A DNA stretch of 64,000 bases. It comes from Flavobacterium frigoris PS1 (lineage in GTDB: Bacteria; Bacteroidota; Bacteroidia; Flavobacteriales; Flavobacteriaceae). The stretch's first letter is position 1. Every line of letters starts with the position of its first letter. Under the pieces are notes generated by a model. The model was not told the origin of the DNA and did no database searches. It was given only the letters and a program-made list of their open reading frames with translations. Below, one piece after another: positions 1-64,000 of this stretch. The position numbers were made by a program, and so were the translations under genes. Where the stretch lies: NCBI RefSeq assembly GCF_000252125.1, contig NZ_AHKF01000004.1, forward strand, positions 1 through 64,000, written 5' to 3'.

Positions 1-3
1 GTG

Positions 4-33
4 CAAAAGTACCACCTTTATTGTATAATTCAA
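4..33 (-). promoter_or_regulatory. Leftward promoter of a gene outside the window
   Basis: On the minus strand the sequence TACTTTTG (11 to 4) fits the Bacteroidetes -7 box TAnnTTTG, and a TTG lies at 33-31 with a 19-base spacer. It fires out of the left edge, so the neighbouring gene is probably transcribed leftward, divergent from thrS. Seen in sequence; activity is inferred. Confidence 0.5.
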
Positions 34-773
34 GCTTTTTAAATGCCTTTTTTTGATGTTTTTTTAACTTTAATTTTAAGCGACTGAAAACCCGTGTTTT
101 GAACACGAAAGTTTTTTTCAGCCCTCCCGATTTTGAAGTACAGACACAAAACCACCCGACGAAAAGAAAGCCCTGCCGGAATTGCCTTGACTATACATAC
201 TATATAAATGCACAAATCCTGCGCTCCCTCCCTGTCTAAAAGAAAGAGAGCGTTACAAAAGTCATTTATCCATATCTACCTAATTAAATAGATAACCTTT
301 CCCTTACTAAGCTATCCTCAAAGGAAAGACATAGTTCACAAAAGCGATTTAACCCTCTATACTATAATAAGTATACAAACTCTCCGCCACGGTAACTAAT
401 TTTCAGAACTCTTTCAAGAAAAAAAAAAATCTAAAGAAGTGGTTTAACTGTATCCCTATAAATACAGTCTTATGCTACAAGACAAATACTGTCTTTATCG
501 CCGCTACATTTTACATCTATATAAAATGAAAGATAGCTGAACTCAATTTCACCACAACACTCTTTCTTTCTCACAAGTACTTAATTCATCGATTACAGCA
601 AATACACTATTAAGCACCATTTCCCTAGCCCTGATAGAAGCAAAAATCCTTATATGCCGGGCTTCGACATATAAGATTGTAGCGAATAGCAGGAAACAGC
701 TCCTAAAAAACTTAAAAAGAAAAGCATACAAATTGATTTCATACCTATATATGGAACAAACCTTGCATATATA
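34..773. other. Long intergenic stretch without a convincing gene
   Basis: About 740 bases with no open frame that looks coding. The longest frame, 60 codons on the minus strand at 549-731, has no family-like composition. One structure stands out: a hairpin at 84-121, with CTGAAAAC pairing with the T-rich arm ending in CAG, and inside it CGTGTT (93-98) pairing with AACACG (102-107). It resembles a terminator, yet no gene in the window ends into it. Confidence 0.5.
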
Positions 774-804
774 TTGTATCTGTTTTTGTAATAGACTATA
801 TTTG
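774..804 (+). promoter_or_regulatory. Promoter of the thrS-infC-rpmI-rplT block
   Basis: TTG at 774-776 and TATATTTG at 797-804 are 20 bases apart, an exact match to the Bacteroidetes consensus. The predicted transcript begins about 810, leaving only a leader of roughly 15 bases before the thrS ATG. There is therefore no room for a T-box or other leader control of thrS. Confidence 0.8.
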
Positions 805-824
805 CAAGCTTAAATTAACAAACA

Positions 825-2771
825 ATGATTAAGATTACTTTGCCCGATGGGTCAGTTAAAGAGTTCGCGTCAGACGTAACTCCTATGGAAGTTGCTAAAA
901 GCATTAGTGAGGGCTTTGCCAGAAATGTAATTTCGGCTTCCTTTAATGGTACAACAGTTGAAACAACGACTCCTTTGACTACGGATGGCAGTCTTATATT
1001 ATATACCTGGAATGACTTAGAAGGGAAGAAAGCTTTTTGGCATTCGACTTCGCATGTCATGGCACAGGTTCTTGAAGAAATGTACCCTGGTATCAAATTA
1101 ACACTTGGACCTGCAATTTCGAACGGATTTTATTATGACGTCGATTTTGAAGACCAAAAGATCACTGATGCTGATTTTAAAAAAATAGAAGATCGTGTTC
1201 TTGAGATTTCGAGAGGCAAACACGAATTCAAATTACGTCCTGTTTCTAAAGCAGAAGCATTAGACCTGTATAAGGATAATGTTTACAAAACGGAGATGAT
1301 TTCCAATCTTGAAGACGGGACTATTACATTTTGTGATCATGATACTTTTACTGACTTATGTCGCGGTGGTCACATTCCGAATACCGGGATAATCAAAGCG
1401 ATGAAAATCATGAGTGTTGCCGGTGCTTACTGGCGAGGTGATGAGAAAAACAAACAGTTGACTCGCGTTTACGGAACTTCTTTTCCAAAGCAAAAGGATT
1501 TAACGGAATACTTATTATTGCTTGAAGAAGCAAAAAGACGTGACCATAGAAAACTAGGAAAAGAGTTGGAGTTGTTTGCTTTCTCAGCAAAAGTAGGTCA
1601 AGGTTTGCCTTTGTGGTTGCCAAAAGGGGCTGCTTTGAGAGAAAGACTGGAGCAATTCTTGAAAAAAGCACAGAAAAAAGCAGGATATGAGCAAGTAGTT
1701 ACTCCACATATTGGTCAAAAAGAATTATATGTCACCTCTGGGCATTATGCTAAGTATGGAGCAGATAGCTTTCAACCAATAGGAACTCCAAATGAAGGAG
1801 AAGAGTTTTTACTGAAACCTATGAACTGCCCTCATCACTGTGAGATATACAATGTACGACCATGGTCATACAAAGATTTACCAAAACGTTACGCTGAGTT
1901 TGGAACTGTTTACAGATATGAACAAAGCGGAGAGCTTCATGGTTTAACACGTGTACGTGGCTTTACTCAAGATGATGCACATATTTTTTGTACTCCAGAG
2001 CAGTTGGACGAAGAATTTAAAAAGGTAATTGACTTGGTACTATATGTATTTGGTTCTTTAGGATTTGAAAACTTTACCGCTCAGATTTCACTTAGAGATA
2101 AAGAGAACAGAGAAAAGTACATAGGAACAGATGAAAACTGGGAGAAAGCAGAGAATGCAATCATCAATGCTGCTGCCGATAAAGGTTTGAATACAGTTGT
2201 TGAATATGGTGAAGCCGCTTTCTATGGCCCTAAGTTAGATTTTATGGTCAAAGATGCTCTAGGTAGACAATGGCAATTAGGTACTATTCAGGTGGATTAC
2301 AACCTACCAGAACGTTTTGATTTGACTTACAAAGGATCTGATAACGAATTACATAGACCAGTTATGATTCATAGAGCTCCTTTTGGCTCAATGGAACGCT
2401 TTATAGCAATCTTACTAGAACACACTGCCGGAAATTTCCCACTTTGGTTGATGCCAGAACAGGCTATTATATTGTCTTTAAGCGAGAAATATGAAATATA
2501 TGCCAAAAAAGTTTTAGATTTGCTAGAAAATCACGAAATTCGCGCCACGATTGACAACCGAAACGAAACTATTGGTAAGAAAATTAGGGATGCTGAAATG
2601 CAGAAGATCCCGTTTATGCTGATTGTAGGAGAAGAAGAAGAAAAAAACGGCACCATTTCTATCCGTCGTCATGGACAAGAAGGAAAAGGTAATATCACTA
2701 TTACAATAGAGGAATTTGCCGCAATAATTGATGAAGAGATTAAAAAAACATTAAAAGTATTTACAGTTTAA
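825..2771 (+). CDS. thrS: Threonyl-tRNA synthetase
   Basis: Charges tRNA-Thr with threonine in the cytosol. The 648 residues show the full bacterial domain order: TGS domain (about 1-60), second editing domain (about 65-225) with the HxxxH pair H73/H77 and C179/H183 of its metal site, class II catalytic core with the zinc cysteine in MNCPHH (C335) and motif 3 near [13 protein letters not shown], and a C-terminal anticodon-binding domain. Length is normal. It is the first gene of a translation block; infC starts 16 bases after its stop, so the two are probably co-transcribed. The ATG at 825 follows a good promoter closely, which fixes the start. Confidence 0.98.
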
Positions 2772-2787
2772 CTTAAATTATAAAGTC

Positions 2788-3345
2788 ATAGCAATAAGAA
2801 GCAACAGAGGTTACCAACCTCGCGTAGAAAAAAAGGATGCCCACAGAATCAACAACAATATTCGTGGTATACAAGAAGTACGTCTTGTAGGTGAAAATAT
2901 AGAGCCTGGAGTTTTTAAACTTTCAGAAGCTTTACGTTTAGCGGATCAATTTGAACTAGATTTAGTTGAAATTTCACCAAATGCTGAACCGCCAGTGTGT
3001 AAGATTATGGATTACAAGAAATTTGTTTACGAACAAAAGAAACGTGATAAAATCTTAAAAGCAAAATCTACACAGGTAACTGTAAAAGAGATTCGTTTTG
3101 GTCCTCAAACTGATGAGCATGATTATGAATTTAAGAGAAAGAATGCTGAAAAATTCTTAAAAGAAGGTGCTAAGCTGAAGGCTTTTGTATTCTTTAAAGG
3201 ACGTTCTATTATCTATAAAGATCAAGGTCAAATCTTATTATTAAGATTGGCTACGGATTTAGAGGAATTTGGTAAAGTGGAAGCGATGCCTGTTCTAGAA
3301 GGAAAGAGAATGATTATGTTCATTGCTCCTAAGAAAAAGAAATAA
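2788..3345 (+). CDS. infC: Translation initiation factor IF-3 (non-AUG start)
   Basis: IF-3 binds the 30S subunit, blocks 50S joining and proofreads the start codon and initiator tRNA. The first ATG in this frame would give only a truncated protein lacking most of the N-terminal domain. Reading back in the same frame restores that domain, including RINNNIRG and [14 protein letters not shown], and reaches [19 protein letters not shown], the usual flavobacterial N-terminus, directly after an ATA codon at 2788. With ATA as start the protein has 185 residues, the normal size. E. coli infC also uses a rare start (AUU) for autoregulation, so I infer the same logic here. It lies between thrS and rpmI. 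Confidence 0.9.
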
Positions 3346-3459
3346 GTCGTAAAGTCGAAGGTCTAAGGTCAAAAGTCAGCTACTGACATCAGGCACTAGA
3401 TATTCATACTTTAGACTAGAAAATAAGTAAGTAAGAATAAATTAAAATACTAGGAAAAA

Positions 3460-3657
3460 ATGCCTAAAATGAAAACCAAATCTAGCGCCAAGAAACGATT
3501 TAAAGTTACTGGTTCTGGAAAGATTAAAAGAAAGCATGCTTTTAAAAGTCACATCTTGACTAAAAAATCTAAAAAACGTAAATTAGCTTTGACACATTCA
3601 GCGCTAGTTCACAAATCAGATATGAAAAGCATCAAACAACAATTAAGAATTATATAA
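3460..3657 (+). CDS. rpmI: 50S ribosomal protein L35
   Basis: Small basic protein of the large ribosomal subunit, 65 residues, the family's normal length. It begins [18 protein letters not shown], the characteristic L35 N-terminus, and is rich in Lys and Arg throughout. It sits 114 bases after infC and 179 bases before rplT, the conserved infC-rpmI-rplT order. In other bacteria L20 represses this operon through the mRNA; the two spacers could host such control, but I see no clear hairpin that proves it. Confidence 0.98.
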
Positions 3658-3836
3658 TTAGTCGGACGTCTTAGAGTTATACCGTCACTAAGCCACGTGC
3701 CTTTTGATATTTGACTTTAAAAACATTTGACTAAAGAAATTCTTTAGGTTAAAACAATTTAAAATAACCTTGGAGTATGGCCTTTAAGTTCTCTTGATTC
3801 AATTCGGGACGCCTGCTACAAAAAAACAATAAAATT

Positions 3837-4181
3837 ATGCCAAGATCGGTAAATTCAGTTGCAAAAAGAGCAAGAAGAAAAAAAATAATGAAGCTAGCCA
3901 AAGGTTACTTTGGTAGACGTAAAAACGTTTGGACAGTAGCTAAGAATGCGGTAGAGAAAGCAATGTGCTACGCTTACCGTGACAGAAAAGTGAACAAAAG
4001 AAATTTCCGTGCATTATGGATTCAACGTATCAATGCTGGAGCTAGATTGGAAGGAATGTCTTACTCACAATTCATGGGTAAAGTAAAAAAGCATAATATC
4101 GAATTGAACCGTAAAGTTCTTGCTGATTTAGCTATGAACCACCCTGAAGCTTTCAAAGCTGTACTTAATAAAGTAAAATAA
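3837..4181 (+). CDS. rplT: 50S ribosomal protein L20
   Basis: Early assembly protein that binds 23S rRNA and, in studied bacteria, represses its own operon. The 114 residues carry the family signature: basic N-terminal extension ([19 protein letters not shown]), the GYFGRRKN segment and the [20 protein letters not shown] block. Full length. It is the last gene of the thrS operon and is followed by a strong terminator about 40 bases downstream. Confidence 0.98.
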
Positions 4182-4220
4182 ACGTTTTATCAACTCAATT
4201 TAGCTTACTTACTTATAAAG

Positions 4221-4257
4221 AAACCCCATTAGCCACGGCAAATGGGGTTTTTTGTTT
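4221..4257 (+). terminator. Terminator of the thrS-rplT block
   Basis: A perfect 10-base stem, AAACCCCATT (4221-4230) with AATGGGGTTT (4241-4250), a 10-base loop and a following T tract. The remaining spacer to 4480 shows nothing else recognisable. Confidence 0.9.
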
Positions 4258-4480
4258 TTCAAATATTCTGATATATTAAAAAAGCCTATACTCAAGGGCC
4301 TACAAACTGCATACCCCATTAGCGTAATAATTAACTACACCCTACTGCGCCTCACTTCTCGTTAGCTTAAGCGTACCAAAGCTAATCTAGTTTTCTTTTC
4401 AAAAATACTTCTGTATCAAACTGTTACCAACCAATAAGACACTTTCAGCAAAAAAAGCGAAAAACGACCTCAAAATGTGG

Positions 4481-4519
4481 AAAACCGTATACATCCTATA
4501 AAAGGAACTATTACTTTTG
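4481..4519 (+). promoter_or_regulatory. Promoter with variant ACCGTA box before the response regulator
   Basis: A -7 box TACTTTTG sits at 4512-4519. About 19 bases upstream lies GGAAAACCGTAT, which keeps the GG, the three-base gap and ACCGTA of the box GGTTTACCGTAA found before the next genes. This suggests that the regulator may also control itself. The resemblance is partial, so treat it as a candidate site. Confidence 0.45.
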
Positions 4520-4580
4520 ATCTCAGATTAAACGAAGACTTAAAAAAAAACTTATCACTTTCAAATATAATAGCTCACTC

Positions 4581-5249
4581 ATGTTTAAAAAAGTTCTAAT
4601 AGCCGAAGATTTAGACAGTATAAGCAACGCTGTCGAGCAAGCATTAATAGCCCTTTCTATCACAGAGATAGATCATGCAAGATACTGCGATGATGCTTTA
4701 TTAAAAATAAAAAAGGCACTCCAAGACAAAGTTCCCTATGATCTCCTAATTAGCGATTTATCGTTCAAGACTGACCATCGAGAAAACAAACTGACTTGCG
4801 GTGACGAACTCATTGAAGCGGTAAAAAAAATACAACCAAATATTAAAACAATAGTATTTTCGATTGAAGATAAGTCCTATAGAATAAAATCTCTTTTTAA
4901 CAATTTAGGAATTAATGCCTATGTTTCAAAAGGTCGCAACAGTATTCCACAGCTTCAGAAAGCCATTCAAAGCATTTATTCCACTGATGAGAAAGTACTA
5001 TCTGCAGAATTGTCTCATGCTTTAAGAGATAATTCTTTACTCGAAATCGAATCGTATGACATCACTCTATTAAAATTACTATCTAAAGGATATATCCTGG
5101 ATGAAATTTCTTCAGAACTTAAAAACTCAGGCATCATACCAAATGGTAGTAGTAGCATAGAAAAACGCATCAATAAACTTAAAATATACTTCAAAGCGAA
5201 TAACAATGTGCATCTTATCGCTATATCCAAAGATTTAGGTTTAGTATAA
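4581..5249 (+). CDS. Response regulator with LuxR-type output domain
   Basis: Cytosolic two-component transcription regulator, 222 residues. Receiver domain at 1-130 with acidic pair E9/D10, phospho-acceptor D59 (in ISDLSF), S94 in the threonine/serine position and K117 (VSKG). A helix-turn-helix region follows at about 150-215 (LLKLLSKGYILDEISSEL). This is the flavobacterial DUF5932-like type of regulator. No kinase gene is adjacent, so it is an orphan here. Three downstream genes have promoters with a shared box, making this regulator the natural candidate to bind it, but that link is inference. Confidence 0.85.
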   Translation: MFKKVLIAEDLDSISNAVEQALIALSITEIDHARYCDDALLKIKKALQDKVPYDLLISDLSFKTDHRENKLTCGDELIEAVKKIQPNIKTIVFSIEDKSYRIKSLFNNLGINAYVSKGRNSIPQLQKAIQSIYSTDEKVLSAELSHALRDNSLLEIESYDITLLKLLSKGYILDEISSELKNSGIIPNGSSSIEKRINKLKIYFKANNNVHLIAISKDLGLV

Positions 5250-5334
5250 GTCGCCTCTATTATTCCTTCAAAAGACGTAAGCCTAACCACTTGAACATGT
5301 CACTTGATTTTAAATATTCTCTTTATTATTTTCT

Positions 5335-5379
5335 TTACGGTTTACCGTAAGGAAAGCGTACTTAATGTTTCTATGTTTG
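5335..5379 (+). promoter_or_regulatory. Activator-type promoter with palindrome TTACGGTTTACCGTAA
   Basis: TTACGGT (5335-5341) and ACCGTAA (5344-5350) form a perfect inverted repeat around TT. The 12-mer GGTTTACCGTAA (5339-5350) ends 21 bases before the -7 box TATGTTTG (5372-5379). No TTG occupies the usual -33 position; the palindrome lies there instead, as expected where an activator replaces it. The start codon at 5409 is about 23 bases from the predicted transcript start. Confidence 0.7.
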
Positions 5380-5408
5380 CGTGATTTTAACTTCATATAT
5401 CATTAGAC

Positions 5409-5708
5409 ATGGAAAATAACGACACAATAATCATCACAATTGAAGATATCAAAAATCAAGTTAAAACTGCAAAATGGACCGCACGTCTTGATGACTATAA
5501 TAATTATGTAAAAGAATATATCAAACACTATAAGAAGTCATTGAATGGAAATCCAATTTCACTGGCGAAATATCCGTACATGAAAATAAAATCTGAGCTA
5601 TTAGCTAAACGACTACAAAAAGCCCAGGATAAATCTATTTTAAACGCGAAACAAATCAAAAAGTTTTCGAAGATAAAAACAAAAATAGCCAATGCTTGTT
5701 GTGAATAA
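5409..5708 (+). CDS. Unknown small basic protein
   Basis: A 99-residue protein that I do not recognise. It has no signal peptide or membrane segment. The sequence is Lys-rich with likely helices (ELLAKRLQKAQDKSILNAKQ) and ends in a CCE tail. It is a single gene behind its own promoter with a perfect inverted repeat in place of the -33 element. The codon pattern looks coding and the next gene is almost 400 bases away. Expression is probably controlled by the response regulator upstream, which is inference from the promoter box only. Confidence 0.7.
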   Translation: MENNDTIIITIEDIKNQVKTAKWTARLDDYNNYVKEYIKHYKKSLNGNPISLAKYPYMKIKSELLAKRLQKAQDKSILNAKQIKKFSKIKTKIANACCE

Positions 5709-5910
5709 ATCTACTTTAAAAAAGCTAAATCATTCGCAGTTCTTATATCACTTATTGTTCTTACAAGAGCTTATTTATTAGCCTAACAGTATTTACAGTC
5801 ATACCAGCTCTACTAAATAAATACATTCTGAAACAACTATAATACTTAAAGCTGTAATTCAATCCTGTCACTTTAACTGATTCGAGTTCTGTTTTTTTTT
5901 CGTCGAATGG

Positions 5911-5951
5911 GGTTTACCGTAAAGAAGTGCCAATTATTGGCAGTACGTTTG
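5911..5951 (+). promoter_or_regulatory. Second promoter with GGTTTACCGTAA box
   Basis: GGTTTACCGTAA at 5911-5922 is identical to the box before the previous gene, and again exactly 21 bases separate it from a -7 box (TACGTTTG, 5944-5951). Between them lies the perfect palindrome TGCCAATTATTGGCA (5928-5942), which could be a second operator. The predicted leader to the next gene (6088) is about 130 bases, longer than usual in this window. The rest of 5709-5910 shows nothing. Confidence 0.7.
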
Positions 5952-6087
5952 TCACAACTAAGTGGACAGCCAACGAAATACACAACTATGTATAATTCAC
6001 TTCTATATTTAGAACCTAAAAAAATTGAATAAATAAAAATGTGAAAAAATAACCGAAAAATTAAAACAATCCCAAAAAAAATGCCCC

Positions 6088-6507
6088 ATGTACATTAATT
6101 CAAAAATAGATCAAATTGTTATCGACAATGACCGATTACACATCACATATAAATCAGGAACGAAAAACGACATACTGATCTCAGACTTAAAAGATATCTT
6201 CATTACTGTAAACAAAATCAACCCCCTTTATGAGTTTGCTATAATTATGTCTTCAATAATTATAGCTCTTTTTGCATTTTTCCACTTACAAGCTAACCTC
6301 ATTTTAATTATCTCATCTTTATTGATTATCCTGACAATAGTAAAAACGAACAACTATAAGCGATATGGAATAAAGATAAATCTAAAGAACGGAATATCTA
6401 TCATAAAACGCATACCCCTAAAATCAAAAAACGATACTATCGATTTTGTAAATGAAGTTAAAAAAAAAGTTTATAACAGTAAAATAGAAAAATCTAATAT
6501 ACTCTAG
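6088..6507 (+). CDS. Unknown two-helix membrane protein
   Basis: 139 residues with a polar N-terminal part (1-45), two adjacent hydrophobic helices (about 48-66 and 69-85) and a polar C-terminal part rich in Lys. The pattern of a beta-rich head, paired helices and a second beta-rich segment resembles small bacterial PH-like membrane proteins, but I cannot assign a family. It is monocistronic behind a promoter with the shared GGTTTACCGTAA box, so it likely belongs to the same small regulon as its neighbours. Confidence 0.65.
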   Translation: MYINSKIDQIVIDNDRLHITYKSGTKNDILISDLKDIFITVNKINPLYEFAIIMSSIIIALFAFFHLQANLILIISSLLIILTIVKTNNYKRYGIKINLKNGISIIKRIPLKSKNDTIDFVNEVKKKVYNSKIEKSNIL

Positions 6508-6652
6508 CAAGCAGTACACTAGATAGTGCTTGACAACTAGATAAAAATAGCTAATTAGCCTTACAATAGCACCATGAATACCTAACTCCAAAAACAGTAC
6601 TACTATAATAAATATTGCATTCCAATCTATAAAAAAAGTCTTCTTCAAAGGA

Positions 6653-6690
6653 GGTTTTCCGTAACCAAAAAAGTGACCACCCTAATTTTT
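6653..6690 (+). promoter_or_regulatory. Weak variant of the ACCGTAA-box promoter
   Basis: GGTTTTCCGTAA (6653-6664) differs from the box of the two preceding promoters by one base. A near-consensus -7, TAATTTTT, lies at 6683-6690 with a spacer of 18 rather than 21. It stands just before the lipoprotein start at 6706. Spacing and -7 are imperfect, so this is a lower-confidence site. Confidence 0.4.
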
Positions 6691-6705
6691 TTAAAAATAA
6701 ACGTA

Positions 6706-7122
6706 ATGATTCGTAGTATAACCCCCGTTAGTTTAATTGTCCTAAGTCTGTCAATCGCTTTCATGACTTGCACCAACGACAATAAATTCAAAAATAAAAG
6801 CCATAATACAGTCGAGTCTAAAAATTACGACCAACAAATTTTGCCAGAACCTAATAAGAACCATATTGATTCAATGTTTGACTATGAAATTAATAAAAAG
6901 CGATTTAGTAAAATAGAAAACAATTACCATGTTCATGGTACTGATGAAGATGGTAATAAAGTCACCGGCACAATAACTATGGACGGTAAAGCGGGAATAG
7001 GTATGCTTCGCAGCTATGAGGCGAAGGGAATAGAAATTGTTGGGGAACGCACCAGTCGCAAGGCGTTACTAGCCACGGACGTACATGGATATGAATATCA
7101 ATTAAAATTAGACGATTATTAA
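6706..7122 (+). CDS. Small lipoprotein of unknown function
   Basis: 138 residues. The N-terminus is a lipoprotein signal: hydrophobic core then AFMTC with the acylated Cys at 22, followed by a polar linker rich in Asn and Lys. The mature domain contains HVHGTDEDGNKVTGTITMDG, suggesting a beta-strand repeat fold. I chose the ATG at 6706 over an in-frame GTG at 6673 because it puts the signal peptide at the proper length and fits the promoter. It is probably anchored in the outer membrane or periplasm. Function unknown. Confidence 0.7.
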   Translation: MIRSITPVSLIVLSLSIAFMTCTNDNKFKNKSHNTVESKNYDQQILPEPNKNHIDSMFDYEINKKRFSKIENNYHVHGTDEDGNKVTGTITMDGKAGIGMLRSYEAKGIEIVGERTSRKALLATDVHGYEYQLKLDDY

Positions 7123-7245
7123 CACTTACTTTATAGTACACCCCTAGATTTTTGCTAGTACAATATAACTGCTGTACGTAAAGCCAATTATCATAAATAT
7201 TTGATTAATTTGCACCATATTACACCTCCTGTTCTATCCAAATAA

Positions 7246-8049
7246 ATGAAAAAATTCATTTCGATATTCATACTTCTTTTTTGTTCCGTTCTTCACTCCC
7301 AAACCAAACTTCTATCTTGGAATTTAGAAAACTTCGGGAAATCAAAGTCCAAAATTGAAATTGAATTCATTGTAGAAACAGTTCGTGACTATGACATTAT
7401 TGCAATCCAAGAGGTTGTTGCAGGCTACGGTGGCGCGCAAGCTGTTGCTCAGCTTGCTGATGAACTCAATCGAAAAGGGGCCAAATGGGACTATGTTATC
7501 AGTAATCCAACAAGCGGAAATGCGTATAAAAAAGAACGGTATGCTTTTATTTGGAAAGCAAACAAGCTTAAAAAAATAGGCCGCGCTTGGCTTGAAAACA
7601 AATACCATCTAGAGATTGAAAGAGAACCCTACTACTGTACGTTTCAACATAACAGCAAGCAATTTACTTTAGTCAATTATCATGCGATAACCAAAACCAA
7701 GCAACCTGAGCGTGAGATAAAATATTTCAAGTATTTACCTGCTGAATATCCTAGTTTGAATTTAATATTTACTGGTGATTTTAATTGTCCACAATCCCAT
7801 ACGGTATTCAATCCACTAAAAAAAATGGGGTATCAGTCAATTTTAGTTGGGCAAAAAACCTCCCTGAAACAAAAATGTAAGAACAATAAATGTCTTTCCT
7901 CTGAATTTGACAATATCTATTACAAAACTGCAAAAACTAAGAAACTTAAATCGGGAATTATTTCATTTTACAAAAACTTCAGTACGTTGAAAGAAGCTAG
8001 AAAAATATCTGATCACATTCCAATCTGGTTTGAATTTTCGTTGAATTGA
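7246..8049 (+). CDS. Secreted DNase I-fold endonuclease/exonuclease/phosphatase
   Basis: 267 residues with an N-terminal signal peptide (1-19, ending LHSQ). Family motifs appear in order: WNLENF (metal/phosphate Asn), QEV (catalytic Glu), NYHAITK (His), TGDFN (Asp/Asn) and the terminal SDH (Asp-His). This is the endonuclease/exonuclease/phosphatase superfamily and all catalytic residues are present. It is likely exported and acts on extracellular nucleic acid, for nutrient scavenging. The substrate is not proven; phosphodiesterase activity on other esters is possible. It ends 6 bases from the convergent glutaminase. Confidence 0.88.
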   Translation: MKKFISIFILLFCSVLHSQTKLLSWNLENFGKSKSKIEIEFIVETVRDYDIIAIQEVVAGYGGAQAVAQLADELNRKGAKWDYVISNPTSGNAYKKERYAFIWKANKLKKIGRAWLENKYHLEIEREPYYCTFQHNSKQFTLVNYHAITKTKQPEREIKYFKYLPAEYPSLNLIFTGDFNCPQSHTVFNPLKKMGYQSILVGQKTSLKQKCKNNKCLSSEFDNIYYKTAKTKKLKSGIISFYKNFSTLKEARKISDHIPIWFEFSLN

Positions 8050-8055
8050 CATCTA

Positions 8056-8967
8056 CTAAAATACCGACATTCCGGTTTTTGTAGTCAATAATTCCAAAGC
8101 ATGCATACCTAATTCTGAATTTCCTTTCTTATTTAATTTGGGAGACCATGTGGCAACTACAAAATTTTTAGGGAATAAAGCGACAATACCACCTCCGATT
8201 CCACTTTTACCCGGCAACCCTACCTTATAAGTAAACTCACCAGACTCATCATAAAAACCGCAGGTTTGCATTAGAGCATTGAGTCTCTTGACTTGACTTT
8301 TGGTCAAAATTTGTTTTCCATCTTTACTTTTACCTTCATTAGCAAAAAAGAAGAAAGAATGCGCCAACTCTTTGCATGACATTTCTATCGAACATTGATG
8401 GAAGTAAAAATCCAGCACTTCGTCAACATCATTTTCGATATTTCCAAAAGACTTCAAGAAATTGGCCAAAGCTGCATTTCTAAAACGCGTGTCTTTCTCG
8501 GATTGGGCCACAGCTAAATTATAATTAATAGTTGGACTTCCTGAAATCATCCTAATATATTCTAGAAAATCATCCTTTGGATTATCCAGACATGAAACTA
8601 ACATATCAGCAATAACGATAGCACCAGAATTTATGAATGGGTTTCTTGGGATTCCTTTTTCATATTCTAATTGGATAAGGGAATTAAAAGCACTTCCAGA
8701 CGGTTCCACCCCAACTCTTTTCCAAATTTTCTCATCTAAAAAAGAAAAAGCCAAAGCCACCGTTAGTGCTTTAGAGATACTTTGAATAGAAAATTTTTCC
8801 TCACTATCACCTATTCCGAAATCTTCTCCGCTTATAGTTGTCAAATGAATTCCAAATTTGTTTGGGTTGACTTTAGCTAATTCCGGTATCGTCACGGTTA
8901 CATTCCCTATACTTGAAAATGTATTTGAATCCTGTACTATTTCTTGTAAAATCGTTTTGAAATCCAT
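8056..8967 (-). CDS. glsA: Glutaminase
   Basis: Hydrolyses L-glutamine to glutamate and ammonia. 303 residues, typical for the serine-dependent beta-lactamase-fold glutaminases. Visible motifs are SIQSISK with the catalytic SxxK, NPFINSGAI, and GKSGIGGGI near the C-terminus. No signal peptide, so cytosolic. Upstream on the same strand is a secreted protein usually named asparagine synthetase B-like; the spacer is 45 bases, so the two may be co-transcribed and both concern amide chemistry, though that link is inference. Confidence 0.95.
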   Translation of the reverse strand: MDFKTILQEIVQDSNTFSSIGNVTVTIPELAKVNPNKFGIHLTTISGEDFGIGDSEEKFSIQSISKALTVALAFSFLDEKIWKRVGVEPSGSAFNSLIQLEYEKGIPRNPFINSGAIVIADMLVSCLDNPKDDFLEYIRMISGSPTINYNLAVAQSEKDTRFRNAALANFLKSFGNIENDVDEVLDFYFHQCSIEMSCKELAHSFFFFANEGKSKDGKQILTKSQVKRLNALMQTCGFYDESGEFTYKVGLPGKSGIGGGIVALFPKNFVVATWSPKLNKKGNSELGMHALELLTTKTGMSVF

Positions 8968-9012
8968 TTGCTCAATAAAATTGAAAATTAATTCATGATA
9001 GAAAATCTACCA

Positions 9013-10275
9013 TTAGGTTTTTTGTTTTTTCTTTCTAGCAGCAGGGAATAGCACGTTATTCAGTATCAATCGATAGCCTGGCGAATTAGGATGCAAATCC
9101 AAAACAGTAGGACTATCTCCCACATGATGTTGAAAATCCTCGGGGTCATGACCTCCAAAAAAAGTAAACATTCCTTTGCCTTTTTCACCGTGGATATAAC
9201 GTGCTTCACCATTAAGTTCGCAACTTCCCATAATCAACACATTAGACTTTATTAACGCAGCATCAAAAGAAGTCGTCTGCCCCATAAACCCCTTTACCAA
9301 CTGAGTATGATTTTGACACAACATACTAGAAACAGGATCCCATTTTGCAGAAAATTCCATCAGCGTAAAATAATCTTTATCCATCGGAATTCTTCTCTTT
9401 TCGGTCATGTCAATATCCGAAAATTCATATTTCTCTGGTCTTCTCTCCAATATGAAATCTTTAAAGGCAAAGGAATTACCATAATTCATCTTCGACTGAT
9501 AATTTGCTTCACTTTGATCCCCGTCAAACATAGGTTCGCATATATCAACTCCATCAGCTGCCAAAGCAATATCAAAACTATCAGTTGCAGAACACATCGC
9601 AAACATGAATCCACCACCAATAACAAAATTCTTAATTTTATTAGCAACAGCTAATTTTTCTTGGGATACTTTTTTATACCCTAATTTAATAGCTAGTTCC
9701 TCTGCTTCATTTTTTTGCTCAATATACCAAGGCACATTTCTATACGCACCAAAAAACTTTCCGTACTGTCCTGTAAAATCCTCGTGGTGCAAATGCAGCC
9801 AATCATAAAGCACTAACTGATCACTTAAAACTTCCTCATCATAAATTGCTGTAAATGGAATTTCGGCATATGTTAAAACTAAAGTAACCGCATCATCCCA
9901 TGGCTTTTTGCCTTTCGGAGTGTAAACGGCAATTTTTGGTGCCTTTTCAAGAATAACGGTTTCCATATTTTGCGATGGACTAGAAATTACTGCAAGAATC
10001 TTTTCTTCTTCACTATCTGAAAGAATTTCAAAACTCACTCCGCGAATCTGGCATTCCTTTCGTATTTCTGATACATCTGGTAATAAAAATGACCCACCAC
10101 GATAATTGAGTAACCAACTGGCCTTGTAATTTTTTTCTAAACACCAAAATGTAATCCCATACGCTTTCAGATGATTCTGTTGCGAATTATCATCCATAGG
10201 TAACAAAATAAAAGAAGCTTTTGTACCCATTGAAATTAATAAGAAAAAGAAACACACTATATTTTTGGACAACAT
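9013..10275 (-). CDS. Secreted amidotransferase-like protein (often named asparagine synthetase B)
   Basis: 420 residues with a signal peptide (1-20, ending TKAS). Flavobacterial homologues are commonly labelled asparagine synthetase B, but I see neither an N-terminal Cys nor the synthetase PPi loop. Instead the middle holds GGGFMFAMCSATDSFD, a nucleophile-elbow-like turn around a Cys as in class I amidotransferase or DJ-1 folds, and the C-terminal part has FFGGHDPEDFQHHVGD, rich in His and Asp. A -7 box (TATCTTTG on the minus strand, 10300-10293) precedes it. I would call it a periplasmic protein of unknown activity. Confidence 0.7.
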   Translation of the reverse strand: MLSKNIVCFFFLLISMGTKASFILLPMDDNSQQNHLKAYGITFWCLEKNYKASWLLNYRGGSFLLPDVSEIRKECQIRGVSFEILSDSEEEKILAVISSPSQNMETVILEKAPKIAVYTPKGKKPWDDAVTLVLTYAEIPFTAIYDEEVLSDQLVLYDWLHLHHEDFTGQYGKFFGAYRNVPWYIEQKNEAEELAIKLGYKKVSQEKLAVANKIKNFVIGGGFMFAMCSATDSFDIALAADGVDICEPMFDGDQSEANYQSKMNYGNSFAFKDFILERRPEKYEFSDIDMTEKRRIPMDKDYFTLMEFSAKWDPVSSMLCQNHTQLVKGFMGQTTSFDAALIKSNVLIMGSCELNGEARYIHGEKGKGMFTFFGGHDPEDFQHHVGDSPTVLDLHPNSPGYRLILNNVLFPAARKKKQKT

Positions 10276-10378
10276 TTTAAACTATTTTATATCAAAGATA
10301 GAAAAGGAAAAGCTTTAAATTACTTAAAACTAGCTTTAAAAAGAAACTGAATTATAAAGAATATATCAAACAATAAAA

Positions 10379-10426
10379 AACACGTAAAAACACGCGCACA
10401 TAACTAGATTGTAAATCTTAAATTTG
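10379..10426 (+). promoter_or_regulatory. Promoter of the first 41-residue peptide with AACACG repeats
   Basis: Two AACACG units at 10379 and 10389 are one helical turn apart. AAACACG (10388-10394) begins exactly 31 bases before the -7 box TAAATTTG (10419-10426). No TTG stands in the -33 place. The promoter of the second peptide gene has the same AAACACG and TTAAATTTG elements at the same distance. Confidence 0.6.
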
Positions 10427-10460
10427 TTTAAGTTATTAGTAATCATAAAGAAAAGCCACC

Positions 10461-10586
10461 ATGAATATCAACAACAATCCCAGCACATTTAATAGTTTCA
10501 ACATCCTTAAAAAAGTAGGTGCCTTAGTGCTCGTAACCCTTATTATTGCTTTTTACGCTTTGTCAATAAATTTTCTTCTTTCATGA
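10461..10586 (+). CDS. Small one-helix membrane peptide, copy 1
   Basis: A 41-residue open frame: a polar Asn-rich start, then FNILKKVGALVLVTLIIAFY forming one membrane helix, then a short tail. It is supported by a close relative of identical length 300 bases downstream (10887-11012) that matches in layout and residues (KK/QK-x-G, LLL or VLV, FY-x-LSI). Each copy has its own promoter. I know no family for it. Location beside a two-component operon suggests a membrane-signalling partner or target; that is inference. Confidence 0.7.
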   Translation: MNINNNPSTFNSFNILKKVGALVLVTLIIAFYALSINFLLS

Positions 10587-10821
10587 TTTTTAATACTTTG
10601 AAAAGAATCCTTTTTTTTTATTGATTGAAATCTCATGATCTATCCATGAAACTCTTCATGGGCAAAAATCTATAAACCAGCAATTTCAAATACTACTAAA
10701 CATACGACCACAAAATACCTCTATCTTAAGATTCGCTTTTAAGCAATGTAATTAAAAAATGTGGTCAGTCACAAAAAAGTATTCCCTAAATACACTTCTA
10801 AAAGAAATTAGAAACAGGTAT

Positions 10822-10860
10822 AAACACGTATGCCCATATTAAATACTAGTATTAAATTTG
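10822..10860 (+). promoter_or_regulatory. Promoter of the second 41-residue peptide
   Basis: AAACACG (10822-10828) and TAAATTTG (10853-10860) are 31 bases apart start to start, as in the first peptide's promoter. The bases between are largely different, so the shared parts are likely functional. The stretch 10587-10821 holds only a hairpin CCATGAA/TTCATGG (10644-10661) without a T tract. Confidence 0.6.
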
Positions 10861-10886
10861 GACATAAAAATTAAAAAAACGTCTTT

Positions 10887-11012
10887 ATGAACCACGATGA
10901 AGAAAAAAACCCCTTCAAAAGCTTAAAATTAGTGCAAAAACTAGGGCTCTTACTACTGATAATCACTATTATAACATTTTATGTCCTTTCAATTCAACAC
11001 ATAATGCAGTAA
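10887..11012 (+). CDS. Small one-helix membrane peptide, copy 2
   Basis: A 41-residue frame starting MNHDEEKNPFKSLKLVQKLG, then a hydrophobic helix (LLLLIITIITFYVLSI) and a short tail. It is a diverged tandem relative of the 10461-10586 peptide with the same length, a charged N-terminus and a membrane C-terminal half. It converges on the response regulator gene 43 bases away. The conserved length, helix position and promoter elements argue that both are real genes in spite of their size. Function unknown. Confidence 0.7.
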   Translation: MNHDEEKNPFKSLKLVQKLGLLLLIITIITFYVLSIQHIMQ

Positions 11013-11055
11013 TACCGAAACCTTAAAATTATCCCATTTAAAAATGGAATATCCC

Positions 11056-11718
11056 TTATTCAATAATTACGATATCATTTTGCATCGCATAAACGACTAA
11101 TCCCGCACTATTTTTCGACCCGGTCTTAAGTAGTAAATTATTTCTGTGCCCTTCTACAGTTCTTGGACTTATAAAAAGTATTTCGCCAATTTCTAAATTA
11201 GTCTTTTGCTCACAAATTAATTGCAGTACTTCTATTTCCCTGCTAGTAAGAAAATTACTATCCAGCGTACTTTTATTATTTTTAGAAATGGAGTCTGTTT
11301 GTTTAATTACCTTAAGAACCTTTTCATTATAATAAAAACCTTTTAATGCAACTTGATTAATGGTTTTCAAGAGTTCTTGAGGTGTGGTGTTCTTTACCAA
11401 ATAAGATACTGCACCCACATTAATCATATTCGCTACAAAAGAAGGCGTATCGTAGCTGGTCAATGCAATAATTTTTATTTCTGGAAACTCCTTGTGTAAA
11501 ATTTTAGTCGCTTCTACACCATTTAATAATGGCATTTTTAAATCCATAATAATAATGTCAGGATGACTCTCGTTTTCGTTCAAAAAAGTGATAAGCTCCG
11601 CCCCATTAGAAGCTTCCTGAATAATATCGATATTTTCTTCCCTGCCCAAAAGAAAGGATATCCCTTTCCTAAACAGTACTTCATCGTCAACTAACATTAT
11701 TCTGATACGATCATCCAT
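11056..11718 (-). CDS. NarL/FixJ-type response regulator
   Basis: 220 residues. Receiver domain (1-125) with D11/D12, phospho-acceptor D59 (IIIMDLKMP), T87 and K109; LuxR-type helix-turn-helix at about 155-215 (LTSREIEVLQLI, then SPRTVEGHRNNL). It is the last gene of the minus-strand operon and starts 3 bases after the sensor kinase stop, so it is almost certainly the partner of that kinase. Possible targets are the two peptide promoters immediately downstream that share AAACACG; this is inference. Confidence 0.93.
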   Translation of the reverse strand: MDDRIRIMLVDDEVLFRKGISFLLGREENIDIIQEASNGAELITFLNENESHPDIIIMDLKMPLLNGVEATKILHKEFPEIKIIALTSYDTPSFVANMINVGAVSYLVKNTTPQELLKTINQVALKGFYYNEKVLKVIKQTDSISKNNKSTLDSNFLTSREIEVLQLICEQKTNLEIGEILFISPRTVEGHRNNLLLKTGSKNSAGLVVYAMQNDIVIIE

Positions 11719-11721
11719 AGT

Positions 11722-12513
11722 TTAAAAATTAAAAACAACTTGTATTCCTTTATTTAATTCTGATTCAAAGGTTATCATTCCATTTAACAAATCTACTCTA
11801 CTTTCAATATTTTTCATCCCAAGTCCATTTTTATTTTCCTTGGAATTGACATCAAAACCAACACCATCATCCGAATATCTACAATTAACTCCTCCATTTA
11901 TATTTTCGAATAAAACGCTTATGTTCTTAGCTTTTCCGTGTCGCAGAGAATTATTCATAAGCTCCTGTAAAATCCTAAAAACATGTAGATGTCTGTCATT
12001 ATCCGCTTTGTCAAATTCCACTTCATTCTTGTAATTAACCTGCACGGCTTTACTACATATAAATTCTAAACATAATTCTTCTACACCAGCATCAAGACCA
12101 AACTGATCAAAAACCGGCGGTAATAAATCATGGGCAATCCTTCTGGTATTCTCCAGTGCTTTCCCTACCAAATCAATAATATTTTTCGTGATTTCTGAAA
12201 TCTCATTATCCAATAAATTTGGCGTATTCAACAAATAGCTATTTAAAGAAACAATATTCAATTTAGAACTAATATCATCATGTAGATCTTGCGCAATTCG
12301 TTTTCGTTCGTCTTCCTGAGTAATAATTACAGCTCGTAACTGCTCTCTTTGATGTTGAATCACTAAACTTCTTTTCTCTACCTCCTTTTGGATAATCTTT
12401 TTTCGAGAATAGTAGAAAAAGACAACTAAAACTATTGCGACAACGATAAAGAAAAGAGAACTGTATAAAATAATCAATACTAATTCTTTTTCATAAGCTG
12501 GATTTATTTTCAT
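11722..12513 (-). CDS. Sensor histidine kinase, NarX-like core with one membrane helix
   Basis: 263 residues. One membrane helix at about 11-35, a coiled-coil linker, the HisKA_3 dimerisation domain with H78 in RKRIAQDLHDDISSKLN, and an HATPase domain with N box ELMNNSLRHG and G box DDGVGFD. There is essentially no extracellular sensor domain, so input must come from the membrane or another protein. The tightly linked seven-helix protein encoded just upstream (1-base spacing) is the obvious candidate sensor. Its partner is the response regulator that follows. Confidence 0.93.
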   Translation of the reverse strand: MKINPAYEKELVLIILYSSLFFIVVAIVLVVFFYYSRKKIIQKEVEKRSLVIQHQREQLRAVIITQEDERKRIAQDLHDDISSKLNIVSLNSYLLNTPNLLDNEISEITKNIIDLVGKALENTRRIAHDLLPPVFDQFGLDAGVEELCLEFICSKAVQVNYKNEVEFDKADNDRHLHVFRILQELMNNSLRHGKAKNISVLFENINGGVNCRYSDDGVGFDVNSKENKNGLGMKNIESRVDLLNGMITFESELNKGIQVVFNF

Positions 12514-12514
12514 C

Positions 12515-13150
12515 TTAACTATTTAATTTCTTTTTTGAATAACTTTTTTTCCATTCTACAAATATGAATACGTGATAAACGATGTATAGAAAGGAATTGA
12601 AAATCCAAGGCAGTTGATTTATTTCCGGATTTAAGGAAATCATAAAATTTCCTGCAAGAAACAAAATCGTACTCCCAAATAAATACATGACTACACCTAT
12701 ATTAATATAGTAGAACTCTTTCTTTTCATTTAATAGATTAAAAAAATGAAAAACGGCATATATAATGATCACAAAAGAAGTTACGAATATTTCAAGCAAA
12801 TTGAATTCAAAAAACAAACTTGGGTTATTAAAATACTGCCATCCCAAAATTAATAAAACTGTAATCGAAGCTCCTTTAACTATTTTTCTCTGCAAATCTA
12901 CTTTCTTCAGTAGGTTGAAATAAAATAGGGTCAATATCACAAATTGACCAATGAAATAAAAGTGTGATAAAAACAAATTATTTGTCTTCTGTCGAATTAA
13001 AAGCTCAGACCAAATTTGTACTATAAGAATCAATCCTAAGTAAAAAACAAACAATCTATAAGCTTTCCCTCTATGAGCAATGCTTTTAAAAAAAAGGATG
13101 AAATTCAGTAATAAAAAAAAGTATCCTATGAATGCCAATATTTTATTCAT
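12515..13150 (-). CDS. Seven-helix membrane protein, copy 2
   Basis: 211 residues with about seven hydrophobic helices and little loop sequence. It is a clear paralogue of the protein at 13554-14201; shared blocks are NNLFLSHFYF-x-GQF in helix 3, FNL-x-EIF-x-TSF in helix 5 and KKEFYY-x-NIG in front of helix 6, and YLFGSTILF within it. The conserved His, Tyr and Glu inside the membrane region hint at ligand or metal binding. It lies directly before the sensor kinase, 1 base apart. I do not recognise a named family; a role as separate sensory input is inferred. Confidence 0.8.
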   Translation of the reverse strand: MNKILAFIGYFFLLLNFILFFKSIAHRGKAYRLFVFYLGLILIVQIWSELLIRQKTNNLFLSHFYFIGQFVILTLFYFNLLKKVDLQRKIVKGASITVLLILGWQYFNNPSLFFEFNLLEIFVTSFVIIIYAVFHFFNLLNEKKEFYYINIGVVMYLFGSTILFLAGNFMISLNPEINQLPWIFNSFLYIVYHVFIFVEWKKSYSKKKLNS

Positions 13151-13155
13151 GCGGT

Positions 13156-13469
13156 TTAAGTTAATAAAGGACTTGATGGGTCACAATCAGTTGGACACGG
13201 TCGCGTAAAATCATAAATATCATCTTGCTCTTCCTCATTAGTGCTAACACCAACAGTAATCATATCTTCATAAATTCCCCTATCTGGATTATATTTAGTC
13301 CCAACAATCATAAGTTTCTTCACATTATTATCATCAACCACAATATAAGCTCTCACAGCATTGTCACCTTCAACATGTCAGCTTTTCCATTTAGAAAACC
13401 AGCTGACCAATAATCTTTCGTGCAATTCGAGTTTTTTTTATTATTTACTAAATGTATTTCCTTTACCAT
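13156..13469 (-). pseudogene. Frameshifted copy of the small soluble protein
   Basis: The C-terminal part (from VRAYIVVDDN to DPSSPLLT) matches the intact 144-residue neighbour: both have VRAY, VGTKYNP, YED, DDIYDF and PCP..DPSSPL. Upstream, a second frame from ATG at 13469 reads to DYWSAGFLNGKADMLKV and stops at 13353. One missing base near 13370 would join ADML to EGDNAVRAY, which aligns with the neighbour. So the gene is broken by a single-base deletion, or the assembly has an error there. The N-terminus is also shorter than in the intact copy. Confidence 0.65.
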
Positions 13470-13553
13470 TAATGTTAATTAAAAAAACTACTCCAAATAT
13501 TAAAACACAAAAGCATACTGCTATTTAGGCAACTAACAAAGATTGGCTTATCA

Positions 13554-14201
13554 TTATTCTATGGTAAGTTGTTCTTTTTTTGAAAAAGTCTTATACCATT
13601 CAAAAGCAATAAATAGCTGGTAAATAACATACAATAAAGCATTGGTTACCCAAGTTATTTTACTCATTTCAGCACTCATTAAAGCAGTAAGATTACCTAC
13701 AAAAAACAGAATTGTGCTACCAAATAAATAGAGCATTATACCAATGTTTAAATAATAGAATTCCTTTTTACCACTTAACATATTGTAAAAATGAAAAACG
13801 CTATAAATAACTAATAGGAAAGAGGTTAAAAATATTTCGAACAAATTAAATTTAAAAAGCAAACTAGTATCTAAACTGTATTGAATCCCTAAAATAAAAA
13901 AGCAGCATATAAAACCAATATTTATAATTTTCTTTTGTAAAGAATTGGTAAAAAGTGATTTATAAAAGAGACTTAGCACTATAAATTGGCCTAAAAAATA
14001 AAAATGAGATAAAAAAAGATTGTTAATATTTAAACTTTGTAAAAAGAAAGATGGCAACTGGACAACTAAAATAATTAAAAGATAAATCGTAAATATTTTA
14101 AAAGCTCTGCCCTGTATCATAAATTTTAAACTAAATAAAATAAAATTTACAAATAGAAGAAAACAACCAATATTAGCCAATAAATCCCAAATATAGCTCA
14201 T
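13554..14201 (-). CDS. Seven-helix membrane protein, copy 1
   Basis: 215 residues, about seven membrane helices, Phe- and Leu-rich. It is the paralogue of the 12515-13150 protein over its whole length, with the same LSHFYFLGQF, EIFLTSF and EFYYLNIG blocks. It begins 2 bases after the 144-residue soluble protein gene, so the pair is translated together, and this pair is repeated once downstream in the operon. No enzyme motif is visible. Function unknown; probably part of the sensory complex of the linked kinase. Confidence 0.8.
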   Translation of the reverse strand: MSYIWDLLANIGCFLLFVNFILFSLKFMIQGRAFKIFTIYLLIILVVQLPSFFLQSLNINNLFLSHFYFLGQFIVLSLFYKSLFTNSLQKKIINIGFICCFFILGIQYSLDTSLLFKFNLFEIFLTSFLLVIYSVFHFYNMLSGKKEFYYLNIGIMLYLFGSTILFFVGNLTALMSAEMSKITWVTNALLYVIYQLFIAFEWYKTFSKKEQLTIE

Positions 14202-14203
14202 AC

Positions 14204-14638
14204 TTAAACTTCTAAAGGACTACTAGGGTCATTATAAGGAGGGCACGGTTTTGTAAAATCATAGATATCATCAGCTTGTTCCCCAACACTTACATCTTTA
14301 CCAGGAGTAGTGATTAGATCTTCGTATATTTTTGTTTCAGGATTATATTTTGTCCCTACAAACATTAACTTTTCGATATAAGTTGGTTTATCACCTTTCT
14401 GCTCAGCCTTCACTTTTTGAACACCAATATAGGCTCGAACATGAGTTCCCCCTTCTTCTAATAATTCTTTTAAATCAACTGCTGGAATTAAAAAAGCGTT
14501 TAACTCATGATGTTTATTGTATTTACCTTCTCTTTGAGTCCAGCGTTTCGCCCATTTTTGAGCGGTTTTTAATGGAATTGAGTTAATTGCAAATCCCACT
14601 TTTTCCGATAATTTTTCCAATGTGTTTTCTTTAGACAT
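14204..14638 (-). CDS. Small soluble protein paired with the seven-helix protein
   Basis: 144 residues without signal peptide. N-terminal half is helical and basic (TAQKWAKRWTQREGKYNKHH), the middle has AFLIPAVDLKELLEEGG, followed by beta-rich HVRAYIGVQ and VGTKYNPETKIYEDLI, and a tail DDIYDFTKPCPPYNDPSSPL with two prolines and a Cys. First gene of the six-gene operon. A second, broken copy follows the first membrane protein, so soluble plus membrane protein form a duplicated unit. I do not know the family. Confidence 0.75.
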   Translation of the reverse strand: MSKENTLEKLSEKVGFAINSIPLKTAQKWAKRWTQREGKYNKHHELNAFLIPAVDLKELLEEGGTHVRAYIGVQKVKAEQKGDKPTYIEKLMFVGTKYNPETKIYEDLITTPGKDVSVGEQADDIYDFTKPCPPYNDPSSPLEV

Positions 14639-14811
14639 TAATATTTATTTTTTCAGTTCTTAAAAATCTAGTTATCAAAGAATATATTATACCGCTAAAG
14701 TAGTATTTTTTACGTTTTTAACATAAAAATACTGCAATTTATTAGTTGAAAAACGACGCAAAACACTTGGCATACTTCTACAAAAAATTCACTTAAAAAA
14801 TAAGGCCCAAA

Positions 14812-14835
14812 AAAAGCCTGTTAAAACAGGCTTTT
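14812..14835 (-). terminator. Terminator of dnaB
   Basis: An 11-base stem, AAAAGCCTGTT with AACAGGCTTTT, and a 2-base core. On the minus strand it is followed by a T tract, and it lies 8 bases beyond the dnaB stop. The spacer 14639-14811 holds nothing else clear. Confidence 0.85.
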
Positions 14836-14842
14836 ATATTAT

Positions 14843-16387
14843 CTAAAATGGCATATCACTATCATCATCGTCGTCATTCAAATTACTTCCAAAGGCTTCA
14901 TGTGGCGAAGGAAGATTTTTTGTTACAAACGGATTATCATCCTGATTCATTGACGAAGGTAAATCATCATAACCACCAGAATGATCCTCTAGGTTATCAA
15001 ACTTTCCAAGATGTCCAATAAATTTTAATCGAACGTTTTCAATACTACCATTACGGTGTTTTGCAATCATAATTTCTGCCTGACCAGCGGTAGGTGAAGC
15101 TTCATCATCATCCCACTCATCAATTTTATAGTATTCAGGACGATATAAAAAGGACACGATATCCGCATCTTGCTCAATCGCACCCGATTCACGAAGGTCA
15201 GAAAGCAAAGGTCTTTTACTAGATCCACGAGTCTCAACGGCACGCGATAATTGGGAAAGTGCAATAACTGGCACATTCAATTCTTTTGCTAATGCTTTTA
15301 AGTTTCGAGAAATAGTAGAGATTTCTTGTTCTCTATTTCCTCCTCCTTTACCATTTCCTCCGGCAGTCATCAATTGCAAGTAATCTACAATGATGATTCG
15401 GATTCCGTGTTGTGAAACCAAACGTCTTGCTTTGGCACGTAAATCAAAAATAGAGAGCGAAGGCGTATCATCAATAAACAAAGGTGCTTTTTCCAAATTT
15501 TTAACTTTGGTACTCAATTGTTCCCATTCGTGTTTTTCCAGTTTACCTGTACGTAACTTCTCAGACGACAAACCGGTCTCAGACGAAATTAAACGAGTAA
15601 TTAACTGAACTGATGCCATCTCAAGAGAGAATAACGCTACTGGCATTCCATAATCTATTGCCATATTTCTGGCCATAGATAGTACAAAAGCGGTTTTTCC
15701 CATCGCTGGCCTTGCCGCGATAATAATTAAATCACTTGGCTGCCATCCAGATGTAATTTTATCCAGTTTTTCAAAACCGGTAGCCACACCACTCAATCCT
15801 TCTTGACCGGCAATTTCTTCAATACGCTTTTTTGCTTGCAATACTAAACTCTGTGCCGTTTCAGAACTACGTTTAATATTCCCTTGAGTAACCTCATATA
15901 ACTTAGATTCCGCCTTGTCTAATAAATCAAAAACATCGGCTGAGTCGTCATAAGAATCCTCAATTATTTCTGATGAAATACGGATCAAACTGCGTTGAAT
16001 AAATTTCTGAAGAATAATCCTAGAGTGAAATTCAATATGAGCTGATGAGGACACCTTTTGCGTAAGCTGAATCAGGTAGAAATCTCCACCTGCTAAATCT
16101 AATTTGGCATTTTTTTTCAATTGTGCAGAGACTGTCAACAAGTCAATAGGCTGAGTCTCTGTAAACAACTGTACAATTGCTTCAAAAATATGTTTGTGTG
16201 CTTCTTTATAAAAAGCATCCGGCTGTAAAATGTCAATTACGTCATCTACTCCTTTTTTATCAATCATCATGGCACCCAGAACTGCTTCTTCCAGCTCTAA
16301 TACCTGTGGTGGTAACTTCCCCTTTTCGAGGTTTATTATTGTCGTTTTATCAACCTTAATTGGGTTTACATTTTTGAAGTTTTCCAT
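14843..16387 (-). CDS. dnaB: Replicative DNA helicase
   Basis: Hexameric 5'-3' helicase of the replisome. 514 residues: N-terminal DnaB domain (about 22-125), linker, and RecA-like ATPase domain with Walker A ARPAMGKTAF (K231), Walker B IIIVDYLQLM, and the SDLRESGAIEQDADIV motif. The C-terminal tail is acidic (DDDDDSDMPF), common in Bacteroidetes. Length normal and no intein is present. Transcribed alone; a strong terminator follows. Confidence 0.98.
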   Translation of the reverse strand: MENFKNVNPIKVDKTTIINLEKGKLPPQVLELEEAVLGAMMIDKKGVDDVIDILQPDAFYKEAHKHIFEAIVQLFTETQPIDLLTVSAQLKKNAKLDLAGGDFYLIQLTQKVSSSAHIEFHSRIILQKFIQRSLIRISSEIIEDSYDDSADVFDLLDKAESKLYEVTQGNIKRSSETAQSLVLQAKKRIEEIAGQEGLSGVATGFEKLDKITSGWQPSDLIIIAARPAMGKTAFVLSMARNMAIDYGMPVALFSLEMASVQLITRLISSETGLSSEKLRTGKLEKHEWEQLSTKVKNLEKAPLFIDDTPSLSIFDLRAKARRLVSQHGIRIIIVDYLQLMTAGGNGKGGGNREQEISTISRNLKALAKELNVPVIALSQLSRAVETRGSSKRPLLSDLRESGAIEQDADIVSFLYRPEYYKIDEWDDDEASPTAGQAEIMIAKHRNGSIENVRLKFIGHLGKFDNLEDHSGGYDDLPSSMNQDDNPFVTKNLPSPHEAFGSNLNDDDDDSDMPF

Positions 16388-16475
16388 ACAGCGAAAGTAA
16401 CATAAAATTAAAAAATATTGCTGTTGACTTATTACAAATATCTGTTGATAAGTAACTCTTTTTTGTTTATAACCA

Positions 16476-16507
16476 AAAAAAAATCCGAAACGGCGAGGCT
16501 TCGGATT
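16476..16507 (-). terminator. Terminator of accA
   Basis: AATCCGAA (16482-16489) pairs with TTCGGATT (16500-16507), with a 10-base loop. Read on the minus strand it is followed by a long T run. It stands 20 bases after the accA stop. Confidence 0.85.
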
Positions 16508-16527
16508 AGTTCTATGTTTGTAAGATT

Positions 16528-17481
16528 TTACTCTTTATACTCACCCATTTGACTGTATTTATCCATCCTTTGGGCAATTAAGTCCTTTGTTGATAAGTCT
16601 TTCAATTCATTATATCCTTTAGTGATATATTGCTCTACAGTTTTGAATGTGGTCTCTCTATCATAATGCGCTCCTCCTAATGGCTCAGGAATAATATCAT
16701 CAATCAACTTTTGCTTTTTCATGTCAGATGAAGTCAGTTTCAAAGCTTCGGCAGCTTGTTCCTTGTACTCCCAGCTTTTCCATAAAATAGAAGAACATGA
16801 TTCTGGTGAAATAACAGAATACCATGTGTTTTCCAACATATATACTTTGTCTCCTACACCTATTCCCAATGCTCCACCTGAAGCACCTTCACCTACAATA
16901 ATAGTAATAATAGGCACTTTAAGACGAACCATCTCAAATATATTTCTTGCAATCGCTTCTCCTTGTCCGCGTTCTTCTGCTTCTAATCCTGGATAAGCTC
17001 CTGGAGTATCTATTAGCGTTAAAACAGGAATACCAAACTTCTCCGCCATTTTCATCAAGCGCAATGCTTTACGGTATCCTTCAGGATTTGCCATTCCAAA
17101 GTTTCTGTACTGGCGCGTTTTTGTATTGTACCCTTTTTGTTGTCCAACAATCATAAAGGATTGTCCATCAATTTTACCCAAACCACCTATCATGGCTTTA
17201 TCATCTTTAAAGCCTCTATCTCCGTGAAGCTCTAGGAAAGTGTCTCCGCAAAGAGCTCTAATATGGTCTAGAGTGTAAGGCCTACTTGGATGTCTTGACA
17301 ATTGTACACGTTGCCATGCTGTCAAGTTTTTATAAATATGCTTTTTTGTTTCTATTAGTTTCTTGTTGATTTGCTTACACGTATTGGTAACATCAACATC
17401 AGATTCCTGACCGATCACTTGACATTTTGCTAACTGATCTTCTAGTTCTTTTATAGGAAGCTCAAAATCTAAATATTCCAT
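16528..17481 (-). CDS. accA: Acetyl-CoA carboxylase carboxyltransferase alpha subunit
   Basis: Transfers the carboxyl group from biotin to acetyl-CoA, making malonyl-CoA for fatty acid synthesis, with AccD. 317 residues, normal. The N-terminal helical region ([18 protein letters not shown]) and the carboxyltransferase core motifs [22 protein letters not shown] and [15 protein letters not shown] are intact. It is monocistronic here; a -7 box (TATATTTG, 17524-17517 on the minus strand) lies close upstream. Confidence 0.98.
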
Positions 17482-17740
17482 AGGATTTGTGCGTTTTCGT
17501 TTTTAATTTGGAAGTGCAAATATAAAATATTAAATCATTCATAATGCTATATTTTCTATTTAAGTCTCAAAACCCTGCGCCAACACTTTCAAAAATAGTT
17601 AAATACATTTCAAAAACGGGGGCGTATTTCTATATTTAAAACTGTTAAATAATTCTAAACAAATGCATTAGCTCATTTAAAGATAAGTATGGAAAGTGAT
17701 TTCATATTTGGACTATCAAACCACAATATTTAGTATTTCA

Positions 17741-18328
17741 CTATTGTTTGCTCGCCAACTCACTTCTTGACTTGTATGCTTTTAAATATTCTCCTTTGGG
17801 TGTTCCGTCATCAAATGAACTGAATGTAATCAACGTCCTCACCCCTTGCCGTGCGGCCTCGTTAGTAAAACTTTCATATTCTATTCGGTATAGCGCAGCA
17901 TACATTTCGGCTCTACCTGTGCCATGGTAACAATGTATTAATACTGGATAGTTGTCCTTGTTATCCATTATTTTGGTAAAAACCGCTATATTTTCTTTAT
18001 TGGGCACCTGCTCTGATGGATTACTAAAATAGTTCACCCCTCCTATTTTTGCCACTGCTGTTTTTTCGGCCTGTAATTCACCAGGTATTTCTGGGTTTAA
18101 AACCAAATCATTTGTCCCAGGCATTCGCAAATCAACAATTGATTTAATATGGTATTCCTTGACATAACTAGCAATTTGATCTGGAGGAATAACGCCCGAT
18201 TTATATACTTTGCCTTCAGTAATAGTTTCAAAATTATGGTTGATATTCATATCGTAAACATACTTACACACCAATATCATCAGGACACCGAATATTGAAA
18301 GTCCTATTATTTTTGCTTTTTTACTCAT
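17741..18328 (-). CDS. Membrane-anchored protein tyrosine phosphatase-like protein
   Basis: 195 residues: an N-terminal membrane anchor (about 5-25), then a dual-specificity phosphatase fold. The signature VLIHCYHGTGRAE fits HCx5R with the catalytic Cys and Arg, and the general-acid region lies near VDLRMPGTND. The substrate is unknown; relatives act on proteins, lipids or inositol phosphates. The catalytic domain probably faces the periplasm, judged from the short basic N-terminus. The flanking spacers (17482-17740 and 18329-18531) carry no other visible feature. Confidence 0.8.
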   Translation of the reverse strand: MSKKAKIIGLSIFGVLMILVCKYVYDMNINHNFETITEGKVYKSGVIPPDQIASYVKEYHIKSIVDLRMPGTNDLVLNPEIPGELQAEKTAVAKIGGVNYFSNPSEQVPNKENIAVFTKIMDNKDNYPVLIHCYHGTGRAEMYAALYRIEYESFTNEAARQGVRTLITFSSFDDGTPKGEYLKAYKSRSELASKQ

Positions 18329-18531
18329 TTCTCAATTGTGGGATTATGCAACAATGAGTGCCAAAAGTACTGAAATTTAATCACTTGGAACAAAGTCATA
18401 CAACAATAGTTCATTTCATGATAAGTTGAATAAATGAAGAAAAAATCAAGGGAATTTGATTGCTGAATTAGCAAGCAAAATTAATTATTACTACTGCTCT
18501 AATTTGGCATAAAACCCAAAATTACAGAAGA

Positions 18532-19419
18532 CTATGCTTTGACTTTCTTGTCTTGGTGTTTGATAATTCCGTTTAGGATTACCGTGATTAAGATTATTAC
18601 GGCTCCAATATAAAACGAAGTACTCATTTTTTCCTTTCCTCCAATGATGAAATAGGCCAAAATAATACCGTAAACCGGCTCTAAATTAGTCGTCAGCATC
18701 ACCGTATAAGGGCTCAACTTTTCCATAACTTTTACAGATGCGGTAAATGCATAGGCGGTGCAAATAGAAGCCAAAATCAAAATCAGTATCCAGTTATTAA
18801 CGCTCAAAACAAAAAAGTCAGCTGAGAATTTATTTTGGTATAGAAAATAAATCGAAATAAAGAAAACTCCCGACATAAACTCATAAAAGGAAATCACTGA
18901 GGAATCGTGCTTTTCTATCAGCTTCCCATTCATAAGCGTAAACAACACTCCCAGAATGATGGAAACCAAAGCGTATATCATTCCTTCCAGATAGCTAATT
19001 TCAACTTTCATGATCATTCCCAGTCCGGCAATGATAACCAACCCGAAGAGCACTTCGTACCACAGCACTTTTCTACCATAAAAAAGCGGTTCCAGTAGGG
19101 ATGCAAAAAAAGCACCTAATGAAAAAATGGAAAGTGTTATAGAAACATTAGAGACATGAATGGCGTGAAAAAAAGTAATCCAATGCAGGGCAATTAGTAA
19201 GCCTACAAAAACCAACTTCAGTAGTGCAGTTGCAGGAATTCGAAATGATTTCTTTTTGAAAACAATAAACGCTCCTAAAAAAGCGCCCGCAAGCAACATG
19301 CGATACCAAACGATAGCATCTGCAGAAATAGTGATTAATGCGCCTAAAATGGCTGTAAAACCCCAGATAAAAACAATTAAATGAAGGTTTAAATAACTTT
19401 TAAATTTATCGTTTTGCAT
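18532..19419 (-). CDS. EamA/DMT family transporter
   Basis: Inner-membrane drug/metabolite exporter, 295 residues with ten predicted helices in two five-helix EamA repeats (about 8-140 and 155-285); the second repeat shows the NLEPVYGIILAYFIIGG pattern of the family. Its start overlaps the end of the upstream LptF/LptG-type gene by 14 bases, so the two are co-transcribed. The substrate cannot be read from sequence; amino acids or other small metabolites are typical. Confidence 0.9.
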   Translation of the reverse strand: MQNDKFKSYLNLHLIVFIWGFTAILGALITISADAIVWYRMLLAGAFLGAFIVFKKKSFRIPATALLKLVFVGLLIALHWITFFHAIHVSNVSITLSIFSLGAFFASLLEPLFYGRKVLWYEVLFGLVIIAGLGMIMKVEISYLEGMIYALVSIILGVLFTLMNGKLIEKHDSSVISFYEFMSGVFFISIYFLYQNKFSADFFVLSVNNWILILILASICTAYAFTASVKVMEKLSPYTVMLTTNLEPVYGIILAYFIIGGKEKMSTSFYIGAVIILITVILNGIIKHQDKKVKA

Positions 19420-20494
19420 TTCGTAGTAAAAAGATCGCTAAAATTCCAAAAACAAAATTTGGAAACCAAACCGCAATCAAAGGTGAAAAACTAGATTTTT
19501 CAGCAAGTACGCCAAAAATCTTATCAAAAAATACGTAAGCAAACGCCAGTGCGATTCCTATAGTAAGGTTCATTCCCATTCCTCCCCTGCGCTTCATCGC
19601 AGAAACAGAAACAGCAATTATGGTCAAGATAAAGGCCGAAACTGGCACACTGAATTTCTTATATAAAACGACCATGTAGACGTTGATATTAGAGGAACCT
19701 CGTTTTTTTTCTTTATCAATGAAATCTAATAATTCACTTAAACTCAACGTTTCAGCAATATATACCACAGGAGTCAAATCTTCCAGTTCAAAACTGAACT
19801 TTGTCTTTTTCTCTGGCATTTTCTCTATTTTGTCGCCTAATATACCTACAGTTCTTTTTGTAAAATCATACATGGTGTAGGTACTGTCTTCTGGATTCCA
19901 TTTTATCCTGCTGGCTGTAATCTTAGAGACTAATTGGTCTTTCTTGAATTTCTCCAAAGCAAAATTAAAGGCGACATTCGATACCGGATTAAAACTGTTC
20001 ACATACAGAAACTCATTGTCGTTAATCTGTCTGTAAACGTCAGTATTATCTCCACGCATCTGCTCTTTTCCTCCTCCTTTAAGATAGGTATATCTAAAGT
20101 TATTGAAACCTTCACTGGATGCAGGAACAACCCAAAAACCCATCAATAAAACAAATACTGACACAATTGACGCACCAATAATATAAGGCCTTAAAAACCG
20201 TGTAAAAGATATCCCTGAACCTAAAATGGCAATAATCTCTGTATTATTAGCCAGTTTTGAAGTAAACCAAATAATGGACAAAAACAAAAAGATGGGAAAC
20301 AAAGAATTGGCGAAATAGATGGTAAAATGATAATAATAAATCGCAATTTCCAATATTGGAATCTTGTTTTCTATCATTTTATTCACCTTCTCTGATACGT
20401 CAATGATAATTCCAATAGGTATAAACATCAATAACATAGCCGCAAAAGTGGCTAAGTATCTTTTCAGGATGTATCTATCTATTATTGTTAACAT
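19406..20494 (-). CDS. LptF/LptG family permease
   Basis: Inner-membrane component of the LPS export bridge (LptB2FG), 362 residues. Layout fits the YjgP/YjgQ family: helices at about 10-35, 55-80 and 100-120, a large periplasmic beta-jellyroll domain (about 125-265), then three C-terminal helices. It starts MLTIIDRYILKRYLATF, the typical LptG N-terminus. Downstream it overlaps the EamA transporter gene. LptG fits slightly better than LptF, but I do not separate them firmly. Confidence 0.9.
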   Translation of the reverse strand: MLTIIDRYILKRYLATFAAMLLMFIPIGIIIDVSEKVNKMIENKIPILEIAIYYYHFTIYFANSLFPIFLFLSIIWFTSKLANNTEIIAILGSGISFTRFLRPYIIGASIVSVFVLLMGFWVVPASSEGFNNFRYTYLKGGGKEQMRGDNTDVYRQINDNEFLYVNSFNPVSNVAFNFALEKFKKDQLVSKITASRIKWNPEDSTYTMYDFTKRTVGILGDKIEKMPEKKTKFSFELEDLTPVVYIAETLSLSELLDFIDKEKKRGSSNINVYMVVLYKKFSVPVSAFILTIIAVSVSAMKRRGGMGMNLTIGIALAFAYVFFDKIFGVLAEKSSFSPLIAVWFPNFVFGILAIFLLRNAKR

Positions 20495-20591
20495 AAAAGT
20501 GTAATCGGTTAATCGTTTATTTGTTTAGAACCAAAACCTATGATTGCTTACTCGATTAAACACATAACCGAATAAGCAAATCAACATTTTT

Positions 20592-21722
20592 TTACAATCT
20601 CTGGTTCATATTCTTCACCATCATTTCTTTCCAAGGTCTGAAATCACCGGCTAAGATATGTTTTCTAGCCTCACGAACCAACCACATATAAAACCCAAGA
20701 TTGTGAATCGTAGCAATTTGTTTCCCTAGGTATTCATTAGCAGCAAATAAGTGACGTAAATACGCTTTCGTGTATTCCGTATCCACATAAGTGATAGCCA
20801 TTTCGTCAATAGGCGAAAAGTCATCTTCCCATTTCTTATTCTTGATATTAATTGTCCCGTTAGCGGTAAACAACATTCCGTTTCTGGCGTTACGCGTAGG
20901 CATCACACAATCAAACATATCAACTCCAAGGGCAATGTTTTCCAAAATATTAATTGGAGTTCCCACGCCCATTAAGTAACGCGGTTTGTCTTCTGGCAAA
21001 ATCTCACAAACCACTTCCGTCATAGCATACATTTCCTCTGCAGGCTCCCCTACTGAAAGTCCACCAATGGCGTTTCCTACTTGGTTTGAATTGGCAATAT
21101 ATTCTGCTGATTGCTGACGCAAGTCCTTATAACAACTTCCTTGAACAATAGGGAAAAAAGCTTGGTCATAACCGTATTTAACGGGCACTTTCTCCAAGTG
21201 ATTCACACAACGGTCTAACCATCGGTGTGTCATTTTCATAGAGCGCTTTGCATAATTATAATCACAAGGGTAAGGTGTACACTCGTCAAATGCCATGATA
21301 ATATCAGCACCTATAGTACGCTGAATTTCCATTACATTCTCAGGTGTAAAGAAGTGGTATGAACCGTCAATATGCGATTTGAATTTCACTCCCTCTTCCT
21401 TTATTTTTCGGTTTGCTGATAGCGAATACACTTGGTATCCTCCTGAATCCGTCAAAATATTACGGTCCCAATTCATGAATTTATGCAATCCACCTGCTTT
21501 TTCAAGGATTTCGGTTTGCGGACGCAAGTATAAATGGTAGGTGTTTCCCAGGATGATATCCGGGTTTATATCTAATTTTAATTCCCTCTGGTGCACCCCT
21601 TTTACTGAGGCTACAGTACCCACAGGCATAAAAATTGGTGTTTCAATCACACCGTGATCAGTAGTAATGCTTCCCGCTCTGGCTTTCGACTGCGGGTCTT
21701 TTTTTAATAAATCAAACTTCAT
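20592..21722 (-). CDS. tgt: tRNA-guanine (queuine) transglycosylase
   Basis: Exchanges guanine 34 for preQ1 in tRNAs with GUN anticodons, the queuosine pathway. 376 residues, full length. Motifs: GNTYHLYLRPQ, the DSGGYQ substrate pocket with catalytic Asp, FDECTPYP, GGLSVGE, and MPTRNARNG with the second catalytic Asp in the preceding VDMFDCVM. The four zinc ligands expected near the C-terminus are not the classical CxCxxC; the segment ATTGATTTTACG-side region reads KKWEDDFSPID, so the zinc site appears lost, as in many Bacteroidetes. A -7 box TATCTTTG lies at 21761-21754. Confidence 0.97.
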   Translation of the reverse strand: MKFDLLKKDPQSKARAGSITTDHGVIETPIFMPVGTVASVKGVHQRELKLDINPDIILGNTYHLYLRPQTEILEKAGGLHKFMNWDRNILTDSGGYQVYSLSANRKIKEEGVKFKSHIDGSYHFFTPENVMEIQRTIGADIIMAFDECTPYPCDYNYAKRSMKMTHRWLDRCVNHLEKVPVKYGYDQAFFPIVQGSCYKDLRQQSAEYIANSNQVGNAIGGLSVGEPAEEMYAMTEVVCEILPEDKPRYLMGVGTPINILENIALGVDMFDCVMPTRNARNGMLFTANGTINIKNKKWEDDFSPIDEMAITYVDTEYTKAYLRHLFAANEYLGKQIATIHNLGFYMWLVREARKHILAGDFRPWKEMMVKNMNQRL

Positions 21723-21884
21723 ATTGTCGTATTTCTTCCGATTGTTCGGCGCGCAAAGATAGCTTAATTTGAAAACTAGATAATTAGATATCTCAAAAAA
21801 TTAATTAAGATTTGGGAATTCGCAGCTAATAAGGGATTCAAAAGCACTTTATAAATCCAGTCAGCGTTCAAAAATTATTTATTT

Positions 21885-22006
21885 GGGCGTGACCTTGTTG
21901 CAGAAAACACAGTTCCAAAACCTAATTTAGATAGCAACAAGGTCGGGCTATCCGTTACAATCTCCCGAAAAAAAATCGGGAGGATTTTCACTACTATCCC
22001 TCACGC
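21885..22006. repeat. Folded interspersed repeat, attC-like
   Basis: A composite structure: outer arms GCGTGA (21887-21892) and TCACGC (22001-22006); hairpin ACCTTGTTGC/GCAACAAGGT (21892-21901 with 21934-21943); strip CGGGCTATCCGTTACAATC; hairpin CTCCCGA/TCGGGAG (21962-21968 with 21976-21982); and a strip ending in CTACTATCCC. The strips resemble a repeat that I recall from many flavobacterial genomes, but I could not search. The shape, one long imperfect hairpin with unpaired bases, recalls integron attC sites. The flanks 21723-21884 and 22007-22301 show no gene. Confidence 0.6.
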
Positions 22007-22301
22007 AAAACAATAGTTTCGTTGCCACAAGAACAATACTAAAACTGATTAGCGATGCATGAACAATACGATCAAAGTATGTACCCCTGTAATTACGAAA
22101 AGCCTACAACAACTAAAAAGTCCATTTGATGATTTATAAGATAATTATTATATATTTGATAATAGAATAAGTCTGACTCTAGTCAGACTTATCTACCCTA
22201 AAGTGGGATGATAAGCATGATTTTATTAGCCGTATATCTTAGTTAATAGCAAACTCAACGTAGAGTCAAGAATCTAACGCAATTTTATAACCAAAAGAAA
22301 A

Positions 22302-22958
22302 ATGAAATTACTAACATCTCAAAAGAATTCTCTTTTTGAATTAATACAACAAATTGATTTCTTTTCTCATAATCAATTTGAATTAATAGAAAAAGATATT
22401 ATGGGAGTATGTGATACTCACGTTGAATATAAAGCAAATAAAGACTTTTATTTCAGATTTATTGATTCAAATTATGCAAATTCACTATTTGTAAATCATT
22501 CTCCAGGTGACCAACAAATTATGGACTCAAGTTCTAAAATAAGTTGGGATGAAACTTTAAATATTTTTGACAATTGGCTGTATTATTTACAAAGAGAAGT
22601 TACATCTCCTAATCTTTGGCAACAATTTAAAACTGAAATCTCCGAAATAAAATATATTAATAACTTTAGTAACCAAAAGTTTTCTTTTTCTGAATATACT
22701 GAAATTTCAGAAAAAATAGATGTTTTAAAAAGTAGTCTTTCATCAATTCCTTTAATTTTAAATCAGCAAAATGAGATAATTTTAAGACTTGACCATTTAA
22801 GTGAAACAGCTAAATAATTAGGGAAATTTGATTGGATAAATTTATTTATCGGTACAATTATAAGTGTTGTACTTCAATTAAATGTCACACCTGAAAATGC
22901 AAATGCAATTTGGGACTTGATAAAAAGAGTTTTTAATAATTACTTTTTACCTAAATAG
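22302..22958 (+). pseudogene. Unknown membrane-anchored protein broken by an in-frame stop
   Basis: The frame from ATG 22302 reads 171 residues to a TAA at 22815. The same frame then stays open for 46 more codons with coding-like sequence (LGKFDWINLFIGTIISVVLQ, a membrane helix, then an amphipathic end NAIWDLIKRVFNNYF) and stops at 22956. The simplest reading is a nonsense mutation that removed the membrane anchor from a 218-codon gene. The N-terminal part is soluble and unknown to me. It lies between two structured repeats, which suggests accessory cassette-like DNA. Confidence 0.7.
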
Positions 22959-23095
22959 TCAGCCATTAACAGCTACTACAACGGATCTGGGCAATTGGCT
23001 AAATGGGAAGAGGTTTTATATTTGTTATGATTTGGCAAATCCGAAAATAGGGATTAATTTAGTCCCAAACGTCCTGCTTTAACTATTGAAGTAAA
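22959..23095. repeat. Second structured intergenic element, cassette boundary
   Basis: After the broken gene come the segment CAGCCATTAACAGCTACTAC, the perfect palindrome GATTTG-G-CAAATC (23029-23041) and a hairpin GGGATTA/TAGTCCC (around 23051-23067). The first segment looks like a recurring flavobacterial spacer sequence, by memory only. Together with the repeat at 21885-22006 it brackets the broken gene. Confidence 0.4.
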
Positions 23096-23118
23096 AAAGT
23101 AAAAAACAACTAACTAGT

Positions 23119-24297
23119 ATGTTCTTAATAGACAAGCCCTTTGTTTCCGATTTTCTTATCGAAACAATAAAAGACAATAATTATAAAATAATTGCAACCA
23201 AAGTAGCCAAAGAATTGGTAAAAGATGATTCTTTGGCATGGATACCGGAAGAGGAAGCACTCGCTTTACTAAAAAACGATCCAGAAATTTCTCTTTATAG
23301 CAATTCAGAGAACGCATTAGCTTGGATCGATCAATACTATGGAGAAAGTGAATTATCAAGCCAATTACATGTTTTAAAAAATAAAGTAAAGTTTAGAGAA
23401 CTTATAAAAGAGTTATTTCCCGACTTTTATTTCAAGCAAATAAGTATTGAAGAAATCCAACGATTGTCCGATGATGAAATACGTTTCCCATTTGTAATTA
23501 AACCTGCTGTTGGTTTCTTTAGCATAGGAGTTCATATCGTAGAAAATGAAAAAGACTGGATAAAAGCTAAAAGTGAGTTACAAGCTGATAAACTTAAAAG
23601 TATATTTCCTGAAAATGTTTTAAACACCAGTAATTTTATTATCGAAGAATTTATTCGAGGAGAAGAATATGCAATCGATTATTATTACGACAATAATGGA
23701 GATGCTGTTTTGTTAAACGTTTTACATCACCTCTTCTCCTCCGGAACAGATACAAGTGATCGGGTTTATTCAACATCCAAAGCAATCATTGAAAAGTATA
23801 AAATTGATCTTGAATATTTTTTAAGTAAAATTGGTAAAGAGTTACATTTAAAAAATTTCCCAGCTCATGCAGAAGTCCGCATAGATGAAAATGGGAAAAT
23901 AATCCCTATCGAAGTAAACCCTTTACGATTTGGTGGGTTTTGCACTACGGCTGACCTTATGGGAGTAACTTTAGGATTTAATGAATACAAATGCTTTTGT
24001 GAAAATAAAAAACCAGACTGGGATACCATATTTAAAGGAAAAGAGAATAAAATATTTAGTGTCATTATTTTGGATAATAATTCGGGCATAATCCCTTCGG
24101 ATATTTTAAGATTTAACTATTCAGATCTTGCTAAAGACTTTGAAAAACCGATATTAATTAGAGAATTAGATATAAATAAATATCCTGTATTTGGATTAGC
24201 TTTTATTGAAAGTACTGCCAGTAATAAAAAAGAATTAAATGATATTCTGACCTCTGATTTAAGAAAATATATAGTATCAAAACAAGGAAAATTTTAA
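23119..24297 (+). CDS. ATP-grasp domain protein
   Basis: 392 residues. The ATP-grasp fold is visible from about 85 to 300: RFPFVIKPAVGFFSIGV (ATP-binding strand with Lys), FIIEEFIRGEEYAIDYYYD (hinge and Glu), and the metal site with AEVRIDENGKIIPIEVNPLRFGG (Glu and Asn). Such enzymes couple ATP hydrolysis to amide or thioester bond formation between a carboxylate and an amine. The substrate is unknown. A formyltransferase gene follows 125 bases later in the same direction, so the two probably make one small-molecule modification. There is no signal peptide. Confidence 0.85.
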   Translation: MFLIDKPFVSDFLIETIKDNNYKIIATKVAKELVKDDSLAWIPEEEALALLKNDPEISLYSNSENALAWIDQYYGESELSSQLHVLKNKVKFRELIKELFPDFYFKQISIEEIQRLSDDEIRFPFVIKPAVGFFSIGVHIVENEKDWIKAKSELQADKLKSIFPENVLNTSNFIIEEFIRGEEYAIDYYYDNNGDAVLLNVLHHLFSSGTDTSDRVYSTSKAIIEKYKIDLEYFLSKIGKELHLKNFPAHAEVRIDENGKIIPIEVNPLRFGGFCTTADLMGVTLGFNEYKCFCENKKPDWDTIFKGKENKIFSVIILDNNSGIIPSDILRFNYSDLAKDFEKPILIRELDINKYPVFGLAFIESTASNKKELNDILTSDLRKYIVSKQGKF

Positions 24298-24422
24298 CGC
24301 TCAAAAAACCCGATCGCTCGGATATGCACAATAGTTAGTGCGATTTTACAAACTTTGCTCACAATGACAAGAAAATAAAACAGCAGCACGGCTCCCCATT
24401 ATGAACAACAACATCTATTTAA

Positions 24423-25286
24423 ATGAAAATAGTATTATTCCTTAACAAGGATCTTCAGGCCAATATTGCCTATAATTTGCTTAAGCAAGAATTGAGGCAT
24501 CATACCTTAAGAATATATTATTCAGAATCTGTAGGGAATCCGGACGGAAAAGCCGCTGATTTAGTTCGATTAGAACACTATGAAAAACATTATTTTCATA
24601 ATGAAATAGCCAATTTTACTAAAAACACTAAACTCAGGTATTCGTTTGAGTTTTTTGATCACACATTCAATTCTTTCCCATTTGAAAAAGCAACTAATGT
24701 AAATTCGGAAGAGTTTATTACTGAGATGAAATTGTATGAGCCCGATTTATTTATTTCGATTCGTTTTGGAAAAATATTTAAAGATGCCATTATCCAAGTT
24801 CCAAAATTAGGTTTATTAAACCTTCATTCAGCTATTTTGCCCCACTACAAAGGAATTATGGGAACGCTTCACGCTATCAAAGAACAAAATAAAACGATAG
24901 GCTGCACACTTCATACCATTCCCGATGCCGGCATCGATACAGGCGAAATAATCGAAATTGCGCAACTAGATGTTTGCCCTGAAAAATCATTGTTTTGGCA
25001 CATTATTCAGCTCTATCCATTAGGAGTAGCTCTTTTAATACAGGCTATCCAATTATTACAAAGGGGAGACCATTTAAAAACTAAGAAACAAAACCTTCAA
25101 GAAGGCAACTATTTTTCGGTTCCCACAGAAAATGATTTTCAGCAAATAAAAAATCTAGGAATGGATATCATTTCTCCTACTGACTACGAAGCAGTTTTAC
25201 TGCAGTTTGTATTTGAAAACTTAACTGACTTGGAGAAACGTAGCTTAAGAAAGCTATTAGTTGATTCCGGTTTAAAACAATACTAA
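24423..25286 (+). CDS. Formyltransferase family protein
   Basis: 287 residues. The formyl-transferase core is clear: LLNLHSAILPHYKGIMGTLH (Asn and His of the active site) and DAGIDTGEII (catalytic Asp), so it likely transfers a formyl group from 10-formyltetrahydrofolate. The C-terminal domain differs from tRNA-Met formyltransferase, and this chromosome must have a separate fmt, so a metabolite or sugar amine is the probable substrate. It follows an ATP-grasp gene. The spacer 24298-24422 shows no structure I can name. Confidence 0.85.
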   Translation: MKIVLFLNKDLQANIAYNLLKQELRHHTLRIYYSESVGNPDGKAADLVRLEHYEKHYFHNEIANFTKNTKLRYSFEFFDHTFNSFPFEKATNVNSEEFITEMKLYEPDLFISIRFGKIFKDAIIQVPKLGLLNLHSAILPHYKGIMGTLHAIKEQNKTIGCTLHTIPDAGIDTGEIIEIAQLDVCPEKSLFWHIIQLYPLGVALLIQAIQLLQRGDHLKTKKQNLQEGNYFSVPTENDFQQIKNLGMDIISPTDYEAVLLQFVFENLTDLEKRSLRKLLVDSGLKQY

Positions 25287-25361
25287 CAAATCTATTACTA
25301 ATTAGGAACAGAACTCCTAAACTCAAGGGGCAAATCGCTATTTAAAAGATCATTTCACATA

Positions 25362-25403
25362 AAAAAAAACCGCTTCTTTCTACCTAAGAAAGAACGGTTT
25401 TTT
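25362..25403. terminator. Bidirectional terminator
   Basis: AAACCG-C-TTCTTTC (25367-25380) pairs with GAAAGAACGGTTT (25388-25400) with one bulged C. A T tract follows on the plus strand and an A tract precedes, so it can serve both the formyltransferase gene and the convergent His-rich gene. Confidence 0.85.
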
Positions 25404-25420
25404 CAACTAATTTCACATAT

Positions 25421-25888
25421 TTAAAAAACTCCTAAGCGTACACTTGGCACACGTACCCCTACTTGTGTTTTAACTGAGGTTCTACTAGGACTTCTTTGGT
25501 AATTACGTTGGTCGTATTCGTAATAATAAAATCCTGCATGATGATAGAACGAATCACTGTGGTAACAATGGTCATCACAATGATGATGATGTTCAGCATA
25601 AGTATCTTTTTTTCCTTGCATATACACTCTGTATGCTCTTCTATTATCCTTCTTTAACTCTTTTTCATACTGTTCTTGCTCCTGCCAAAATGATTCTTCA
25701 TCACTTTTACTTTTTGCTTTAAACTTCAGTTCGTAACTCGCATCTTCTGCACCTCTTTGCTCGTAATAGGACAATTTTTCTTGATTTGTGCTTATTTTCG
25801 CTTCACTTTTCACTTTGGTTTCCTGAGCATTTACGGTAGCTACAGCTCCAAATAATACTATTGTCAATATAGTTTTAATTGCTTTCAT
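25421..25888 (-). CDS. Secreted His/Tyr-rich protein
   Basis: 155 residues with a signal peptide (1-21, ending VNAQ). The middle is charged and helical (SFWQEQEQYEKELKKDNRRA). The second half has HHHHCDDHCYHSDSFYHHAG, a dense run of His, Cys and Asp that could bind zinc, copper or nickel, then a Tyr-rich segment. The C-terminus is basic (SPSRTSVKTQVGVRVPSVRL). I know no family. It is a single gene with a terminator. Metal buffering in the periplasm is one plausible role. Confidence 0.7.
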   Translation of the reverse strand: MKAIKTILTIVLFGAVATVNAQETKVKSEAKISTNQEKLSYYEQRGAEDASYELKFKAKSKSDEESFWQEQEQYEKELKKDNRRAYRVYMQGKKDTYAEHHHHCDDHCYHSDSFYHHAGFYYYEYDQRNYQRSPSRTSVKTQVGVRVPSVRLGVF

Positions 25889-26171
25889 AATTTAAATTTT
25901 AATGATAGTACACTATCGTTTGTCTTCTTGACTTCAACAGTAAGACAACTATAAAGTAGTTTACCCTACCTTTATTAATAATAATTTTCACAAACAGCGT
26001 TCTATGTTCTGAAGTAATAAAGGCATTTTGTAGCCAGTAGAGTGTATTAACTTTAAAGTGTTAAAACTGAATCAATAGTTCTCGGAATATGTAAATAAAA
26101 TAACATATTGAAATAATTGTATAATACATTAGCTAATTAAAAAAGCCAATTTTGTAGTATATAAATTGAAT

Positions 26172-27032
26172 ATGAAAAAATTAATTATCCTCTTTACGAT
26201 TATGGCAGTGTCATTTTCTTGTAAGCAAAATGAATCTGCTGAGGCCACTAAGAAAGCTCCCGTGCGCAAAGTACGCAAAGAACCAAAAGCGATTTCTTAC
26301 ACCTTAGAAAATACCAAGCAGTGGTTAGAAACAAATGCACAAGACAATTCTAAAATGCGAATTGCTCTTGCACTTAACAGAACCGATAAAGCAAATTTTA
26401 CACAAATGGATTCTGTAGTTGTCGCTGGTGATATGAGTGGCGATATTGAATTTTACTTGCCGTTCCCTCATCATGTTAGTTCTCTTGAGAGTATTGACAA
26501 GATTATTTATTTCTCGTATCCAACTCAAACGTTTGCTGCCTACGAAAATGGGGAATTGATCTATACAGGGCCAACAAATATGGGTAGAAAAAAAGACCCT
26601 ACTCCAACGGGGCTTTTCTTTACTAACTGGAAAGCAGAAGAAACTACTAGTACATTCAATGACGAATGGGATTTACGTTGGAATTTTAATGTAGAGAATA
26701 AATTAGGTGTGGGTTGGCACCAATACAGCTTACCAGGTTATCCGGCCTCGCACTCCTGTTTACGACTTCAGGAAACGGATGCCCGTTACCTTTATGACTG
26801 GGCTGACCAATGGGTGCTGGCAGATCAGGAAAATGTAAAAGTAAAAGGAACTCCGGTAATTGTTTTTGGTTCTTATGATTTTGACGCTGCAAAACCATGG
26901 TTGCAATTAATTAAAAATCCAAAAGCCCTAGAAATCACAGAAAATGAAATGGATGAAATTACAAAGCCATTCCTAAGTGATATCCTAAAAGAACAAGAAA
27001 CTAGAAAGTCAACTAAAATCGCTGAAAAATAG
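26172..27032 (+). CDS. L,D-transpeptidase (YkuD) lipoprotein
   Basis: Cross-links or attaches partners to peptidoglycan, or trims it, in the periplasm. From the ATG at 26172 the protein has 286 residues; an in-frame TTG 6 bases upstream is less likely. Lipobox SFSC with Cys 17. The YkuD domain spans about 110-235: the strand YPTQTFAAYENGELI, TPTGLF, H183, and SHSCLRL with the catalytic Cys 196 (SHSC instead of the common SHGC). The C-terminal end is acidic and helical. The 25889-26171 spacer shows no other feature. Confidence 0.9.
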   Translation: MKKLIILFTIMAVSFSCKQNESAEATKKAPVRKVRKEPKAISYTLENTKQWLETNAQDNSKMRIALALNRTDKANFTQMDSVVVAGDMSGDIEFYLPFPHHVSSLESIDKIIYFSYPTQTFAAYENGELIYTGPTNMGRKKDPTPTGLFFTNWKAEETTSTFNDEWDLRWNFNVENKLGVGWHQYSLPGYPASHSCLRLQETDARYLYDWADQWVLADQENVKVKGTPVIVFGSYDFDAAKPWLQLIKNPKALEITENEMDEITKPFLSDILKEQETRKSTKIAEK

Positions 27033-27039
27033 AAGGGCC

Positions 27040-27867
27040 TTACCTTCTATTACTATCCATAAATTTAATAACCTCATCAAACCGGTTACTCCAAGGCCAA
27101 AAATACTGCACAACCATAGGCACATGTTTTTTGTTTAATCGAATAGGAGTAACATTGGGTTGGTAGGGTTGTAATGCATCTACAAAACGGCTATTAGCAA
27201 TTTTTATAGATGTATATGTTTTATCACCTACATAGATTAAAAAAGGCGGTGTGTTTTTATCTAAAAAATAAATTGGAGAGGCTTGCTGCCAATTGTTTGG
27301 CTTCTTCGTCCAAGTGGTTAAATAGTCATCTGTAGCTGTTGGAGGGTTTTCCTCTAAATAGTGTTTCATATCCAGTCCTGCAGCATCATTTAATATTATA
27401 CCAGAAATTGCTGCCGAATTGATCCCATACTTCGGGTTCATAACCGCCAAAGCTCCCAAGTGTCCCCCAGCAGAATGACCTGTTATGAAAATTTCATTCG
27501 GGTTTCCTTTATATTTACTAACACTGTCTTTTGCCCACTGTATCACAGCAGCAATCTGCTTAGTCATGGCGTCATAGTCTGCATCTGGGCTCAAAGTATA
27601 ATCTGGAATGATTGTAACCACGCCCTTTTTTGCAAAATTCCTCCCTAACAAATCATAAGTACCTTTACGGCCACTGTTCCAATTCCCACCATGTACAAAA
27701 ATCAAAACGGGATTTTGTGCTGCTTTGGGATTTCTGGGAACAAATATATTCATACGCGGACTATCAGAAACACCAGAGACGGTGGTCTGTAAATAAGAAA
27801 CGTCCTTTATCTTTTTTGAGCTGCAGCTCACTAACAACAAAACGAGTACGGCAAATGTGAAGCGCAT
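27040..27867 (-). CDS. Alpha/beta hydrolase (esterase) lipoprotein
   Basis: 275 residues. Lipoprotein signal with VSCSS (Cys 15). Alpha/beta-hydrolase features: oxyanion motif FVHGGNW, nucleophile elbow ITGHSAGGH (Ser), an Asp in YVGDKTYTS and His in KKHVPMV. This matches the kynurenine formamidase/carboxylesterase group of secreted hydrolases. It ends 7 bases from the convergent L,D-transpeptidase gene. Substrate unknown; short-chain esters or amides are likely. Confidence 0.88.
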   Translation of the reverse strand: MRFTFAVLVLLLVSCSSKKIKDVSYLQTTVSGVSDSPRMNIFVPRNPKAAQNPVLIFVHGGNWNSGRKGTYDLLGRNFAKKGVVTIIPDYTLSPDADYDAMTKQIAAVIQWAKDSVSKYKGNPNEIFITGHSAGGHLGALAVMNPKYGINSAAISGIILNDAAGLDMKHYLEENPPTATDDYLTTWTKKPNNWQQASPIYFLDKNTPPFLIYVGDKTYTSIKIANSRFVDALQPYQPNVTPIRLNKKHVPMVVQYFWPWSNRFDEVIKFMDSNRR

Positions 27868-28102
27868 TTTTTTTTACTAATGTATGATTTTTAAAATAAT
27901 TCTGACGATAGAATCTTTATAAAATATTGGTGTTAAAAGGCTGGTCGAATTTTTAGGTTTGATATTTAAATTTGGTTAAATTTGGTAGTGACTGAAAATT
28001 GTTTGCAATAAACAACGCTTTCCCCAATCGTATTGAGTCGCATTTGATTCGGAAAACACTGTAAACACCTTATCCCTTTAGGAAAGAGATGAATTTTAAC
28101 TG

Positions 28103-28891
28103 ATGAAAGCACTCAAAACATATTTTAAAACTCGAAAAAAGGCTCTTCTGTCTCAATTGGGAAAGCCTAAAAAAAAATATACTCCAGAGACTTTCCATCA
28201 ACTTCGTGTTGAAATTAAAAAACTGAATGCTCTTTTTGATTTAATCGACTCTTCCTCTAAAAAATTTAGACGAAAAAAAATGATCAAACCTTTTAAAATT
28301 ATTTTTCGACAAGCTGGAAAAGTACGCGATCTTCAGATTGAAGAAGCCACCTTTAAAAAGTACATACAAGATGATTTACTTTTAGAATACAGAACTAAAT
28401 TGAACAAACAGCAGGGTAAAGAAAAAAAGCTCTATTTTTCATTGCTAAACGACAAGACGACTAGGCTGCTAAAAAAGAAATACAAAAAGACCAATCCTTT
28501 CCTTTCTAAAATAGACTGCAAAAAAGTAAATAGGCATTTGCTTATAAAGGCCGCAAAAATAAAAGATGTTCTACGTCAGCCCTATTTAGATATAGGTCAG
28601 TTACACGAGTTGCGAAAATTACTCAAGATCTATTATTACAATCAGATGAGTCAGTCCTTGGAAAACCAAAAGCAAACTACTGCAAAGAAAGAGAATTTAA
28701 CTGAACTGCTTGGCAAATGGAATGACGGCGCGGTTATAGCGGGACGTCTACAAAAAACAATCGAAAAAGCTAAAATTAATACAGAAGAAATTACTCTACT
28801 TGAATCCTTAAAAATTAAAATAGCTACCAAAAACAAACTGTTGTTGGATCAAATAAAATTAGCCATTCCCCAGTCTGAATTATTCGAATAA
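28103..28891 (+). CDS. CHAD domain protein
   Basis: 262 residues, almost all helical and very rich in Lys and Arg. Conserved CHAD features are visible: FHQLRVEIKKLNALFDL near the N-terminus, RQAGKVRDLQ and LHELRKLLKIYYYN, with the paired His-x-x-Arg elements that bind phosphate. CHAD domains bind inorganic polyphosphate and often locate to polyP granules. It stands alone upstream of a hydrolase, with no CYTH domain fused or adjacent. The spacer 27868-28102 shows nothing. Confidence 0.88.
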   Translation: MKALKTYFKTRKKALLSQLGKPKKKYTPETFHQLRVEIKKLNALFDLIDSSSKKFRRKKMIKPFKIIFRQAGKVRDLQIEEATFKKYIQDDLLLEYRTKLNKQQGKEKKLYFSLLNDKTTRLLKKKYKKTNPFLSKIDCKKVNRHLLIKAAKIKDVLRQPYLDIGQLHELRKLLKIYYYNQMSQSLENQKQTTAKKENLTELLGKWNDGAVIAGRLQKTIEKAKINTEEITLLESLKIKIATKNKLLLDQIKLAIPQSELFE

Positions 28892-28964
28892 AAAAACTAC
28901 ATTAATGCCAATTCAAAATAGTTGCATTAAACAAAACACACAATTAAAATAAAATAAAAATTAC

Positions 28965-29513
28965 ATGAACTACACTCTTTTGATTGTCCCTGGATTAGGG
29001 GATTCCGGACAGGAACACTGGCAAAATTATTGGCTGACTAAGTTTGACAACTCTAAAAAAGTAATTCAAAACGATTGGAACCAACCTCTTTTGTCCGCTT
29101 GGCTAAACAACCTCGATTCTGCAATTTCAGCTATTGACGGCAAAATCGTTATTGTCGCGCACAGCCTGGCAGTATCCTTAGTAGCCCATTGGTCAAAAAC
29201 CAACAATACTCAAAAAATAGTTGGGGCTTTACTTGTGGCACCTGCTGACGTAGATTCCATAAATCATACACCGGAGGAAACTTGGAATTTTTCTCCAATT
29301 CCTCTATCAAAATTAGATTATCCTTCTATAGTGGTAACGAGCTCAAACGACCCTTACATTTCAACGGAAAGAGCCCAATTTCTGGCAGAACAATGGGGAA
29401 GTGCCTTCGTCAACATTGGCCTAAAAGGCCATCTAAACTCAGACTCCCAATTGGGATACTGGGAAGAAGGACAAGGTATTTTGCAATCGTTACTAACCAT
29501 AATTGAAAAATAG
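28965..29513 (+). CDS. RBBP9/YdeN-type serine hydrolase
   Basis: 182 residues, the usual size. N-terminal VPGLGDSGQEHWQNYW is the family hallmark; VAHSLAVSLVAHW carries the nucleophile Ser, SSNDPYIS the Asp and GLKGHLNSDS the His of the catalytic triad. Cytosolic alpha/beta hydrolase with unknown natural substrate. It starts 73 bases after the CHAD gene and may share its transcript. Confidence 0.9.
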   Translation: MNYTLLIVPGLGDSGQEHWQNYWLTKFDNSKKVIQNDWNQPLLSAWLNNLDSAISAIDGKIVIVAHSLAVSLVAHWSKTNNTQKIVGALLVAPADVDSINHTPEETWNFSPIPLSKLDYPSIVVTSSNDPYISTERAQFLAEQWGSAFVNIGLKGHLNSDSQLGYWEEGQGILQSLLTIIEK

Positions 29514-29522
29514 CCCCTAAAT

Positions 29523-29561
29523 GAATAACAGCCTCAGCGTTAAAGGCTAAGACTGTTATTC
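29523..29561. repeat. Inverted repeat after the hydrolase gene
   Basis: GAATAACAG (29523-29531) pairs with CTGTTATTC (29553-29561), 9 bases, with a smaller GCCT/AGGC pairing inside. It lies 10 bases after the stop. There is no T tract, so a terminator function is uncertain. Confidence 0.5.
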
Positions 29562-29877
29562 GTAAATTAAAATGGGGAAATTTAATTTAATCTTAAAATC
29601 AACAACTAGTTACAAAAAAACATGTCAGTTCTGTATTTTTTCAAAGTGTTGCTAAATGATTTATTCTTATCTCAAGCTGCTACATTTACAGATACACTTA
29701 TTTTACTGACGCTTTTTTAACTTAACATAATAACCAATTATAATAAATATTATTTTTTTCTTCTCCTAGCGTTAACTATAACACAAATATAGAACGACTA
29801 GCGAGTTTAATAAAGATATTTTAGACGAACCACATTTTAATAAAGATTAATAGCAACTATCCTTCGATGAGCATCAT

Positions 29878-29906
29878 CCTTAACTTAATTAAAAATTAAG
29901 TTAAGG
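29878..29906. repeat. Perfect 13-base palindrome in a promoter region
   Basis: CCTTAACTTAATT (29878-29890) and AATTAAGTTAAGG (29894-29906) around AAA. No T tract on either strand, so it is not a standard terminator. It sits about 95 bases before the membrane protein at 30002, where an operator could be expected. The rest of 29562-30001 holds nothing I can support. Confidence 0.6.
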
Positions 29907-30001
29907 ACACTAAGATTAAACTATATTTACCTATTGGCAGACGGTTACTGTAGTCATAGAGTACGCAACTAATACACTTAAAAAAACAAATACAATTTTC
30001 G

Positions 30002-30745
30002 ATGGAAAAAATAAATAAAGTAGCTGAAGTGGGCTTACTATTTTGGCTAATGAAAATTGTCGCAACCACATTGGGAGAGACTTTGGGTGATTATATAGCT
30101 CAAACATTACATCTAGGCTATACAGTAGGTCTAATAGTAACAACAATATTCTTTATGTTAGTGTTAGCAGTTCAGTTGCATGCTAAAAAGCACATTCCTG
30201 TCTTCTATTGGCTGGTTATCATTGCCACGACCACTTTAGGAACTGAAATCTCTGATTTCATTGATAGAAGTTTGCATTTAGGATATACGATCGGGAGCCT
30301 TTTATTATTTTCTGGTTTAGTCTTGACCTTACTGCTTTGGTTTAAAAAATTCAAGTCCTTAGAGGTATACCCCATCACGAATCAGAACAAGGAAATTTAT
30401 TATTGGATCGCTATTCTTTTCTCAAATAGCTTAGGAACTGCTTTTGGAGATTATTTGAGTGATGTTATTGGTCTCAGCTATTTGAATGGTGCTTTGGTTA
30501 CTGCTGCTATAATCTTAATTGTTGTTCTATTGCACTATACTACTAAAATCAATCACATTGTTCTTTTTTGGATAGCCTTCATCTTCAGTCGACCTTTTGG
30601 TGCTACCTTTGGTGATTTTTTAACAAAACCTATCACTAAGGGCGGCTTAGATCTGGGAACCTTAAGTGCTTCTGTAGTTTCATTAATAGTAATGAGCTTA
30701 CTTATTATACGATCGCATAGCAATATGTATAAGAAGCAATTGTAG
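30002..30745 (+). CDS. Membrane protein of the COG4705 type
   Basis: 247 residues with about eight helices in four internal repeats. Each repeat has the pattern TTLGETLGDYIAQTLHLGY, TTLGTEISDFIDRSLHLGY, NSLGTAFGDYLSDVIGLSY and RPFGATFGDFLTKPITKGG, that is (T/S/P)xG-(x)3-(S/G)D(F/Y). The repeated Asp next to helix ends suggests an ion-binding path. I recall this as COG4705, uncharacterised membrane-anchored protein. It is followed after 74 bases by a DUF1003 gene. Function unknown. Confidence 0.8.
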   Translation: MEKINKVAEVGLLFWLMKIVATTLGETLGDYIAQTLHLGYTVGLIVTTIFFMLVLAVQLHAKKHIPVFYWLVIIATTTLGTEISDFIDRSLHLGYTIGSLLLFSGLVLTLLLWFKKFKSLEVYPITNQNKEIYYWIAILFSNSLGTAFGDYLSDVIGLSYLNGALVTAAIILIVVLLHYTTKINHIVLFWIAFIFSRPFGATFGDFLTKPITKGGLDLGTLSASVVSLIVMSLLIIRSHSNMYKKQL

Positions 30746-30819
30746 TTCTGGCTGTTTTTACAATTATCATAAAAAAGAAATAATATTTAAAAATGCAATC
30801 CTAACCTAAACAAAGTAAA

Positions 30820-31230
30820 ATGTTAAACAGAAAAAATTGGCATGAAAAACATCATGAGACATTGGAATTTGGTAATCGTCTAGCAGATGCTGTGGCCAAT
30901 AGTATGGGATCTTGGCGATTCATAATCGTACAAACCGTTTTGGTTGTTCTGTGGATGGGCCTGAACACAATGGCTTTTATTCAGCATTGGGATGTTTACC
31001 CCTTTATATTATTAAATTTAGTTTTCTCAACCCAAGCGGCTTACGCAGCACCAATCATCATGATGTCGCAAAACAGACAAAATGAAAGAGATCGAATACA
31101 TGCACAAGCAGATTACCAGACTAATATAGAGGCAAAACTGGAAATCGAAGCTTTGGCTACGAAACTAAATAATATTGAGGTTGATAAGCTAGATAAGATT
31201 ATTAAAATGCTAGAAAAAATGGAAAAATAA
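30820..31230 (+). CDS. DUF1003 membrane protein
   Basis: 136 residues. A cytosolic N-terminal part, then two helices (about 31-50 and 57-77) with the DUF1003 hallmark GSWRFIIVQTVLVVLWMGLN and YPFILLNLVFSTQAAYAAPI, and a C-terminal coiled coil. The motif MMSQNRQNERDR after the second helix is also typical. Inner-membrane location; no established function. It is likely co-expressed with the preceding membrane protein. Confidence 0.88.
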   Translation: MLNRKNWHEKHHETLEFGNRLADAVANSMGSWRFIIVQTVLVVLWMGLNTMAFIQHWDVYPFILLNLVFSTQAAYAAPIIMMSQNRQNERDRIHAQADYQTNIEAKLEIEALATKLNNIEVDKLDKIIKMLEKMEK

Positions 31231-31292
31231 TATTCTGCTAAAAGCAGGAGTGTTGTGTTATTTACACATCCCTCGGTATAAGAACAAAAAAC

Positions 31293-31336
31293 AATCTCGA
31301 TCACCCCCTTTTAAATTAGGGACGATCGGGATTTTT
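31293..31336 (+). terminator. Terminator after the DUF1003 gene
   Basis: AATCTCGATC (31293-31302) pairs with GATCGGGATT (31324-31333), one T-G wobble, followed by TTT. A CCC/GGG pair extends it inward. The following 31337-31687 stretch is AT-rich with no gene. Confidence 0.75.
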
Positions 31337-31687
31337 ACATTTAAAATAGAACAAAAATTATTAGCTATATTTTTTTACTAAATTCTATTGAATTAAAATA
31401 TTATACATTAAATATGAGGTAGTTATTCCATATCAAAACCAAAAATTTGTTATTATAAAGAAACGTCCTAATTAATTATAGTTAAATAAGCTTCATATTA
31501 AGCCTATTAAGTTAATTAACAGTGATTTACAAAACATTTTACCTAATTTTATAAGAGATATAAACGGTAAAATTATTGCGTATGATTTTAAAATTTTAAT
31601 AAAAAAAGCAAAGTGGTGAGCCCTTAAAAAGATACTAACCATTTTTGTGTTACTTAAAAAAAATTAATCTTTAAAAAACAAACTATT

Positions 31688-32263
31688 ATGGCACCTACAA
31701 CAAAAAAACAAGAAGCAAGTAAAGCGACACCACAAGCAAAAGCAAATGCGGCGCATGGATTGAGAGATTTATTTGAAGTTGGCTTAAAAGATATTTACTA
31801 TGCAGAAAAAACATTAAGTAAAACTTTGCCAAAAATGATGAAAAATGCCTCAACACCAGAGTTGGTTAACACTTTAAAAAATCACTTGACAGAAACAAAC
31901 GAACATGTTTCTCGATTGGAAAAAATATTTGAGGCAACAGGAATTAAACCTGCCGCCAAAAAATGTGAGGCTATGGAGGGCATATTAAAAGAAAGTAATG
32001 ACATGATCAATAAAACTGACATTGGCGTAGTTCGTGATGCTGGTATTATTGCATCAGAACAAAAAGTAAAACACTACGAAATAGCAACTTATGGTACTTT
32101 ACACGCTTATGCAAAAACACTTGGCGAAAATAAAGCGGCCAATTTACTCGCTATAACTTTGGATGAAGAGAAAAAAGCGGATGCAGTCCTAACGGGAATT
32201 GCTATGGGGTCAATCAATATAAATGCCTTCAAAGCTGATAATCTTACAAACCAACGAATGTAA
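31688..32263 (+). CDS. Ferritin-like DUF892 protein (YciE/YciF family)
   Basis: 191 residues, mainly four long helices. The family pattern is visible: LRDLFEVGLKDIYYAEKTLSKTLPKM near the start, NHLTETNEHVSRLEKIFE and QKVKHYEIATYGTL, with Glu and His spaced for a di-iron or similar site. YciE/YciF-type proteins are stress induced in enterobacteria. The N-terminal 20 residues are a Lys/Ala/Thr-rich tail. Monocistronic with its own terminator. Confidence 0.92.
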   Translation: MAPTTKKQEASKATPQAKANAAHGLRDLFEVGLKDIYYAEKTLSKTLPKMMKNASTPELVNTLKNHLTETNEHVSRLEKIFEATGIKPAAKKCEAMEGILKESNDMINKTDIGVVRDAGIIASEQKVKHYEIATYGTLHAYAKTLGENKAANLLAITLDEEKKADAVLTGIAMGSININAFKADNLTNQRM

Positions 32264-32286
32264 GCATTTGCTCAAATCAGTTAATT

Positions 32287-32313
32287 AAAAGCCTGTCTTG
32301 AACAGGCTTTTTT
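32287..32313 (+). terminator. Terminator of the DUF892 gene
   Basis: AAAAGCCTGT (32287-32296) pairs with ACAGGCTTTT (32302-32311), 5-base loop, then T residues. It is 23 bases after the stop. Confidence 0.85.
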
Positions 32314-32544
32314 ATGTACTAAATTAAGTTCCTCTGTATTCCTATTAAGAAATTGGAATCTTAGTCGTGAAAAAAATAAAGCTCTAACCAATAAATATGC
32401 TTGTGTAACAAAAGTTACTGTAAAAGCTTTTTAGTTGTGGTACTTTTGTATTGTAAAAATACTTTCATTGCAAATCAACATTAATAAAATCATACAACGA
32501 AAGCATTATTTTTTAATATAAATCAAATTTAAAAAAGTAAAGAA

Positions 32545-32832
32545 ATGAAAATAGAACAAATAATCAAAGAAAACCAAGGAACTATAGTAGATGTGCGTTC
32601 GTATGCTGAATTCATGGGAGGCAACGTAGTAGGATCTATAAATATCGCATTAAATGAAATTCCGGAACGAATCGAAGAATTGAAAAACCTGAAAGCACCA
32701 TTAATCCTTTGTTGCGCATCTGGCAACAGAAGTGGCCAAGCCCAGCATTTTCTTTCCCAACATGGAATTGAGTGCTATAATGGTGGTTCTTGGTTAGACG
32801 TAAATTATTATAAATCTCAAGCAACAAAATAA
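32545..32832 (+). CDS. Rhodanese-like protein 1
   Basis: 95 residues, a single rhodanese domain without signal peptide. VDVRSYAEFMGGNVVGSINI is the N-terminal signature and LCCASGNRSG the active-site loop with the persulfide-carrying Cys. First gene of a three-gene cluster; the next rhodanese starts 1 base after its stop. Carries sulfane sulfur in the cytosol, perhaps passing it to the second rhodanese. Confidence 0.92.
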   Translation: MKIEQIIKENQGTIVDVRSYAEFMGGNVVGSINIALNEIPERIEELKNLKAPLILCCASGNRSGQAQHFLSQHGIECYNGGSWLDVNYYKSQATK

Positions 32833-32833
32833 A

Positions 32834-33145
32834 ATGATAAATACACTAAAAAATTTATTTGGCTTCGGTCCTAAAGTTGATTATGCGGCATTAGTAAAAC
32901 AAGGAGCTGTAATACTTGATGTGCGCAGCCCCGGCGAATACAAACAAGGACATATTAAAGGCTCCATCAACGCTCCGTTAGACGATTTGTCTAGACACAT
33001 TTCAAAACTAAAAAAAGAGAGTACCGTGATCACTTGTTGTGCGTCAGGTATGCGAAGCGCATCAGCAAAAAGCATTTTAAAATCAAATGGTTTTACTCAG
33101 GTGCATAATGGCGGAGGCTGGAGTAGCTTACAAAACAAAATATAA
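32834..33145 (+). CDS. Rhodanese-like protein 2
   Basis: 103 residues. Rhodanese motifs LDVRSPGEYKQGHIKGSINAP and TCCASGMRSASA with the catalytic Cys; both rhodaneses of the cluster have a Cys pair (CC) at the loop. A short hydrophobic N-terminus (MINTLKNLFGFG) may associate with the membrane. Its stop overlaps the start of the next gene (TAATG), so expression is coupled. Confidence 0.92.
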   Translation: MINTLKNLFGFGPKVDYAALVKQGAVILDVRSPGEYKQGHIKGSINAPLDDLSRHISKLKKESTVITCCASGMRSASAKSILKSNGFTQVHNGGGWSSLQNKI

Positions 33146-33408
33146 TGAATTTACAAACTTTACTAAGTGATTGGAACGTCATGCGTTTTGTCCGTCTTGC
33201 ATTAGGCGTTTACATTGGCATCCAGGCCTACGAAACCCAGAGTATACTCTCAGCTCTTTTAGCTGCTTTCCTACTATATCAAGTAGCTACCAATACTGGT
33301 TGCTGTGTTGCGAATGGTTGTGCGATACCAAAAAAGAAAAATAATACTGATACCACGAAAGACCTTGAATTTGAGGAAATAACATATGAAGAAATAAGAT
33401 CAAAATAA
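33145..33408 (+). CDS. YgaP-type membrane domain protein (DUF2892-like)
   Basis: 87 residues. An amphipathic start MNLQTLLSDWNVMRFVRLALG and a membrane segment (IQAYETQSILSALLAAFLLYQ), followed by NTGCCVANGCAIP with three Cys. This is the layout of the membrane part that is fused to rhodanese in YgaP. Here it is a separate protein next to two rhodaneses, so the three may form a membrane sulfur-handling unit. Function inferred from this context. Confidence 0.8.
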   Translation: MNLQTLLSDWNVMRFVRLALGVYIGIQAYETQSILSALLAAFLLYQVATNTGCCVANGCAIPKKKNNTDTTKDLEFEEITYEEIRSK

Positions 33409-33440
33409 CAGTATTGAAACCTTCAATACTTATAAAATCA

Positions 33441-33464
33441 AAAAGCCCCAATTGGGGCTTTTTC
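33441..33464. terminator. Bidirectional terminator
   Basis: AAAAGCCCC and GGGGCTTTT around AATT, with A and T tracts on both sides. It serves the rhodanese cluster on the plus strand and may also stop the ene-reductase transcript on the minus strand. Confidence 0.9.
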
Positions 33465-33576
33465 AATTATTAGGATTTACCAATCAATATTAAAAACAAT
33501 ACCTCTATTGCATCATTAGCATTGAATAATAAAAATGGCAAGACCCTATTCACAAATTAAATTCTCATCAATTAAA

Positions 33577-34671
33577 TTAGGCGTCCATTTTTGGATAATC
33601 ATTGTATCCCTTAGCTGTAAAAGTATAAAAAGTACTTTGGTCAGCAGCATTTAGCGGAGCGTCTTTCTCGAAGCGTGCTACTAAATCAGGGTTGGCAATA
33701 AATGGAACTCCATACGCTACCATATCTGCATAACCATCTTCTATTACTTGGTTTCCAGATTCTTTAGTAAATCCTTTGTTAATCATCAATAAACCTTTGT
33801 ATATAGGTCTGAAATGTTTAGCAATTTCAGTGACAGCAAAAGGCACTGCGCTTACATCAGTAAAGGGTTCCGAAAAATGCACATAGGCTAATCCATAATC
33901 ATTTAAACGGTTTACGATATACTCGTGGGTAGGAATCGTGTCTTGATCAACCGTCATTCCCTGCACTCCATGCATAGAAGGATTTAGACGAACACCTACT
34001 CTAGAATAGTCTATAACATCTTTTAATGCATCTAGAGTTTCAAATAAAATTCGTGCTTTATTTTCAATACTTCCCCCATATTCATCAGTACGTGTGTTAG
34101 ATGCTCCATTAAAAAATTGGTGAAACAAGTATCCGTTTGACGCATGTATTTCGACTCCATCAAAACCAGCTTCAACCGCATTTGCAGCGCTATTTTTAAA
34201 ATCTAAAACAGTTTGTTTAATTTCTTCTACCGTCATCTCCTTTGGAGTTACAGTATCGACAAAACCACTTTCTACATAGGCTTTTGCCTCAGGATTGATT
34301 GCTGATGGCGCATGTGGAAGTTCTCCGTTATGCAATTCAGGATGTGACAAACGACCAGTATGCCAAAGCTGTACAAATATTTTTCCGTCTTTGTCATGTA
34401 CCGCTTGCGTTACTTGTTTCCAGCTTTCTGTTTGCTCTTTGCTATATATTCCAGGAACATTTATAAATCCTACTGCTTTTTTACTTACAACGGTACCTTC
34501 AGTAATTAACAAACCAGCATCAGCACGATCTGCATAATAAATTGCCATTTGTTCAGTAGCCAAGTTCCCCTCGTTTCCGGCACGACTTCGAGTCATTGGG
34601 GCCATGGCCATACGGTTACTAAAGCTGGTAGTCTTGAATTGAAAAGGACGTAATAATGTTGAATTACTCAT
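33577..34671 (-). CDS. Old yellow enzyme family ene-reductase (NADH:flavin oxidoreductase)
   Basis: 364 residues, FMN-binding TIM barrel of the NemA/OYE type. Motifs: LRPFQFKTTSFSNRMAMAPMTR at the start, LWHTGRLSH, the active-site region VEIHASNGYLFHQFFNGASNTR and RTDEYGGSIENKARI. The usual His/Asn ligand pair appears in the substrate motif as HASN. Reduces activated C=C bonds of enals, enones or nitro compounds with NAD(P)H; the natural substrate is unknown. It precedes a small Rossmann protein and a Crp-type regulator lies divergently ordered on the same strand upstream. Confidence 0.95.
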   Translation of the reverse strand: MSNSTLLRPFQFKTTSFSNRMAMAPMTRSRAGNEGNLATEQMAIYYADRADAGLLITEGTVVSKKAVGFINVPGIYSKEQTESWKQVTQAVHDKDGKIFVQLWHTGRLSHPELHNGELPHAPSAINPEAKAYVESGFVDTVTPKEMTVEEIKQTVLDFKNSAANAVEAGFDGVEIHASNGYLFHQFFNGASNTRTDEYGGSIENKARILFETLDALKDVIDYSRVGVRLNPSMHGVQGMTVDQDTIPTHEYIVNRLNDYGLAYVHFSEPFTDVSAVPFAVTEIAKHFRPIYKGLLMINKGFTKESGNQVIEDGYADMVAYGVPFIANPDLVARFEKDAPLNAADQSTFYTFTAKGYNDYPKMDA

Positions 34672-34692
34672 AATATATATTTTCTATTTTTA

Positions 34693-35208
34693 TTAATTTA
34701 ATTGGGAAACGTAAGTATTGAAACCCATTCTCTCAAAAATCGCTGAAACACTATCTAAAGCATAGGAGTCATGGCCTTCCAGAAGGAATTCTTTTTCAGC
34801 ATTTTCGTCCACATTGAGATTTATAATCTCAACAATTTTCGAGTGAGGGAAAACAAGGTCAAAGCTCAGTTTGTTGTTTATTGACTTAGTAAACTCATCA
34901 TCATTTTCCATAATAATGATAATCTTTGCCGTTGCGACTTTCTTAATTCTTTGGATAGTTTCTTCGTCATTAATACAAAAACCAGAAAGAATAATGATAT
35001 CTGCTTCCCAACTCGCATCAGTAGCACAAGCCATTTTTTCGATAGTGACATTGCGATTATTTGCTAAAAGAGAATCATAGATTTCTGAAAGCGCTACTGG
35101 ATCTTTGTCAAATAACAACATCTGGTATCGCTCAGATAACTCTCTAAGCACAGTGAAATTTCTTTTATCAGATGCACCGATAACGGCGATTGTTTTTACG
35201 TTTTGCAT
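34693..35208 (-). CDS. Unknown Rossmann-fold protein
   Basis: 171 residues from the ATG at 35208 (an upstream in-frame TTG is less likely). Begins MQNVKTIAVIGASDKRNF with a GxGxx-like nucleotide loop, then alternating strands and helices (ADIIILSGF, AKIIIIMENDD), typical of a small NAD(P)-binding domain such as F420-dependent-type oxidoreductases, but without a catalytic domain. It is transcribed with the ene-reductase 21 bases downstream. It may sense redox or bind cofactor; function unknown. Confidence 0.7.
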   Translation of the reverse strand: MQNVKTIAVIGASDKRNFTVLRELSERYQMLLFDKDPVALSEIYDSLLANNRNVTIEKMACATDASWEADIIILSGFCINDEETIQRIKKVATAKIIIIMENDDEFTKSINNKLSFDLVFPHSKIVEIINLNVDENAEKEFLLEGHDSYALDSVSAIFERMGFNTYVSQLN

Positions 35209-35297
35209 TGTTTCCAAATTTATTATGCAAAACTACTGCAAGAAGCAGCATAGCTCCATTGAGTTAGAACAAGAAATGGCATTGATCTAAATCAATT

Positions 35298-35879
35298 TTA
35301 TTTACGAAGCGAGATTTGTTTCCTTACGCGACTTAGTGTCTCTGGAGTAAGTCCAAGATAAGATGCCACCATATGCTGCGGTACTCGGGCAATAATATTA
35401 GTGTAAGAAGCAGTTAATTTCAAGTATTTCTCTTCTGCTGTTTCATTCAAAGCTGAATTAATCCTTGTCTGTAATGCGATGTAAGCATTTTGTAATAATA
35501 GTCTTTGATACCGTTCAAACGCAGGCAACTGAATCATCAATTCTTCCCTCGCTGAAGCGGTTAATAACAATAATTCTGAATCTTCAATTGCTTCTATGGT
35601 ATATATAGAATTTGCACCCGTTAAATAACTGGACAAATCAGTAACCCACCAACCTTCAAAACCAAATTGCACTATATGTTCATTTCCCTTATCATCAATA
35701 GTATAAGAGCGTAAGACTCCTTTCTCAATAAAAGCATTATACGTACAAATATCTCCTTCAAGTAGTAAGGTTTGTTTTTTCCTTATTTTCTTAGGTATAA
35801 AAAATGTTTTACATAATTCAAACTCTTCAGTGGTTAGCGCCACTTTTTCGCCAATGCTCTTTGCTAATTGTTCATACAT
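35298..35879 (-). CDS. Crp/Fnr family regulator
   Basis: 193 residues. Cyclic-nucleotide-binding-like beta barrel (about 25-110: LLLEGDICTYNAFIEKGVLRSY) and a C-terminal helix-turn-helix (MVASYLGLTPETLSRVRKQI). The recognition helix is of the ETLSRVRK type common in Bacteroidetes. No Cys cluster of Fnr is present. It sits directly upstream of the redox pair on the same strand, so it likely controls or is co-transcribed with them. Confidence 0.9.
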   Translation of the reverse strand: MYEQLAKSIGEKVALTTEEFELCKTFFIPKKIRKKQTLLLEGDICTYNAFIEKGVLRSYTIDDKGNEHIVQFGFEGWWVTDLSSYLTGANSIYTIEAIEDSELLLLTASAREELMIQLPAFERYQRLLLQNAYIALQTRINSALNETAEEKYLKLTASYTNIIARVPQHMVASYLGLTPETLSRVRKQISLRK

Positions 35880-36019
35880 AGGTGCAAGGTAATAATTACT
35901 GAATCATTAAAAAAAAGTCACTCAAAAAATGATTGTATTTTTTCTTAATTTCAATCTCAAGCGGCCATTTTTCAATCGTATTTAGCTAAAAATCAAAAAA
36001 CAACTATTCCAAAAATCAT

Positions 36020-36050
36020 TTGTCTTACGCCAAAATAAAAATTACATTTG
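36020..36050 (+). promoter_or_regulatory. Promoter of the transketolase operon
   Basis: TTG (36020-36022) and TACATTTG (36043-36050) with a 20-base spacer, a full match to the Bacteroidetes consensus. The start codon is 26 bases downstream of the box. The rest of 35880-36019 has no other signal. Confidence 0.8.
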
Positions 36051-36075
36051 CAACAGTTTAACTTTTACACACAAA

Positions 36076-36930
36076 ATGAAGCCTAACACACAACAATTAA
36101 GCGATTTAACTATCCAAGTCAGAAGAGACATTCTTCGAATGGTACATGCCGTAAACTCTGGACACCCAGGAGGATCTCTTGGCTGTACCGAATTTCTGGT
36201 AACTTTATACCAAAACTTAATGGAACGCAAAGAAGGTTTTGACATGGACGGAATTGGAGAAGATCTTTTCTTCCTTTCAAACGGTCATATCTCTCCTGTT
36301 TTTTATAGCGTTTTAGCAAGAAGCGGATATTTTCCAGTTTCTGAATTAGCGACTTTTCGCCTTATCAATTCAAGATTACAAGGACATCCCACTACTCACG
36401 ATAATTTACCAGGAGTAAGAATTGCATCTGGTTCACTTGGACAAGGTTTATCTGTAGCCATTGGAGCAGCACAGGCTAAAAAACTGAACAATGACAATCA
36501 TTTAATCTACACACTTCACGGTGATGGTGAATTACAAGAAGGTCAAAACTGGGAAGCAATCATGTATGCATCTGCTAAAAAAGTAGACAATCTTATTGCA
36601 ACTATTGATCTTAACGGTAAACAAATTGACGGAACTACTGACGAGGTTTTAGCTATGGGAAGTATCCGCGCTAAATTTGAAGCTTTTGATTGGGACGTGA
36701 TTGACATAGTAAAAGGAAATGACATCGAAGCTATTATTGCAGGTATGACAGATGCAAAATCAAGAACAGGAAAAGGAAAACCAGTTTGTGTCTTATTACA
36801 CACAGAGATGGGTAATGGAGTAGATTTCATGATGCATACTCACGCTTGGCACGGTAAAGCACCAAATGATGAGCAACTTGAAAATGCATTAGCTCAAAAC
36901 TATAATGTTGGGGGTCAATTAGACTACTAA
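36076..36930 (+). CDS. Transketolase, N-terminal (TPP-binding) subunit
   Basis: Non-oxidative pentose phosphate pathway enzyme, here split into two chains as in many Bacteroidetes. 284 residues. TPP and metal site visible: GSLGQGLSVAIGAA, HGDGELQEGQNWEA and ATIDLNGKQIDG (Asp and Asn of the pyrophosphate grip), and the early HPGGSLGCTE segment with catalytic His. Its partner subunit follows after an inserted gene. Confidence 0.96.
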   Translation: MKPNTQQLSDLTIQVRRDILRMVHAVNSGHPGGSLGCTEFLVTLYQNLMERKEGFDMDGIGEDLFFLSNGHISPVFYSVLARSGYFPVSELATFRLINSRLQGHPTTHDNLPGVRIASGSLGQGLSVAIGAAQAKKLNNDNHLIYTLHGDGELQEGQNWEAIMYASAKKVDNLIATIDLNGKQIDGTTDEVLAMGSIRAKFEAFDWDVIDIVKGNDIEAIIAGMTDAKSRTGKGKPVCVLLHTEMGNGVDFMMHTHAWHGKAPNDEQLENALAQNYNVGGQLDY

Positions 36931-36972
36931 ATTAGATAACAGATTCATTGCTGAATTTTTTAATTAAGAATA

Positions 36973-37641
36973 ATGAAACATGTTTGTCTTTTTTTAATCT
37001 TTTTTATTTTTCAAAATAGTTATTCGCAAGAAAAATATCATTTTGATTATTTCACTTCATATGATTATCATGAAAAAGAAGGTGAAAAAGCAAGCTATAG
37101 TCAAATGACGTTTTCCAATTCAGCTGACACTGAATACTATTTAAGCTATAAGGTGAAACGTGACTTAATTTTTAATGTCATTTTAGTTGATCATAAAAAA
37201 GGAATCATTTTCCATTTTAAAGATTTTTTGTCAAAAGAAATTAATAATGATAGTTTATTTAAGTTCTCCGAAAGCAAAAAAGTGAATTACGAATACTGTT
37301 TAGACTCAAAAACTAGTTTTTATGATGTAAATTATATTACAGAAAAGGGGAACCACAGTATCAACATTAAGCAATACAAAAATAGTAGAAAGTCAAAACT
37401 GATAAGAGAAAGCTTTTTTGAAACAAAATTTAACGAAATATCGAAAAATCAACATTATAATTTCCCTATTCTAGCAAGTCCTTTATGGTGCAATAAATTC
37501 CATTTAATCAATGATGAATTAATTACAAAGTCTTATTTTATAGAAAATAAAAAAGTGCTACATATAAGAATCCTAAAGGAAATTCAGAAGACGGATTTTA
37601 CATTAATTTTAAAAAACACAATCACAGAACCAAAGAGATGA
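36973..37641 (+). CDS. Secreted protein of unknown function inside the transketolase operon
   Basis: 222 residues with a signal peptide (1-18, ending NSYSQ). The mature part is beta-rich, Lys- and Phe-rich, with two Cys residues. I do not recognise it. It lies between the two transketolase subunit genes: 42 bases after the first, and its stop overlaps the start of the second by 4 bases (ATGA). In related genomes the two subunits are normally adjacent, so this looks like a later insertion. A role in pentose metabolism is unlikely for an exported protein. Confidence 0.75.
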   Translation: MKHVCLFLIFFIFQNSYSQEKYHFDYFTSYDYHEKEGEKASYSQMTFSNSADTEYYLSYKVKRDLIFNVILVDHKKGIIFHFKDFLSKEINNDSLFKFSESKKVNYEYCLDSKTSFYDVNYITEKGNHSINIKQYKNSRKSKLIRESFFETKFNEISKNQHYNFPILASPLWCNKFHLINDELITKSYFIENKKVLHIRILKEIQKTDFTLILKNTITEPKR

Positions 37642-38591
37642 AAAAATATACAAATACAGGAAGCAAAGACACTCGTTCGGGTTTTGGAGCAGGAATGACT
37701 GAATTAGGTCAAAAGAATGAAAACGTGGTAGCACTTTGTGCTGATTTAATTGGTTCATTGAAATTTGATGATTTCAAAAAGAACCATCCAGAACGTTTTT
37801 TCCAAATCGGAATTGCTGAAGCAAACATGATTGGAATTGCAGCTGGATTAACCATTGGCGGAAAAATTCCTTTCACAGGAACTTTTGCTAACTTTTCTAC
37901 AGGAAGAGTGTATGACCAAATTCGTCAATCAGTTGCTTACTCTGACAAGAATGTAAAAATTTGTGCTTCACACGCCGGATTAACATTAGGAGAAGATGGA
38001 GCGACTCACCAAATCCTTGAAGATATTGGATTGATGAAAATGTTGCCAGGAATGACAGTAATCAACACTTGTGATTATAATCAAACTAAAGCAGCTACAT
38101 TAGCACTTGCTGACCATCACGGTCCAGCTTACTTGCGTTTTGGACGTCCAGTTGTTGCTAACTTTACACCCGCTGACGAGCCTTTCGTAATAGGAAAAGC
38201 GATTATGCTTAGCGAAGGTACTGATGTAACTATTGTTGCTACAGGACACTTAGTTTGGGAAGCGCTTATTGCTGCTGAAGCACTAGAGGCAAAAGGGATT
38301 TCTGCAGAAGTAATAAACATTCACACGATCAAACCATTAGACGAGGAAGCAATTCTAAAATCATTGGCTAAAACGAAATGTGTTGTTACTGCTGAAGAGC
38401 ACAACATCCTTGGAGGCCTTGGAGAGAGCATTTCAAGAGTATTAGCATTAAACAACCCAGCTCCACAAGAGTTTGTAGCTGTTAATGACAGCTTTGGTGA
38501 ATCAGGAACTCCTGCTAAATTAATGGAGAAATACAAATTGAACAACCAAGCAATTGTTGAAGCGGTAGAAAGAGTTATCGCAAGAAAATAA
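37638..38591 (+). CDS. Transketolase, C-terminal subunit
   Basis: 317 residues, pyrimidine-binding and C-terminal domains of transketolase. Motifs: FFQIGIAEANMIGIAAGL (the catalytic Glu contacting TPP), TFANFSTGRVYDQIRQSVAYS, HAGLTLGEDGATHQ and the C-terminal EEHNILGGLGE. Works with the 284-residue subunit to transfer two-carbon units. Its start overlaps the inserted gene, so its translation may depend on that gene. Confidence 0.96.
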   Translation: MKKYTNTGSKDTRSGFGAGMTELGQKNENVVALCADLIGSLKFDDFKKNHPERFFQIGIAEANMIGIAAGLTIGGKIPFTGTFANFSTGRVYDQIRQSVAYSDKNVKICASHAGLTLGEDGATHQILEDIGLMKMLPGMTVINTCDYNQTKAATLALADHHGPAYLRFGRPVVANFTPADEPFVIGKAIMLSEGTDVTIVATGHLVWEALIAAEALEAKGISAEVINIHTIKPLDEEAILKSLAKTKCVVTAEEHNILGGLGESISRVLALNNPAPQEFVAVNDSFGESGTPAKLMEKYKLNNQAIVEAVERVIARK

Positions 38592-38610
38592 TTTGACTTT
38601 TTATCATAAA

Positions 38611-38645
38611 AAAAATCCCATTCGCTATGCGAATGGGATTTTTTA
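38611..38645. terminator. Bidirectional terminator
   Basis: A 15-base perfect stem, AAAAATCCCATTCGC (38611-38625) with GCGAATGGGATTTTT, and a 3-base loop. It serves the transketolase operon and, on the other strand, the FKBP lipoprotein gene. Confidence 0.92.
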
Positions 38646-38662
38646 TTTATCGCCAAATTCTA

Positions 38663-39703
38663 TTAGTGACAGCTTTTATCTAAATGTTTTTTCAATCTTG
38701 CTGGATCCGTAGTACCGCCATCACAACTTGGAATGGAAGCAAAAGGGTAAGACAAGCCTGTTGCAGGATTTTTAATTTCATTTTTTGTGCTATAACCATC
38801 TCCATCGTCATCCACATCTGCAAAGTCAGGAATCCCATCTCCATCTGTATCATCAGGATTTATTACACCAGCTGCTGAAGAATAATGAGCAGTATTCCTG
38901 TAATCATAAATATATCCATCATTATTCAAATCTTCTAAATATGAAGGAATTCCATCGCCATCTTGATCTAATCTCCTTATTTCAAATAATTTAAAACTAA
39001 AAACTAGAGGTGTATAGGCCGGAATTGAACCCGATCCAGAACTATAATATCCTAATCCGGAAGGAATAAACATAACTCCTGCTCCAAAATTAGTATGAGT
39101 AACTGTACCGTCAGCATTTGACGAATAATTTCCTGTTTTAAATTGTGGAAAAATTTCACTCCAAGCTCTAAGTGGAATAGGTTGAATTGTATATAAATTA
39201 AAAAAATCTTGTGGATATTTTACATCCTCAAAAAAAGTTGAAGTAAGTGCAGTTTCAGTTCCAGTGGTAACGGTGCGCTGCAAATATTCTCCATGATAAG
39301 CCGCTAAAACGCCATCAACATTAGAGGGTGATTGACCTACTCCAGGTCTTAAAACTAAATAATAAATTTTATAAGCTACATCATGAATAAGTAAACCCTT
39401 ACTAACTTCCCTAACCAAAAGTTTAGGATAAGTAGCACTATTTAGATAAGAAAAAATCGATTGTTGAGTACCTCCTTGAGGGATTTTAGTAATGGTTACA
39501 TCTTGATCATCAACAAAACCAGAATGGTCCACAACGGTTATATAGTTTGTTTTTAAATATTCTTCAATATCTGTGATATCTGTAGCGTATTGTACTGCAT
39601 ATTCTCTAGGCGGAGTTATATCTGGAGTATCATTATTCTTTGAACATGAAAATAAAGACAGGGTTGTAATTGATAAAATAAAATAATACTTAAATTTGTT
39701 CAT
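38663..39703 (-). CDS. FKBP-type peptidyl-prolyl isomerase lipoprotein with calcium-type repeats
   Basis: 346 residues. Lipobox SLFSC (Cys 20). The central region (about 55-245) fits an FKBP domain (NFGAGVMFIPSGLGYYSSG and the terminal TPLVFSFKLFEI). The C-terminal part carries DQDGDGIPSYLEDLNNDG, DDTDGDGIPDFADVDDDGDG, that is thrombospondin type-3 calcium loops. It resembles the GldI-type isomerases of flavobacteria, which assist folding of exported proteins, but I would not call it GldI. Outer membrane or periplasm. Confidence 0.85.
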   Translation of the reverse strand: MNKFKYYFILSITTLSLFSCSKNNDTPDITPPREYAVQYATDITDIEEYLKTNYITVVDHSGFVDDQDVTITKIPQGGTQQSIFSYLNSATYPKLLVREVSKGLLIHDVAYKIYYLVLRPGVGQSPSNVDGVLAAYHGEYLQRTVTTGTETALTSTFFEDVKYPQDFFNLYTIQPIPLRAWSEIFPQFKTGNYSSNADGTVTHTNFGAGVMFIPSGLGYYSSGSGSIPAYTPLVFSFKLFEIRRLDQDGDGIPSYLEDLNNDGYIYDYRNTAHYSSAAGVINPDDTDGDGIPDFADVDDDGDGYSTKNEIKNPATGLSYPFASIPSCDGGTTDPARLKKHLDKSCH

Positions 39704-39781
39704 TATAGCTGATTTTTAAGTGCGCAAGATACAATATTGATTGATTTTTGTAAACTATTTAACTCTGATTTTAGAATTTTT

Positions 39782-40174
39782 ATGAGAATAGATAAATTTT
39801 TATGGTGTGTCCGGTATTACAAGACAAGAAATATGGTAACAGAGGCTTGCAAAAAAAATCATGTTACCGTAAATGGGCTTGTAGCGAAACCTTCTAAGGA
39901 AGTTTTTGCTACAGATAAAATCACGTTCAGGAAGGATCAAATTACACAAATCATAACAGTACTAGACATACCAGAGAGCCGTGTGGGAGCGAAATTAGTT
40001 GACATCTACAGACGAAACGACACACCTGCAGAAACTTACCAGCATTTGGAATTATTAAAATTATCGAAAGAACATTATCGAAAAAATGGTACCGGTAGAC
40101 CGACCAAAAAAGACAGAAGAGATATTGACGAATTTGGAAACGACATCATTAATGATGACGATGACAAAGAATAA
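39782..40174 (+). CDS. S4 domain RNA-binding protein (Hsp15-like)
   Basis: 130 residues from ATG 39782; the upstream in-frame TTG at 39737 is less likely because the family begins MRIDKFLWCVRYYKTR. The S4 RNA-binding domain covers residues 1-65, followed by a basic middle and an acidic tail (DEFGNDIINDDDDKE). Hsp15 recycles stalled 50S subunits that carry nascent chains. It precedes a phosphoribosyltransferase by 33 bases. Confidence 0.9.
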   Translation: MRIDKFLWCVRYYKTRNMVTEACKKNHVTVNGLVAKPSKEVFATDKITFRKDQITQIITVLDIPESRVGAKLVDIYRRNDTPAETYQHLELLKLSKEHYRKNGTGRPTKKDRRDIDEFGNDIINDDDDKE

Positions 40175-40207
40175 CTTGAAACATTAAACTTGAAACACTA
40201 AATAATA

Positions 40208-40708
40208 ATGAGTAAAAATATCATCCTGACAAATCAAGAAATTGAGCACAAAACAAAAAGAATTGCTTACCAAATCTACGAAACCTTTGTAGACGAAAAG
40301 GAAGTCGTTCTTGCTGGAATTGCTACAAATGGGTTCATTTTTGCAGAAAAAATCGCAGAGGAGCTAAAAAAAATCTCCCCGCTTGAAGTTTCACTTTGTG
40401 AAGTTCAAATAGATAAACAAAATCCCGAATTACCTATACACACATCCTTGTCAAAAGAACAATATGAAAATAAAGGTCTTATTCTTATTGATGATGTGCT
40501 AAACTCAGGAACGACATTAATCTATGCTATAAGACACTTTCTAGACGTTCCTTTGAAAAAATTTAAAACAGCAGTCTTGGTAGATCGTAATCACAAGAAA
40601 TACCCAGTAAAAGCCGATTTCAAAGGAATCTCACTTTCAACATCACTATTAGAACATGTTCAGGTGGTTTTTGATAAAAACGACAATAGCTATGCTTATT
40701 TAAGCTAA
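40208..40708 (+). CDS. PyrR-like phosphoribosyltransferase
   Basis: 166 residues. PRPP-binding loop LILIDDVLNSGTTL and the PyrR-like C-terminal stretch VLVDRNHKKYPVKADFKG. In Gram-positive bacteria PyrR attenuates pyr mRNA and has uracil phosphoribosyltransferase activity; in Bacteroidetes only enzymatic activity or a regulatory role is likely. Its 3' end overlaps the convergent shikimate kinase by 9 bases. Confidence 0.85.
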   Translation: MSKNIILTNQEIEHKTKRIAYQIYETFVDEKEVVLAGIATNGFIFAEKIAEELKKISPLEVSLCEVQIDKQNPELPIHTSLSKEQYENKGLILIDDVLNSGTTLIYAIRHFLDVPLKKFKTAVLVDRNHKKYPVKADFKGISLSTSLLEHVQVVFDKNDNSYAYLS

Positions 40709-41218
40709 TGTAGCCACTATGTCCAAAACTGTCTGATCTATGGTTTTATCATCTACAGGGACCGTAAACTGCGCCTGATTGTAATAGAAACTCCTTTCGA
40801 AGAGATGCATTGCAATAAACTCCTTCAATTCATCGTCACTTTTGTCAGCTATAAGAGGTCTTTTACTTTTATTTAAAGATAGCCTGTCGAATAAAGTCTG
40901 TATAGATGCCTTCAGATATACAGACAACACATTTTCCCCTATCAACAATTCATGATTATTGGCATAACAAGGAGTCCCTCCCCCAAGTCCAATAATCATT
41001 GGCTCTGAAGAATTCAACAATTCAACAAAAGCCTGATGCTCCAACTTCCTAAAATGAATCTCTCCGCGCTGCTCAAAAATAGCATTAATGCTGGAATTTG
41101 CCTTTTTCTCGATATATTGATCTAAATCTACAAATGGTACACCAATGTTTTTCGACAGTGTTTTGGCAATTGTCGACTTCCCGCAACCCATATAGCCTAA
41201 TAATATAATTTTTTTCAT
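40700..41218 (-). CDS. aroK: Shikimate kinase
   Basis: Phosphorylates shikimate in aromatic amino acid synthesis. 172 residues, normal. Walker A GYMGCGKST (12-ish), the shikimate-binding DLDQYIE, RGEIHFRKLE and GLGGGTPC motifs, and the lid region NKSKRPLI. A -7 box (TAAATTTG, 41276-41269 on the minus strand) precedes it. Confidence 0.96.
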   Translation of the reverse strand: MKKIILLGYMGCGKSTIAKTLSKNIGVPFVDLDQYIEKKANSSINAIFEQRGEIHFRKLEHQAFVELLNSSEPMIIGLGGGTPCYANNHELLIGENVLSVYLKASIQTLFDRLSLNKSKRPLIADKSDDELKEFIAMHLFERSFYYNQAQFTVPVDDKTIDQTVLDIVATLA

Positions 41219-41288
41219 AGAATAAAACCTTGTAAATTAAGACGTTAAAATTTATTGTCAAAAAAAGACAAATTTATAATAAAATTGC

Positions 41289-41320
41289 TTGGAAAACATC
41301 AAATAAAGTCCTTATATTTG
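41289..41320 (+). promoter_or_regulatory. Promoter of the tRNA operon
   Basis: TTG (41289-41291) and TATATTTG (41313-41320), spacer 21 bases. It stands 27 bases before the first tRNA-Lys. Confidence 0.8.
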
Positions 41321-41346
41321 CACCCGCATTCAAGCGAACAATATAT

Positions 41347-41419
41347 GACTCGATAGCTCAGTTGGTAGAGCACATCACTTTTAATGATGGGGTCCTGGGT
41401 TCGAGCCCCAGTCGGGTCA
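41347..41419 (+). tRNA. tRNA-Lys (TTT), copy 1
   Basis: 73 bases folding as a full cloverleaf. Acceptor GACTCGA pairs with TCGGGTC (one T-G), D-arm GCTCAGTTGGTAGAGC, anticodon loop CTTTTAA giving TTT, T-arm loop TTCGAGC. No encoded CCA, as usual in this phylum. The next copy starts 39 bases later. Confidence 0.97.
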
Positions 41420-41458
41420 CAATTTATGTGATCAACATATAAGTTACTTGAAAGCATT

Positions 41459-41531
41459 GACTCGATAGCTCAGTTGGTAGAGCACATCACTTTTAATGAT
41501 GGGGTCCTGGGTTCGAGCCCCAGTCGGGTCA
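41459..41531 (+). tRNA. tRNA-Lys (TTT), copy 2
   Basis: Identical in all 73 bases to copy 1, so it is a recent tandem duplicate or kept identical by conversion. Anticodon TTT. The spacer between the two copies is different from the downstream spacer. Confidence 0.97.
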
Positions 41532-41573
41532 CAAAAGGTCGAGTAATTTATTACTTGGCCTTTTTTTCATTTA

Positions 41574-41656
41574 GGCCACGTGGAGAAACGGTAGACTTGC
41601 CAGCTTGAGGGGCTGGTGCTCGCAAGGGCGTGTGGGTTCAAATCCCACCGTGGTCA
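41574..41656 (+). tRNA. tRNA-Leu (GAG)
   Basis: 83 bases. Acceptor GGCCACG with CGTGGTC, anticodon stem CCAGC/GCTGG around TTGAGGG (anticodon GAG), a long variable arm (TGCTCGCAAGGGCGT), T-arm GTGGG/CCCAC. Length and long variable arm are typical of tRNA-Leu. No encoded CCA. Confidence 0.95.
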
Positions 41657-41685
41657 CTAATTAAGCCTGTTTATAGGGCTTTAAC

Positions 41686-41758
41686 AAAGGTTTTAACCGA
41701 TATTTAGCCGATAATCTTAATTATCTTCCTTAATGTCGGTTAAAACCTTTTTCTTTCT
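41686..41758 (+). terminator. Branched terminator of the tRNA operon
   Basis: A 15-base perfect outer stem AAAGGTTTTAACCGA/TCGGTTAAAACCTTT (41686-41700 with 41736-41750) encloses an inner hairpin GATAAT-CTTA-ATTATC (41710-41725). A T-rich tail follows. Unusually large for a terminator, but well placed 30 bases after tRNA-Leu. Confidence 0.7.
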
Positions 41759-41922
41759 TTAAAACTGCCCTACTCTGTTTAAGCCAATAGACTATGACTT
41801 GACAACATACAAGATTATTTTCAAAGCAAGTTCGCTATCCTTAAAAAAAATTGGCTAAGCGATAAGGAATAACTAAACTTACTACTATTCACTCCTTTAT
41901 TAGTATCCGACTAACTGAACAA

Positions 41923-41960
41923 AGAAAAAGAGGACATCCGCTACGGCTATCCCCTTTTTA
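41923..41960 (-). terminator. Probable terminator of the 41982 gene
   Basis: On the minus strand AAAAGGGGATAGCCG pairs imperfectly with CGGATGTCCTCTTTT, followed by T residues. It starts 21 bases beyond the stop. Confidence 0.6.
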
Positions 41961-41981
41961 TATTCAACAACAATATCATTT

Positions 41982-42500
41982 TTACATTTCATCAACTACT
42001 TCATACGCTTGTTTATCAATTGCTCGTTTGACATCAATAAAAAAAGTCTTGTCCTTGTCCTTGTCTAACAATATCGTTAACGCCTCAAAGCTTCGGCCGT
42101 TTTCAAATCGAACAGCTTTAATTCTTTTAGTAAGCTTACTCAAATCAGTTCCATATAAATCAAATTGACTTATACCTTTACAATTAAATTTGCTCCAAGA
42201 CTTAAGAGTAATTTTTGTGCTATCTTCGAATAGTATAGTTAAGTCATCTTTTTCCAAGCAAGTACCAATCCCAACAGACTCAACGATTATCCCACTATAT
42301 GCAAAAACACCATTTTTAATTTCAAAAGACGGCTTAACAACAAAACCCACTTTCTTCCCGTCTAGACTCAAAAGACTTTCATTAGTATAAATAGATTCTT
42401 TATCTGTCATTACGCCCTTGTGAAACAAAATCTTCACATTATCTTGTGCAAATACATTCAATCCAATAAATAGAATTGATATCATTACCGTTTTTTTCAT
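41982..42500 (-). CDS. Secreted protein of unknown function
   Basis: 172 residues with a signal peptide (1-18, ending NVFAQ). The mature part is beta-rich (GKKVGFVVKPSFEIKNGVFAYSG, KITLKSWSKFNCKGISQFDL) with two Cys residues and an acidic C-terminus. I do not recognise the family. Monocistronic, with a probable terminator. Likely periplasmic. Confidence 0.7.
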   Translation of the reverse strand: MKKTVMISILFIGLNVFAQDNVKILFHKGVMTDKESIYTNESLLSLDGKKVGFVVKPSFEIKNGVFAYSGIIVESVGIGTCLEKDDLTILFEDSTKITLKSWSKFNCKGISQFDLYGTDLSKLTKRIKAVRFENGRSFEALTILLDKDKDKTFFIDVKRAIDKQAYEVVDEM

Positions 42501-43196
42501 TTTTTGTTTTTAAGTAAATAATTCAGTACTCTTTTCAAGCCGATAACTATTGTTTGTCTATGAATATTACTCTTCTAGTAAAAGTAATATAATCAATACA
42601 GATTTTACAATTTCGCTCTATAGTGCTATCTAAAAATGTAATTTAAGCTTTTTAGACAGGTATTCCGGCTTTCCCACTGTTAACTCGCTGTTAATTACCT
42701 CAACGATACTTTAAAATTTACAATAGCCCGCCACGATTACTATTTAGCTAAAAATACGATTACCTAAACCACTAGCAAATTAGCGATTGTAGTCAAGATG
42801 TATTACTCTACGCTCTGCCTACTTATAAGGTGCTTTGAACAGCTCGACAAATAAGCTACTGTACCATATTGATGATTAAAACGATTAATGTATTTTAAAC
42901 AATCCAATCTGCATTGCTGAACTTTGGTATAGTCCCAATATCAGTTCTCAAGTAGTTCTAACAATAAATTTATTGATTCGAACATGCTTAAATAATTAAA
43001 GCCACTAGGTTACTTTAAACCGCTGGCTAAGCAAAATCAACAATAAAAAAAAGAGCAACCGCTACAATTACCCTTCATATTATTCTAGTATCGCATTATT
43101 ATTTAATCGAATCGACATCCTACTGTTTTAGATTCACATTACAATCACTTAAATCATAACGATTGTTCTTAGCTATTTAGCAAAGATCTTCTTGTA
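42501..43196. other. Gene-poor stretch
   Basis: About 700 bases with no credible coding frame on either strand, and no tRNA or clear repeat. The local sequence is AT-rich with scattered stops. The same holds for 43347-43619, apart from the terminator at 43620-43654. Confidence 0.5.
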
Positions 43197-43346
43197 TTAA
43201 AAATTATTGTGGTTTCTTAAAACAAATATTAAAATAAAAAGCCCCAACAAAAACAAGGTAACAACAAAAGAGCCACCTATATAGAAAAACATTTTGTTGT
43301 TTCTATCTCCTTCTCTTATCAATCCGTTGCTTCCATAACCTATCAT
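43197..43346 (-). CDS. Probable small membrane protein
   Basis: A 49-residue frame on the minus strand: polar start MIGYGSNGLIREGDRNNKMF, one hydrophobic helix FVVTLFLLGLFILIFVL, and a short polar tail RNHNNF. Organisation is plausible for a real small membrane protein and it lies alone in an otherwise empty kilobase. No clear promoter box precedes it and I know no family, so it is a candidate. Confidence 0.45.
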   Translation of the reverse strand: MIGYGSNGLIREGDRNNKMFFYIGGSFVVTLFLLGLFILIFVLRNHNNF

Positions 43347-43619
43347 AATACTATTTCTTTACTTTTAAACAATTCCAATCTAGTTCGATATACCTGACCT
43401 ATCGCTATACAAAGTAACGCGTTTTACGCCATCAACACAATACCTACTTTTAGTGATATTTCGATTATTTTTTCTTTCGTCAGTTGCTTAGATTGCTTAT
43501 TTTTAAAATAACTTTCGTCGCGCTACATTTCCTGTTTTGCGCAAATACAACTTCGTAATACCATCATACAAAAGAAATACTATAGTTATCCCTTAAAAAT
43601 TAACAAGCAATTCCCCTAA

Positions 43620-43654
43620 CCAAAAAAGCGCCTCGATAGACTACCGAGACGCTT
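43620..43654 (-). terminator. Terminator of the ECF sigma operon
   Basis: On the minus strand AAGCGTCTCGGTA pairs with TATCGAGGCGCTT (two wobble pairs) around a 3-base loop, then a T tract. It follows the DUF4252 lipoprotein stop by 20 bases. Confidence 0.85.
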
Positions 43655-43673
43655 AAATGATAAGAGTAATAAT

Positions 43674-44207
43674 TTATTTCACCAATTGCTGAAGTGGCTT
43701 TAACTGTTCTAAATCTATTTTAGATTCTTTTAACACTGACAGCATTGTCATAACGTTTGTGGGATTCATATCTTTTCCTAAAACTCGAACTACCGCAAAG
43801 CCCATTTCTTTTCTGTTTGCAAATAAAACAAACTCTTCAATATGATCGTCAGAGCCAACATAGCTTATGGAGGCACTCTCCTTTCCAGAGCCAAATTTCA
43901 TCAGCTGTTGGTACTTAGGATCCTTTAGAATACCATCAATTTTGGCACGTTCCGTTTCAAACTGCCCTTTATTTTTTTCATCGAGCTTAAAAGCTAAAAT
44001 ATTCATTTTGTCAAAAGATTTTAAAGCAGTGCTTTGCTCTACTGACAATTTACTTTCATCGACATTCAAAATACTCGGCGAAACATCCATCGCAATGAAA
44101 TTCTTATTTTCAGTATTTTCAACAAAATACTTTTGCAACGTAGGTTCCGAATTACAACTTATTAGAAACAAGGATAAAAATACTGAGATACTATAAATTG
44201 CTTTCAT
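43674..44207 (-). CDS. DUF4252 lipoprotein
   Basis: 177 residues. Lipobox FLISC with Cys 18. Contains the DUF4252 pattern of two alpha/beta halves (LKSFDKMNILAFKL, ASISYVGSDDHIEEFVLFANRKEMGFAVVRVLG). Last gene of the sigma factor operon. The family is Bacteroidetes-specific and its function is not established; it probably belongs to the envelope response governed by the ECF sigma. Confidence 0.88.
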   Translation of the reverse strand: MKAIYSISVFLSLFLISCNSEPTLQKYFVENTENKNFIAMDVSPSILNVDESKLSVEQSTALKSFDKMNILAFKLDEKNKGQFETERAKIDGILKDPKYQQLMKFGSGKESASISYVGSDDHIEEFVLFANRKEMGFAVVRVLGKDMNPTNVMTMLSVLKESKIDLEQLKPLQQLVK

Positions 44208-44274
44208 ATTAACATACTATTTAAATTTTGCAATAGGTTTTTTATCCTGATTTTACAATCTGGCTAACAACACT

Positions 44275-44805
44275 TTATTTTTTTCCTTTTGTGGCCTTCT
44301 TCAATTCATCCCCACCTGGAATTCTCATTTTATCGGTTAGAATCGAAATTTCATTCAAATCAAAGTTACCCGTCAAGGACATTAAAACCGTTTCGTTAGA
44401 TCTGCTACCGCCCTCGATAAACATTAAAAGCTCTTTAATCTGAGAATCAGTTGCACCTGACTTCACTAATATCTTTATATTCTTACCACTGTCATTAACA
44501 CGCATCAGTTCTTCTAAACCAGCCGTTTTTACGTACTTTTCGGCAGCAGATTTCATTTCACCAGTAGCTCTTGAGTTACTAGTAGTAAAAACCTTTAGAT
44601 TATCTAATTTTTTTATTAAGTTCATATATTGCTGCGTTTCTTTATCCGAAGCGTCAACTTTTACCTTACTCATCAGGTCAAACATTTTTCTATTCACCAC
44701 AATGGAAGTCACATCGTCTTGACCATCAAATTTATCGAAGGCAGACTGGGCAAAAAATGGAGTTGCTATTAAAGCAATTACTAGTGTGATTATAATTTTT
44801 TTCAT
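44275..44805 (-). CDS. DUF4252 secreted protein
   Basis: 176 residues with a normal signal peptide (1-19, ending FAQ), no lipobox. Shows SIVVNRKMFDLMSKVKVD, LDNLKVFTTSN and NETVLMSLTGNFDLNEISILTD, the DUF4252 pattern. A divergent paralogue of the next gene, 67 bases apart. Periplasmic, function unknown. Confidence 0.88.
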   Translation of the reverse strand: MKKIIITLVIALIATPFFAQSAFDKFDGQDDVTSIVVNRKMFDLMSKVKVDASDKETQQYMNLIKKLDNLKVFTTSNSRATGEMKSAAEKYVKTAGLEELMRVNDSGKNIKILVKSGATDSQIKELLMFIEGGSRSNETVLMSLTGNFDLNEISILTDKMRIPGGDELKKATKGKK

Positions 44806-44816
44806 TTTTTTGTTTT

Positions 44817-45263
44817 TTATTGTTGTTTAAAAATTAAATTTTTTGATTTTTTGTACTCCTTAATATACATTACACTTTCTATGCCAGTATTTACGTGATT
44901 TGACAACATTGCTAATGCTCTTTGCGTTTCTACTAAAGCAACCTCAGGATTATCATAAGTGCCCAAATCTGTATTGACTGCTTCATCGCGAAATTCGACA
45001 TAGCTCACAACACCAACTAAAACAGCAATTGAAGCCGCGATAGAAAACCAGGGCAATTGTACTATTTTAGATTTTACTGGTACTTTACTCTCCATTTTTT
45101 GGGCTGCCGCATCTATAAAATAACCAAACATTGGTTGGTACTGCTTTAAATGTGGCAAAACATCTGCCGACGAAAAATATTTCCGCAATTCGTTTTCTTC
45201 TGAAATACTGGTTTCACTATCGAAGTATTTCTTTAATAGTATTTCAATATTTTTCAATTCCAT
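44817..45263 (-). CDS. Membrane protein in the anti-sigma position
   Basis: 148 residues. N-terminal helical part (EILLKKYFDSETSISEENELRKYFSS), one membrane helix at about 68-85 (WFSIAASIAVLVGVVSYV), short periplasmic part. The layout and overlap with the sigma gene (20 bases) suggest an anti-sigma factor, but it lacks the zinc HCC motif of the ZAS group. The role is inferred from position. Confidence 0.75.
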   Translation of the reverse strand: MELKNIEILLKKYFDSETSISEENELRKYFSSADVLPHLKQYQPMFGYFIDAAAQKMESKVPVKSKIVQLPWFSIAASIAVLVGVVSYVEFRDEAVNTDLGTYDNPEVALVETQRALAMLSNHVNTGIESVMYIKEYKKSKNLIFKQQ

Positions 45264-45759
45264 AATTTTCGATTTTTGTCATACATTCCCGTATCGATTT
45301 CCTTGCTCTTGAAAGCGCCACTCGGATGGCCGTTTCATTCATCTGCATTATTATTGCTATTTCTGAAAATTCATACTGTTCGATATCTCTCATCTGAATA
45401 ATTAACCGCTGCTGTTCGGGCAATTGATTAATTATCTTTTCTACCCAATTAAGGCTGTCTCCATCTTCCAACTTTTTAACTAAGCAATCCGAATTATCAG
45501 TAAAATTATTATCCACCATCTTTAGGTTTTGAACCCTTTTAGACTTCAGCTGATCCAAACAATAATTTTTAGTCATTGTCATCGCAAAAGCTTCTACACT
45601 ATTAAACTCAACCAAGCTTTCATTCTTACTCCATAATTTTACTAACACTTCTTGAGTTGCATCTTCTGCTTCCTCTGTACTTACAAGCAAACGCTTGGCC
45701 AAGCGGAATACTTTGTCTTTGAACGGTGAGGTCAATTGCAGGAACTCTATTTGATTCAT
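45244..45759 (-). CDS. ECF-type RNA polymerase sigma factor
   Basis: 171 residues. Region 2 near the start (FRLAKRLLVSTEEAEDATQEVLVKLW) and region 4 at the end (LPEQQRLIIQMRDIEQYEFSEIAIIMQMNETAIRVALSRARKSI), linked as in ECF sigma factors. First gene of an operon with the candidate anti-sigma and two DUF4252 proteins. It probably transcribes its own operon under envelope stress. Divergent from the S41 protease, so it may also control that gene. Confidence 0.93.
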   Translation of the reverse strand: MNQIEFLQLTSPFKDKVFRLAKRLLVSTEEAEDATQEVLVKLWSKNESLVEFNSVEAFAMTMTKNYCLDQLKSKRVQNLKMVDNNFTDNSDCLVKKLEDGDSLNWVEKIINQLPEQQRLIIQMRDIEQYEFSEIAIIMQMNETAIRVALSRARKSIRECMTKIENYGIEKY

Positions 45760-45884
45760 AAATCAAGAAATTATTAGTTCGGCTTATATTATCAAGACGA
45801 AAGAACGTTAATTTTGTTACAAAATATACAAAATAAAACTAAAGTCACTACTTTTACGTACCTATATCTATTGAAACCTACTAT

Positions 45885-47330
45885 ATGAAAACCAATTTTA
45901 AGTTTACGATTTTATTCTTTTTCGCCATTTTCTTGTTCCAAAGCTGCCAAGACGAGGATGATGTTGCGGCACCTATAAACCTAGAAGTTCAGGATTTTAT
46001 CTGGAAAGGACTAAATCAATACTATTTGTGGCAAGCAGATGTACCTAATTTGTCTGACAATCGTTTTGCTTCCCAAAACGAACTAAACGTCTTCCTTACT
46101 GGCTATCCTACTCCTGAAGATCTTTTTGATGCCCTAAGAGTAGACAAATCAATTGATCGTTTTAGCTGGATTGTTTCTGATTATTTAGAACTAGAACAAG
46201 CCCTTGGAGGAATATCAAAAAATCATGGTGCTGAATTTGGCTTAGTTTACAAACCAGCAAGCACTACCAATATATTTGGATATATTCGTTACATCCTACC
46301 GAATTCAGATGCATCAACAAAAGACATTCAAAGAGGTTCCATTTTTTACGGAGTGAACGGAACGCCACTTACTGTAAACAATTACCAATCATTATTAGCA
46401 GCCGATAATTATACTTTAAACCTAGCGTCCTATGACGGAGGAGCTATAACGCCAAATGAAAAATCAGTTACTTTGACCAAAACTATCTTAGCTGAAAACC
46501 CAATTTTCATTAATAAGGTCATTACTTCAGGAACACATAAAATTGGCTACTTAATGTACAATGGATTTTATGCTGAATATGACACTCAATTAAACGATGC
46601 TTTCGGCACTCTTAAATCACAAGGAGTTACGGATTTAGTACTTGATTTGCGATATAATTCAGGTGGTTCAGTACTTACAGCGACCCGATTGGCTAGTATG
46701 ATTACAGGACAGTACACTGGACAAATTTTTGCGAAGCAAAAATGGAATGATAAAATCAACGCGTTTTTTGAGTCATCAGATCCAGAAGCGCTAAAAAATA
46801 ATTTTACTGATAAAATAGGAAGCACATCAATTAACAGCTTGAAATTATCGAAAATATATATTCTGACCACTAAAAGTTCAGCTTCAGCAAGCGAGCTTGT
46901 CATAAATGGCTTAAAACCCTATTTGGATGTTGTTCAGATAGGCGACATTACTACAGGGAAAAATGTAGGATCCGTTACTTTATATGACTCTCCAACCTTT
47001 GGAAAAGATAATAGAAATCCTAATCATCGCTACGCTATGCAGCCTATCGTTTTGAAAATTGTCAATGCTGCCGGTTTTGGGGATTATTTTAATGGGCTTA
47101 CTCCCACTTACCAATTAAAAGAAAATTTAGGAAATCTAGATGTTCTGGGCAATACCGCAGAGCCTTTGTTAAGTACTGCAATTGGAAAAATTACAGGAAC
47201 AGGAAAAATGCTCAAACAAAGCCCTGAAAAAGATTTCAACTATTTTAAAGATGCAAAATCGTTGAATGGTATGCAAAACCAAATGTATATTGAGAAAGCG
47301 CCAGAAGGAATTTTAAAAGCGCTAGACTAA
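45885..47330 (+). CDS. S41 family C-terminal processing peptidase, lipoprotein
   Basis: 481 residues. Lipobox LFQSC (Cys 21). PDZ-like region (about 115-200) and peptidase S41 domain with LDLRYNSGGSVLTA and the catalytic Ser region TKSSASASELVINGL near residue 330, and GKNVGSVTL after it. The missing Lys partner of the classical Ser-Lys dyad cannot be judged from the motif alone. Probably outer membrane anchored and cleaves unfolded or secreted proteins. An amidase gene follows. Confidence 0.92.
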   Translation: MKTNFKFTILFFFAIFLFQSCQDEDDVAAPINLEVQDFIWKGLNQYYLWQADVPNLSDNRFASQNELNVFLTGYPTPEDLFDALRVDKSIDRFSWIVSDYLELEQALGGISKNHGAEFGLVYKPASTTNIFGYIRYILPNSDASTKDIQRGSIFYGVNGTPLTVNNYQSLLAADNYTLNLASYDGGAITPNEKSVTLTKTILAENPIFINKVITSGTHKIGYLMYNGFYAEYDTQLNDAFGTLKSQGVTDLVLDLRYNSGGSVLTATRLASMITGQYTGQIFAKQKWNDKINAFFESSDPEALKNNFTDKIGSTSINSLKLSKIYILTTKSSASASELVINGLKPYLDVVQIGDITTGKNVGSVTLYDSPTFGKDNRNPNHRYAMQPIVLKIVNAAGFGDYFNGLTPTYQLKENLGNLDVLGNTAEPLLSTAIGKITGTGKMLKQSPEKDFNYFKDAKSLNGMQNQMYIEKAPEGILKALD

Positions 47331-47404
47331 TCACAAACTCACAATGAATTGCATTACAACACGTTACCAATAACTAGCCTCAAATTTTAATAAACATGTA
47401 ACCT

Positions 47405-48022
47405 ATGGAAAATTCAGTTAAGTTATTTTTGATTGTGATTACTTTGACTTGTTTTGCATTTATCAGCCCTGAAAAATCAGAACCAAAATTGATTAATGTG
47501 GTTATTGATGCCGGTCACGGTGGAGAAGATTTTGGTGCTACTCAAGATGAAATAACTGAAAAAGAAATTGTAGAACAGCTTATTACTAAAATTAAGATTT
47601 TCAACAAAAATAAAAATATCGTAATTCATTATACCAGATCAACAGACAAGTTTATTCCACTTAAAGACAGAACTGATTTTATAAATACAATCAAGCCAGA
47701 TTTGGTTTTATCCCTACATGTAAATACAAGTTTGAACAGCAATACTTCTGGGATGGAGTTCTATGTTTCTAAAGAGTCCAATTTTTATCAAAAGTCAAAT
47801 CTAATAGCTGAAAATTTCCAGATTAGCTTTTTAAATTCAAATTATAAAGTCGCTGAAATAAAAAATGCTAATTTTTATATTTTAAATAAATCAGAAGTCC
47901 CAGCCGTAATAATGGAACTTGGATATTTGACCAATGAATCTGACAAAAAGAATCTTGCTAACAACCACGAGCAAAATCAAATAGCAAAAAAAATTATAGA
48001 ATGTATTTCTGAATTGAGGTAA
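47405..48022 (+). CDS. N-acetylmuramoyl-L-alanine amidase (Amidase_3)
   Basis: Cleaves the amide between MurNAc and the stem peptide in peptidoglycan. 205 residues with an N-terminal hydrophobic segment (VKLFLIVITLTCFAFI) acting as signal or anchor. Zinc ligands: His in VVIDAGHGGEDFG, Glu in TEKEIVEQL, His in LSLHVN; catalytic Glu in VIMELGYLTNESD. Followed by a bidirectional terminator. Confidence 0.93.
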   Translation: MENSVKLFLIVITLTCFAFISPEKSEPKLINVVIDAGHGGEDFGATQDEITEKEIVEQLITKIKIFNKNKNIVIHYTRSTDKFIPLKDRTDFINTIKPDLVLSLHVNTSLNSNTSGMEFYVSKESNFYQKSNLIAENFQISFLNSNYKVAEIKNANFYILNKSEVPAVIMELGYLTNESDKKNLANNHEQNQIAKKIIECISELR

Positions 48023-48040
48023 GACCAACTCCATAACAAA

Positions 48041-48075
48041 AAAAAGGGCTTTCATCACTGAAAGCCCTTTTTTTT
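48041..48075. terminator. Bidirectional terminator
   Basis: AAAAAGGGCTTTC (48041-48053) pairs with GAAAGCCCTTTTT (48060-48072), loop ATCACT, T tract on both sides. It separates the amidase from the convergent TonB receptor gene. Confidence 0.92.
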
Positions 48076-48091
48076 GTTATCAAAGAATGGG

Positions 48092-50044
48092 TTAAAAATT
48101 AAGGTTTAATCCAATTTTAAAGTTTCTTCCTCTCGTACTATACCCTACAGATTCGACAAACTCTTCGTTTAAAATATTGTTTACTGCAGCAAACACACTC
48201 ATTCTGTTTTTAATAAGGTCGTATTTTACTGTACCATTAAACAGTTGATAAGAATCTAACATAAGTGGTATTGTTGCATAGGTTCCTCCATCAAAAAACG
48301 CATCCTTTCTTTTATCCACATATTGATAGTTTACAGAAAAGAAAGCTCTGTTGGTAGCTTGATAATCTAAAGAAATATTTCCTTTATGTTTTGGAATTAA
48401 CCGACTCAAAGGCTCTTCTACTTGTGTAAAAGTATAATTTGCATTTACTTTTAGATCCTTTGAAAAAGCATAAGAAACCATCGTCTCCACACCTTTTGCA
48501 TTATTCCTTCCCTCTATATTTATATAATTCGAAACATAGGTTGCTGGATTAGTATAAAACCCAAAAGAGTTTTCCTCTTCTCTATGAAAAGCAACTGCAT
48601 TAAAAGTAAGCTTCTTAGCCAATAAAGCCACTTCAAAGCCAGCTTCTACAGTACTATTTTCCTCAGGAGTCAAATCTAAATTGCCATAAGGAGAGTACAA
48701 CTGATACAAACTTGGGGTGATATATGCGGTGCTATATGAAGCCAATACTTTCAATGGTAATTCAGAAAAAGAGAAAGATGGGTTCACATTATACACAAAA
48801 TGATCTCCATAAACGCTGTGCATATTATCTCTAACACCCACATTAAGATTTAGACCAAAATCAGAATTATAAACTGCAGTCAAATAAGGATCTACTGTAT
48901 TAAATTTTGCCGTTTCAGCGGCGATAGCATCATAAGCTGTTTTTGAATCCATCTCTTGAAACTGAAATTGAGTACCCAAGACTACAAAAAATTGTTTGCT
49001 GAACTCATATTTATTAAAAGCATCTACATTTATACTTCTAGATTTATAATCACTTACATCAACAGAATTTGAATAAGAACTAAAAGTATTATAATTTCTT
49101 TCAATTGTATTAAAGCTTGTGTTCAATACGAATTCTCCTTTATTGTATTTATACTTAGGTGAAAATCCCAAACGAAATTGTTCAGATGTTGAAACATTTA
49201 AAGGGGTGTCAGGATTATTGAAGTTATCAAATGTACCGTCAAAATCATTTTTAAGTCGGTCATAATTAGCAAAAAAGTCCAAGCTTAATTTCTCTGTTGG
49301 CGTGAATCCAAGTTTAACTAATGAGTTAATTCTAGAGAAACGATCTGCTTCAAAATTTGCAGACTCAGGAACAGCAGCTTCAGATATACCCGTTGTTTCT
49401 GTACTGTTTAAAGAAGCATAATAATTAAATTTATCTAATTTTCCATTTACAGAAAGTCCTTGATTATAATCCTGTGGGCGGTAATTCGTTCTGTCAGCAG
49501 TGGTTTGTGTACCAACACTCATATGTGCATTTCCCGCAATTGCTTTTTTCCCTGCTTTTTTCAAAGTAATATTAATAACTCCTGCAGCAGCTCCTGAACC
49601 ATACAAAGTACTTGCTGCTCCTTTCAAAATTTCAATACTTTCTACCTGATCTACAGGAATCAAGCGCAAATCATATTCTAAATTAATTCCCGAAGCATCA
49701 GTAACTGGAATCCCATCAATCATGATTAATGTTTGACGATTGCGTCCCCCTCGGATATAATACCCTAGGTTTTTTCCCGCACTACTTTGATTTCCATTAA
49801 TTTCCATCCCTGCAACTGAATTCAAAACAGTGGCTAAAGATTGACCTGATCTCTTTGATAATTCTTCGGCGGTAATTTTCACAATCACTTTTCCAGATTT
49901 TTCTTTTGCTAAAGCAAATTTCGAATCAGAAATTACCACTTCATTCAACTCGTTTTGTTGTAAAACAGTTTCTTTTTTTTGCGCAAAAGCACAAGAAGTC
50001 ATCAGCACGCATAACGCACTAATACGAACGATTTTGTTGTTCAT
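48092..50044 (-). CDS. btuB: TonB-dependent receptor, predicted cobalamin receptor
   Basis: Outer membrane active transporter, 650 residues. Signal peptide (1-21), a TonB box-like start (NELNEVVISDS), plug domain (about 50-155: RSGQSLATVLNSVAGMEINGN, IRGGRNRQTLIMIDGIPVTD) and a 22-strand barrel ending in RGRNFKIGLNLNF. No carboxypeptidase-like N-terminal extension, as in BtuB. The cobalamin riboswitch in its leader makes vitamin B12 or a corrinoid the likely cargo. The divergent ABC transporter would take it across the inner membrane. Confidence 0.88.
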   Translation of the reverse strand: MNNKIVRISALCVLMTSCAFAQKKETVLQQNELNEVVISDSKFALAKEKSGKVIVKITAEELSKRSGQSLATVLNSVAGMEINGNQSSAGKNLGYYIRGGRNRQTLIMIDGIPVTDASGINLEYDLRLIPVDQVESIEILKGAASTLYGSGAAAGVINITLKKAGKKAIAGNAHMSVGTQTTADRTNYRPQDYNQGLSVNGKLDKFNYYASLNSTETTGISEAAVPESANFEADRFSRINSLVKLGFTPTEKLSLDFFANYDRLKNDFDGTFDNFNNPDTPLNVSTSEQFRLGFSPKYKYNKGEFVLNTSFNTIERNYNTFSSYSNSVDVSDYKSRSINVDAFNKYEFSKQFFVVLGTQFQFQEMDSKTAYDAIAAETAKFNTVDPYLTAVYNSDFGLNLNVGVRDNMHSVYGDHFVYNVNPSFSFSELPLKVLASYSTAYITPSLYQLYSPYGNLDLTPEENSTVEAGFEVALLAKKLTFNAVAFHREEENSFGFYTNPATYVSNYINIEGRNNAKGVETMVSYAFSKDLKVNANYTFTQVEEPLSRLIPKHKGNISLDYQATNRAFFSVNYQYVDKRKDAFFDGGTYATIPLMLDSYQLFNGTVKYDLIKNRMSVFAAVNNILNEEFVESVGYSTRGRNFKIGLNLNF

Positions 50045-50160
50045 TTTAATAAAACATTTTTAATAACAGCTATTTACTGCTACATGACTAAAAATGGGAG
50101 AAAAGTATGAAATAACCCATACCCAAACCTTTTTTCCCGAAAGTTTGATACAAATTGTAT

Positions 50161-50365
50161 TAGGCAGGTCTCCTGGCTTGCGTCTTGTTGTTTACCTTCT
50201 CATCCGCGGTAGCAGACAATGGTTTGTAGATAACAACAAGCTTATTAGCTTACAGTTGCGGGTACAGCGCAAGATTTTCGATTTCTGAATTTGATTATTA
50301 AATCTTCAAATTTCAATCACTCACTTCCCTTTTAATGCTTGTCTTTAATATTAAAAACAGCAACC
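50161..50365 (-). ncRNA. Cobalamin riboswitch
   Basis: Read on the minus strand, the leader has the hallmarks of the B12 element: TTAAAAGGGAAGTG, the core GCTGTACCCGCAACTGTAA (50268-50250), the CCATTGTC and GAGAAGGT segments, and AGCCAGGAGACCTGCC closing P1. It lies about 120 bases upstream of the receptor start. Such elements reduce translation or transcription when adenosylcobalamin is bound. Ends of the element are approximate. Confidence 0.92.
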
Positions 50366-50377
50366 TCAATACGGCTG

Positions 50378-50385
50378 CAAATATA
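50378..50385 (-). promoter_or_regulatory. -7 box of the riboswitch-receptor transcript
   Basis: TATATTTG on the minus strand, just upstream of the predicted riboswitch 5' end. No TTG is found at the -33 distance. The transcript leader would be about 325 bases. Confidence 0.6.
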
Positions 50386-50413
50386 ACTTTATCCTGCGAA
50401 TAAAAAATAAAAT

Positions 50414-50445
50414 TTGATTTTTAAAAAGGATTAAATATACCTTTG
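50414..50445 (+). promoter_or_regulatory. Promoter of the ABC transporter operon
   Basis: TTG (50414-50416) and TACCTTTG (50438-50445), spacer 21. The start codon of the binding protein is 20 bases later, so this transcript has no room for a riboswitch of its own. Confidence 0.75.
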
Positions 50446-50465
50446 CAGCACTTGAAAATCATTTT

Positions 50466-51608
50466 ATGAAATCAACATCTTTAAAATTCATTCTTTTATT
50501 ACATATCCTTTTTGCTTTTGGATGCAAACAAAAAACGGAGGTTTCTAATACTTATTTAGCTTCTTCTAAAAATGAAATCCAACATGCTAAAGGCTTTGAA
50601 ATCTACAAATATGACGGCTATTCCGTAGTAAAAATCACCAATCCTTGGCCCGCGGCCAAAGAAAGTTTCAGCTATATTTTGAAACAAAAAAACGCAATCA
50701 TTCCAGATAGTTTGATGCATTTTACTACTATTCAAATTCCTATAAAAACAATTGTAGTGACCTCAACCACACATATTCCGTCGTTGGAAATGTTGGGAGT
50801 CGAAAACACTTTAGTGGGCTTCCCTAATACTGATTATATTTCATCAGAAAAAACCAGAAAAAGAATTGATGCGGGAAAAGTCAGAGAGGTTGGGAAAAAT
50901 GAAAACCTCAACACTGAAGTTTTAATAGACATGCAAGCTGACGTGATTGTGGGTTTCAGTCTTAACAGCAGTAATCCTTCCTTAACGCTTTTACAAAAAA
51001 GTGGTCTAAAGGTAATGCTAAACGGCGATTGGACTGAACAGTCTCCTCTAGGAAAAGCAGAATGGATTAAGTTTTTCGGTGCTTTGTACGGACTAGATTC
51101 CAAGGCAAATTCCATTTTTTCTGATATCGAAAAAGAATACAACACTACTTTGGCTTTAGCAAAAAAGGTCACAAAGAAACCAACGGTTCTTAGTGGAGCT
51201 ATGTTTCAAGATCAATGGTATGTTCCACAGGGAGAAAGTTGGGCTTCACTATTTCTAAAAGATGCACAGGCTGATTATTTATGGTCTGATACTAAAGGAA
51301 CAGGCGGGCTTTCCCTTCCTTTTGAAGTGGTATTAGAAAAGGCGCAGAAAGCAGAATTCTGGATCGCACCCGGAGATTTTTCTTCCTTGAAGCAAATGAG
51401 CGACAGTAATCCGCATTATGCGCAATTTGATTCATTTAAAAATAAAAAAGTATATTCGTATGCCCTAAATAAAGGGGCGAAAGGAGGAATTTTATATTTT
51501 GAATGGTCTCCTACCCGTCCTGACTGGGTCTTGAAAGATTTGATTAAAATATTTCATCCCGAGTTACTGCCAAATCACAAACTTTTTTTCTTTCAGAAAT
51601 TAGAATAA
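50466..51608 (+). CDS. btuF: ABC transporter substrate-binding lipoprotein, predicted cobalamin
   Basis: 380 residues. Lipobox FAFGC (Cys 20). The mature part is of the FecB/BtuF class III fold: two lobes (LGVENTLVGFPNTDYISS and ADVIVGFSLNSSNPSLTLL) connected by one long helix. The substrate is inferred from the cobalamin riboswitch on the divergent receptor; siderophore binding would be the alternative. It is followed directly by permease and ATPase genes. Confidence 0.82.
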   Translation: MKSTSLKFILLLHILFAFGCKQKTEVSNTYLASSKNEIQHAKGFEIYKYDGYSVVKITNPWPAAKESFSYILKQKNAIIPDSLMHFTTIQIPIKTIVVTSTTHIPSLEMLGVENTLVGFPNTDYISSEKTRKRIDAGKVREVGKNENLNTEVLIDMQADVIVGFSLNSSNPSLTLLQKSGLKVMLNGDWTEQSPLGKAEWIKFFGALYGLDSKANSIFSDIEKEYNTTLALAKKVTKKPTVLSGAMFQDQWYVPQGESWASLFLKDAQADYLWSDTKGTGGLSLPFEVVLEKAQKAEFWIAPGDFSSLKQMSDSNPHYAQFDSFKNKKVYSYALNKGAKGGILYFEWSPTRPDWVLKDLIKIFHPELLPNHKLFFFQKLE

Positions 51609-51609
51609 A

Positions 51610-52641
51610 TTGAATCAAACAAATCGAAATACCGTTCTTTTCCTGATCCTAACCATTGGAGTGGTTTGCCTGTTTATAATCAACATCAGCTTAGGATCTG
51701 TTTCTATTCCATTAAAAGAAGTCTTTCATAGCCTTTTAGGCGGAACTTCCAGCAAAGAAACTTGGCAATACATCATCCTTAATTATAGATTGCCTAAGGC
51801 TATTGCCGCAGTTTTAGTGGGAATGGGACTTTCAATTAGCGGTTTGTTAATGCAAACTTTATTTAGAAATCCACTGGCCGGTCCTTATGTTTTAGGGCTG
51901 AGCTCAGGAGCCAGTTTAGGTGTAGCAATAGTAATACTTGGAGCGGCATTTCTTCCAGCATCTGTAGCTTCTATTTTACTTTCGTCTTACGGGGTAGTTT
52001 TGGCTTCTAGTTTAGGTAGTTTTTTAGTTTTGATGGCTGTATTAGTCGTTTCCTACCGATTACGAGACACCATGGCTATCTTGATTGTTGGGTTAATGTT
52101 TGGCAGTTTGACAAGTGCTATTGTGGGAACTTTGAGCTATTTCAGCACTGCAGAGCAGCTGCAAAAATTCACATTCTGGTCCTTGGGTAATTTAGGCAAC
52201 TTATCATGGACATCCATATTAATTTTATTTATCTCTGTATTGATAGGGTTGCTTTTGAGTCTATTCAGCATAAAGCCTTTGAACGCCTTGCTTTTAGGAG
52301 AAAATTACGCCCGCAGTCTGGGTCTAAACTATAAAAGATCTCAGCTAATCATCATATTTGCTACTAGTGTATTGGCAGGAAGTATTACAGCATTTGCCGG
52401 ACCAATTGCCTTTATCGGTCTTGCGGTTCCCCATATCGCTAAATTAATTTTCCAAACCAGCAATCATGTTGTTTTATTTTGGAGCACCTTGCTTTTTGGA
52501 GCGAGCATCATGTTAATCTGTGATACTATTTCACAAGTTCCAGGCGGAGATATTACATTACCTATTAATGCCGTAACTTCAATTTTTGGGGCACCAATAG
52601 TTATTTGGTTATTAATTCGAAAAAAGAAAATGATCGGATAA
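51610..52641 (+). CDS. btuC: FecCD/BtuC-type ABC permease
   Basis: 343 residues with about ten helices, typical of the FecCD family (GLLMQTLFRNPLAGPYVLGLSSGASLGVA, GPIAFIGLAVPHIAKLI, PGGDITLPINAVTSIFGAPI). The start is a TTG at 51610, one base after the previous stop; the first in-frame ATG would remove the first helix, so TTG is preferred. The last base of its stop is the first base of the next ATG (TAATG), so translation is coupled. Confidence 0.88.
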   Translation: MNQTNRNTVLFLILTIGVVCLFIINISLGSVSIPLKEVFHSLLGGTSSKETWQYIILNYRLPKAIAAVLVGMGLSISGLLMQTLFRNPLAGPYVLGLSSGASLGVAIVILGAAFLPASVASILLSSYGVVLASSLGSFLVLMAVLVVSYRLRDTMAILIVGLMFGSLTSAIVGTLSYFSTAEQLQKFTFWSLGNLGNLSWTSILILFISVLIGLLLSLFSIKPLNALLLGENYARSLGLNYKRSQLIIIFATSVLAGSITAFAGPIAFIGLAVPHIAKLIFQTSNHVVLFWSTLLFGASIMLICDTISQVPGGDITLPINAVTSIFGAPIVIWLLIRKKKMIG

Positions 52642-53423
52642 TGGAAAACAAGATGATCTTAAAGGCTACGGATATCAGCATTGGTTACACCCATAAAAAA
52701 GGGAATACCCTTATTTCTGCGAATATTAATTTAACTCTGGAAAAAGGGAAACTCATTTCTTTGATTGGTGCTAATGGAATAGGAAAATCAACACTTCTAC
52801 GAACAATAACAGGAATCCAAAAAACCCTTTCTGGAACGGTTTTACTTAATAGCCAAAACATTCATAAACTGGATTCGCTAACCTTAGCCCAAAACTTAAG
52901 TGTCGTTCTAACCGAGAAATTACCTCCCAGTAATCTGACTGTTTTTGAGCTCATCGCTTTGGGGAGACAGCCTTATACCAATTGGATAGGAAAGTTAACA
53001 GAATTGGATATTGCAAAAGTCAACGAAGCCATGGAGCAAACACAAATTAGTGAATTGGCTGCAAAAAAACATTACGAAATCAGTGATGGGCAATTGCAAA
53101 AAGTATTGATTGCTCGTGCTTTGGCACAGGACACTCCGCTAATTATTTTAGATGAACCCACTACTCATTTAGATCTATTGCATAAAGTAGCGCTGTTTAA
53201 ACTCTTGAAAAAACTCACCCAAGAAACGCAAAAATGCATTCTGTTTTCAACACATGATATTGACATGGCGATTCAACTTAGCGATGAAATGATCATTATG
53301 ACACCAGAAACTGTTGTTCAGGACCAGCCATGTAATTTTATTTCGAAAGGTAGCTTTAATACCTTATTTAATGACGAACATATTGTTTTTGATAGCCACA
53401 AAGGGAAATTTGTCATAACCTAA
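52641..53423 (+). CDS. btuD: ABC transporter ATP-binding protein
   Basis: 260 residues from the ATG at 52641, which overlaps the permease stop by one base. Walker A LIGANGIGKSTLLR, signature ISDGQLQKVLIARAL (a D for the usual G in LSGGQ), Walker B LIILDEPTTHLDL, and the switch His in FSTHDIDMA. Drives the B12-type importer. The leader sequence before it was coding for the permease, so longer starts are unlikely. Confidence 0.92.
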   Translation: MENKMILKATDISIGYTHKKGNTLISANINLTLEKGKLISLIGANGIGKSTLLRTITGIQKTLSGTVLLNSQNIHKLDSLTLAQNLSVVLTEKLPPSNLTVFELIALGRQPYTNWIGKLTELDIAKVNEAMEQTQISELAAKKHYEISDGQLQKVLIARALAQDTPLIILDEPTTHLDLLHKVALFKLLKKLTQETQKCILFSTHDIDMAIQLSDEMIIMTPETVVQDQPCNFISKGSFNTLFNDEHIVFDSHKGKFVIT

Positions 53424-53602
53424 TCTTTATTTTTCAAAAAACTGACAATCCAGTTTCAAAGAAGATAATCATCATAACACATCAAAAACACCCTCTTTAT
53501 AAGATAAAGACTCGTTTATCTTTTAATTTAGTATACCCTTTTCTTATTCCCCAAAACTAAACTTATCACTATGAGTAAAACTTTTTTTTAAAACTTTTAA
53601 TT

Positions 53603-54009
53603 ATGGAAAAGTTGTTTTCTTTCCTCAAAAAATTAGTTCTACTAAGGAGCTTAGTTTTTCTCTATTCTTGTATTCAGGACGAAATGATTAGTATTCATTC
53701 AAATGGAAATAAAAAACAAATCGGAATTAAAATGACTCGTAAATTAGTACTACGCCCTGAGGGAGATAAAAAGAATTCGCCTTCGCAAGGCACTACTATC
53801 GCTATATCTTAAAGCAATAGCTGTTTTTGATGCACCACATTTTGATGTACACTTTTACATGATTTATGTTGAAGAAGTCAGTCTTAACTATTCCCAACCG
53901 GAGCATTTCGTACAAGCGGGCAATTATCCAACGAAATACAATATTTATCATGATGTTCAAACTGGCGGCACGTTCATCACATTAAGCGAGTTTGTTATGC
54001 GAGACTAAA
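53603..54009 (+). pseudogene. Decayed lipoprotein gene of the DUF5602/TTHB210-like type
   Basis: Three frames in succession. The first, from ATG 53603, has a lipobox-like LYSC and stops at 53810-53812. The second, from about 53820, reads APHFDVHFYMIY and NYPTKY, motifs I recall from DUF5602 proteins, then stops. The third, from 53941, reads NIYHDVQTGGTFITLSEFV and stops at 54009. A base insertion at 53940 and a larger deletion explain the pattern. The total is much shorter than the intact family. Confidence 0.6.
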
Positions 54010-54052
54010 TAAAAATGAGGGCGCTAGTACTTCCTTATTTTTATACTTTTTT

Positions 54053-55660
54053 TCACTTCCCTTTTAGCAAATTAATGCTTACTGTAGCTATATTCGAGTC
54101 TGGGAATCGCTTAAAGAATAGGGTGTCTGGATACAATCCGGCTTCTGCTGCCATTTTATGTAGCACCGATATTTCTACAATATACTGATCTGAAAATCCA
54201 TGAGTCGCATCGTAAGCAGTTGCAGCCGTTTTGCCTAAATTCTCTGCCGTTAAGACTGGAGGAATCGTGTGCAATTCAATCATCAACAAGCCGAATTTTC
54301 TAACATATGGTGACCATTTGTAAAAATGCTCTAATAGATTGTCTTCTACGAGATTGTTGCTAATTAGCATTCCTCTGTGTGCAAATGCGCCCGTGGATAG
54401 GCTAACCCTGTCCGCTGTGGTGTTTTTTGGTATTTCCCAAATGCGGTTGTGATCCAGAAAAGTACGCACATTCAACAAATCTTTTAAATCTATGCCATAA
54501 TTTTCCATTAAATCATCTGCTAAAATATCTGGACGCCCAATATCACCCCAAATGACTTTAGCCCAAATATCGGCTTTGATCAAATTAGCGCGGGTAACTT
54601 TTAACGCGGCCTGATTGTAATCAGCTCCAACAAGAAACAACGGATAATCATCAAGCATTTTGCCTCGTAAAGTTTGCCTTTCGATAACATCAAAAATATG
54701 CTCTAAGAAAGCGCCATTACCGCAGCCCATGTCTAAAATCCCCTTTGGCTGGTTCTCTATGGGAAGATTAAACAGCCTGACGATAATTTCATCCACAACT
54801 TTAAAATAACCGTCATGAGCACCGCCACTACCCCATACATTCATTTCGCGATCCACATGAAGTTCATCCTCGCCTTCAGCAACATTGCGTAATACACTAG
54901 AATTGCCAAAAAGCAAATCATCCATTTTACTGAATGTAGGCATATAGGAAACAGTCACCCCGTAAGCAGATGCTCTTTTGGCAAAAAAGAGTCCTGTTTC
55001 CGTAAATTGATAGTTACCGTTCTTTTGAGTAAACCAACCCAAATGCGCCAAGAAATCCAAAATGATTTTAAAATTTTCAGGAGACTTGTGAAACTCTTCT
55101 GGCCGGAAGGAAATTTCCATAAAATACTTATGAAACATGCCGCTCATGCCAAGTCGGACTAAAGTTGGGCCAACTAATGCACCTTCAATATGAGTTAATA
55201 TTTGTTGTTTTACTTCATTGATTATAGAATCATCCGAAAATACGATGCCATAATTTTTTTTATACTTTTCAAAAATTCCTTTCAAGAGTTCAAAAGGGGC
55301 TTCTTCAAATAGTCTGGGATGGAATTGCATCGAAAAGTGCAATAAATCAACTACATCTTCATAGAGATGAAAAAGCGAAAAGGCAACTTCACTTTTTTCG
55401 GTCAAGCCAAATTTTATTTCGTCAGTCCCATTATTTATATAGTACTTCAGGAATCCTTGCGAACATAAAACGCGTAAACCAACATTGAGATAACCTTCGT
55501 TTGCCTCAAATTGAGAAGTCAATTCACTAAGCGTACACTCCTTTTTATCGAGTATAAAAGACAACACCCCTTTTTTATGTAAAGCGTAAGCGACAGGTGC
55601 CGTTACTAATCCATCCAAATGTCTAAAAATCGAACTTCTGAGAGAAACTTTATCAATCAT
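54053..55660 (-). CDS. Class I SAM-dependent methyltransferase with N-terminal regulatory domain
   Basis: 535 residues from the ATG at 55660 (an upstream TTG is unlikely). The N-terminal part resembles the dimerisation winged-helix of O-methyltransferases (LDGLVTAPVAYALHKKGVL, and a second such segment with FLAHLGWFTQKNGNYQFTETG). The SAM site is GILDMGCGNGAFLEHIF with D in LVGADYN. The C-terminal segment matches what I recall of AprA-like polyketide methyltransferases. No biosynthetic genes are nearby, so the substrate is unknown. Confidence 0.8.
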   Translation of the reverse strand: MIDKVSLRSSIFRHLDGLVTAPVAYALHKKGVLSFILDKKECTLSELTSQFEANEGYLNVGLRVLCSQGFLKYYINNGTDEIKFGLTEKSEVAFSLFHLYEDVVDLLHFSMQFHPRLFEEAPFELLKGIFEKYKKNYGIVFSDDSIINEVKQQILTHIEGALVGPTLVRLGMSGMFHKYFMEISFRPEEFHKSPENFKIILDFLAHLGWFTQKNGNYQFTETGLFFAKRASAYGVTVSYMPTFSKMDDLLFGNSSVLRNVAEGEDELHVDREMNVWGSGGAHDGYFKVVDEIIVRLFNLPIENQPKGILDMGCGNGAFLEHIFDVIERQTLRGKMLDDYPLFLVGADYNQAALKVTRANLIKADIWAKVIWGDIGRPDILADDLMENYGIDLKDLLNVRTFLDHNRIWEIPKNTTADRVSLSTGAFAHRGMLISNNLVEDNLLEHFYKWSPYVRKFGLLMIELHTIPPVLTAENLGKTAATAYDATHGFSDQYIVEISVLHKMAAEAGLYPDTLFFKRFPDSNIATVSINLLKGK

Positions 55661-55770
55661 AAACAAGCTTTTTTAAGTGAGTGGCATTCGAATAAAATCA
55701 AACAACCATACCCAAATATATAAAATTCCGCCCTAACAATGAATTCCCTCTTTACAATCTAATTTTTTAA

Positions 55771-56226
55771 CTACCCATTCAACTGGATTTGTCTTTTGGC
55801 TTCTCCAATGACAAAAGCGACGGAGTTGGCTATATTAAAACTACGAATATTGGCTGACATCGGAATCTTTAAATGGTTTTCAAACTGCTCTAATACTTCT
55901 TCGCTTAGGCCTTTGCTCTCTTTTCCAAAAACCAACCAATCTCCATCTTGAAATTCAATTTCTAAATACGACTTTTCGGCATGGGAACTCATAAGAAAGA
56001 CTCTAGAGGTATCAGGAACTACTGATTTCCATTCGGCTACATTTTGGTATTCCGTAACATCAAGATGCACCCAGTAATCCAAGCCCGAACGTTTCAGGTT
56101 TTTATCATTTATCACAAACCCAAAAGGATGTATTAGGTGCAATCGGCTTTCGGTGCCTACACACAATCGACCAATATTTCCCGTGTTATTTGGTATTTCC
56201 GGTTCAACTAAAACAATGTTCAACAT
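55771..56226 (-). CDS. trmL: tRNA (cytidine(34)-2'-O)-methyltransferase
   Basis: 151 residues, a minimal SPOUT methyltransferase. MLNIVLVEPEIPNNTGNIGRLC at the start, DWLVFGKESKGLSEEV and IPMSANIRSFNIANSVAFVIGEA form the trefoil-knot SAM site. Methylates the wobble base of tRNA-Leu isoacceptors. It is 49 bases downstream of a pseudouridine synthase gene on the same strand, another RNA-modifying enzyme. Confidence 0.93.
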   Translation of the reverse strand: MLNIVLVEPEIPNNTGNIGRLCVGTESRLHLIHPFGFVINDKNLKRSGLDYWVHLDVTEYQNVAEWKSVVPDTSRVFLMSSHAEKSYLEIEFQDGDWLVFGKESKGLSEEVLEQFENHLKIPMSANIRSFNIANSVAFVIGEAKRQIQLNG

Positions 56227-56275
56227 TTTTTATTTATTTTAAAGATTGAGAAATAAAAGAATTGTACCCAATCTA

Positions 56276-56851
56276 TTACATCTCGATTTGAAAATCACTC
56301 ACTTCGATTACTTCCCCTGATTGCAAATTGTCAAGATGTACATTTCCTATTCGGACGCGCACCAATCGTAAAGTAGGAAAACCTACTGCCGCAGTCATTT
56401 TCCTGACTTGTCTAAACTTCCCTTCATTGACGATAATCGACGCCCACGAAGTTGGGCCATGCCGCTCATCCCGAATCTTTTTTCCTCTTAGTCCAAAGTT
56501 AGGTGTTTCCTCAATTAGAAAAGATTCACAGCGTTTAGTGATGTATTTAGTACCATTGAAACCTATTTCAACCCCCATTTTCATTTTATCAATTGCTTCT
56601 TGGGTAATGATACCATCCACTTGCACATAATATTCCTTGTCCACTTTTTTAGAACGAATAATTTCGCTCATCTTTCCATCAGTGGTTAACAATAATAAAC
56701 CTTCGGAGTCTTCATCCAATCGTCCTATTGCCATTGTTCCTTTGGGAAATTCGTGCAATTCTCCCAGTAGCTTCTTCTTCCTTTTCAATTCATAAATAAA
56801 TTGACTTAGATAGCCGTAGGGTTTGTGGAGGATAAAATTTTGATGGGACAT
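56276..56851 (-). CDS. Pseudouridine synthase, RluE/RsuA family
   Basis: 191 residues from the ATG at 56851. Longer in-frame starts would add a hydrophobic stretch foreign to the family, and a promoter lies just upstream of this ATG. HKPYGYLSQF, then GRLDEDSEGLLLLTTDG with the catalytic Asp in GRLD, and the RQVRKMTAAVGFPTLRLVRVRIG end. No S4 domain, as in RluE. Likely modifies 23S rRNA (position 2457 in E. coli). Confidence 0.92.
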   Translation of the reverse strand: MSHQNFILHKPYGYLSQFIYELKRKKKLLGELHEFPKGTMAIGRLDEDSEGLLLLTTDGKMSEIIRSKKVDKEYYVQVDGIITQEAIDKMKMGVEIGFNGTKYITKRCESFLIEETPNFGLRGKKIRDERHGPTSWASIIVNEGKFRQVRKMTAAVGFPTLRLVRVRIGNVHLDNLQSGEVIEVSDFQIEM

Positions 56852-56878
56852 TAGTTGTGTTAAAATGATATTGGGATG

Positions 56879-56907
56879 CAAATATAGCGTTGTTTTATCA
56901 GCATCAA
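56879..56907 (-). promoter_or_regulatory. Promoter of the pseudouridine synthase gene
   Basis: On the minus strand TTG (56907-56905), spacer 18, TATATTTG (56886-56879). It supports the start at 56851. Confidence 0.65.
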
Positions 56908-57008
56908 ACAGCAACAAGCCAAATTTCATTCTTCTAAAAGCAATGTTAAATAATATAAATAGTTCATTTATAATCAGTATCATTATATTATTGAAAAAAA
57001 AATATACC

Positions 57009-57359
57009 ATGGAAAATAAAGAAAAACAAAATAGCAATGAAGGCAGTAAAGAGACAAATATAGATTCAAAAACCAATTCTCAAGAATCTATTCTAATTGA
57101 CGAAATAGAAATTGATGCCGAGGGCAATAAAAAAATAGTTCAAAGAGCAAGAAATTTAAATAGCTCCGTTGACCCTACTACTACAGAAATAACTTCGAGT
57201 GATAATGAAAATTCAAGTCGTGGCGTAAGTACCGAAAAAGAAGTTATGAAAACTATTGAAAATGAGGATCTCAATTCCGATATCACTGCAAAGCGATATC
57301 CAGCCTCACATCCTGATAATCACAAAAATCGAGGGAATATGGAATTAGATGAAGAATAA
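57009..57359 (+). CDS. Acidic, probably disordered protein
   Basis: 116 residues from the ATG at 57009. Rich in Glu, Asn, Ser and Asp (SKETNIDSKTNSQ, NENSSRGVSTEKEV), without signal or helices that suggest a fold; one better-structured segment is ILIDEIEIDAEGNKK. I do not recognise it. The frame is open further upstream but that part is hydrophobic and overlaps the promoter region of the divergent gene, so the later start is preferred. A terminator follows. Confidence 0.65.
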   Translation: MENKEKQNSNEGSKETNIDSKTNSQESILIDEIEIDAEGNKKIVQRARNLNSSVDPTTTEITSSDNENSSRGVSTEKEVMKTIENEDLNSDITAKRYPASHPDNHKNRGNMELDEE

Positions 57360-57377
57360 AGACTTTTTAATAATTTG

Positions 57378-57417
57378 AAAAGCCAATAAGAACAATCGTT
57401 TTTATTGGCTTTTTTTG
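57378..57417 (+). terminator. Terminator before rmuC
   Basis: AAAAGCCAATA (57378-57388) pairs with TATTGGCTTTT, followed by T residues. It is 18 bases after the stop of the acidic protein. Confidence 0.88.
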
Positions 57418-57488
57418 TTTTCCTTTTAATAAATTTAGCACTAAGATATATTATTACTTACTTTTACTACTCACAAAGAAATCCTTTC

Positions 57489-58859
57489 ATGTCAAATATG
57501 CTTCCCTTTTTAATCCTATTTATTATCGCACTCGCCATCGGGGTTTTCATTGGTAAACTTATTTTTTCTGCTCGGTTTCAGTCGGAGAAAATAAGTTTGG
57601 AAGAAAAATTAATTGCGCTAAATTCACAATTCAACCAGCTGAAGGAGCAATTTTCAAATGACAAAGTAGTTTTCGAAAAACAATTGCAAACAGCTAATTT
57701 GGACAAAGAAACGATTCGAAATGAAAAAGACAGCCTAGCGATTCAACTTTCAAAAAAAGAAGTTGATTTTGAGAATCTTTGGGAGCGCAACAAAGAGCAA
57801 AAAAACGAGGTGGAAAAACTACAGGAAAAATTCACAAAAGAATTCGAAAATTTAGCCAATAAGATATTAGACGAAAAGTCGAATAAATTCACTGAACAGA
57901 ATAAAGAAAATATGAAAAATATCTTGACGCCTTTGCAAGATAAGATTCACTTATTCGAAAAGAAAGTCGAAGACACCCACAAAGAGAGTATCGATTATCA
58001 TGCAGCTTTACGCCAACAAATTTTAGGCTTACGCGAAATGAATATCCAGATGAGTAAGGAAACCATCAATCTGACCAAAGCTTTAAAAGGAGACAGTAAA
58101 ATGCAAGGGAATTGGGGTGAACTCGTTCTAGAACGTGTATTGGAAAAATCAGGATTAGAAAAAGGTCGTGAGTATGAAGTGCAGCAGGCTTTTACTACAG
58201 AGGAAGGAAATCGTGTTTTTCCGGATGTGGTTATCAATTTGCCTGATGGCAAAAAAATGATTGTCGATTCAAAAGTATCCTTGACTGCTTATGAAAAATA
58301 CATCAACGAGGACGAGGACGATTTAAAAAACGGTTATCTAAAAGAACATGTCAATTCCATAAAACGTCACGTAGAACAACTAGGAAATAAGAATTACCAG
58401 GATTTATACCAGATAGAAAGTCCTGATTTTGTTTTGCTTTTTATCCCAATTGAACCCGCATTTGCCATGGCTCTGAATGAGGACACTACATTGTACAACA
58501 AAGCATTCGAAAAAAACATTGTAATCGTTACTCCCGCCACATTATTAGCTACATTACGGACTATTGACAGCATGTGGGCGAATCAAAAACAACAAGAAAA
58601 TGCCTTTGAAATAGCACGTCAGGCAGGTGCATTATATGATAAATTCGAAGGTTTTGTTTCTGATCTGATAAAAATTGGAAAGAAAATAGACGAAAGCAAA
58701 ATAGAATATAGTAGCGCTATGAACAAGCTGGTCGAAGGAAAAGGAAATTTGATTGTAAGCGTCGAGAAGTTGAAAAAGATGGGAGCCAAAGCTAAAAAAT
58801 CGATCCCCGAAAACATATTATCCAGAGCTGAAAAAGACGAAAACCAATTATTAAATTAA
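57489..58859 (+). CDS. rmuC: DNA recombination protein RmuC
   Basis: 456 residues from the ATG at 57489; a longer in-frame start would run through the upstream terminator. An N-terminal membrane anchor (LPFLILFIIALAIGVFIGKL), a long coiled coil (about 35-165) and a nuclease-like RmuC domain (GNWGELVLERVLEKSGLEKGREYE, PDVVINLPDGKKMIVDSKVSL). RmuC limits inversion at short inverted repeats in E. coli. The next gene starts 8 bases later. Confidence 0.93.
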   Translation: MSNMLPFLILFIIALAIGVFIGKLIFSARFQSEKISLEEKLIALNSQFNQLKEQFSNDKVVFEKQLQTANLDKETIRNEKDSLAIQLSKKEVDFENLWERNKEQKNEVEKLQEKFTKEFENLANKILDEKSNKFTEQNKENMKNILTPLQDKIHLFEKKVEDTHKESIDYHAALRQQILGLREMNIQMSKETINLTKALKGDSKMQGNWGELVLERVLEKSGLEKGREYEVQQAFTTEEGNRVFPDVVINLPDGKKMIVDSKVSLTAYEKYINEDEDDLKNGYLKEHVNSIKRHVEQLGNKNYQDLYQIESPDFVLLFIPIEPAFAMALNEDTTLYNKAFEKNIVIVTPATLLATLRTIDSMWANQKQQENAFEIARQAGALYDKFEGFVSDLIKIGKKIDESKIEYSSAMNKLVEGKGNLIVSVEKLKKMGAKAKKSIPENILSRAEKDENQLLN

Positions 58860-58867
58860 AGAGTACC

Positions 58868-59233
58868 ATGAAAAAAATTTTAGGAATTCTAGTAAGTGTC
58901 ATCATATTATCTATAGCGTGCTATTTTACTTTTGTATACTACGCCACTTATAGCGAAGGCGTTCGATCAGGACATTTAATAAAATTTAGCCACAAAGGAG
59001 TGGCATTCAAAACTTGGGAAGGCGAAATAAGTCAAGGAATGTCGGGATCACAAATTTTTGCTTTTTCTGTATTGGATAAGGACAAGCAAGTGATTTCCAA
59101 TTTGAAAGAACTCGAAGGCCAATATGTAAAAGTATCTTACATAGAACGCTACAAAACATTTCCTTGGTGGGGTGATACCAAATATTACCTAATTGCCGTA
59201 AAAAAAGAAAACTCACCATTTCAAAATAAATAA
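58868..59233 (+). CDS. Membrane-anchored protein of unknown function
   Basis: 121 residues: a signal anchor (GILVSVIILSIACYFTFVYY) and a beta-rich extracytoplasmic part (SHKGVAFKTWEGEISQG, LKELEGQYVKVSYIERY, FPWWGDTKYYLIAV). The latter half looks like a small OB-like domain. A recurring flavobacterial protein by my memory, without a known role. It starts 8 bases after rmuC and is followed by a thioesterase at 2 bases, so the three form an operon. Confidence 0.8.
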   Translation: MKKILGILVSVIILSIACYFTFVYYATYSEGVRSGHLIKFSHKGVAFKTWEGEISQGMSGSQIFAFSVLDKDKQVISNLKELEGQYVKVSYIERYKTFPWWGDTKYYLIAVKKENSPFQNK

Positions 59234-59235
59234 AC

Positions 59236-59784
59236 ATGAATTCGATATTCAAAACAGTTGCCTCTTCAAATATTACTATTTCAGAGCTAATGCTGCCTTC
59301 TCACACCAATTTTAGTGGTAAAATACATGGTGGCTACATTCTTTCCTTACTAGATCAGATTGCTTTTGCCTGTGCTTCTAAATTCTCAGGGAATTACTGT
59401 GTTACCGCCTCTGTTGATACTGTTGACTTTTTAAGACCTATTGAAGTGGGAGAATTGGTGACAATGAAAGCCAGTGTAAACTACGTGGGTAATAGTTCCA
59501 TGATTATTGGTATTCGCGTCGAATCAGAAAATATACAAACCGGTAAAATAAACCATTGCAATTCTTCTTACTTTACCATGGTCTCCAAGCACAAAGATGG
59601 AACAAATGCAAAGGTGCCAGGACTCCTATTGTCCGACCTAGAAGAAGTCCGTCGCTTTTGTAATTGCATCAAACAAATTTCATTGAAAAAGGAAAAAGAC
59701 CGTCATGAAGAAAATTTTAATTACAGTTCAATAGAAACTTTAGACAGCTTGGCAAAATACAACGTATTGGTTCAAATCAGTTAA
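59236..59784 (+). CDS. Acyl-CoA thioesterase, hotdog fold
   Basis: 182 residues. LPSHTNFSGKIHGGYILSLLDQIAFACASKF is the classical YciA/ACOT hotdog motif with the catalytic Asp, followed by VDTVDFLRPIEVGELVTMKA and NHCNSSYFTMV. Hydrolyses acyl-CoAs in the cytosol; the chain length preference is not readable. Last gene of the rmuC operon; a terminator hairpin follows. Confidence 0.93.
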   Translation: MNSIFKTVASSNITISELMLPSHTNFSGKIHGGYILSLLDQIAFACASKFSGNYCVTASVDTVDFLRPIEVGELVTMKASVNYVGNSSMIIGIRVESENIQTGKINHCNSSYFTMVSKHKDGTNAKVPGLLLSDLEEVRRFCNCIKQISLKKEKDRHEENFNYSSIETLDSLAKYNVLVQIS

Positions 59785-59803
59785 ATAACACCTATTCTAT
59801 TAC

Positions 59804-59848
59804 AAATATTCGCTTCAGATCAAAAGAGCTGAAACGAATATTTTTTTT
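59804..59848 (+). terminator. Terminator of the rmuC-thioesterase operon
   Basis: AAATATTCG-C-TTCAG pairs with CTGAA-A-CGAATATTT around a 10-base loop, ending in a T run. The internal C/A mismatch is tolerable. Confidence 0.85.
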
Positions 59849-59934
59849 AGGCTTATTTTTCATATAAAACCCTGTAATGCATATCCGTTATGGAATAATT
59901 TCCGTAACTTTAAGTAGTACAATTCTCATTACAT

Positions 59935-60474
59935 ATGAAAAAAACGCTACTCCTTTTTTTATTGCTTCTTTCAAACACAATTAATGCACAAGAAAAAATG
60001 ACTACCACAAATGGCGTTATTATTTTTGAAGCATCTATTCCTTTTTTTGAAGCGGTAGCAGCAAAAAATGAAACATTAACCTGTGTTTTGAAAACGAAAA
60101 AGGGAACTATATCATTTGTAACTTCTATTAAGACTTTTCGTTTTAAGCGAGCTCTGATGGAAGAGCACTTCAATGAAAATTATTTAGAAAGTGATCGCTA
60201 TCCAAAGGCGGCCTTTAAAGGTTTAATTGAAAAGTTTGATCTAAAAGATATAGATCCCACCCCAAAGGACTATTACATTAAAGGAAAAATGACAATTCAT
60301 GGAAAATCAAGAAACATTCGTATAGTTGCCCAAATTAAGAAAGCAATAAAAGGAATAGAACTCACATCAAATTTTACGCTCAACACTGATGATTTTAATA
60401 TCGAAATCCCATTTATCGTGCGAAGTAAAATATCAAAAAAAGTGGCTGTTAGCGTTTATTCCAATTTACAATAA
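59935..60474 (+). CDS. YceI family protein
   Basis: 179 residues with signal peptide (1-18, ending NAQ). YceI-type lipocalin-like barrel: GVIIFEASIPFFEAVAAKNET, the MEEHFNENYLESDRYPKAAFKG motif and FTLNTDDFNIEIPFIVRSKI. Binds isoprenoid-type lipids in the periplasm in studied members. Only 2 bases separate its stop from the convergent epimerase gene. Confidence 0.88.
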   Translation: MKKTLLLFLLLLSNTINAQEKMTTTNGVIIFEASIPFFEAVAAKNETLTCVLKTKKGTISFVTSIKTFRFKRALMEEHFNENYLESDRYPKAAFKGLIEKFDLKDIDPTPKDYYIKGKMTIHGKSRNIRIVAQIKKAIKGIELTSNFTLNTDDFNIEIPFIVRSKISKKVAVSVYSNLQ

Positions 60475-60476
60475 CT

Positions 60477-61391
60477 CTATTTGAACAAACAAATTTTAAG
60501 GGTGTCCTCTAAATTTTTGTGCCTAAAATTAAATCCTGTACTTTCTATTTTTTCAGAAGAGATTCTCCTTCCTGTAAGTACTAACTTAGCCATTTCCCCC
60601 ATCATTAATTTTAGTAAAAAAGCAGGTACGTTAGGAAGCCAAATGGAGTAACCATAAACCTTAGCCAGTGTTTTAGAAAAAATGCTATTGGTGGTATCGT
60701 CATTAATCGCCGCATTATAAGCCCCACTCATATTTGGATTCTTTAACGCTTCAAGATATATAGAGCACAGATCATCAACATAAATCCAAGGCATATACTG
60801 CTTGCCTGAACCTAATGCCGACCCCAGTCGCATTTTAAAAATGGGAGTTAGTTTATCCAAAAAGCCATCATTCATACCTAGTACAAGTCCTGTACGCACT
60901 TTTACTGTACGTATGCCAAATTGTTCAAATTTGTCAGCTGCAGCCTCCCAATTTTGGCAAACTCTACCTAAGAAATCATTCGCCGGACGTGTATTTTCAG
61001 TACAAATTGCTTGCCCATTTACCGCACCATAAATACCGATTGCCGATGCCGAAATAAAAGCTTCCAATTTTTTATTATGTTTTTCTAAAACCGAAAAAAT
61101 TAATTGCGCTGATTGTTGCCTACTGCTAACAATGGTTTCTTGACGTTCTTTGGTCCATCTTTTTCCCGCAATATTAGCACCAGCGAGATGTATGATATAG
61201 TCCGCTTTTAAAACTGCATCCTCCTCTATAATCTGACCCTTTACATCCCAGGTATAATAAAAAATATTGGCCGTATCAGCTCTTTTGCTTCTACTCAAAA
61301 TAGAAATGGTATATCCGTTATCAATTAATAGATGGCTTAGGTGTTTGCCAACAAATCCAGAACCTCCAGTTATTAATACATTTTTCTTCAT
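60477..61391 (-). CDS. TIGR01777 family epimerase-like protein
   Basis: 304 residues from the ATG at 61391; the longer frame has an atypical hydrophobic extension. Extended short-chain dehydrogenase fold with NAD loop LITGGSGFVGKHLS, IIHLAGANIAGKRWTKERQE and SASAIGIYG, then the family end motif around TGRRISSEKIESTGFNFRHK. This family (YfcH, SulA) has no firmly known substrate. Monocistronic. Confidence 0.92.
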   Translation of the reverse strand: MKKNVLITGGSGFVGKHLSHLLIDNGYTISILSRSKRADTANIFYYTWDVKGQIIEEDAVLKADYIIHLAGANIAGKRWTKERQETIVSSRQQSAQLIFSVLEKHNKKLEAFISASAIGIYGAVNGQAICTENTRPANDFLGRVCQNWEAAADKFEQFGIRTVKVRTGLVLGMNDGFLDKLTPIFKMRLGSALGSGKQYMPWIYVDDLCSIYLEALKNPNMSGAYNAAINDDTTNSIFSKTLAKVYGYSIWLPNVPAFLLKLMMGEMAKLVLTGRRISSEKIESTGFNFRHKNLEDTLKICLFK

Positions 61392-61512
61392 GACAGCTAT
61401 ATTTTTTGATTTAGAATACTTTAACAAATATACTAAATAATTTTTGTTTAACATTATGATGATTTGGTTAAACATTTACTACCTTTATACCCTAATATAA
61501 AAAGTCTAAGAA

Positions 61513-62175
61513 ATGGCAACTAAGAAAAATAAAATCACAAAGGAAAATATAGTTTCTATGTATATGGATTATACATTGGAAAAGGGCGAAAAACCAAAAT
61601 CAGTATACCTCTTTGCAAAATTGAATGATTTTCCAGAAGCGGAGTTCTATACGTTTTTTGGAACAATTGAAAGTATTGAGAAAGAAATCTACAAGATGTT
61701 CTTCGAAAAAACTGTTGCATTACTTCACAAGGACGAGAACTACCCTGAGTATGATATGAAAAGTAAACTATTAAGTTTCTATTTTACATTCTTCGAATTG
61801 TTATCTGCCAATAGAAGCTATGTAACGATGAGCTTAAAAGAACATAACAATCAGCTAAAGAACCTGATGCTACTTTCTGGCTTGAGAAATAACTTTAAAA
61901 AATATATCGGAGAAATCTTAACAGACGACTATCGCATAAAGCAAGAGAAAGCTCAGGAGTTACAAGAAAAAGCAATTCAAGAAAGTGCCTGGGTACAATT
62001 TTTATTTACCCTTAAATTTTGGTTAGATGATGAATCCCCTGCTTTTGAAAAAACGGATATTTATATTGAAAAATCAGTAAAACTAAGTTTCGAACTAATA
62101 AATATGGCTCCTATTGACAGTTTAATAGATTTTGGAAAATTTATTTTCAAAGAAAAAACACAAAACAAACAATGA
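61513..62175 (+). CDS. TetR-like transcription regulator
   Basis: 220 residues. N-terminal helical domain (KITKENIVSMYMDYTLEKGEKPKSVYLFAKLNDFPEAEFYTFFGT) in the place of the TetR helix-turn-helix, then a helical ligand domain. The DNA-binding helix is less canonical than in E. coli TetR. Its stop overlaps the start of the next gene by 4 bases (ATGA), so it is co-transcribed with an AarF-type kinase. Confidence 0.82.
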   Translation: MATKKNKITKENIVSMYMDYTLEKGEKPKSVYLFAKLNDFPEAEFYTFFGTIESIEKEIYKMFFEKTVALLHKDENYPEYDMKSKLLSFYFTFFELLSANRSYVTMSLKEHNNQLKNLMLLSGLRNNFKKYIGEILTDDYRIKQEKAQELQEKAIQESAWVQFLFTLKFWLDDESPAFEKTDIYIEKSVKLSFELINMAPIDSLIDFGKFIFKEKTQNKQ

Positions 62176-63482
62176 AAACGATAGATTATATACCAACAAG
62201 TAAAATTGAAAGAGCTACCAAACTAGTTCAAACCGGAGCGAAAATTGGAGTCAACTATATTAAGTACTATGGAGAAAAGATGGTCAATTCAGACTTGACC
62301 CGCGATAAACTGAACGTAGACAATGCAGAGGATATCTATGAAGGACTTAGTAGTTTGAAGGGTAGTGCGTTAAAAGTGGCACAAATGCTAAGCATGGACA
62401 AAAGCTTTTTGCCTCAGGCGTACGTAGAAAAATTTTCTTTATCCCAGTTTTCTGTACCCCCACTATCAGGCCCATTAGTGCTGAAAACTTTTAAAGCAAA
62501 TTTCGGAAAAACTCCCTATGAAATATTTGACGAATTCAACGCAAATTCTGTAAATGCAGCAAGTATTGGTCAGGTTCACCTTGCCGTAAAAGACAATAAA
62601 AAGCTAGCCGTAAAAATCCAGTATCCTGGTGTAGCCAATAGTATTTCATCTGATTTGGCACTAGTAAAACCTATGGCCATTAGAATGTTCAACCTTCAAG
62701 GAAAGGATTCAGATAAGTATTTTAAGGAAGTTGAAGATAAATTAATCGAAGAAACGAACTACCTGTTAGAACTAGAACAAAGTGTGGAAGTCGTTAAAGC
62801 CTGCAAAAAAATAGAAAATTTAGCATTTCCTGAATATTACCCTGAGTTTTCATCTGAGAAGATTATTACTATGGATTGGATGAATGGCGTTCATCTTTCG
62901 GAATTTACAAAAAGCAATACTAACCAGCAAACAGCTGATATCATTGGCCAAGCACTATGGGATTTTTATATGTATCAAATACATGTTCTTAAAAAAGTTC
63001 ATGCTGATCCACATCCTGGTAACTTTCTAGTAAACAAAAAAAACGAATTGGTTGCTTTGGATTTTGGTTGTATGAAAAAAATACCAAATGATTTTTACGT
63101 TCCTTATTTTGAATTGATTGACAGAAAAGTAATTAATGACCCCAAAATATTTAATACAAAATTATTTGAATTAGAAATTTTGCGCTCTGATGATTCTCAG
63201 GAAGAGATTACCTACTTCACTGAAATGTTTCATGATTTGCTTTCGTTATTTACAAAACCGTTTCAAGAAGAATCCTTCGATTTTTCAGACGAAACCTTCT
63301 TTGAAAACATAGCCAAATTAGGAGAGCGTTTTTCAAAAGACACAAATCTTAGAAAAATGAATGGTAATAGAGGTTCAAAGCACTTCATCTATATGAATAG
63401 GACCTTTTTTGGACTATATAATTTAATGTTCGATTTGAAAGCGAAAATTGTGGTAAATCAATATCAAAAATACATATCCTAA
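62172..63482 (+). CDS. AarF/ABC1 family atypical kinase
   Basis: 436 residues. ABC1 domain with the KxGQ-like start (SLKGSALKVAQMLSMD), the Ala-rich loop AASIGQVHLA, Lys in LAVKIQYPG, catalytic HADPHPGNFLV and metal-binding ALDFGCMKK. Members such as UbiB/Coq8 support quinone or other isoprenoid lipid synthesis. It lies in a TetR-AarF-TIGR03643-SDR cluster that I recall near photolyase genes in flavobacteria. Confidence 0.93.
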   Translation: MKTIDYIPTSKIERATKLVQTGAKIGVNYIKYYGEKMVNSDLTRDKLNVDNAEDIYEGLSSLKGSALKVAQMLSMDKSFLPQAYVEKFSLSQFSVPPLSGPLVLKTFKANFGKTPYEIFDEFNANSVNAASIGQVHLAVKDNKKLAVKIQYPGVANSISSDLALVKPMAIRMFNLQGKDSDKYFKEVEDKLIEETNYLLELEQSVEVVKACKKIENLAFPEYYPEFSSEKIITMDWMNGVHLSEFTKSNTNQQTADIIGQALWDFYMYQIHVLKKVHADPHPGNFLVNKKNELVALDFGCMKKIPNDFYVPYFELIDRKVINDPKIFNTKLFELEILRSDDSQEEITYFTEMFHDLLSLFTKPFQEESFDFSDETFFENIAKLGERFSKDTNLRKMNGNRGSKHFIYMNRTFFGLYNLMFDLKAKIVVNQYQKYIS

Positions 63483-63761
63483 TTGAAAAAAGAATTTACA
63501 GATCTAGAAAAGGATCGCATTATAGAAATGGCTTGGGAAGACAGAACTACATTCGAGGCAATAGCTTTGCAATTTGGTTTGAAAGAACAAGAAGTGATTG
63601 ACCTAATGCGAACTGAAATGAAACCATCAAGCTTTAGAATGTGGCGTCAACGGGTTCAGGGAAGAAAAACCAAACACGCAAAATTAAGAGCATTTAGCGA
63701 AGGAAGGTTTAAATGCACGATGCAAAGGCAGATCAACAACAACAAAATTTCGAAGAGATAG
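63483..63761 (+). CDS. TIGR03643 family protein
   Basis: 92 residues starting with TTG at 63483, directly after the AarF stop. Shows IIEMAWEDRTTFEAIALQFGL, a helix-turn-helix-like segment, then KPSSFRMWRQRVQGRKTKH, the family hallmark. The C-terminus is basic and ends NNNKISKR. Function unknown; widespread next to photolyase/cryptochrome genes. The next gene begins 28 bases later. Confidence 0.88.
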   Translation: MKKEFTDLEKDRIIEMAWEDRTTFEAIALQFGLKEQEVIDLMRTEMKPSSFRMWRQRVQGRKTKHAKLRAFSEGRFKCTMQRQINNNKISKR

Positions 63762-63789
63762 ATTTTAAATAACCGATTGAATAAATAAC

Positions 63790-64000
63790 ATGAAAAATAT
63801 AGTAATTATTGGCGGAAGCAAAGGCATCGGAAATGCGATTTTACTGCAGCAATTAGAGACTAATATGGTCCATAACATCAGTAGAAATCCACCGGAAGTT
63901 TCACATCCTAACCTAACTCATTATTCACTGGACGTATTAAAAGACGAACTTCCTCAAATAGAAAATATCGATACTTTAATTTACTGCCCGGGTTCGATCA
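63790..64000 (+). CDS. Short-chain dehydrogenase/reductase, cut by the window end
   Basis: 70 codons are visible. KNIVIIGGSKGIGNAIL is the NAD(P)-binding loop of classical SDRs (GGxxxGIG), and TLIYCPGSI corresponds to the NAG strand. The catalytic Tyr and Lys lie beyond the edge. Same orientation as the AarF and TIGR03643 genes, so it is likely part of that operon. Confidence 0.85.
   Translation, partial: MKNIVIIGGSKGIGNAILLQQLETNMVHNISRNPPEVSHPNLTHYSLDVLKDELPQIENIDTLIYCPGSI

Follow-up and report, generated by a model that had tools for sequence, protein, structure and literature searches.

Introduction

The kinases of the LiaFSR and VraTSR systems sense within the membrane through a bare membrane anchor, and VraT is an accessory membrane protein. 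In flux sensing, as realised in BceAB-BceS, the activity state of a transporter is read by the kinase. LiaF is described as an accessory protein separate from the kinase/regulator pair (PMC3543457). In DbfQRS, a small periplasmic PepSY protein is encoded beside a kinase and a regulator and sets the activity of the kinase; DbfQ attaches to the sensory domain that the kinase itself carries, and PepSY defines the module (PMC12714742). The 7TMR-DISM proteins (PF07695; RetS, LadS, RgsP) are bacterial receptors that have seven helices and couple to histidine kinases; in them the helices are fused to extracytoplasmic and/or cytoplasmic domains (PMC6107284). The LytS-type kinase BtsS likewise possesses seven helices, with the N-terminus outside and ligand residues on the periplasmic side (PMC10653868).

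Here we describe a locus of Flavobacterium frigoris PS1 that we regard as an instance of a recurring unit of four genes, which encode a small CPxxC-tailed protein (SOL), a predicted seven-helix membrane protein (TM), a sensorless histidine kinase (HK) and a NarL-type response regulator (RR), with TM probably acting as the detached sensor of the kinase. A limited search of the open-access literature retrieved no published description of the SOL-TM-HK-RR arrangement.

Results and discussion

The locus and its proteins

The window, that is, the whole stretch of DNA analysed, comprised positions 1-64,000 of contig NZ_AHKF01000004.1 (GCF_000252125.1). The list of open reading frames confirmed the six-gene set that the initial annotation had placed at 11056-14638. 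All frames lie on the minus strand and are read 5' to 3' as SOL1, TM1, a broken SOL2, TM2, HK and RR. Together with the neighbouring features they are:

SOL1, 14204-14638, minus strand: small protein of 144 aa without export signal (open reading frame and family alignments)
TM1, 13554-14201, minus strand: predicted seven-helix membrane protein of 215 aa (model and loop charges)
SOL2, 13156-13356, minus strand: broken second soluble gene, 66 aa, only the C-terminal half open
TM2, 12515-13150, minus strand: second predicted seven-helix membrane protein, 211 aa
HK, 11722-12513, minus strand: histidine kinase of 263 aa with one N-terminal membrane helix, HisKA_3 and HATPase_c
RR, 11056-11718, minus strand: NarL/LuxR-type response regulator, Response_reg and GerE over cut-off
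Terminator-like hairpin, 14812-14835, plus strand: between dnaB and the operon (pattern scan only)
dnaB, 14843-16387, minus strand: neighbour of the operon, with the hairpin in between

The gaps amount to 2 bp between SOL1 and TM1, 197 bp between TM1 and the SOL2 remnant, 5 bp between SOL2 and TM2, 1 bp between TM2 and HK and 3 bp between HK and RR. Upstream stops in all three frames bore out the earlier suspicion that the second soluble gene is broken; longer relatives (P0009-P0011) are 83-91% identical to it over the half that is left.

The seven helices proposed for the membrane proteins were supported by a TM1 model with a mean pLDDT of 91.3, which consists of helices (2-25, 32-56, 64-83, 87-110, 120-143, 149-173, 177-207) and short loops only. 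The LSHFYF and EFYY blocks pointed out in the initial annotation are present in both TM1 and TM2 in the alignment. Judged by the positive-inside rule and the loop charges, the N-terminus is predicted to lie outside and the C-terminus inside, and the conserved polar residues N61, S65, H66, N119, N170, W184 and N187 are found towards the outer end of the model. Neither TM1 nor TM2 reached the cut-off of any Pfam or NCBIfam family, and a search by sequence retrieved no solved structure for TM. The labels PLCC (PF14466), thaumatin (PF00314, in L183), NrtS and YhhN were discarded, being below cut-off or source names only.

For SOL1 and SOL2, too, the Pfam and NCBIfam scans gave nothing above cut-off. 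Members of the SOL family usually keep a CPxxC motif near the C-terminus, at a position maintained in proteins of very different length, and their alignment shows invariant R, Y and D residues. The motif is not universal (none in L077, L195 and L196); SOL1 ends in PCPPYND with one of the two cysteines lost, and SOL2 in PCPTDC plus a short tail. The structure model of SOL was poor (pLDDT 69.9), Foldseek returned nothing for this model at E<=0.001 (best E 0.16, TM-score 0.18), and five solved structures matching SOL by sequence at E 0.23-0.28 were taken as chance. An export signal is lacking in Flavobacterium and, by a crude rule, in 24 of 32 class-level SOLs, while other lineages may have a lipoprotein or a secreted protein at this position; the SOL domain is common to SOL and these lipoproteins (hhalign 98.4%, E 5.6e-15). 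No simple one-sided model accounts for a partner that has an export signal in some lineages and none in others. A ligand-side role, as suggested for the soluble protein in the initial annotation, is therefore no more than a possibility.

HK and RR represent an orthodox two-component pair. The only families over cut-off in HK were HisKA_3 at 39.9 bits and HATPase_c at 38.6 bits, and one hydrophobic helix was seen by eye near its N-terminus, in agreement with the initial view of a kinase without an input domain. RR carries a receiver (Response_reg, 87.5 bits) and GerE (53.9 bits).

Comparison with described systems

The locus shares with the 7TMR-DISM receptors the combination of seven helices and a histidine kinase, but here TM stands alone, the kinase brings a membrane helix of its own, and a CPxxC partner is encoded by a separate gene. 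Of 39 TM rows, 15 showed PF07695 at E<=10, the best with E 2.6e-4, and none of ten distant members showed it at E<=1; its cut-off of 29 bits was not reached at the window, where TM1 gave no match and TM2 9.7 bits. As in LiaFSR and VraTSR, kinase and regulator are accompanied by a separately encoded accessory protein, and the kinase shows a bare anchor and no recognised input domain, whereas the accessory part here consists of a seven-helix protein and a CPxxC protein. Against the Strep_LiaS model HK scored 101 bits, far under the cut-off of 450, and LiaF was not called in the Pfam and NCBIfam scans of the window, two libraries that may lack LiaF or VraT models. The likeness to DbfQRS lies in a small protein encoded beside kinase and regulator; unlike there, no sensory domain is recognised in the kinase, and PepSY matched neither SOL1 nor the 34-row SOL family alignment (SOL1 included). 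With BtsS (PMC10653868), TM shares, by prediction, seven helices, an outside N-terminus and key residues on the outer side, but BtsS unites receptor and kinase in one protein and works with a LytTR-type regulator. The best NCBIfam scores pointed to MctS (kinase, 122.9 bits) and MctR (regulator, 132.9 bits), against cut-offs of 700 and 300 bits, and HK residues 22-252 aligned with positions 203-436 of 457 in the model, i.e. helix and kinase core only.

Recurrence of the four-gene unit

Among 398 Flavobacterium genomes, matches to SOL, TM and the kinase orthologue (threshold E<=1e-55) occurred in 159, 175 and 176 genomes, respectively. All three were found together in 157 genomes and none of them in 213; SOL and TM had 158 genomes in common, TM and kinase 167 (P values for co-occurrence ignore descent). 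Cultivable environmental species are among the carriers, namely Flavobacterium aquidurense DSM 18293, F. degerlachei DSM 15718 and F. denitrificans DSM 15936. The order SOL-TM-HK-RR was kept in 59 of the 60 Flavobacterium loci fetched, which were hand-picked from the matches in 159 genomes, so the arrangement is not due to chance. Class-wide matches from several families of the class Bacteroidia gave the same order in 29 of 40 loci, and their TM forms one family with that of Flavobacterium (hhalign 99.7%, E 6.8e-27). Eight of these 40 loci had no profile-detected SOL adjoining TM and were scored as misses, although L199 and L216 still hold a CPxxC-ended protein in the place of SOL and L211 one ending in PCPPGT. 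The recurring unit was thus borne out within the genus and across the class.

All four genes were detected in 79 of 80 named loci, a set overlapping the 60 Flavobacterium loci, with broken TM or kinase frames in two of the 80 (L328, L343). A single-sequence SOL search left ten genomes with TM and kinase but without a SOL match; in eight (L246-L253) of the nine read (all except G252) a diverged SOL was in place, one only 77 aa long. The unit stays intact in differing surroundings, either flanked by dnaB and P420 or adjacent to tail-collar genes, in a survey that skipped loci without a SOL or TM call. Exceptions comprised TM without an adjoining kinase (L157, L158, L161, L163, L169, L173), TM and kinase without a SOL call (L164, L170, L171 and L172, the last with a SOL-domain lipoprotein instead) and SOL without TM (L226). 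The initial annotation had held that a pair common without any kinase, or a kinase mostly without the pair, would speak against a joint system. Neither pattern was observed: a kinase followed SOL and TM in the loci read (L183 is cut by a contig end), and the TM gene was missing in only nine of the 176 kinase genomes.

In all nine kinase genomes that gave no match to SOL or TM, the frame of the kinase begins downstream of the stretch that would encode the membrane helix. Seven of these helix-less kinases were placed in the tree and formed one clade with a support of 100/100. By this topology, the lack of the helix goes back to a single event; since G287 encodes a helix-less kinase beside a complete unit, it is equally possible that a soluble duplicate outlived the original.

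Duplication and multiplied inputs

The duplicated soluble plus seven-helix pair, which the initial annotation had taken for a feature of the system, turned out to be local to this lineage, as most loci hold one SOL and one TM. TM1 and TM2 are 51% identical, while TM2 is closer to TM of other Flavobacterium genomes, with up to 65% identity to TM outside this genome. In the tree (FastTree, midpoint root) the two lie far apart, their common ancestor spanning 55 of 132 tips (support 0.92), and a recent tandem duplication in the window was therefore rejected. Separate increases in TM were found elsewhere, with three copies in L175, L193 and L213 and two in L194; L318 and L343 contain TM fragments and were not counted as duplications. 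In the operon of some species, one to five copies of SOL-domain lipoproteins are encoded (five in L263, three in L264). The inputs, whether TM, SOL or SOL-domain lipoproteins, thus multiply around one kinase and one regulator in some operons.

Proposed mechanism and alternatives

The shared order of SOL, TM, a sensorless kinase and a NarL-type regulator across Bacteroidia families suggests that TM is a separate sensor; the missing kinase helix in the one clade found without SOL and TM and the inputs multiplied around one kinase and regulator are in favour of this reading. A signal would reach TM at the conserved polar residues located towards its outer end, while SOL or its lipoprotein counterpart may bind TM via the conserved C-terminal tail and set its state. 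This state could be passed on laterally, within the membrane, to the one helix of the dimeric kinase, which would then load or unload the regulator; the targets of the latter might be its own operon and any divergent tail-collar genes present. At the window, two sensor units would feed one kinase, with the second soluble gene apparently decaying. A more far-reaching model, possible but tentative, is a class-wide receptor resembling a split GPCR: a free-standing, N-out TM, a CPxxC partner docking by its tail and a sensorless kinase driven via intramembrane helix contacts, with lineages expanding a single kinase-regulator core by further receptors, soluble partners or surface lipoproteins. An unsystematic look at the class-level TM matches found no TM-kinase fusion; the 381 aa open frame of G670 (L346), a candidate for one, was by eye an unrelated membrane protein.

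Alternatively, TM might sense stress or the membrane state without any outside ligand, and SOL could be a cytoplasmic inhibitor or a Cys redox switch, in analogy to LiaF, which, as a protein of its own, is reported to repress LiaRS signalling (PMC3543457). The missing export signal of Flavobacterium SOL is consistent with this idea, as is a CPxxC motif that could switch by redox or metal. We nevertheless consider it unlikely, given that in other lineages the homologues or counterparts of SOL are lipoproteins or secreted proteins and that the residues conserved in TM are located towards its outer end. It is quite improbable that TM is an enzyme or transporter (e.g., YhhN/TMEM86-like) with the kinase reading its activity state: YhhN matched neither the window proteins (Pfam, NCBIfam) nor 39 family members (Pfam), and a conserved enzyme partner is absent, even though "YhhN-like protein" is among the UniProt source names of several TM relatives and conserved polar residues and TM genes without an adjoining kinase would suit such a function.

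Agr-like systems offer a further model, in which a peptide or protein signal would be derived from SOL, with the C-terminal tail of SOL being released or displayed and read by TM or the kinase. The small gene heading the operon, the conserved motif near the C-terminal end despite very different protein lengths and the amplified lipoprotein copies would be in line with it. Pheromones, however, usually diversify between close relatives, while this tail is conserved class-wide; moreover, the remainder of SOL is a conserved domain with its invariant residues, and the majority of class-level SOLs have no export signal, making a signal precursor very doubtful. That the genes are neighbours by descent alone, without joint function, is extremely improbable: vertical inheritance within a single genus accounts for much of the co-occurrence, but the order is repeated in other families and in differing surroundings, and joint absence is seen in 213 of 398 genomes.

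We thus favour TM as the detached sensor. SOL and TM are two families without a Pfam or NCBIfam match above cut-off, yet steady partners of a kinase-regulator pair. If TM is the sensor, the unit constitutes a modular receptor with sensing and kinase parts in separate genes, which would make it possible to dissect, component by component, how a signal passes from one membrane helix to another; the clade whose kinase lacks both helix and receptor would then provide a natural control.

Upstream sequences and neighbouring genes

Sequences of 300 bases before SOL from 79 loci were scanned for 10-base words as candidate regulator binding sites; the scan covered Flavobacterium loci with a SOL call under 230 aa and at least 250 bases upstream. 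The best word occurred in 21 of 79 loci, compared to a shuffle maximum of 16. Since the enriched words include ones that by eye resemble the 3' end of dnaB, and the palindromes are mostly A/T runs, we do not claim a site. As putative targets of the regulator, tail-collar genes are no more than a lead: they are absent at the window and adjoin the unit in many other loci.

A conserved four-gene module

The small CPxxC-tailed protein (SOL), the predicted seven-helix membrane protein (TM), the HisKA_3 kinase (HK) and the NarL-type regulator (RR) form a module. Among 398 Flavobacterium genomes, matches were obtained for SOL in 159, for TM in 175 and for the kinase orthologue (E ≤ 1e-55) in 176. SOL and TM co-occurred in 158 genomes, TM and kinase in 167 and all three in 157, while 213 had none (Fisher P = 1e-86 to 1e-90, values that ignore descent). 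A single-sequence search left 17 genomes with TM but no SOL, 10 of which possessed the kinase. In nine of these ten, the locus was read: a profile revealed a diverged SOL in place in eight (L246–L253; 77 aa in L253), and the ninth (genome G066, locus L172) encoded a SOL-domain lipoprotein and no SOL.

The order SOL-TM-HK-RR on one strand was observed in 59 of the 60 loci fetched around SOL matches, the exception (L080) being a contig end. Intergenic gaps in these loci were mostly –60 to +30 bp, with a subgroup showing TM-HK and HK-RR gaps of 30–280 bp; the largest measured 791 and 1018 bp (L059 and L075, with a lipoprotein gene in between) and 1125 bp (L052). In an overlapping set of 80 named loci, all four genes were detected in 79, two of which (L328, L343) had broken TM or kinase frames. 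Decaying parts of the unit comprise two short TM pieces behind an intact TM (L318, 4866–5186, plus strand) and, in L343 (3995–5417, plus strand), TM and kinase each in pieces.

Beyond the genus, 40 of 199 genomes of the family sample had TM and 33 had SOL, and every SOL genome also had TM; in G469 the SOL match was a lipoprotein on the opposite strand. The class sample (198 genomes) yielded TM in 34, SOL in 30 and both in 19 (overlap counted by hand). Nine of the 11 class-level SOL-only genomes were read, and in eight of them a multi-helix protein and a kinase followed SOL; L226 had SOL without either. Class-level matches led to 40 loci, of which 29 held the complete chain and three lacked only a recognised regulator. 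Among the remaining eight, L224 was a contig end, L199 and L216 had a CPxxC-ended protein at SOL's position that the SOL profile missed, and the protein at this position in L211 ended in PCPPGT. Nine extra loci were fetched around weak TM matches. Six (L347, L348, L349, L351, L352, L353) had a CPxxC-bearing protein before TM, with the motif away from the protein end in L351; L350 and L354 had none, and the match in L346 was rejected as a false TM. Class-wide and Flavobacterium TM proteins belong to one family (hhalign 99.7%, E 6.8e-27).

The operon in the window

A reading-frame check recovered all six genes of the initial annotation at 11056–14638 on the minus strand. SOL1 and TM1 are 2 bp apart, 197 bp separate TM1 from the second soluble gene, and the gaps SOL2-TM2, TM2-kinase and kinase-regulator measure 5, 1 and 3 bp. 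SOL2 had been described as broken, and indeed its C-terminal half alone is left, with upstream stops in all three frames. The proposed lack of a recognised input domain in the kinase was likewise borne out, as HisKA_3 and HATPase_c alone exceeded the Pfam cut-off; the regulator showed receiver and GerE domains above it. The best NCBIfam models, MctS (kinase) and MctR (regulator), both scored far under cut-off, and no Pfam or NCBIfam family above cut-off was found for SOL1, TM1, TM2 or the SOL2 remnant. The genome contained no further SOL or TM copies at E ≤ 0.001.

TM1 groups with its counterparts in F. degerlachei and other relatives, and TM2 is closer to TM proteins of other genomes (up to 65% identity) than to TM1 (51%). 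The operon thus comprises two old SOL-TM pairs, one of which is decaying, at SOL2. The close relative F. degerlachei (G113, L037) has one pair, which makes the duplication a local variation on a common unit and not, as first proposed, a feature of the system.

Features adjoining the unit in the window
9013–10275, minus strand: P420, a protein of 420 residues
10461–10586, plus strand: 41-residue single-helix peptide
10887–11012, plus strand: similar 41-residue single-helix peptide

The peptide genes are convergent with the regulator gene and divergent from that of P420, and many Flavobacterium loci have related peptides in this position. P420, which had no Pfam matches at E ≤ 0.5, follows the unit in most of the Flavobacterium loci read.

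Proposed linkage of receptor and kinase

Nine of the 398 genomes (G030, G056, G094, G112, G150, G156, G167, G259, G397) had the kinase without a TM match. In all nine, the kinase frame (223–234 residues) starts past the membrane helix, which was seen by eye in 60 of 60 kinases of complete Flavobacterium units with N-termini read. In G397 and G112 the kinase match extends upstream across stop codons, the pattern expected of a decayed helix. These TM-less kinases kept the regulator and adjoin dnaB or a tail-collar gene.

Loci of the helix-less kinase clade (regulator kept where SOL and TM are absent)
L237–L245
L256–L261
L051, 1445 onward
L294, 7913–8584

The helix-less kinases form one clade (7 rows tested, 100/100), and thus reflect one event. 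In G287 a helix-less kinase adjoins a full unit (L051); this genome (L294, Flavobacterium laiguense) carries both kinase forms. Given the single clade and G287, joint loss and a duplication whose original unit later disappeared are equally likely.

A second argument for the link comes from copy numbers: three TM copies were found in L175, L193 and L213, and two in L194. Operons with multiplied TM, SOL or lipoproteins retained one kinase and one regulator, a pattern well explained by one receiver of several inputs. Binding of TM to the kinase and phosphotransfer to the regulator are predicted steps.

Counter-evidence comprised TM without an adjoining kinase (L157, L158, L161, L163, L169, L173; the P420 gene adjoins in three) and TM plus kinase without SOL (L164, L170, L171, L172). 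L157, L161, L163 and L169 represent a TM subfamily without kinase, the first three located at P420; its neighbours are small genes that, by sequence reading, resemble YjbQ or EF-hand proteins. In L171, a weakly similar kinase and, judged by eye, a LytTR-type regulator come after the SOL-less TM (4228–4941, minus strand). This locus hints at pairing of TM with other kinases.

Comparison with known systems

Among the matches listed in searches of an open-access library, judged by titles and abstract beginnings, no paper described such a unit. Receptor and output are fused in 7TMR-DISM proteins (PMC6107284), BtsS is a kinase fused to its own seven-helix receptor (PMC10653868), DbfQ is a small protein acting on the kinase's own sensory domain (PMC12714742), and in LiaFSR the kinase is joined by an accessory protein (PMC3543457). 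The tested defining features of 7TMR-DISM were absent from the SOL-TM-HK-RR unit, as was that of DbfQRS. In its predicted working, the unit resembles an accessory-protein two-component system.

SOL and its counterparts

In most Flavobacterium loci, SOL comprises about 100–145 residues, has no export signal and combines a core with conserved Arg, Tyr and Asp with the C-terminal tail YDFTxPCPxxCDxxSPL. The tail is not invariant: SOL1 of the window lacks the second Cys, and tails without CPxxC end in PSPPY (L077), PSPPF (L195) or PNPPY (L196). Partners at this position in other lineages are often larger and partly lipoproteins or secreted, and usually keep CPxxC near the C-terminus; at class level, 27 of 32 had CPxxC and 8 of 32 were exported by a crude rule that overlooked at least one lipobox (L209).

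Some Flavobacterium operons encode one to five SOL-domain lipoproteins, alongside SOL or replacing it, whose C-terminal half is the SOL domain (hhalign 98.4%, E 5.6e-15). Single ones occur in L059, L075, L172, L176, L195 and L265, three in L264 and five in L263; lipoboxes were seen in L263–L265. Between TM and kinase, L263, L264 and L293 carry tandem arrays of two to five lipoprotein genes, each encoding a SOL-like domain at the C-terminal end. Two SOL domains share one frame in L089. In L183 (4896–5939, plus strand; assembly 81% complete), a Cys-rich thaumatin-like region (PF00314, E 0.0037, under cut-off) precedes a SOL domain in one frame.

Possible output

Loci with tail-collar genes (PF07484), often tandem and divergent
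L056–L060, L062–L067, L070, L073, L076, L080, L081, L083
L085, L086, L096, L172, L177–L181, L183–L185, L187, L190, L195

Tail-collar genes (PF07484; 91.5 bits, one protein scored) were found near the unit in 23 of 28 Flavobacterium loci away from dnaB vs 2 of 38 at dnaB, and in 10 of 34 loci of other genera vs 1 of 40 class-level loci. As a lead, they are candidate targets of the regulator; a search for a shared regulator binding site found none, and the window's locus has no tail-collar genes. They are mostly divergent and lie 0.2–2.5 kb upstream of SOL or TM, with exceptions downstream (L087, L174), farther away (L060) or as a fragment (L089).
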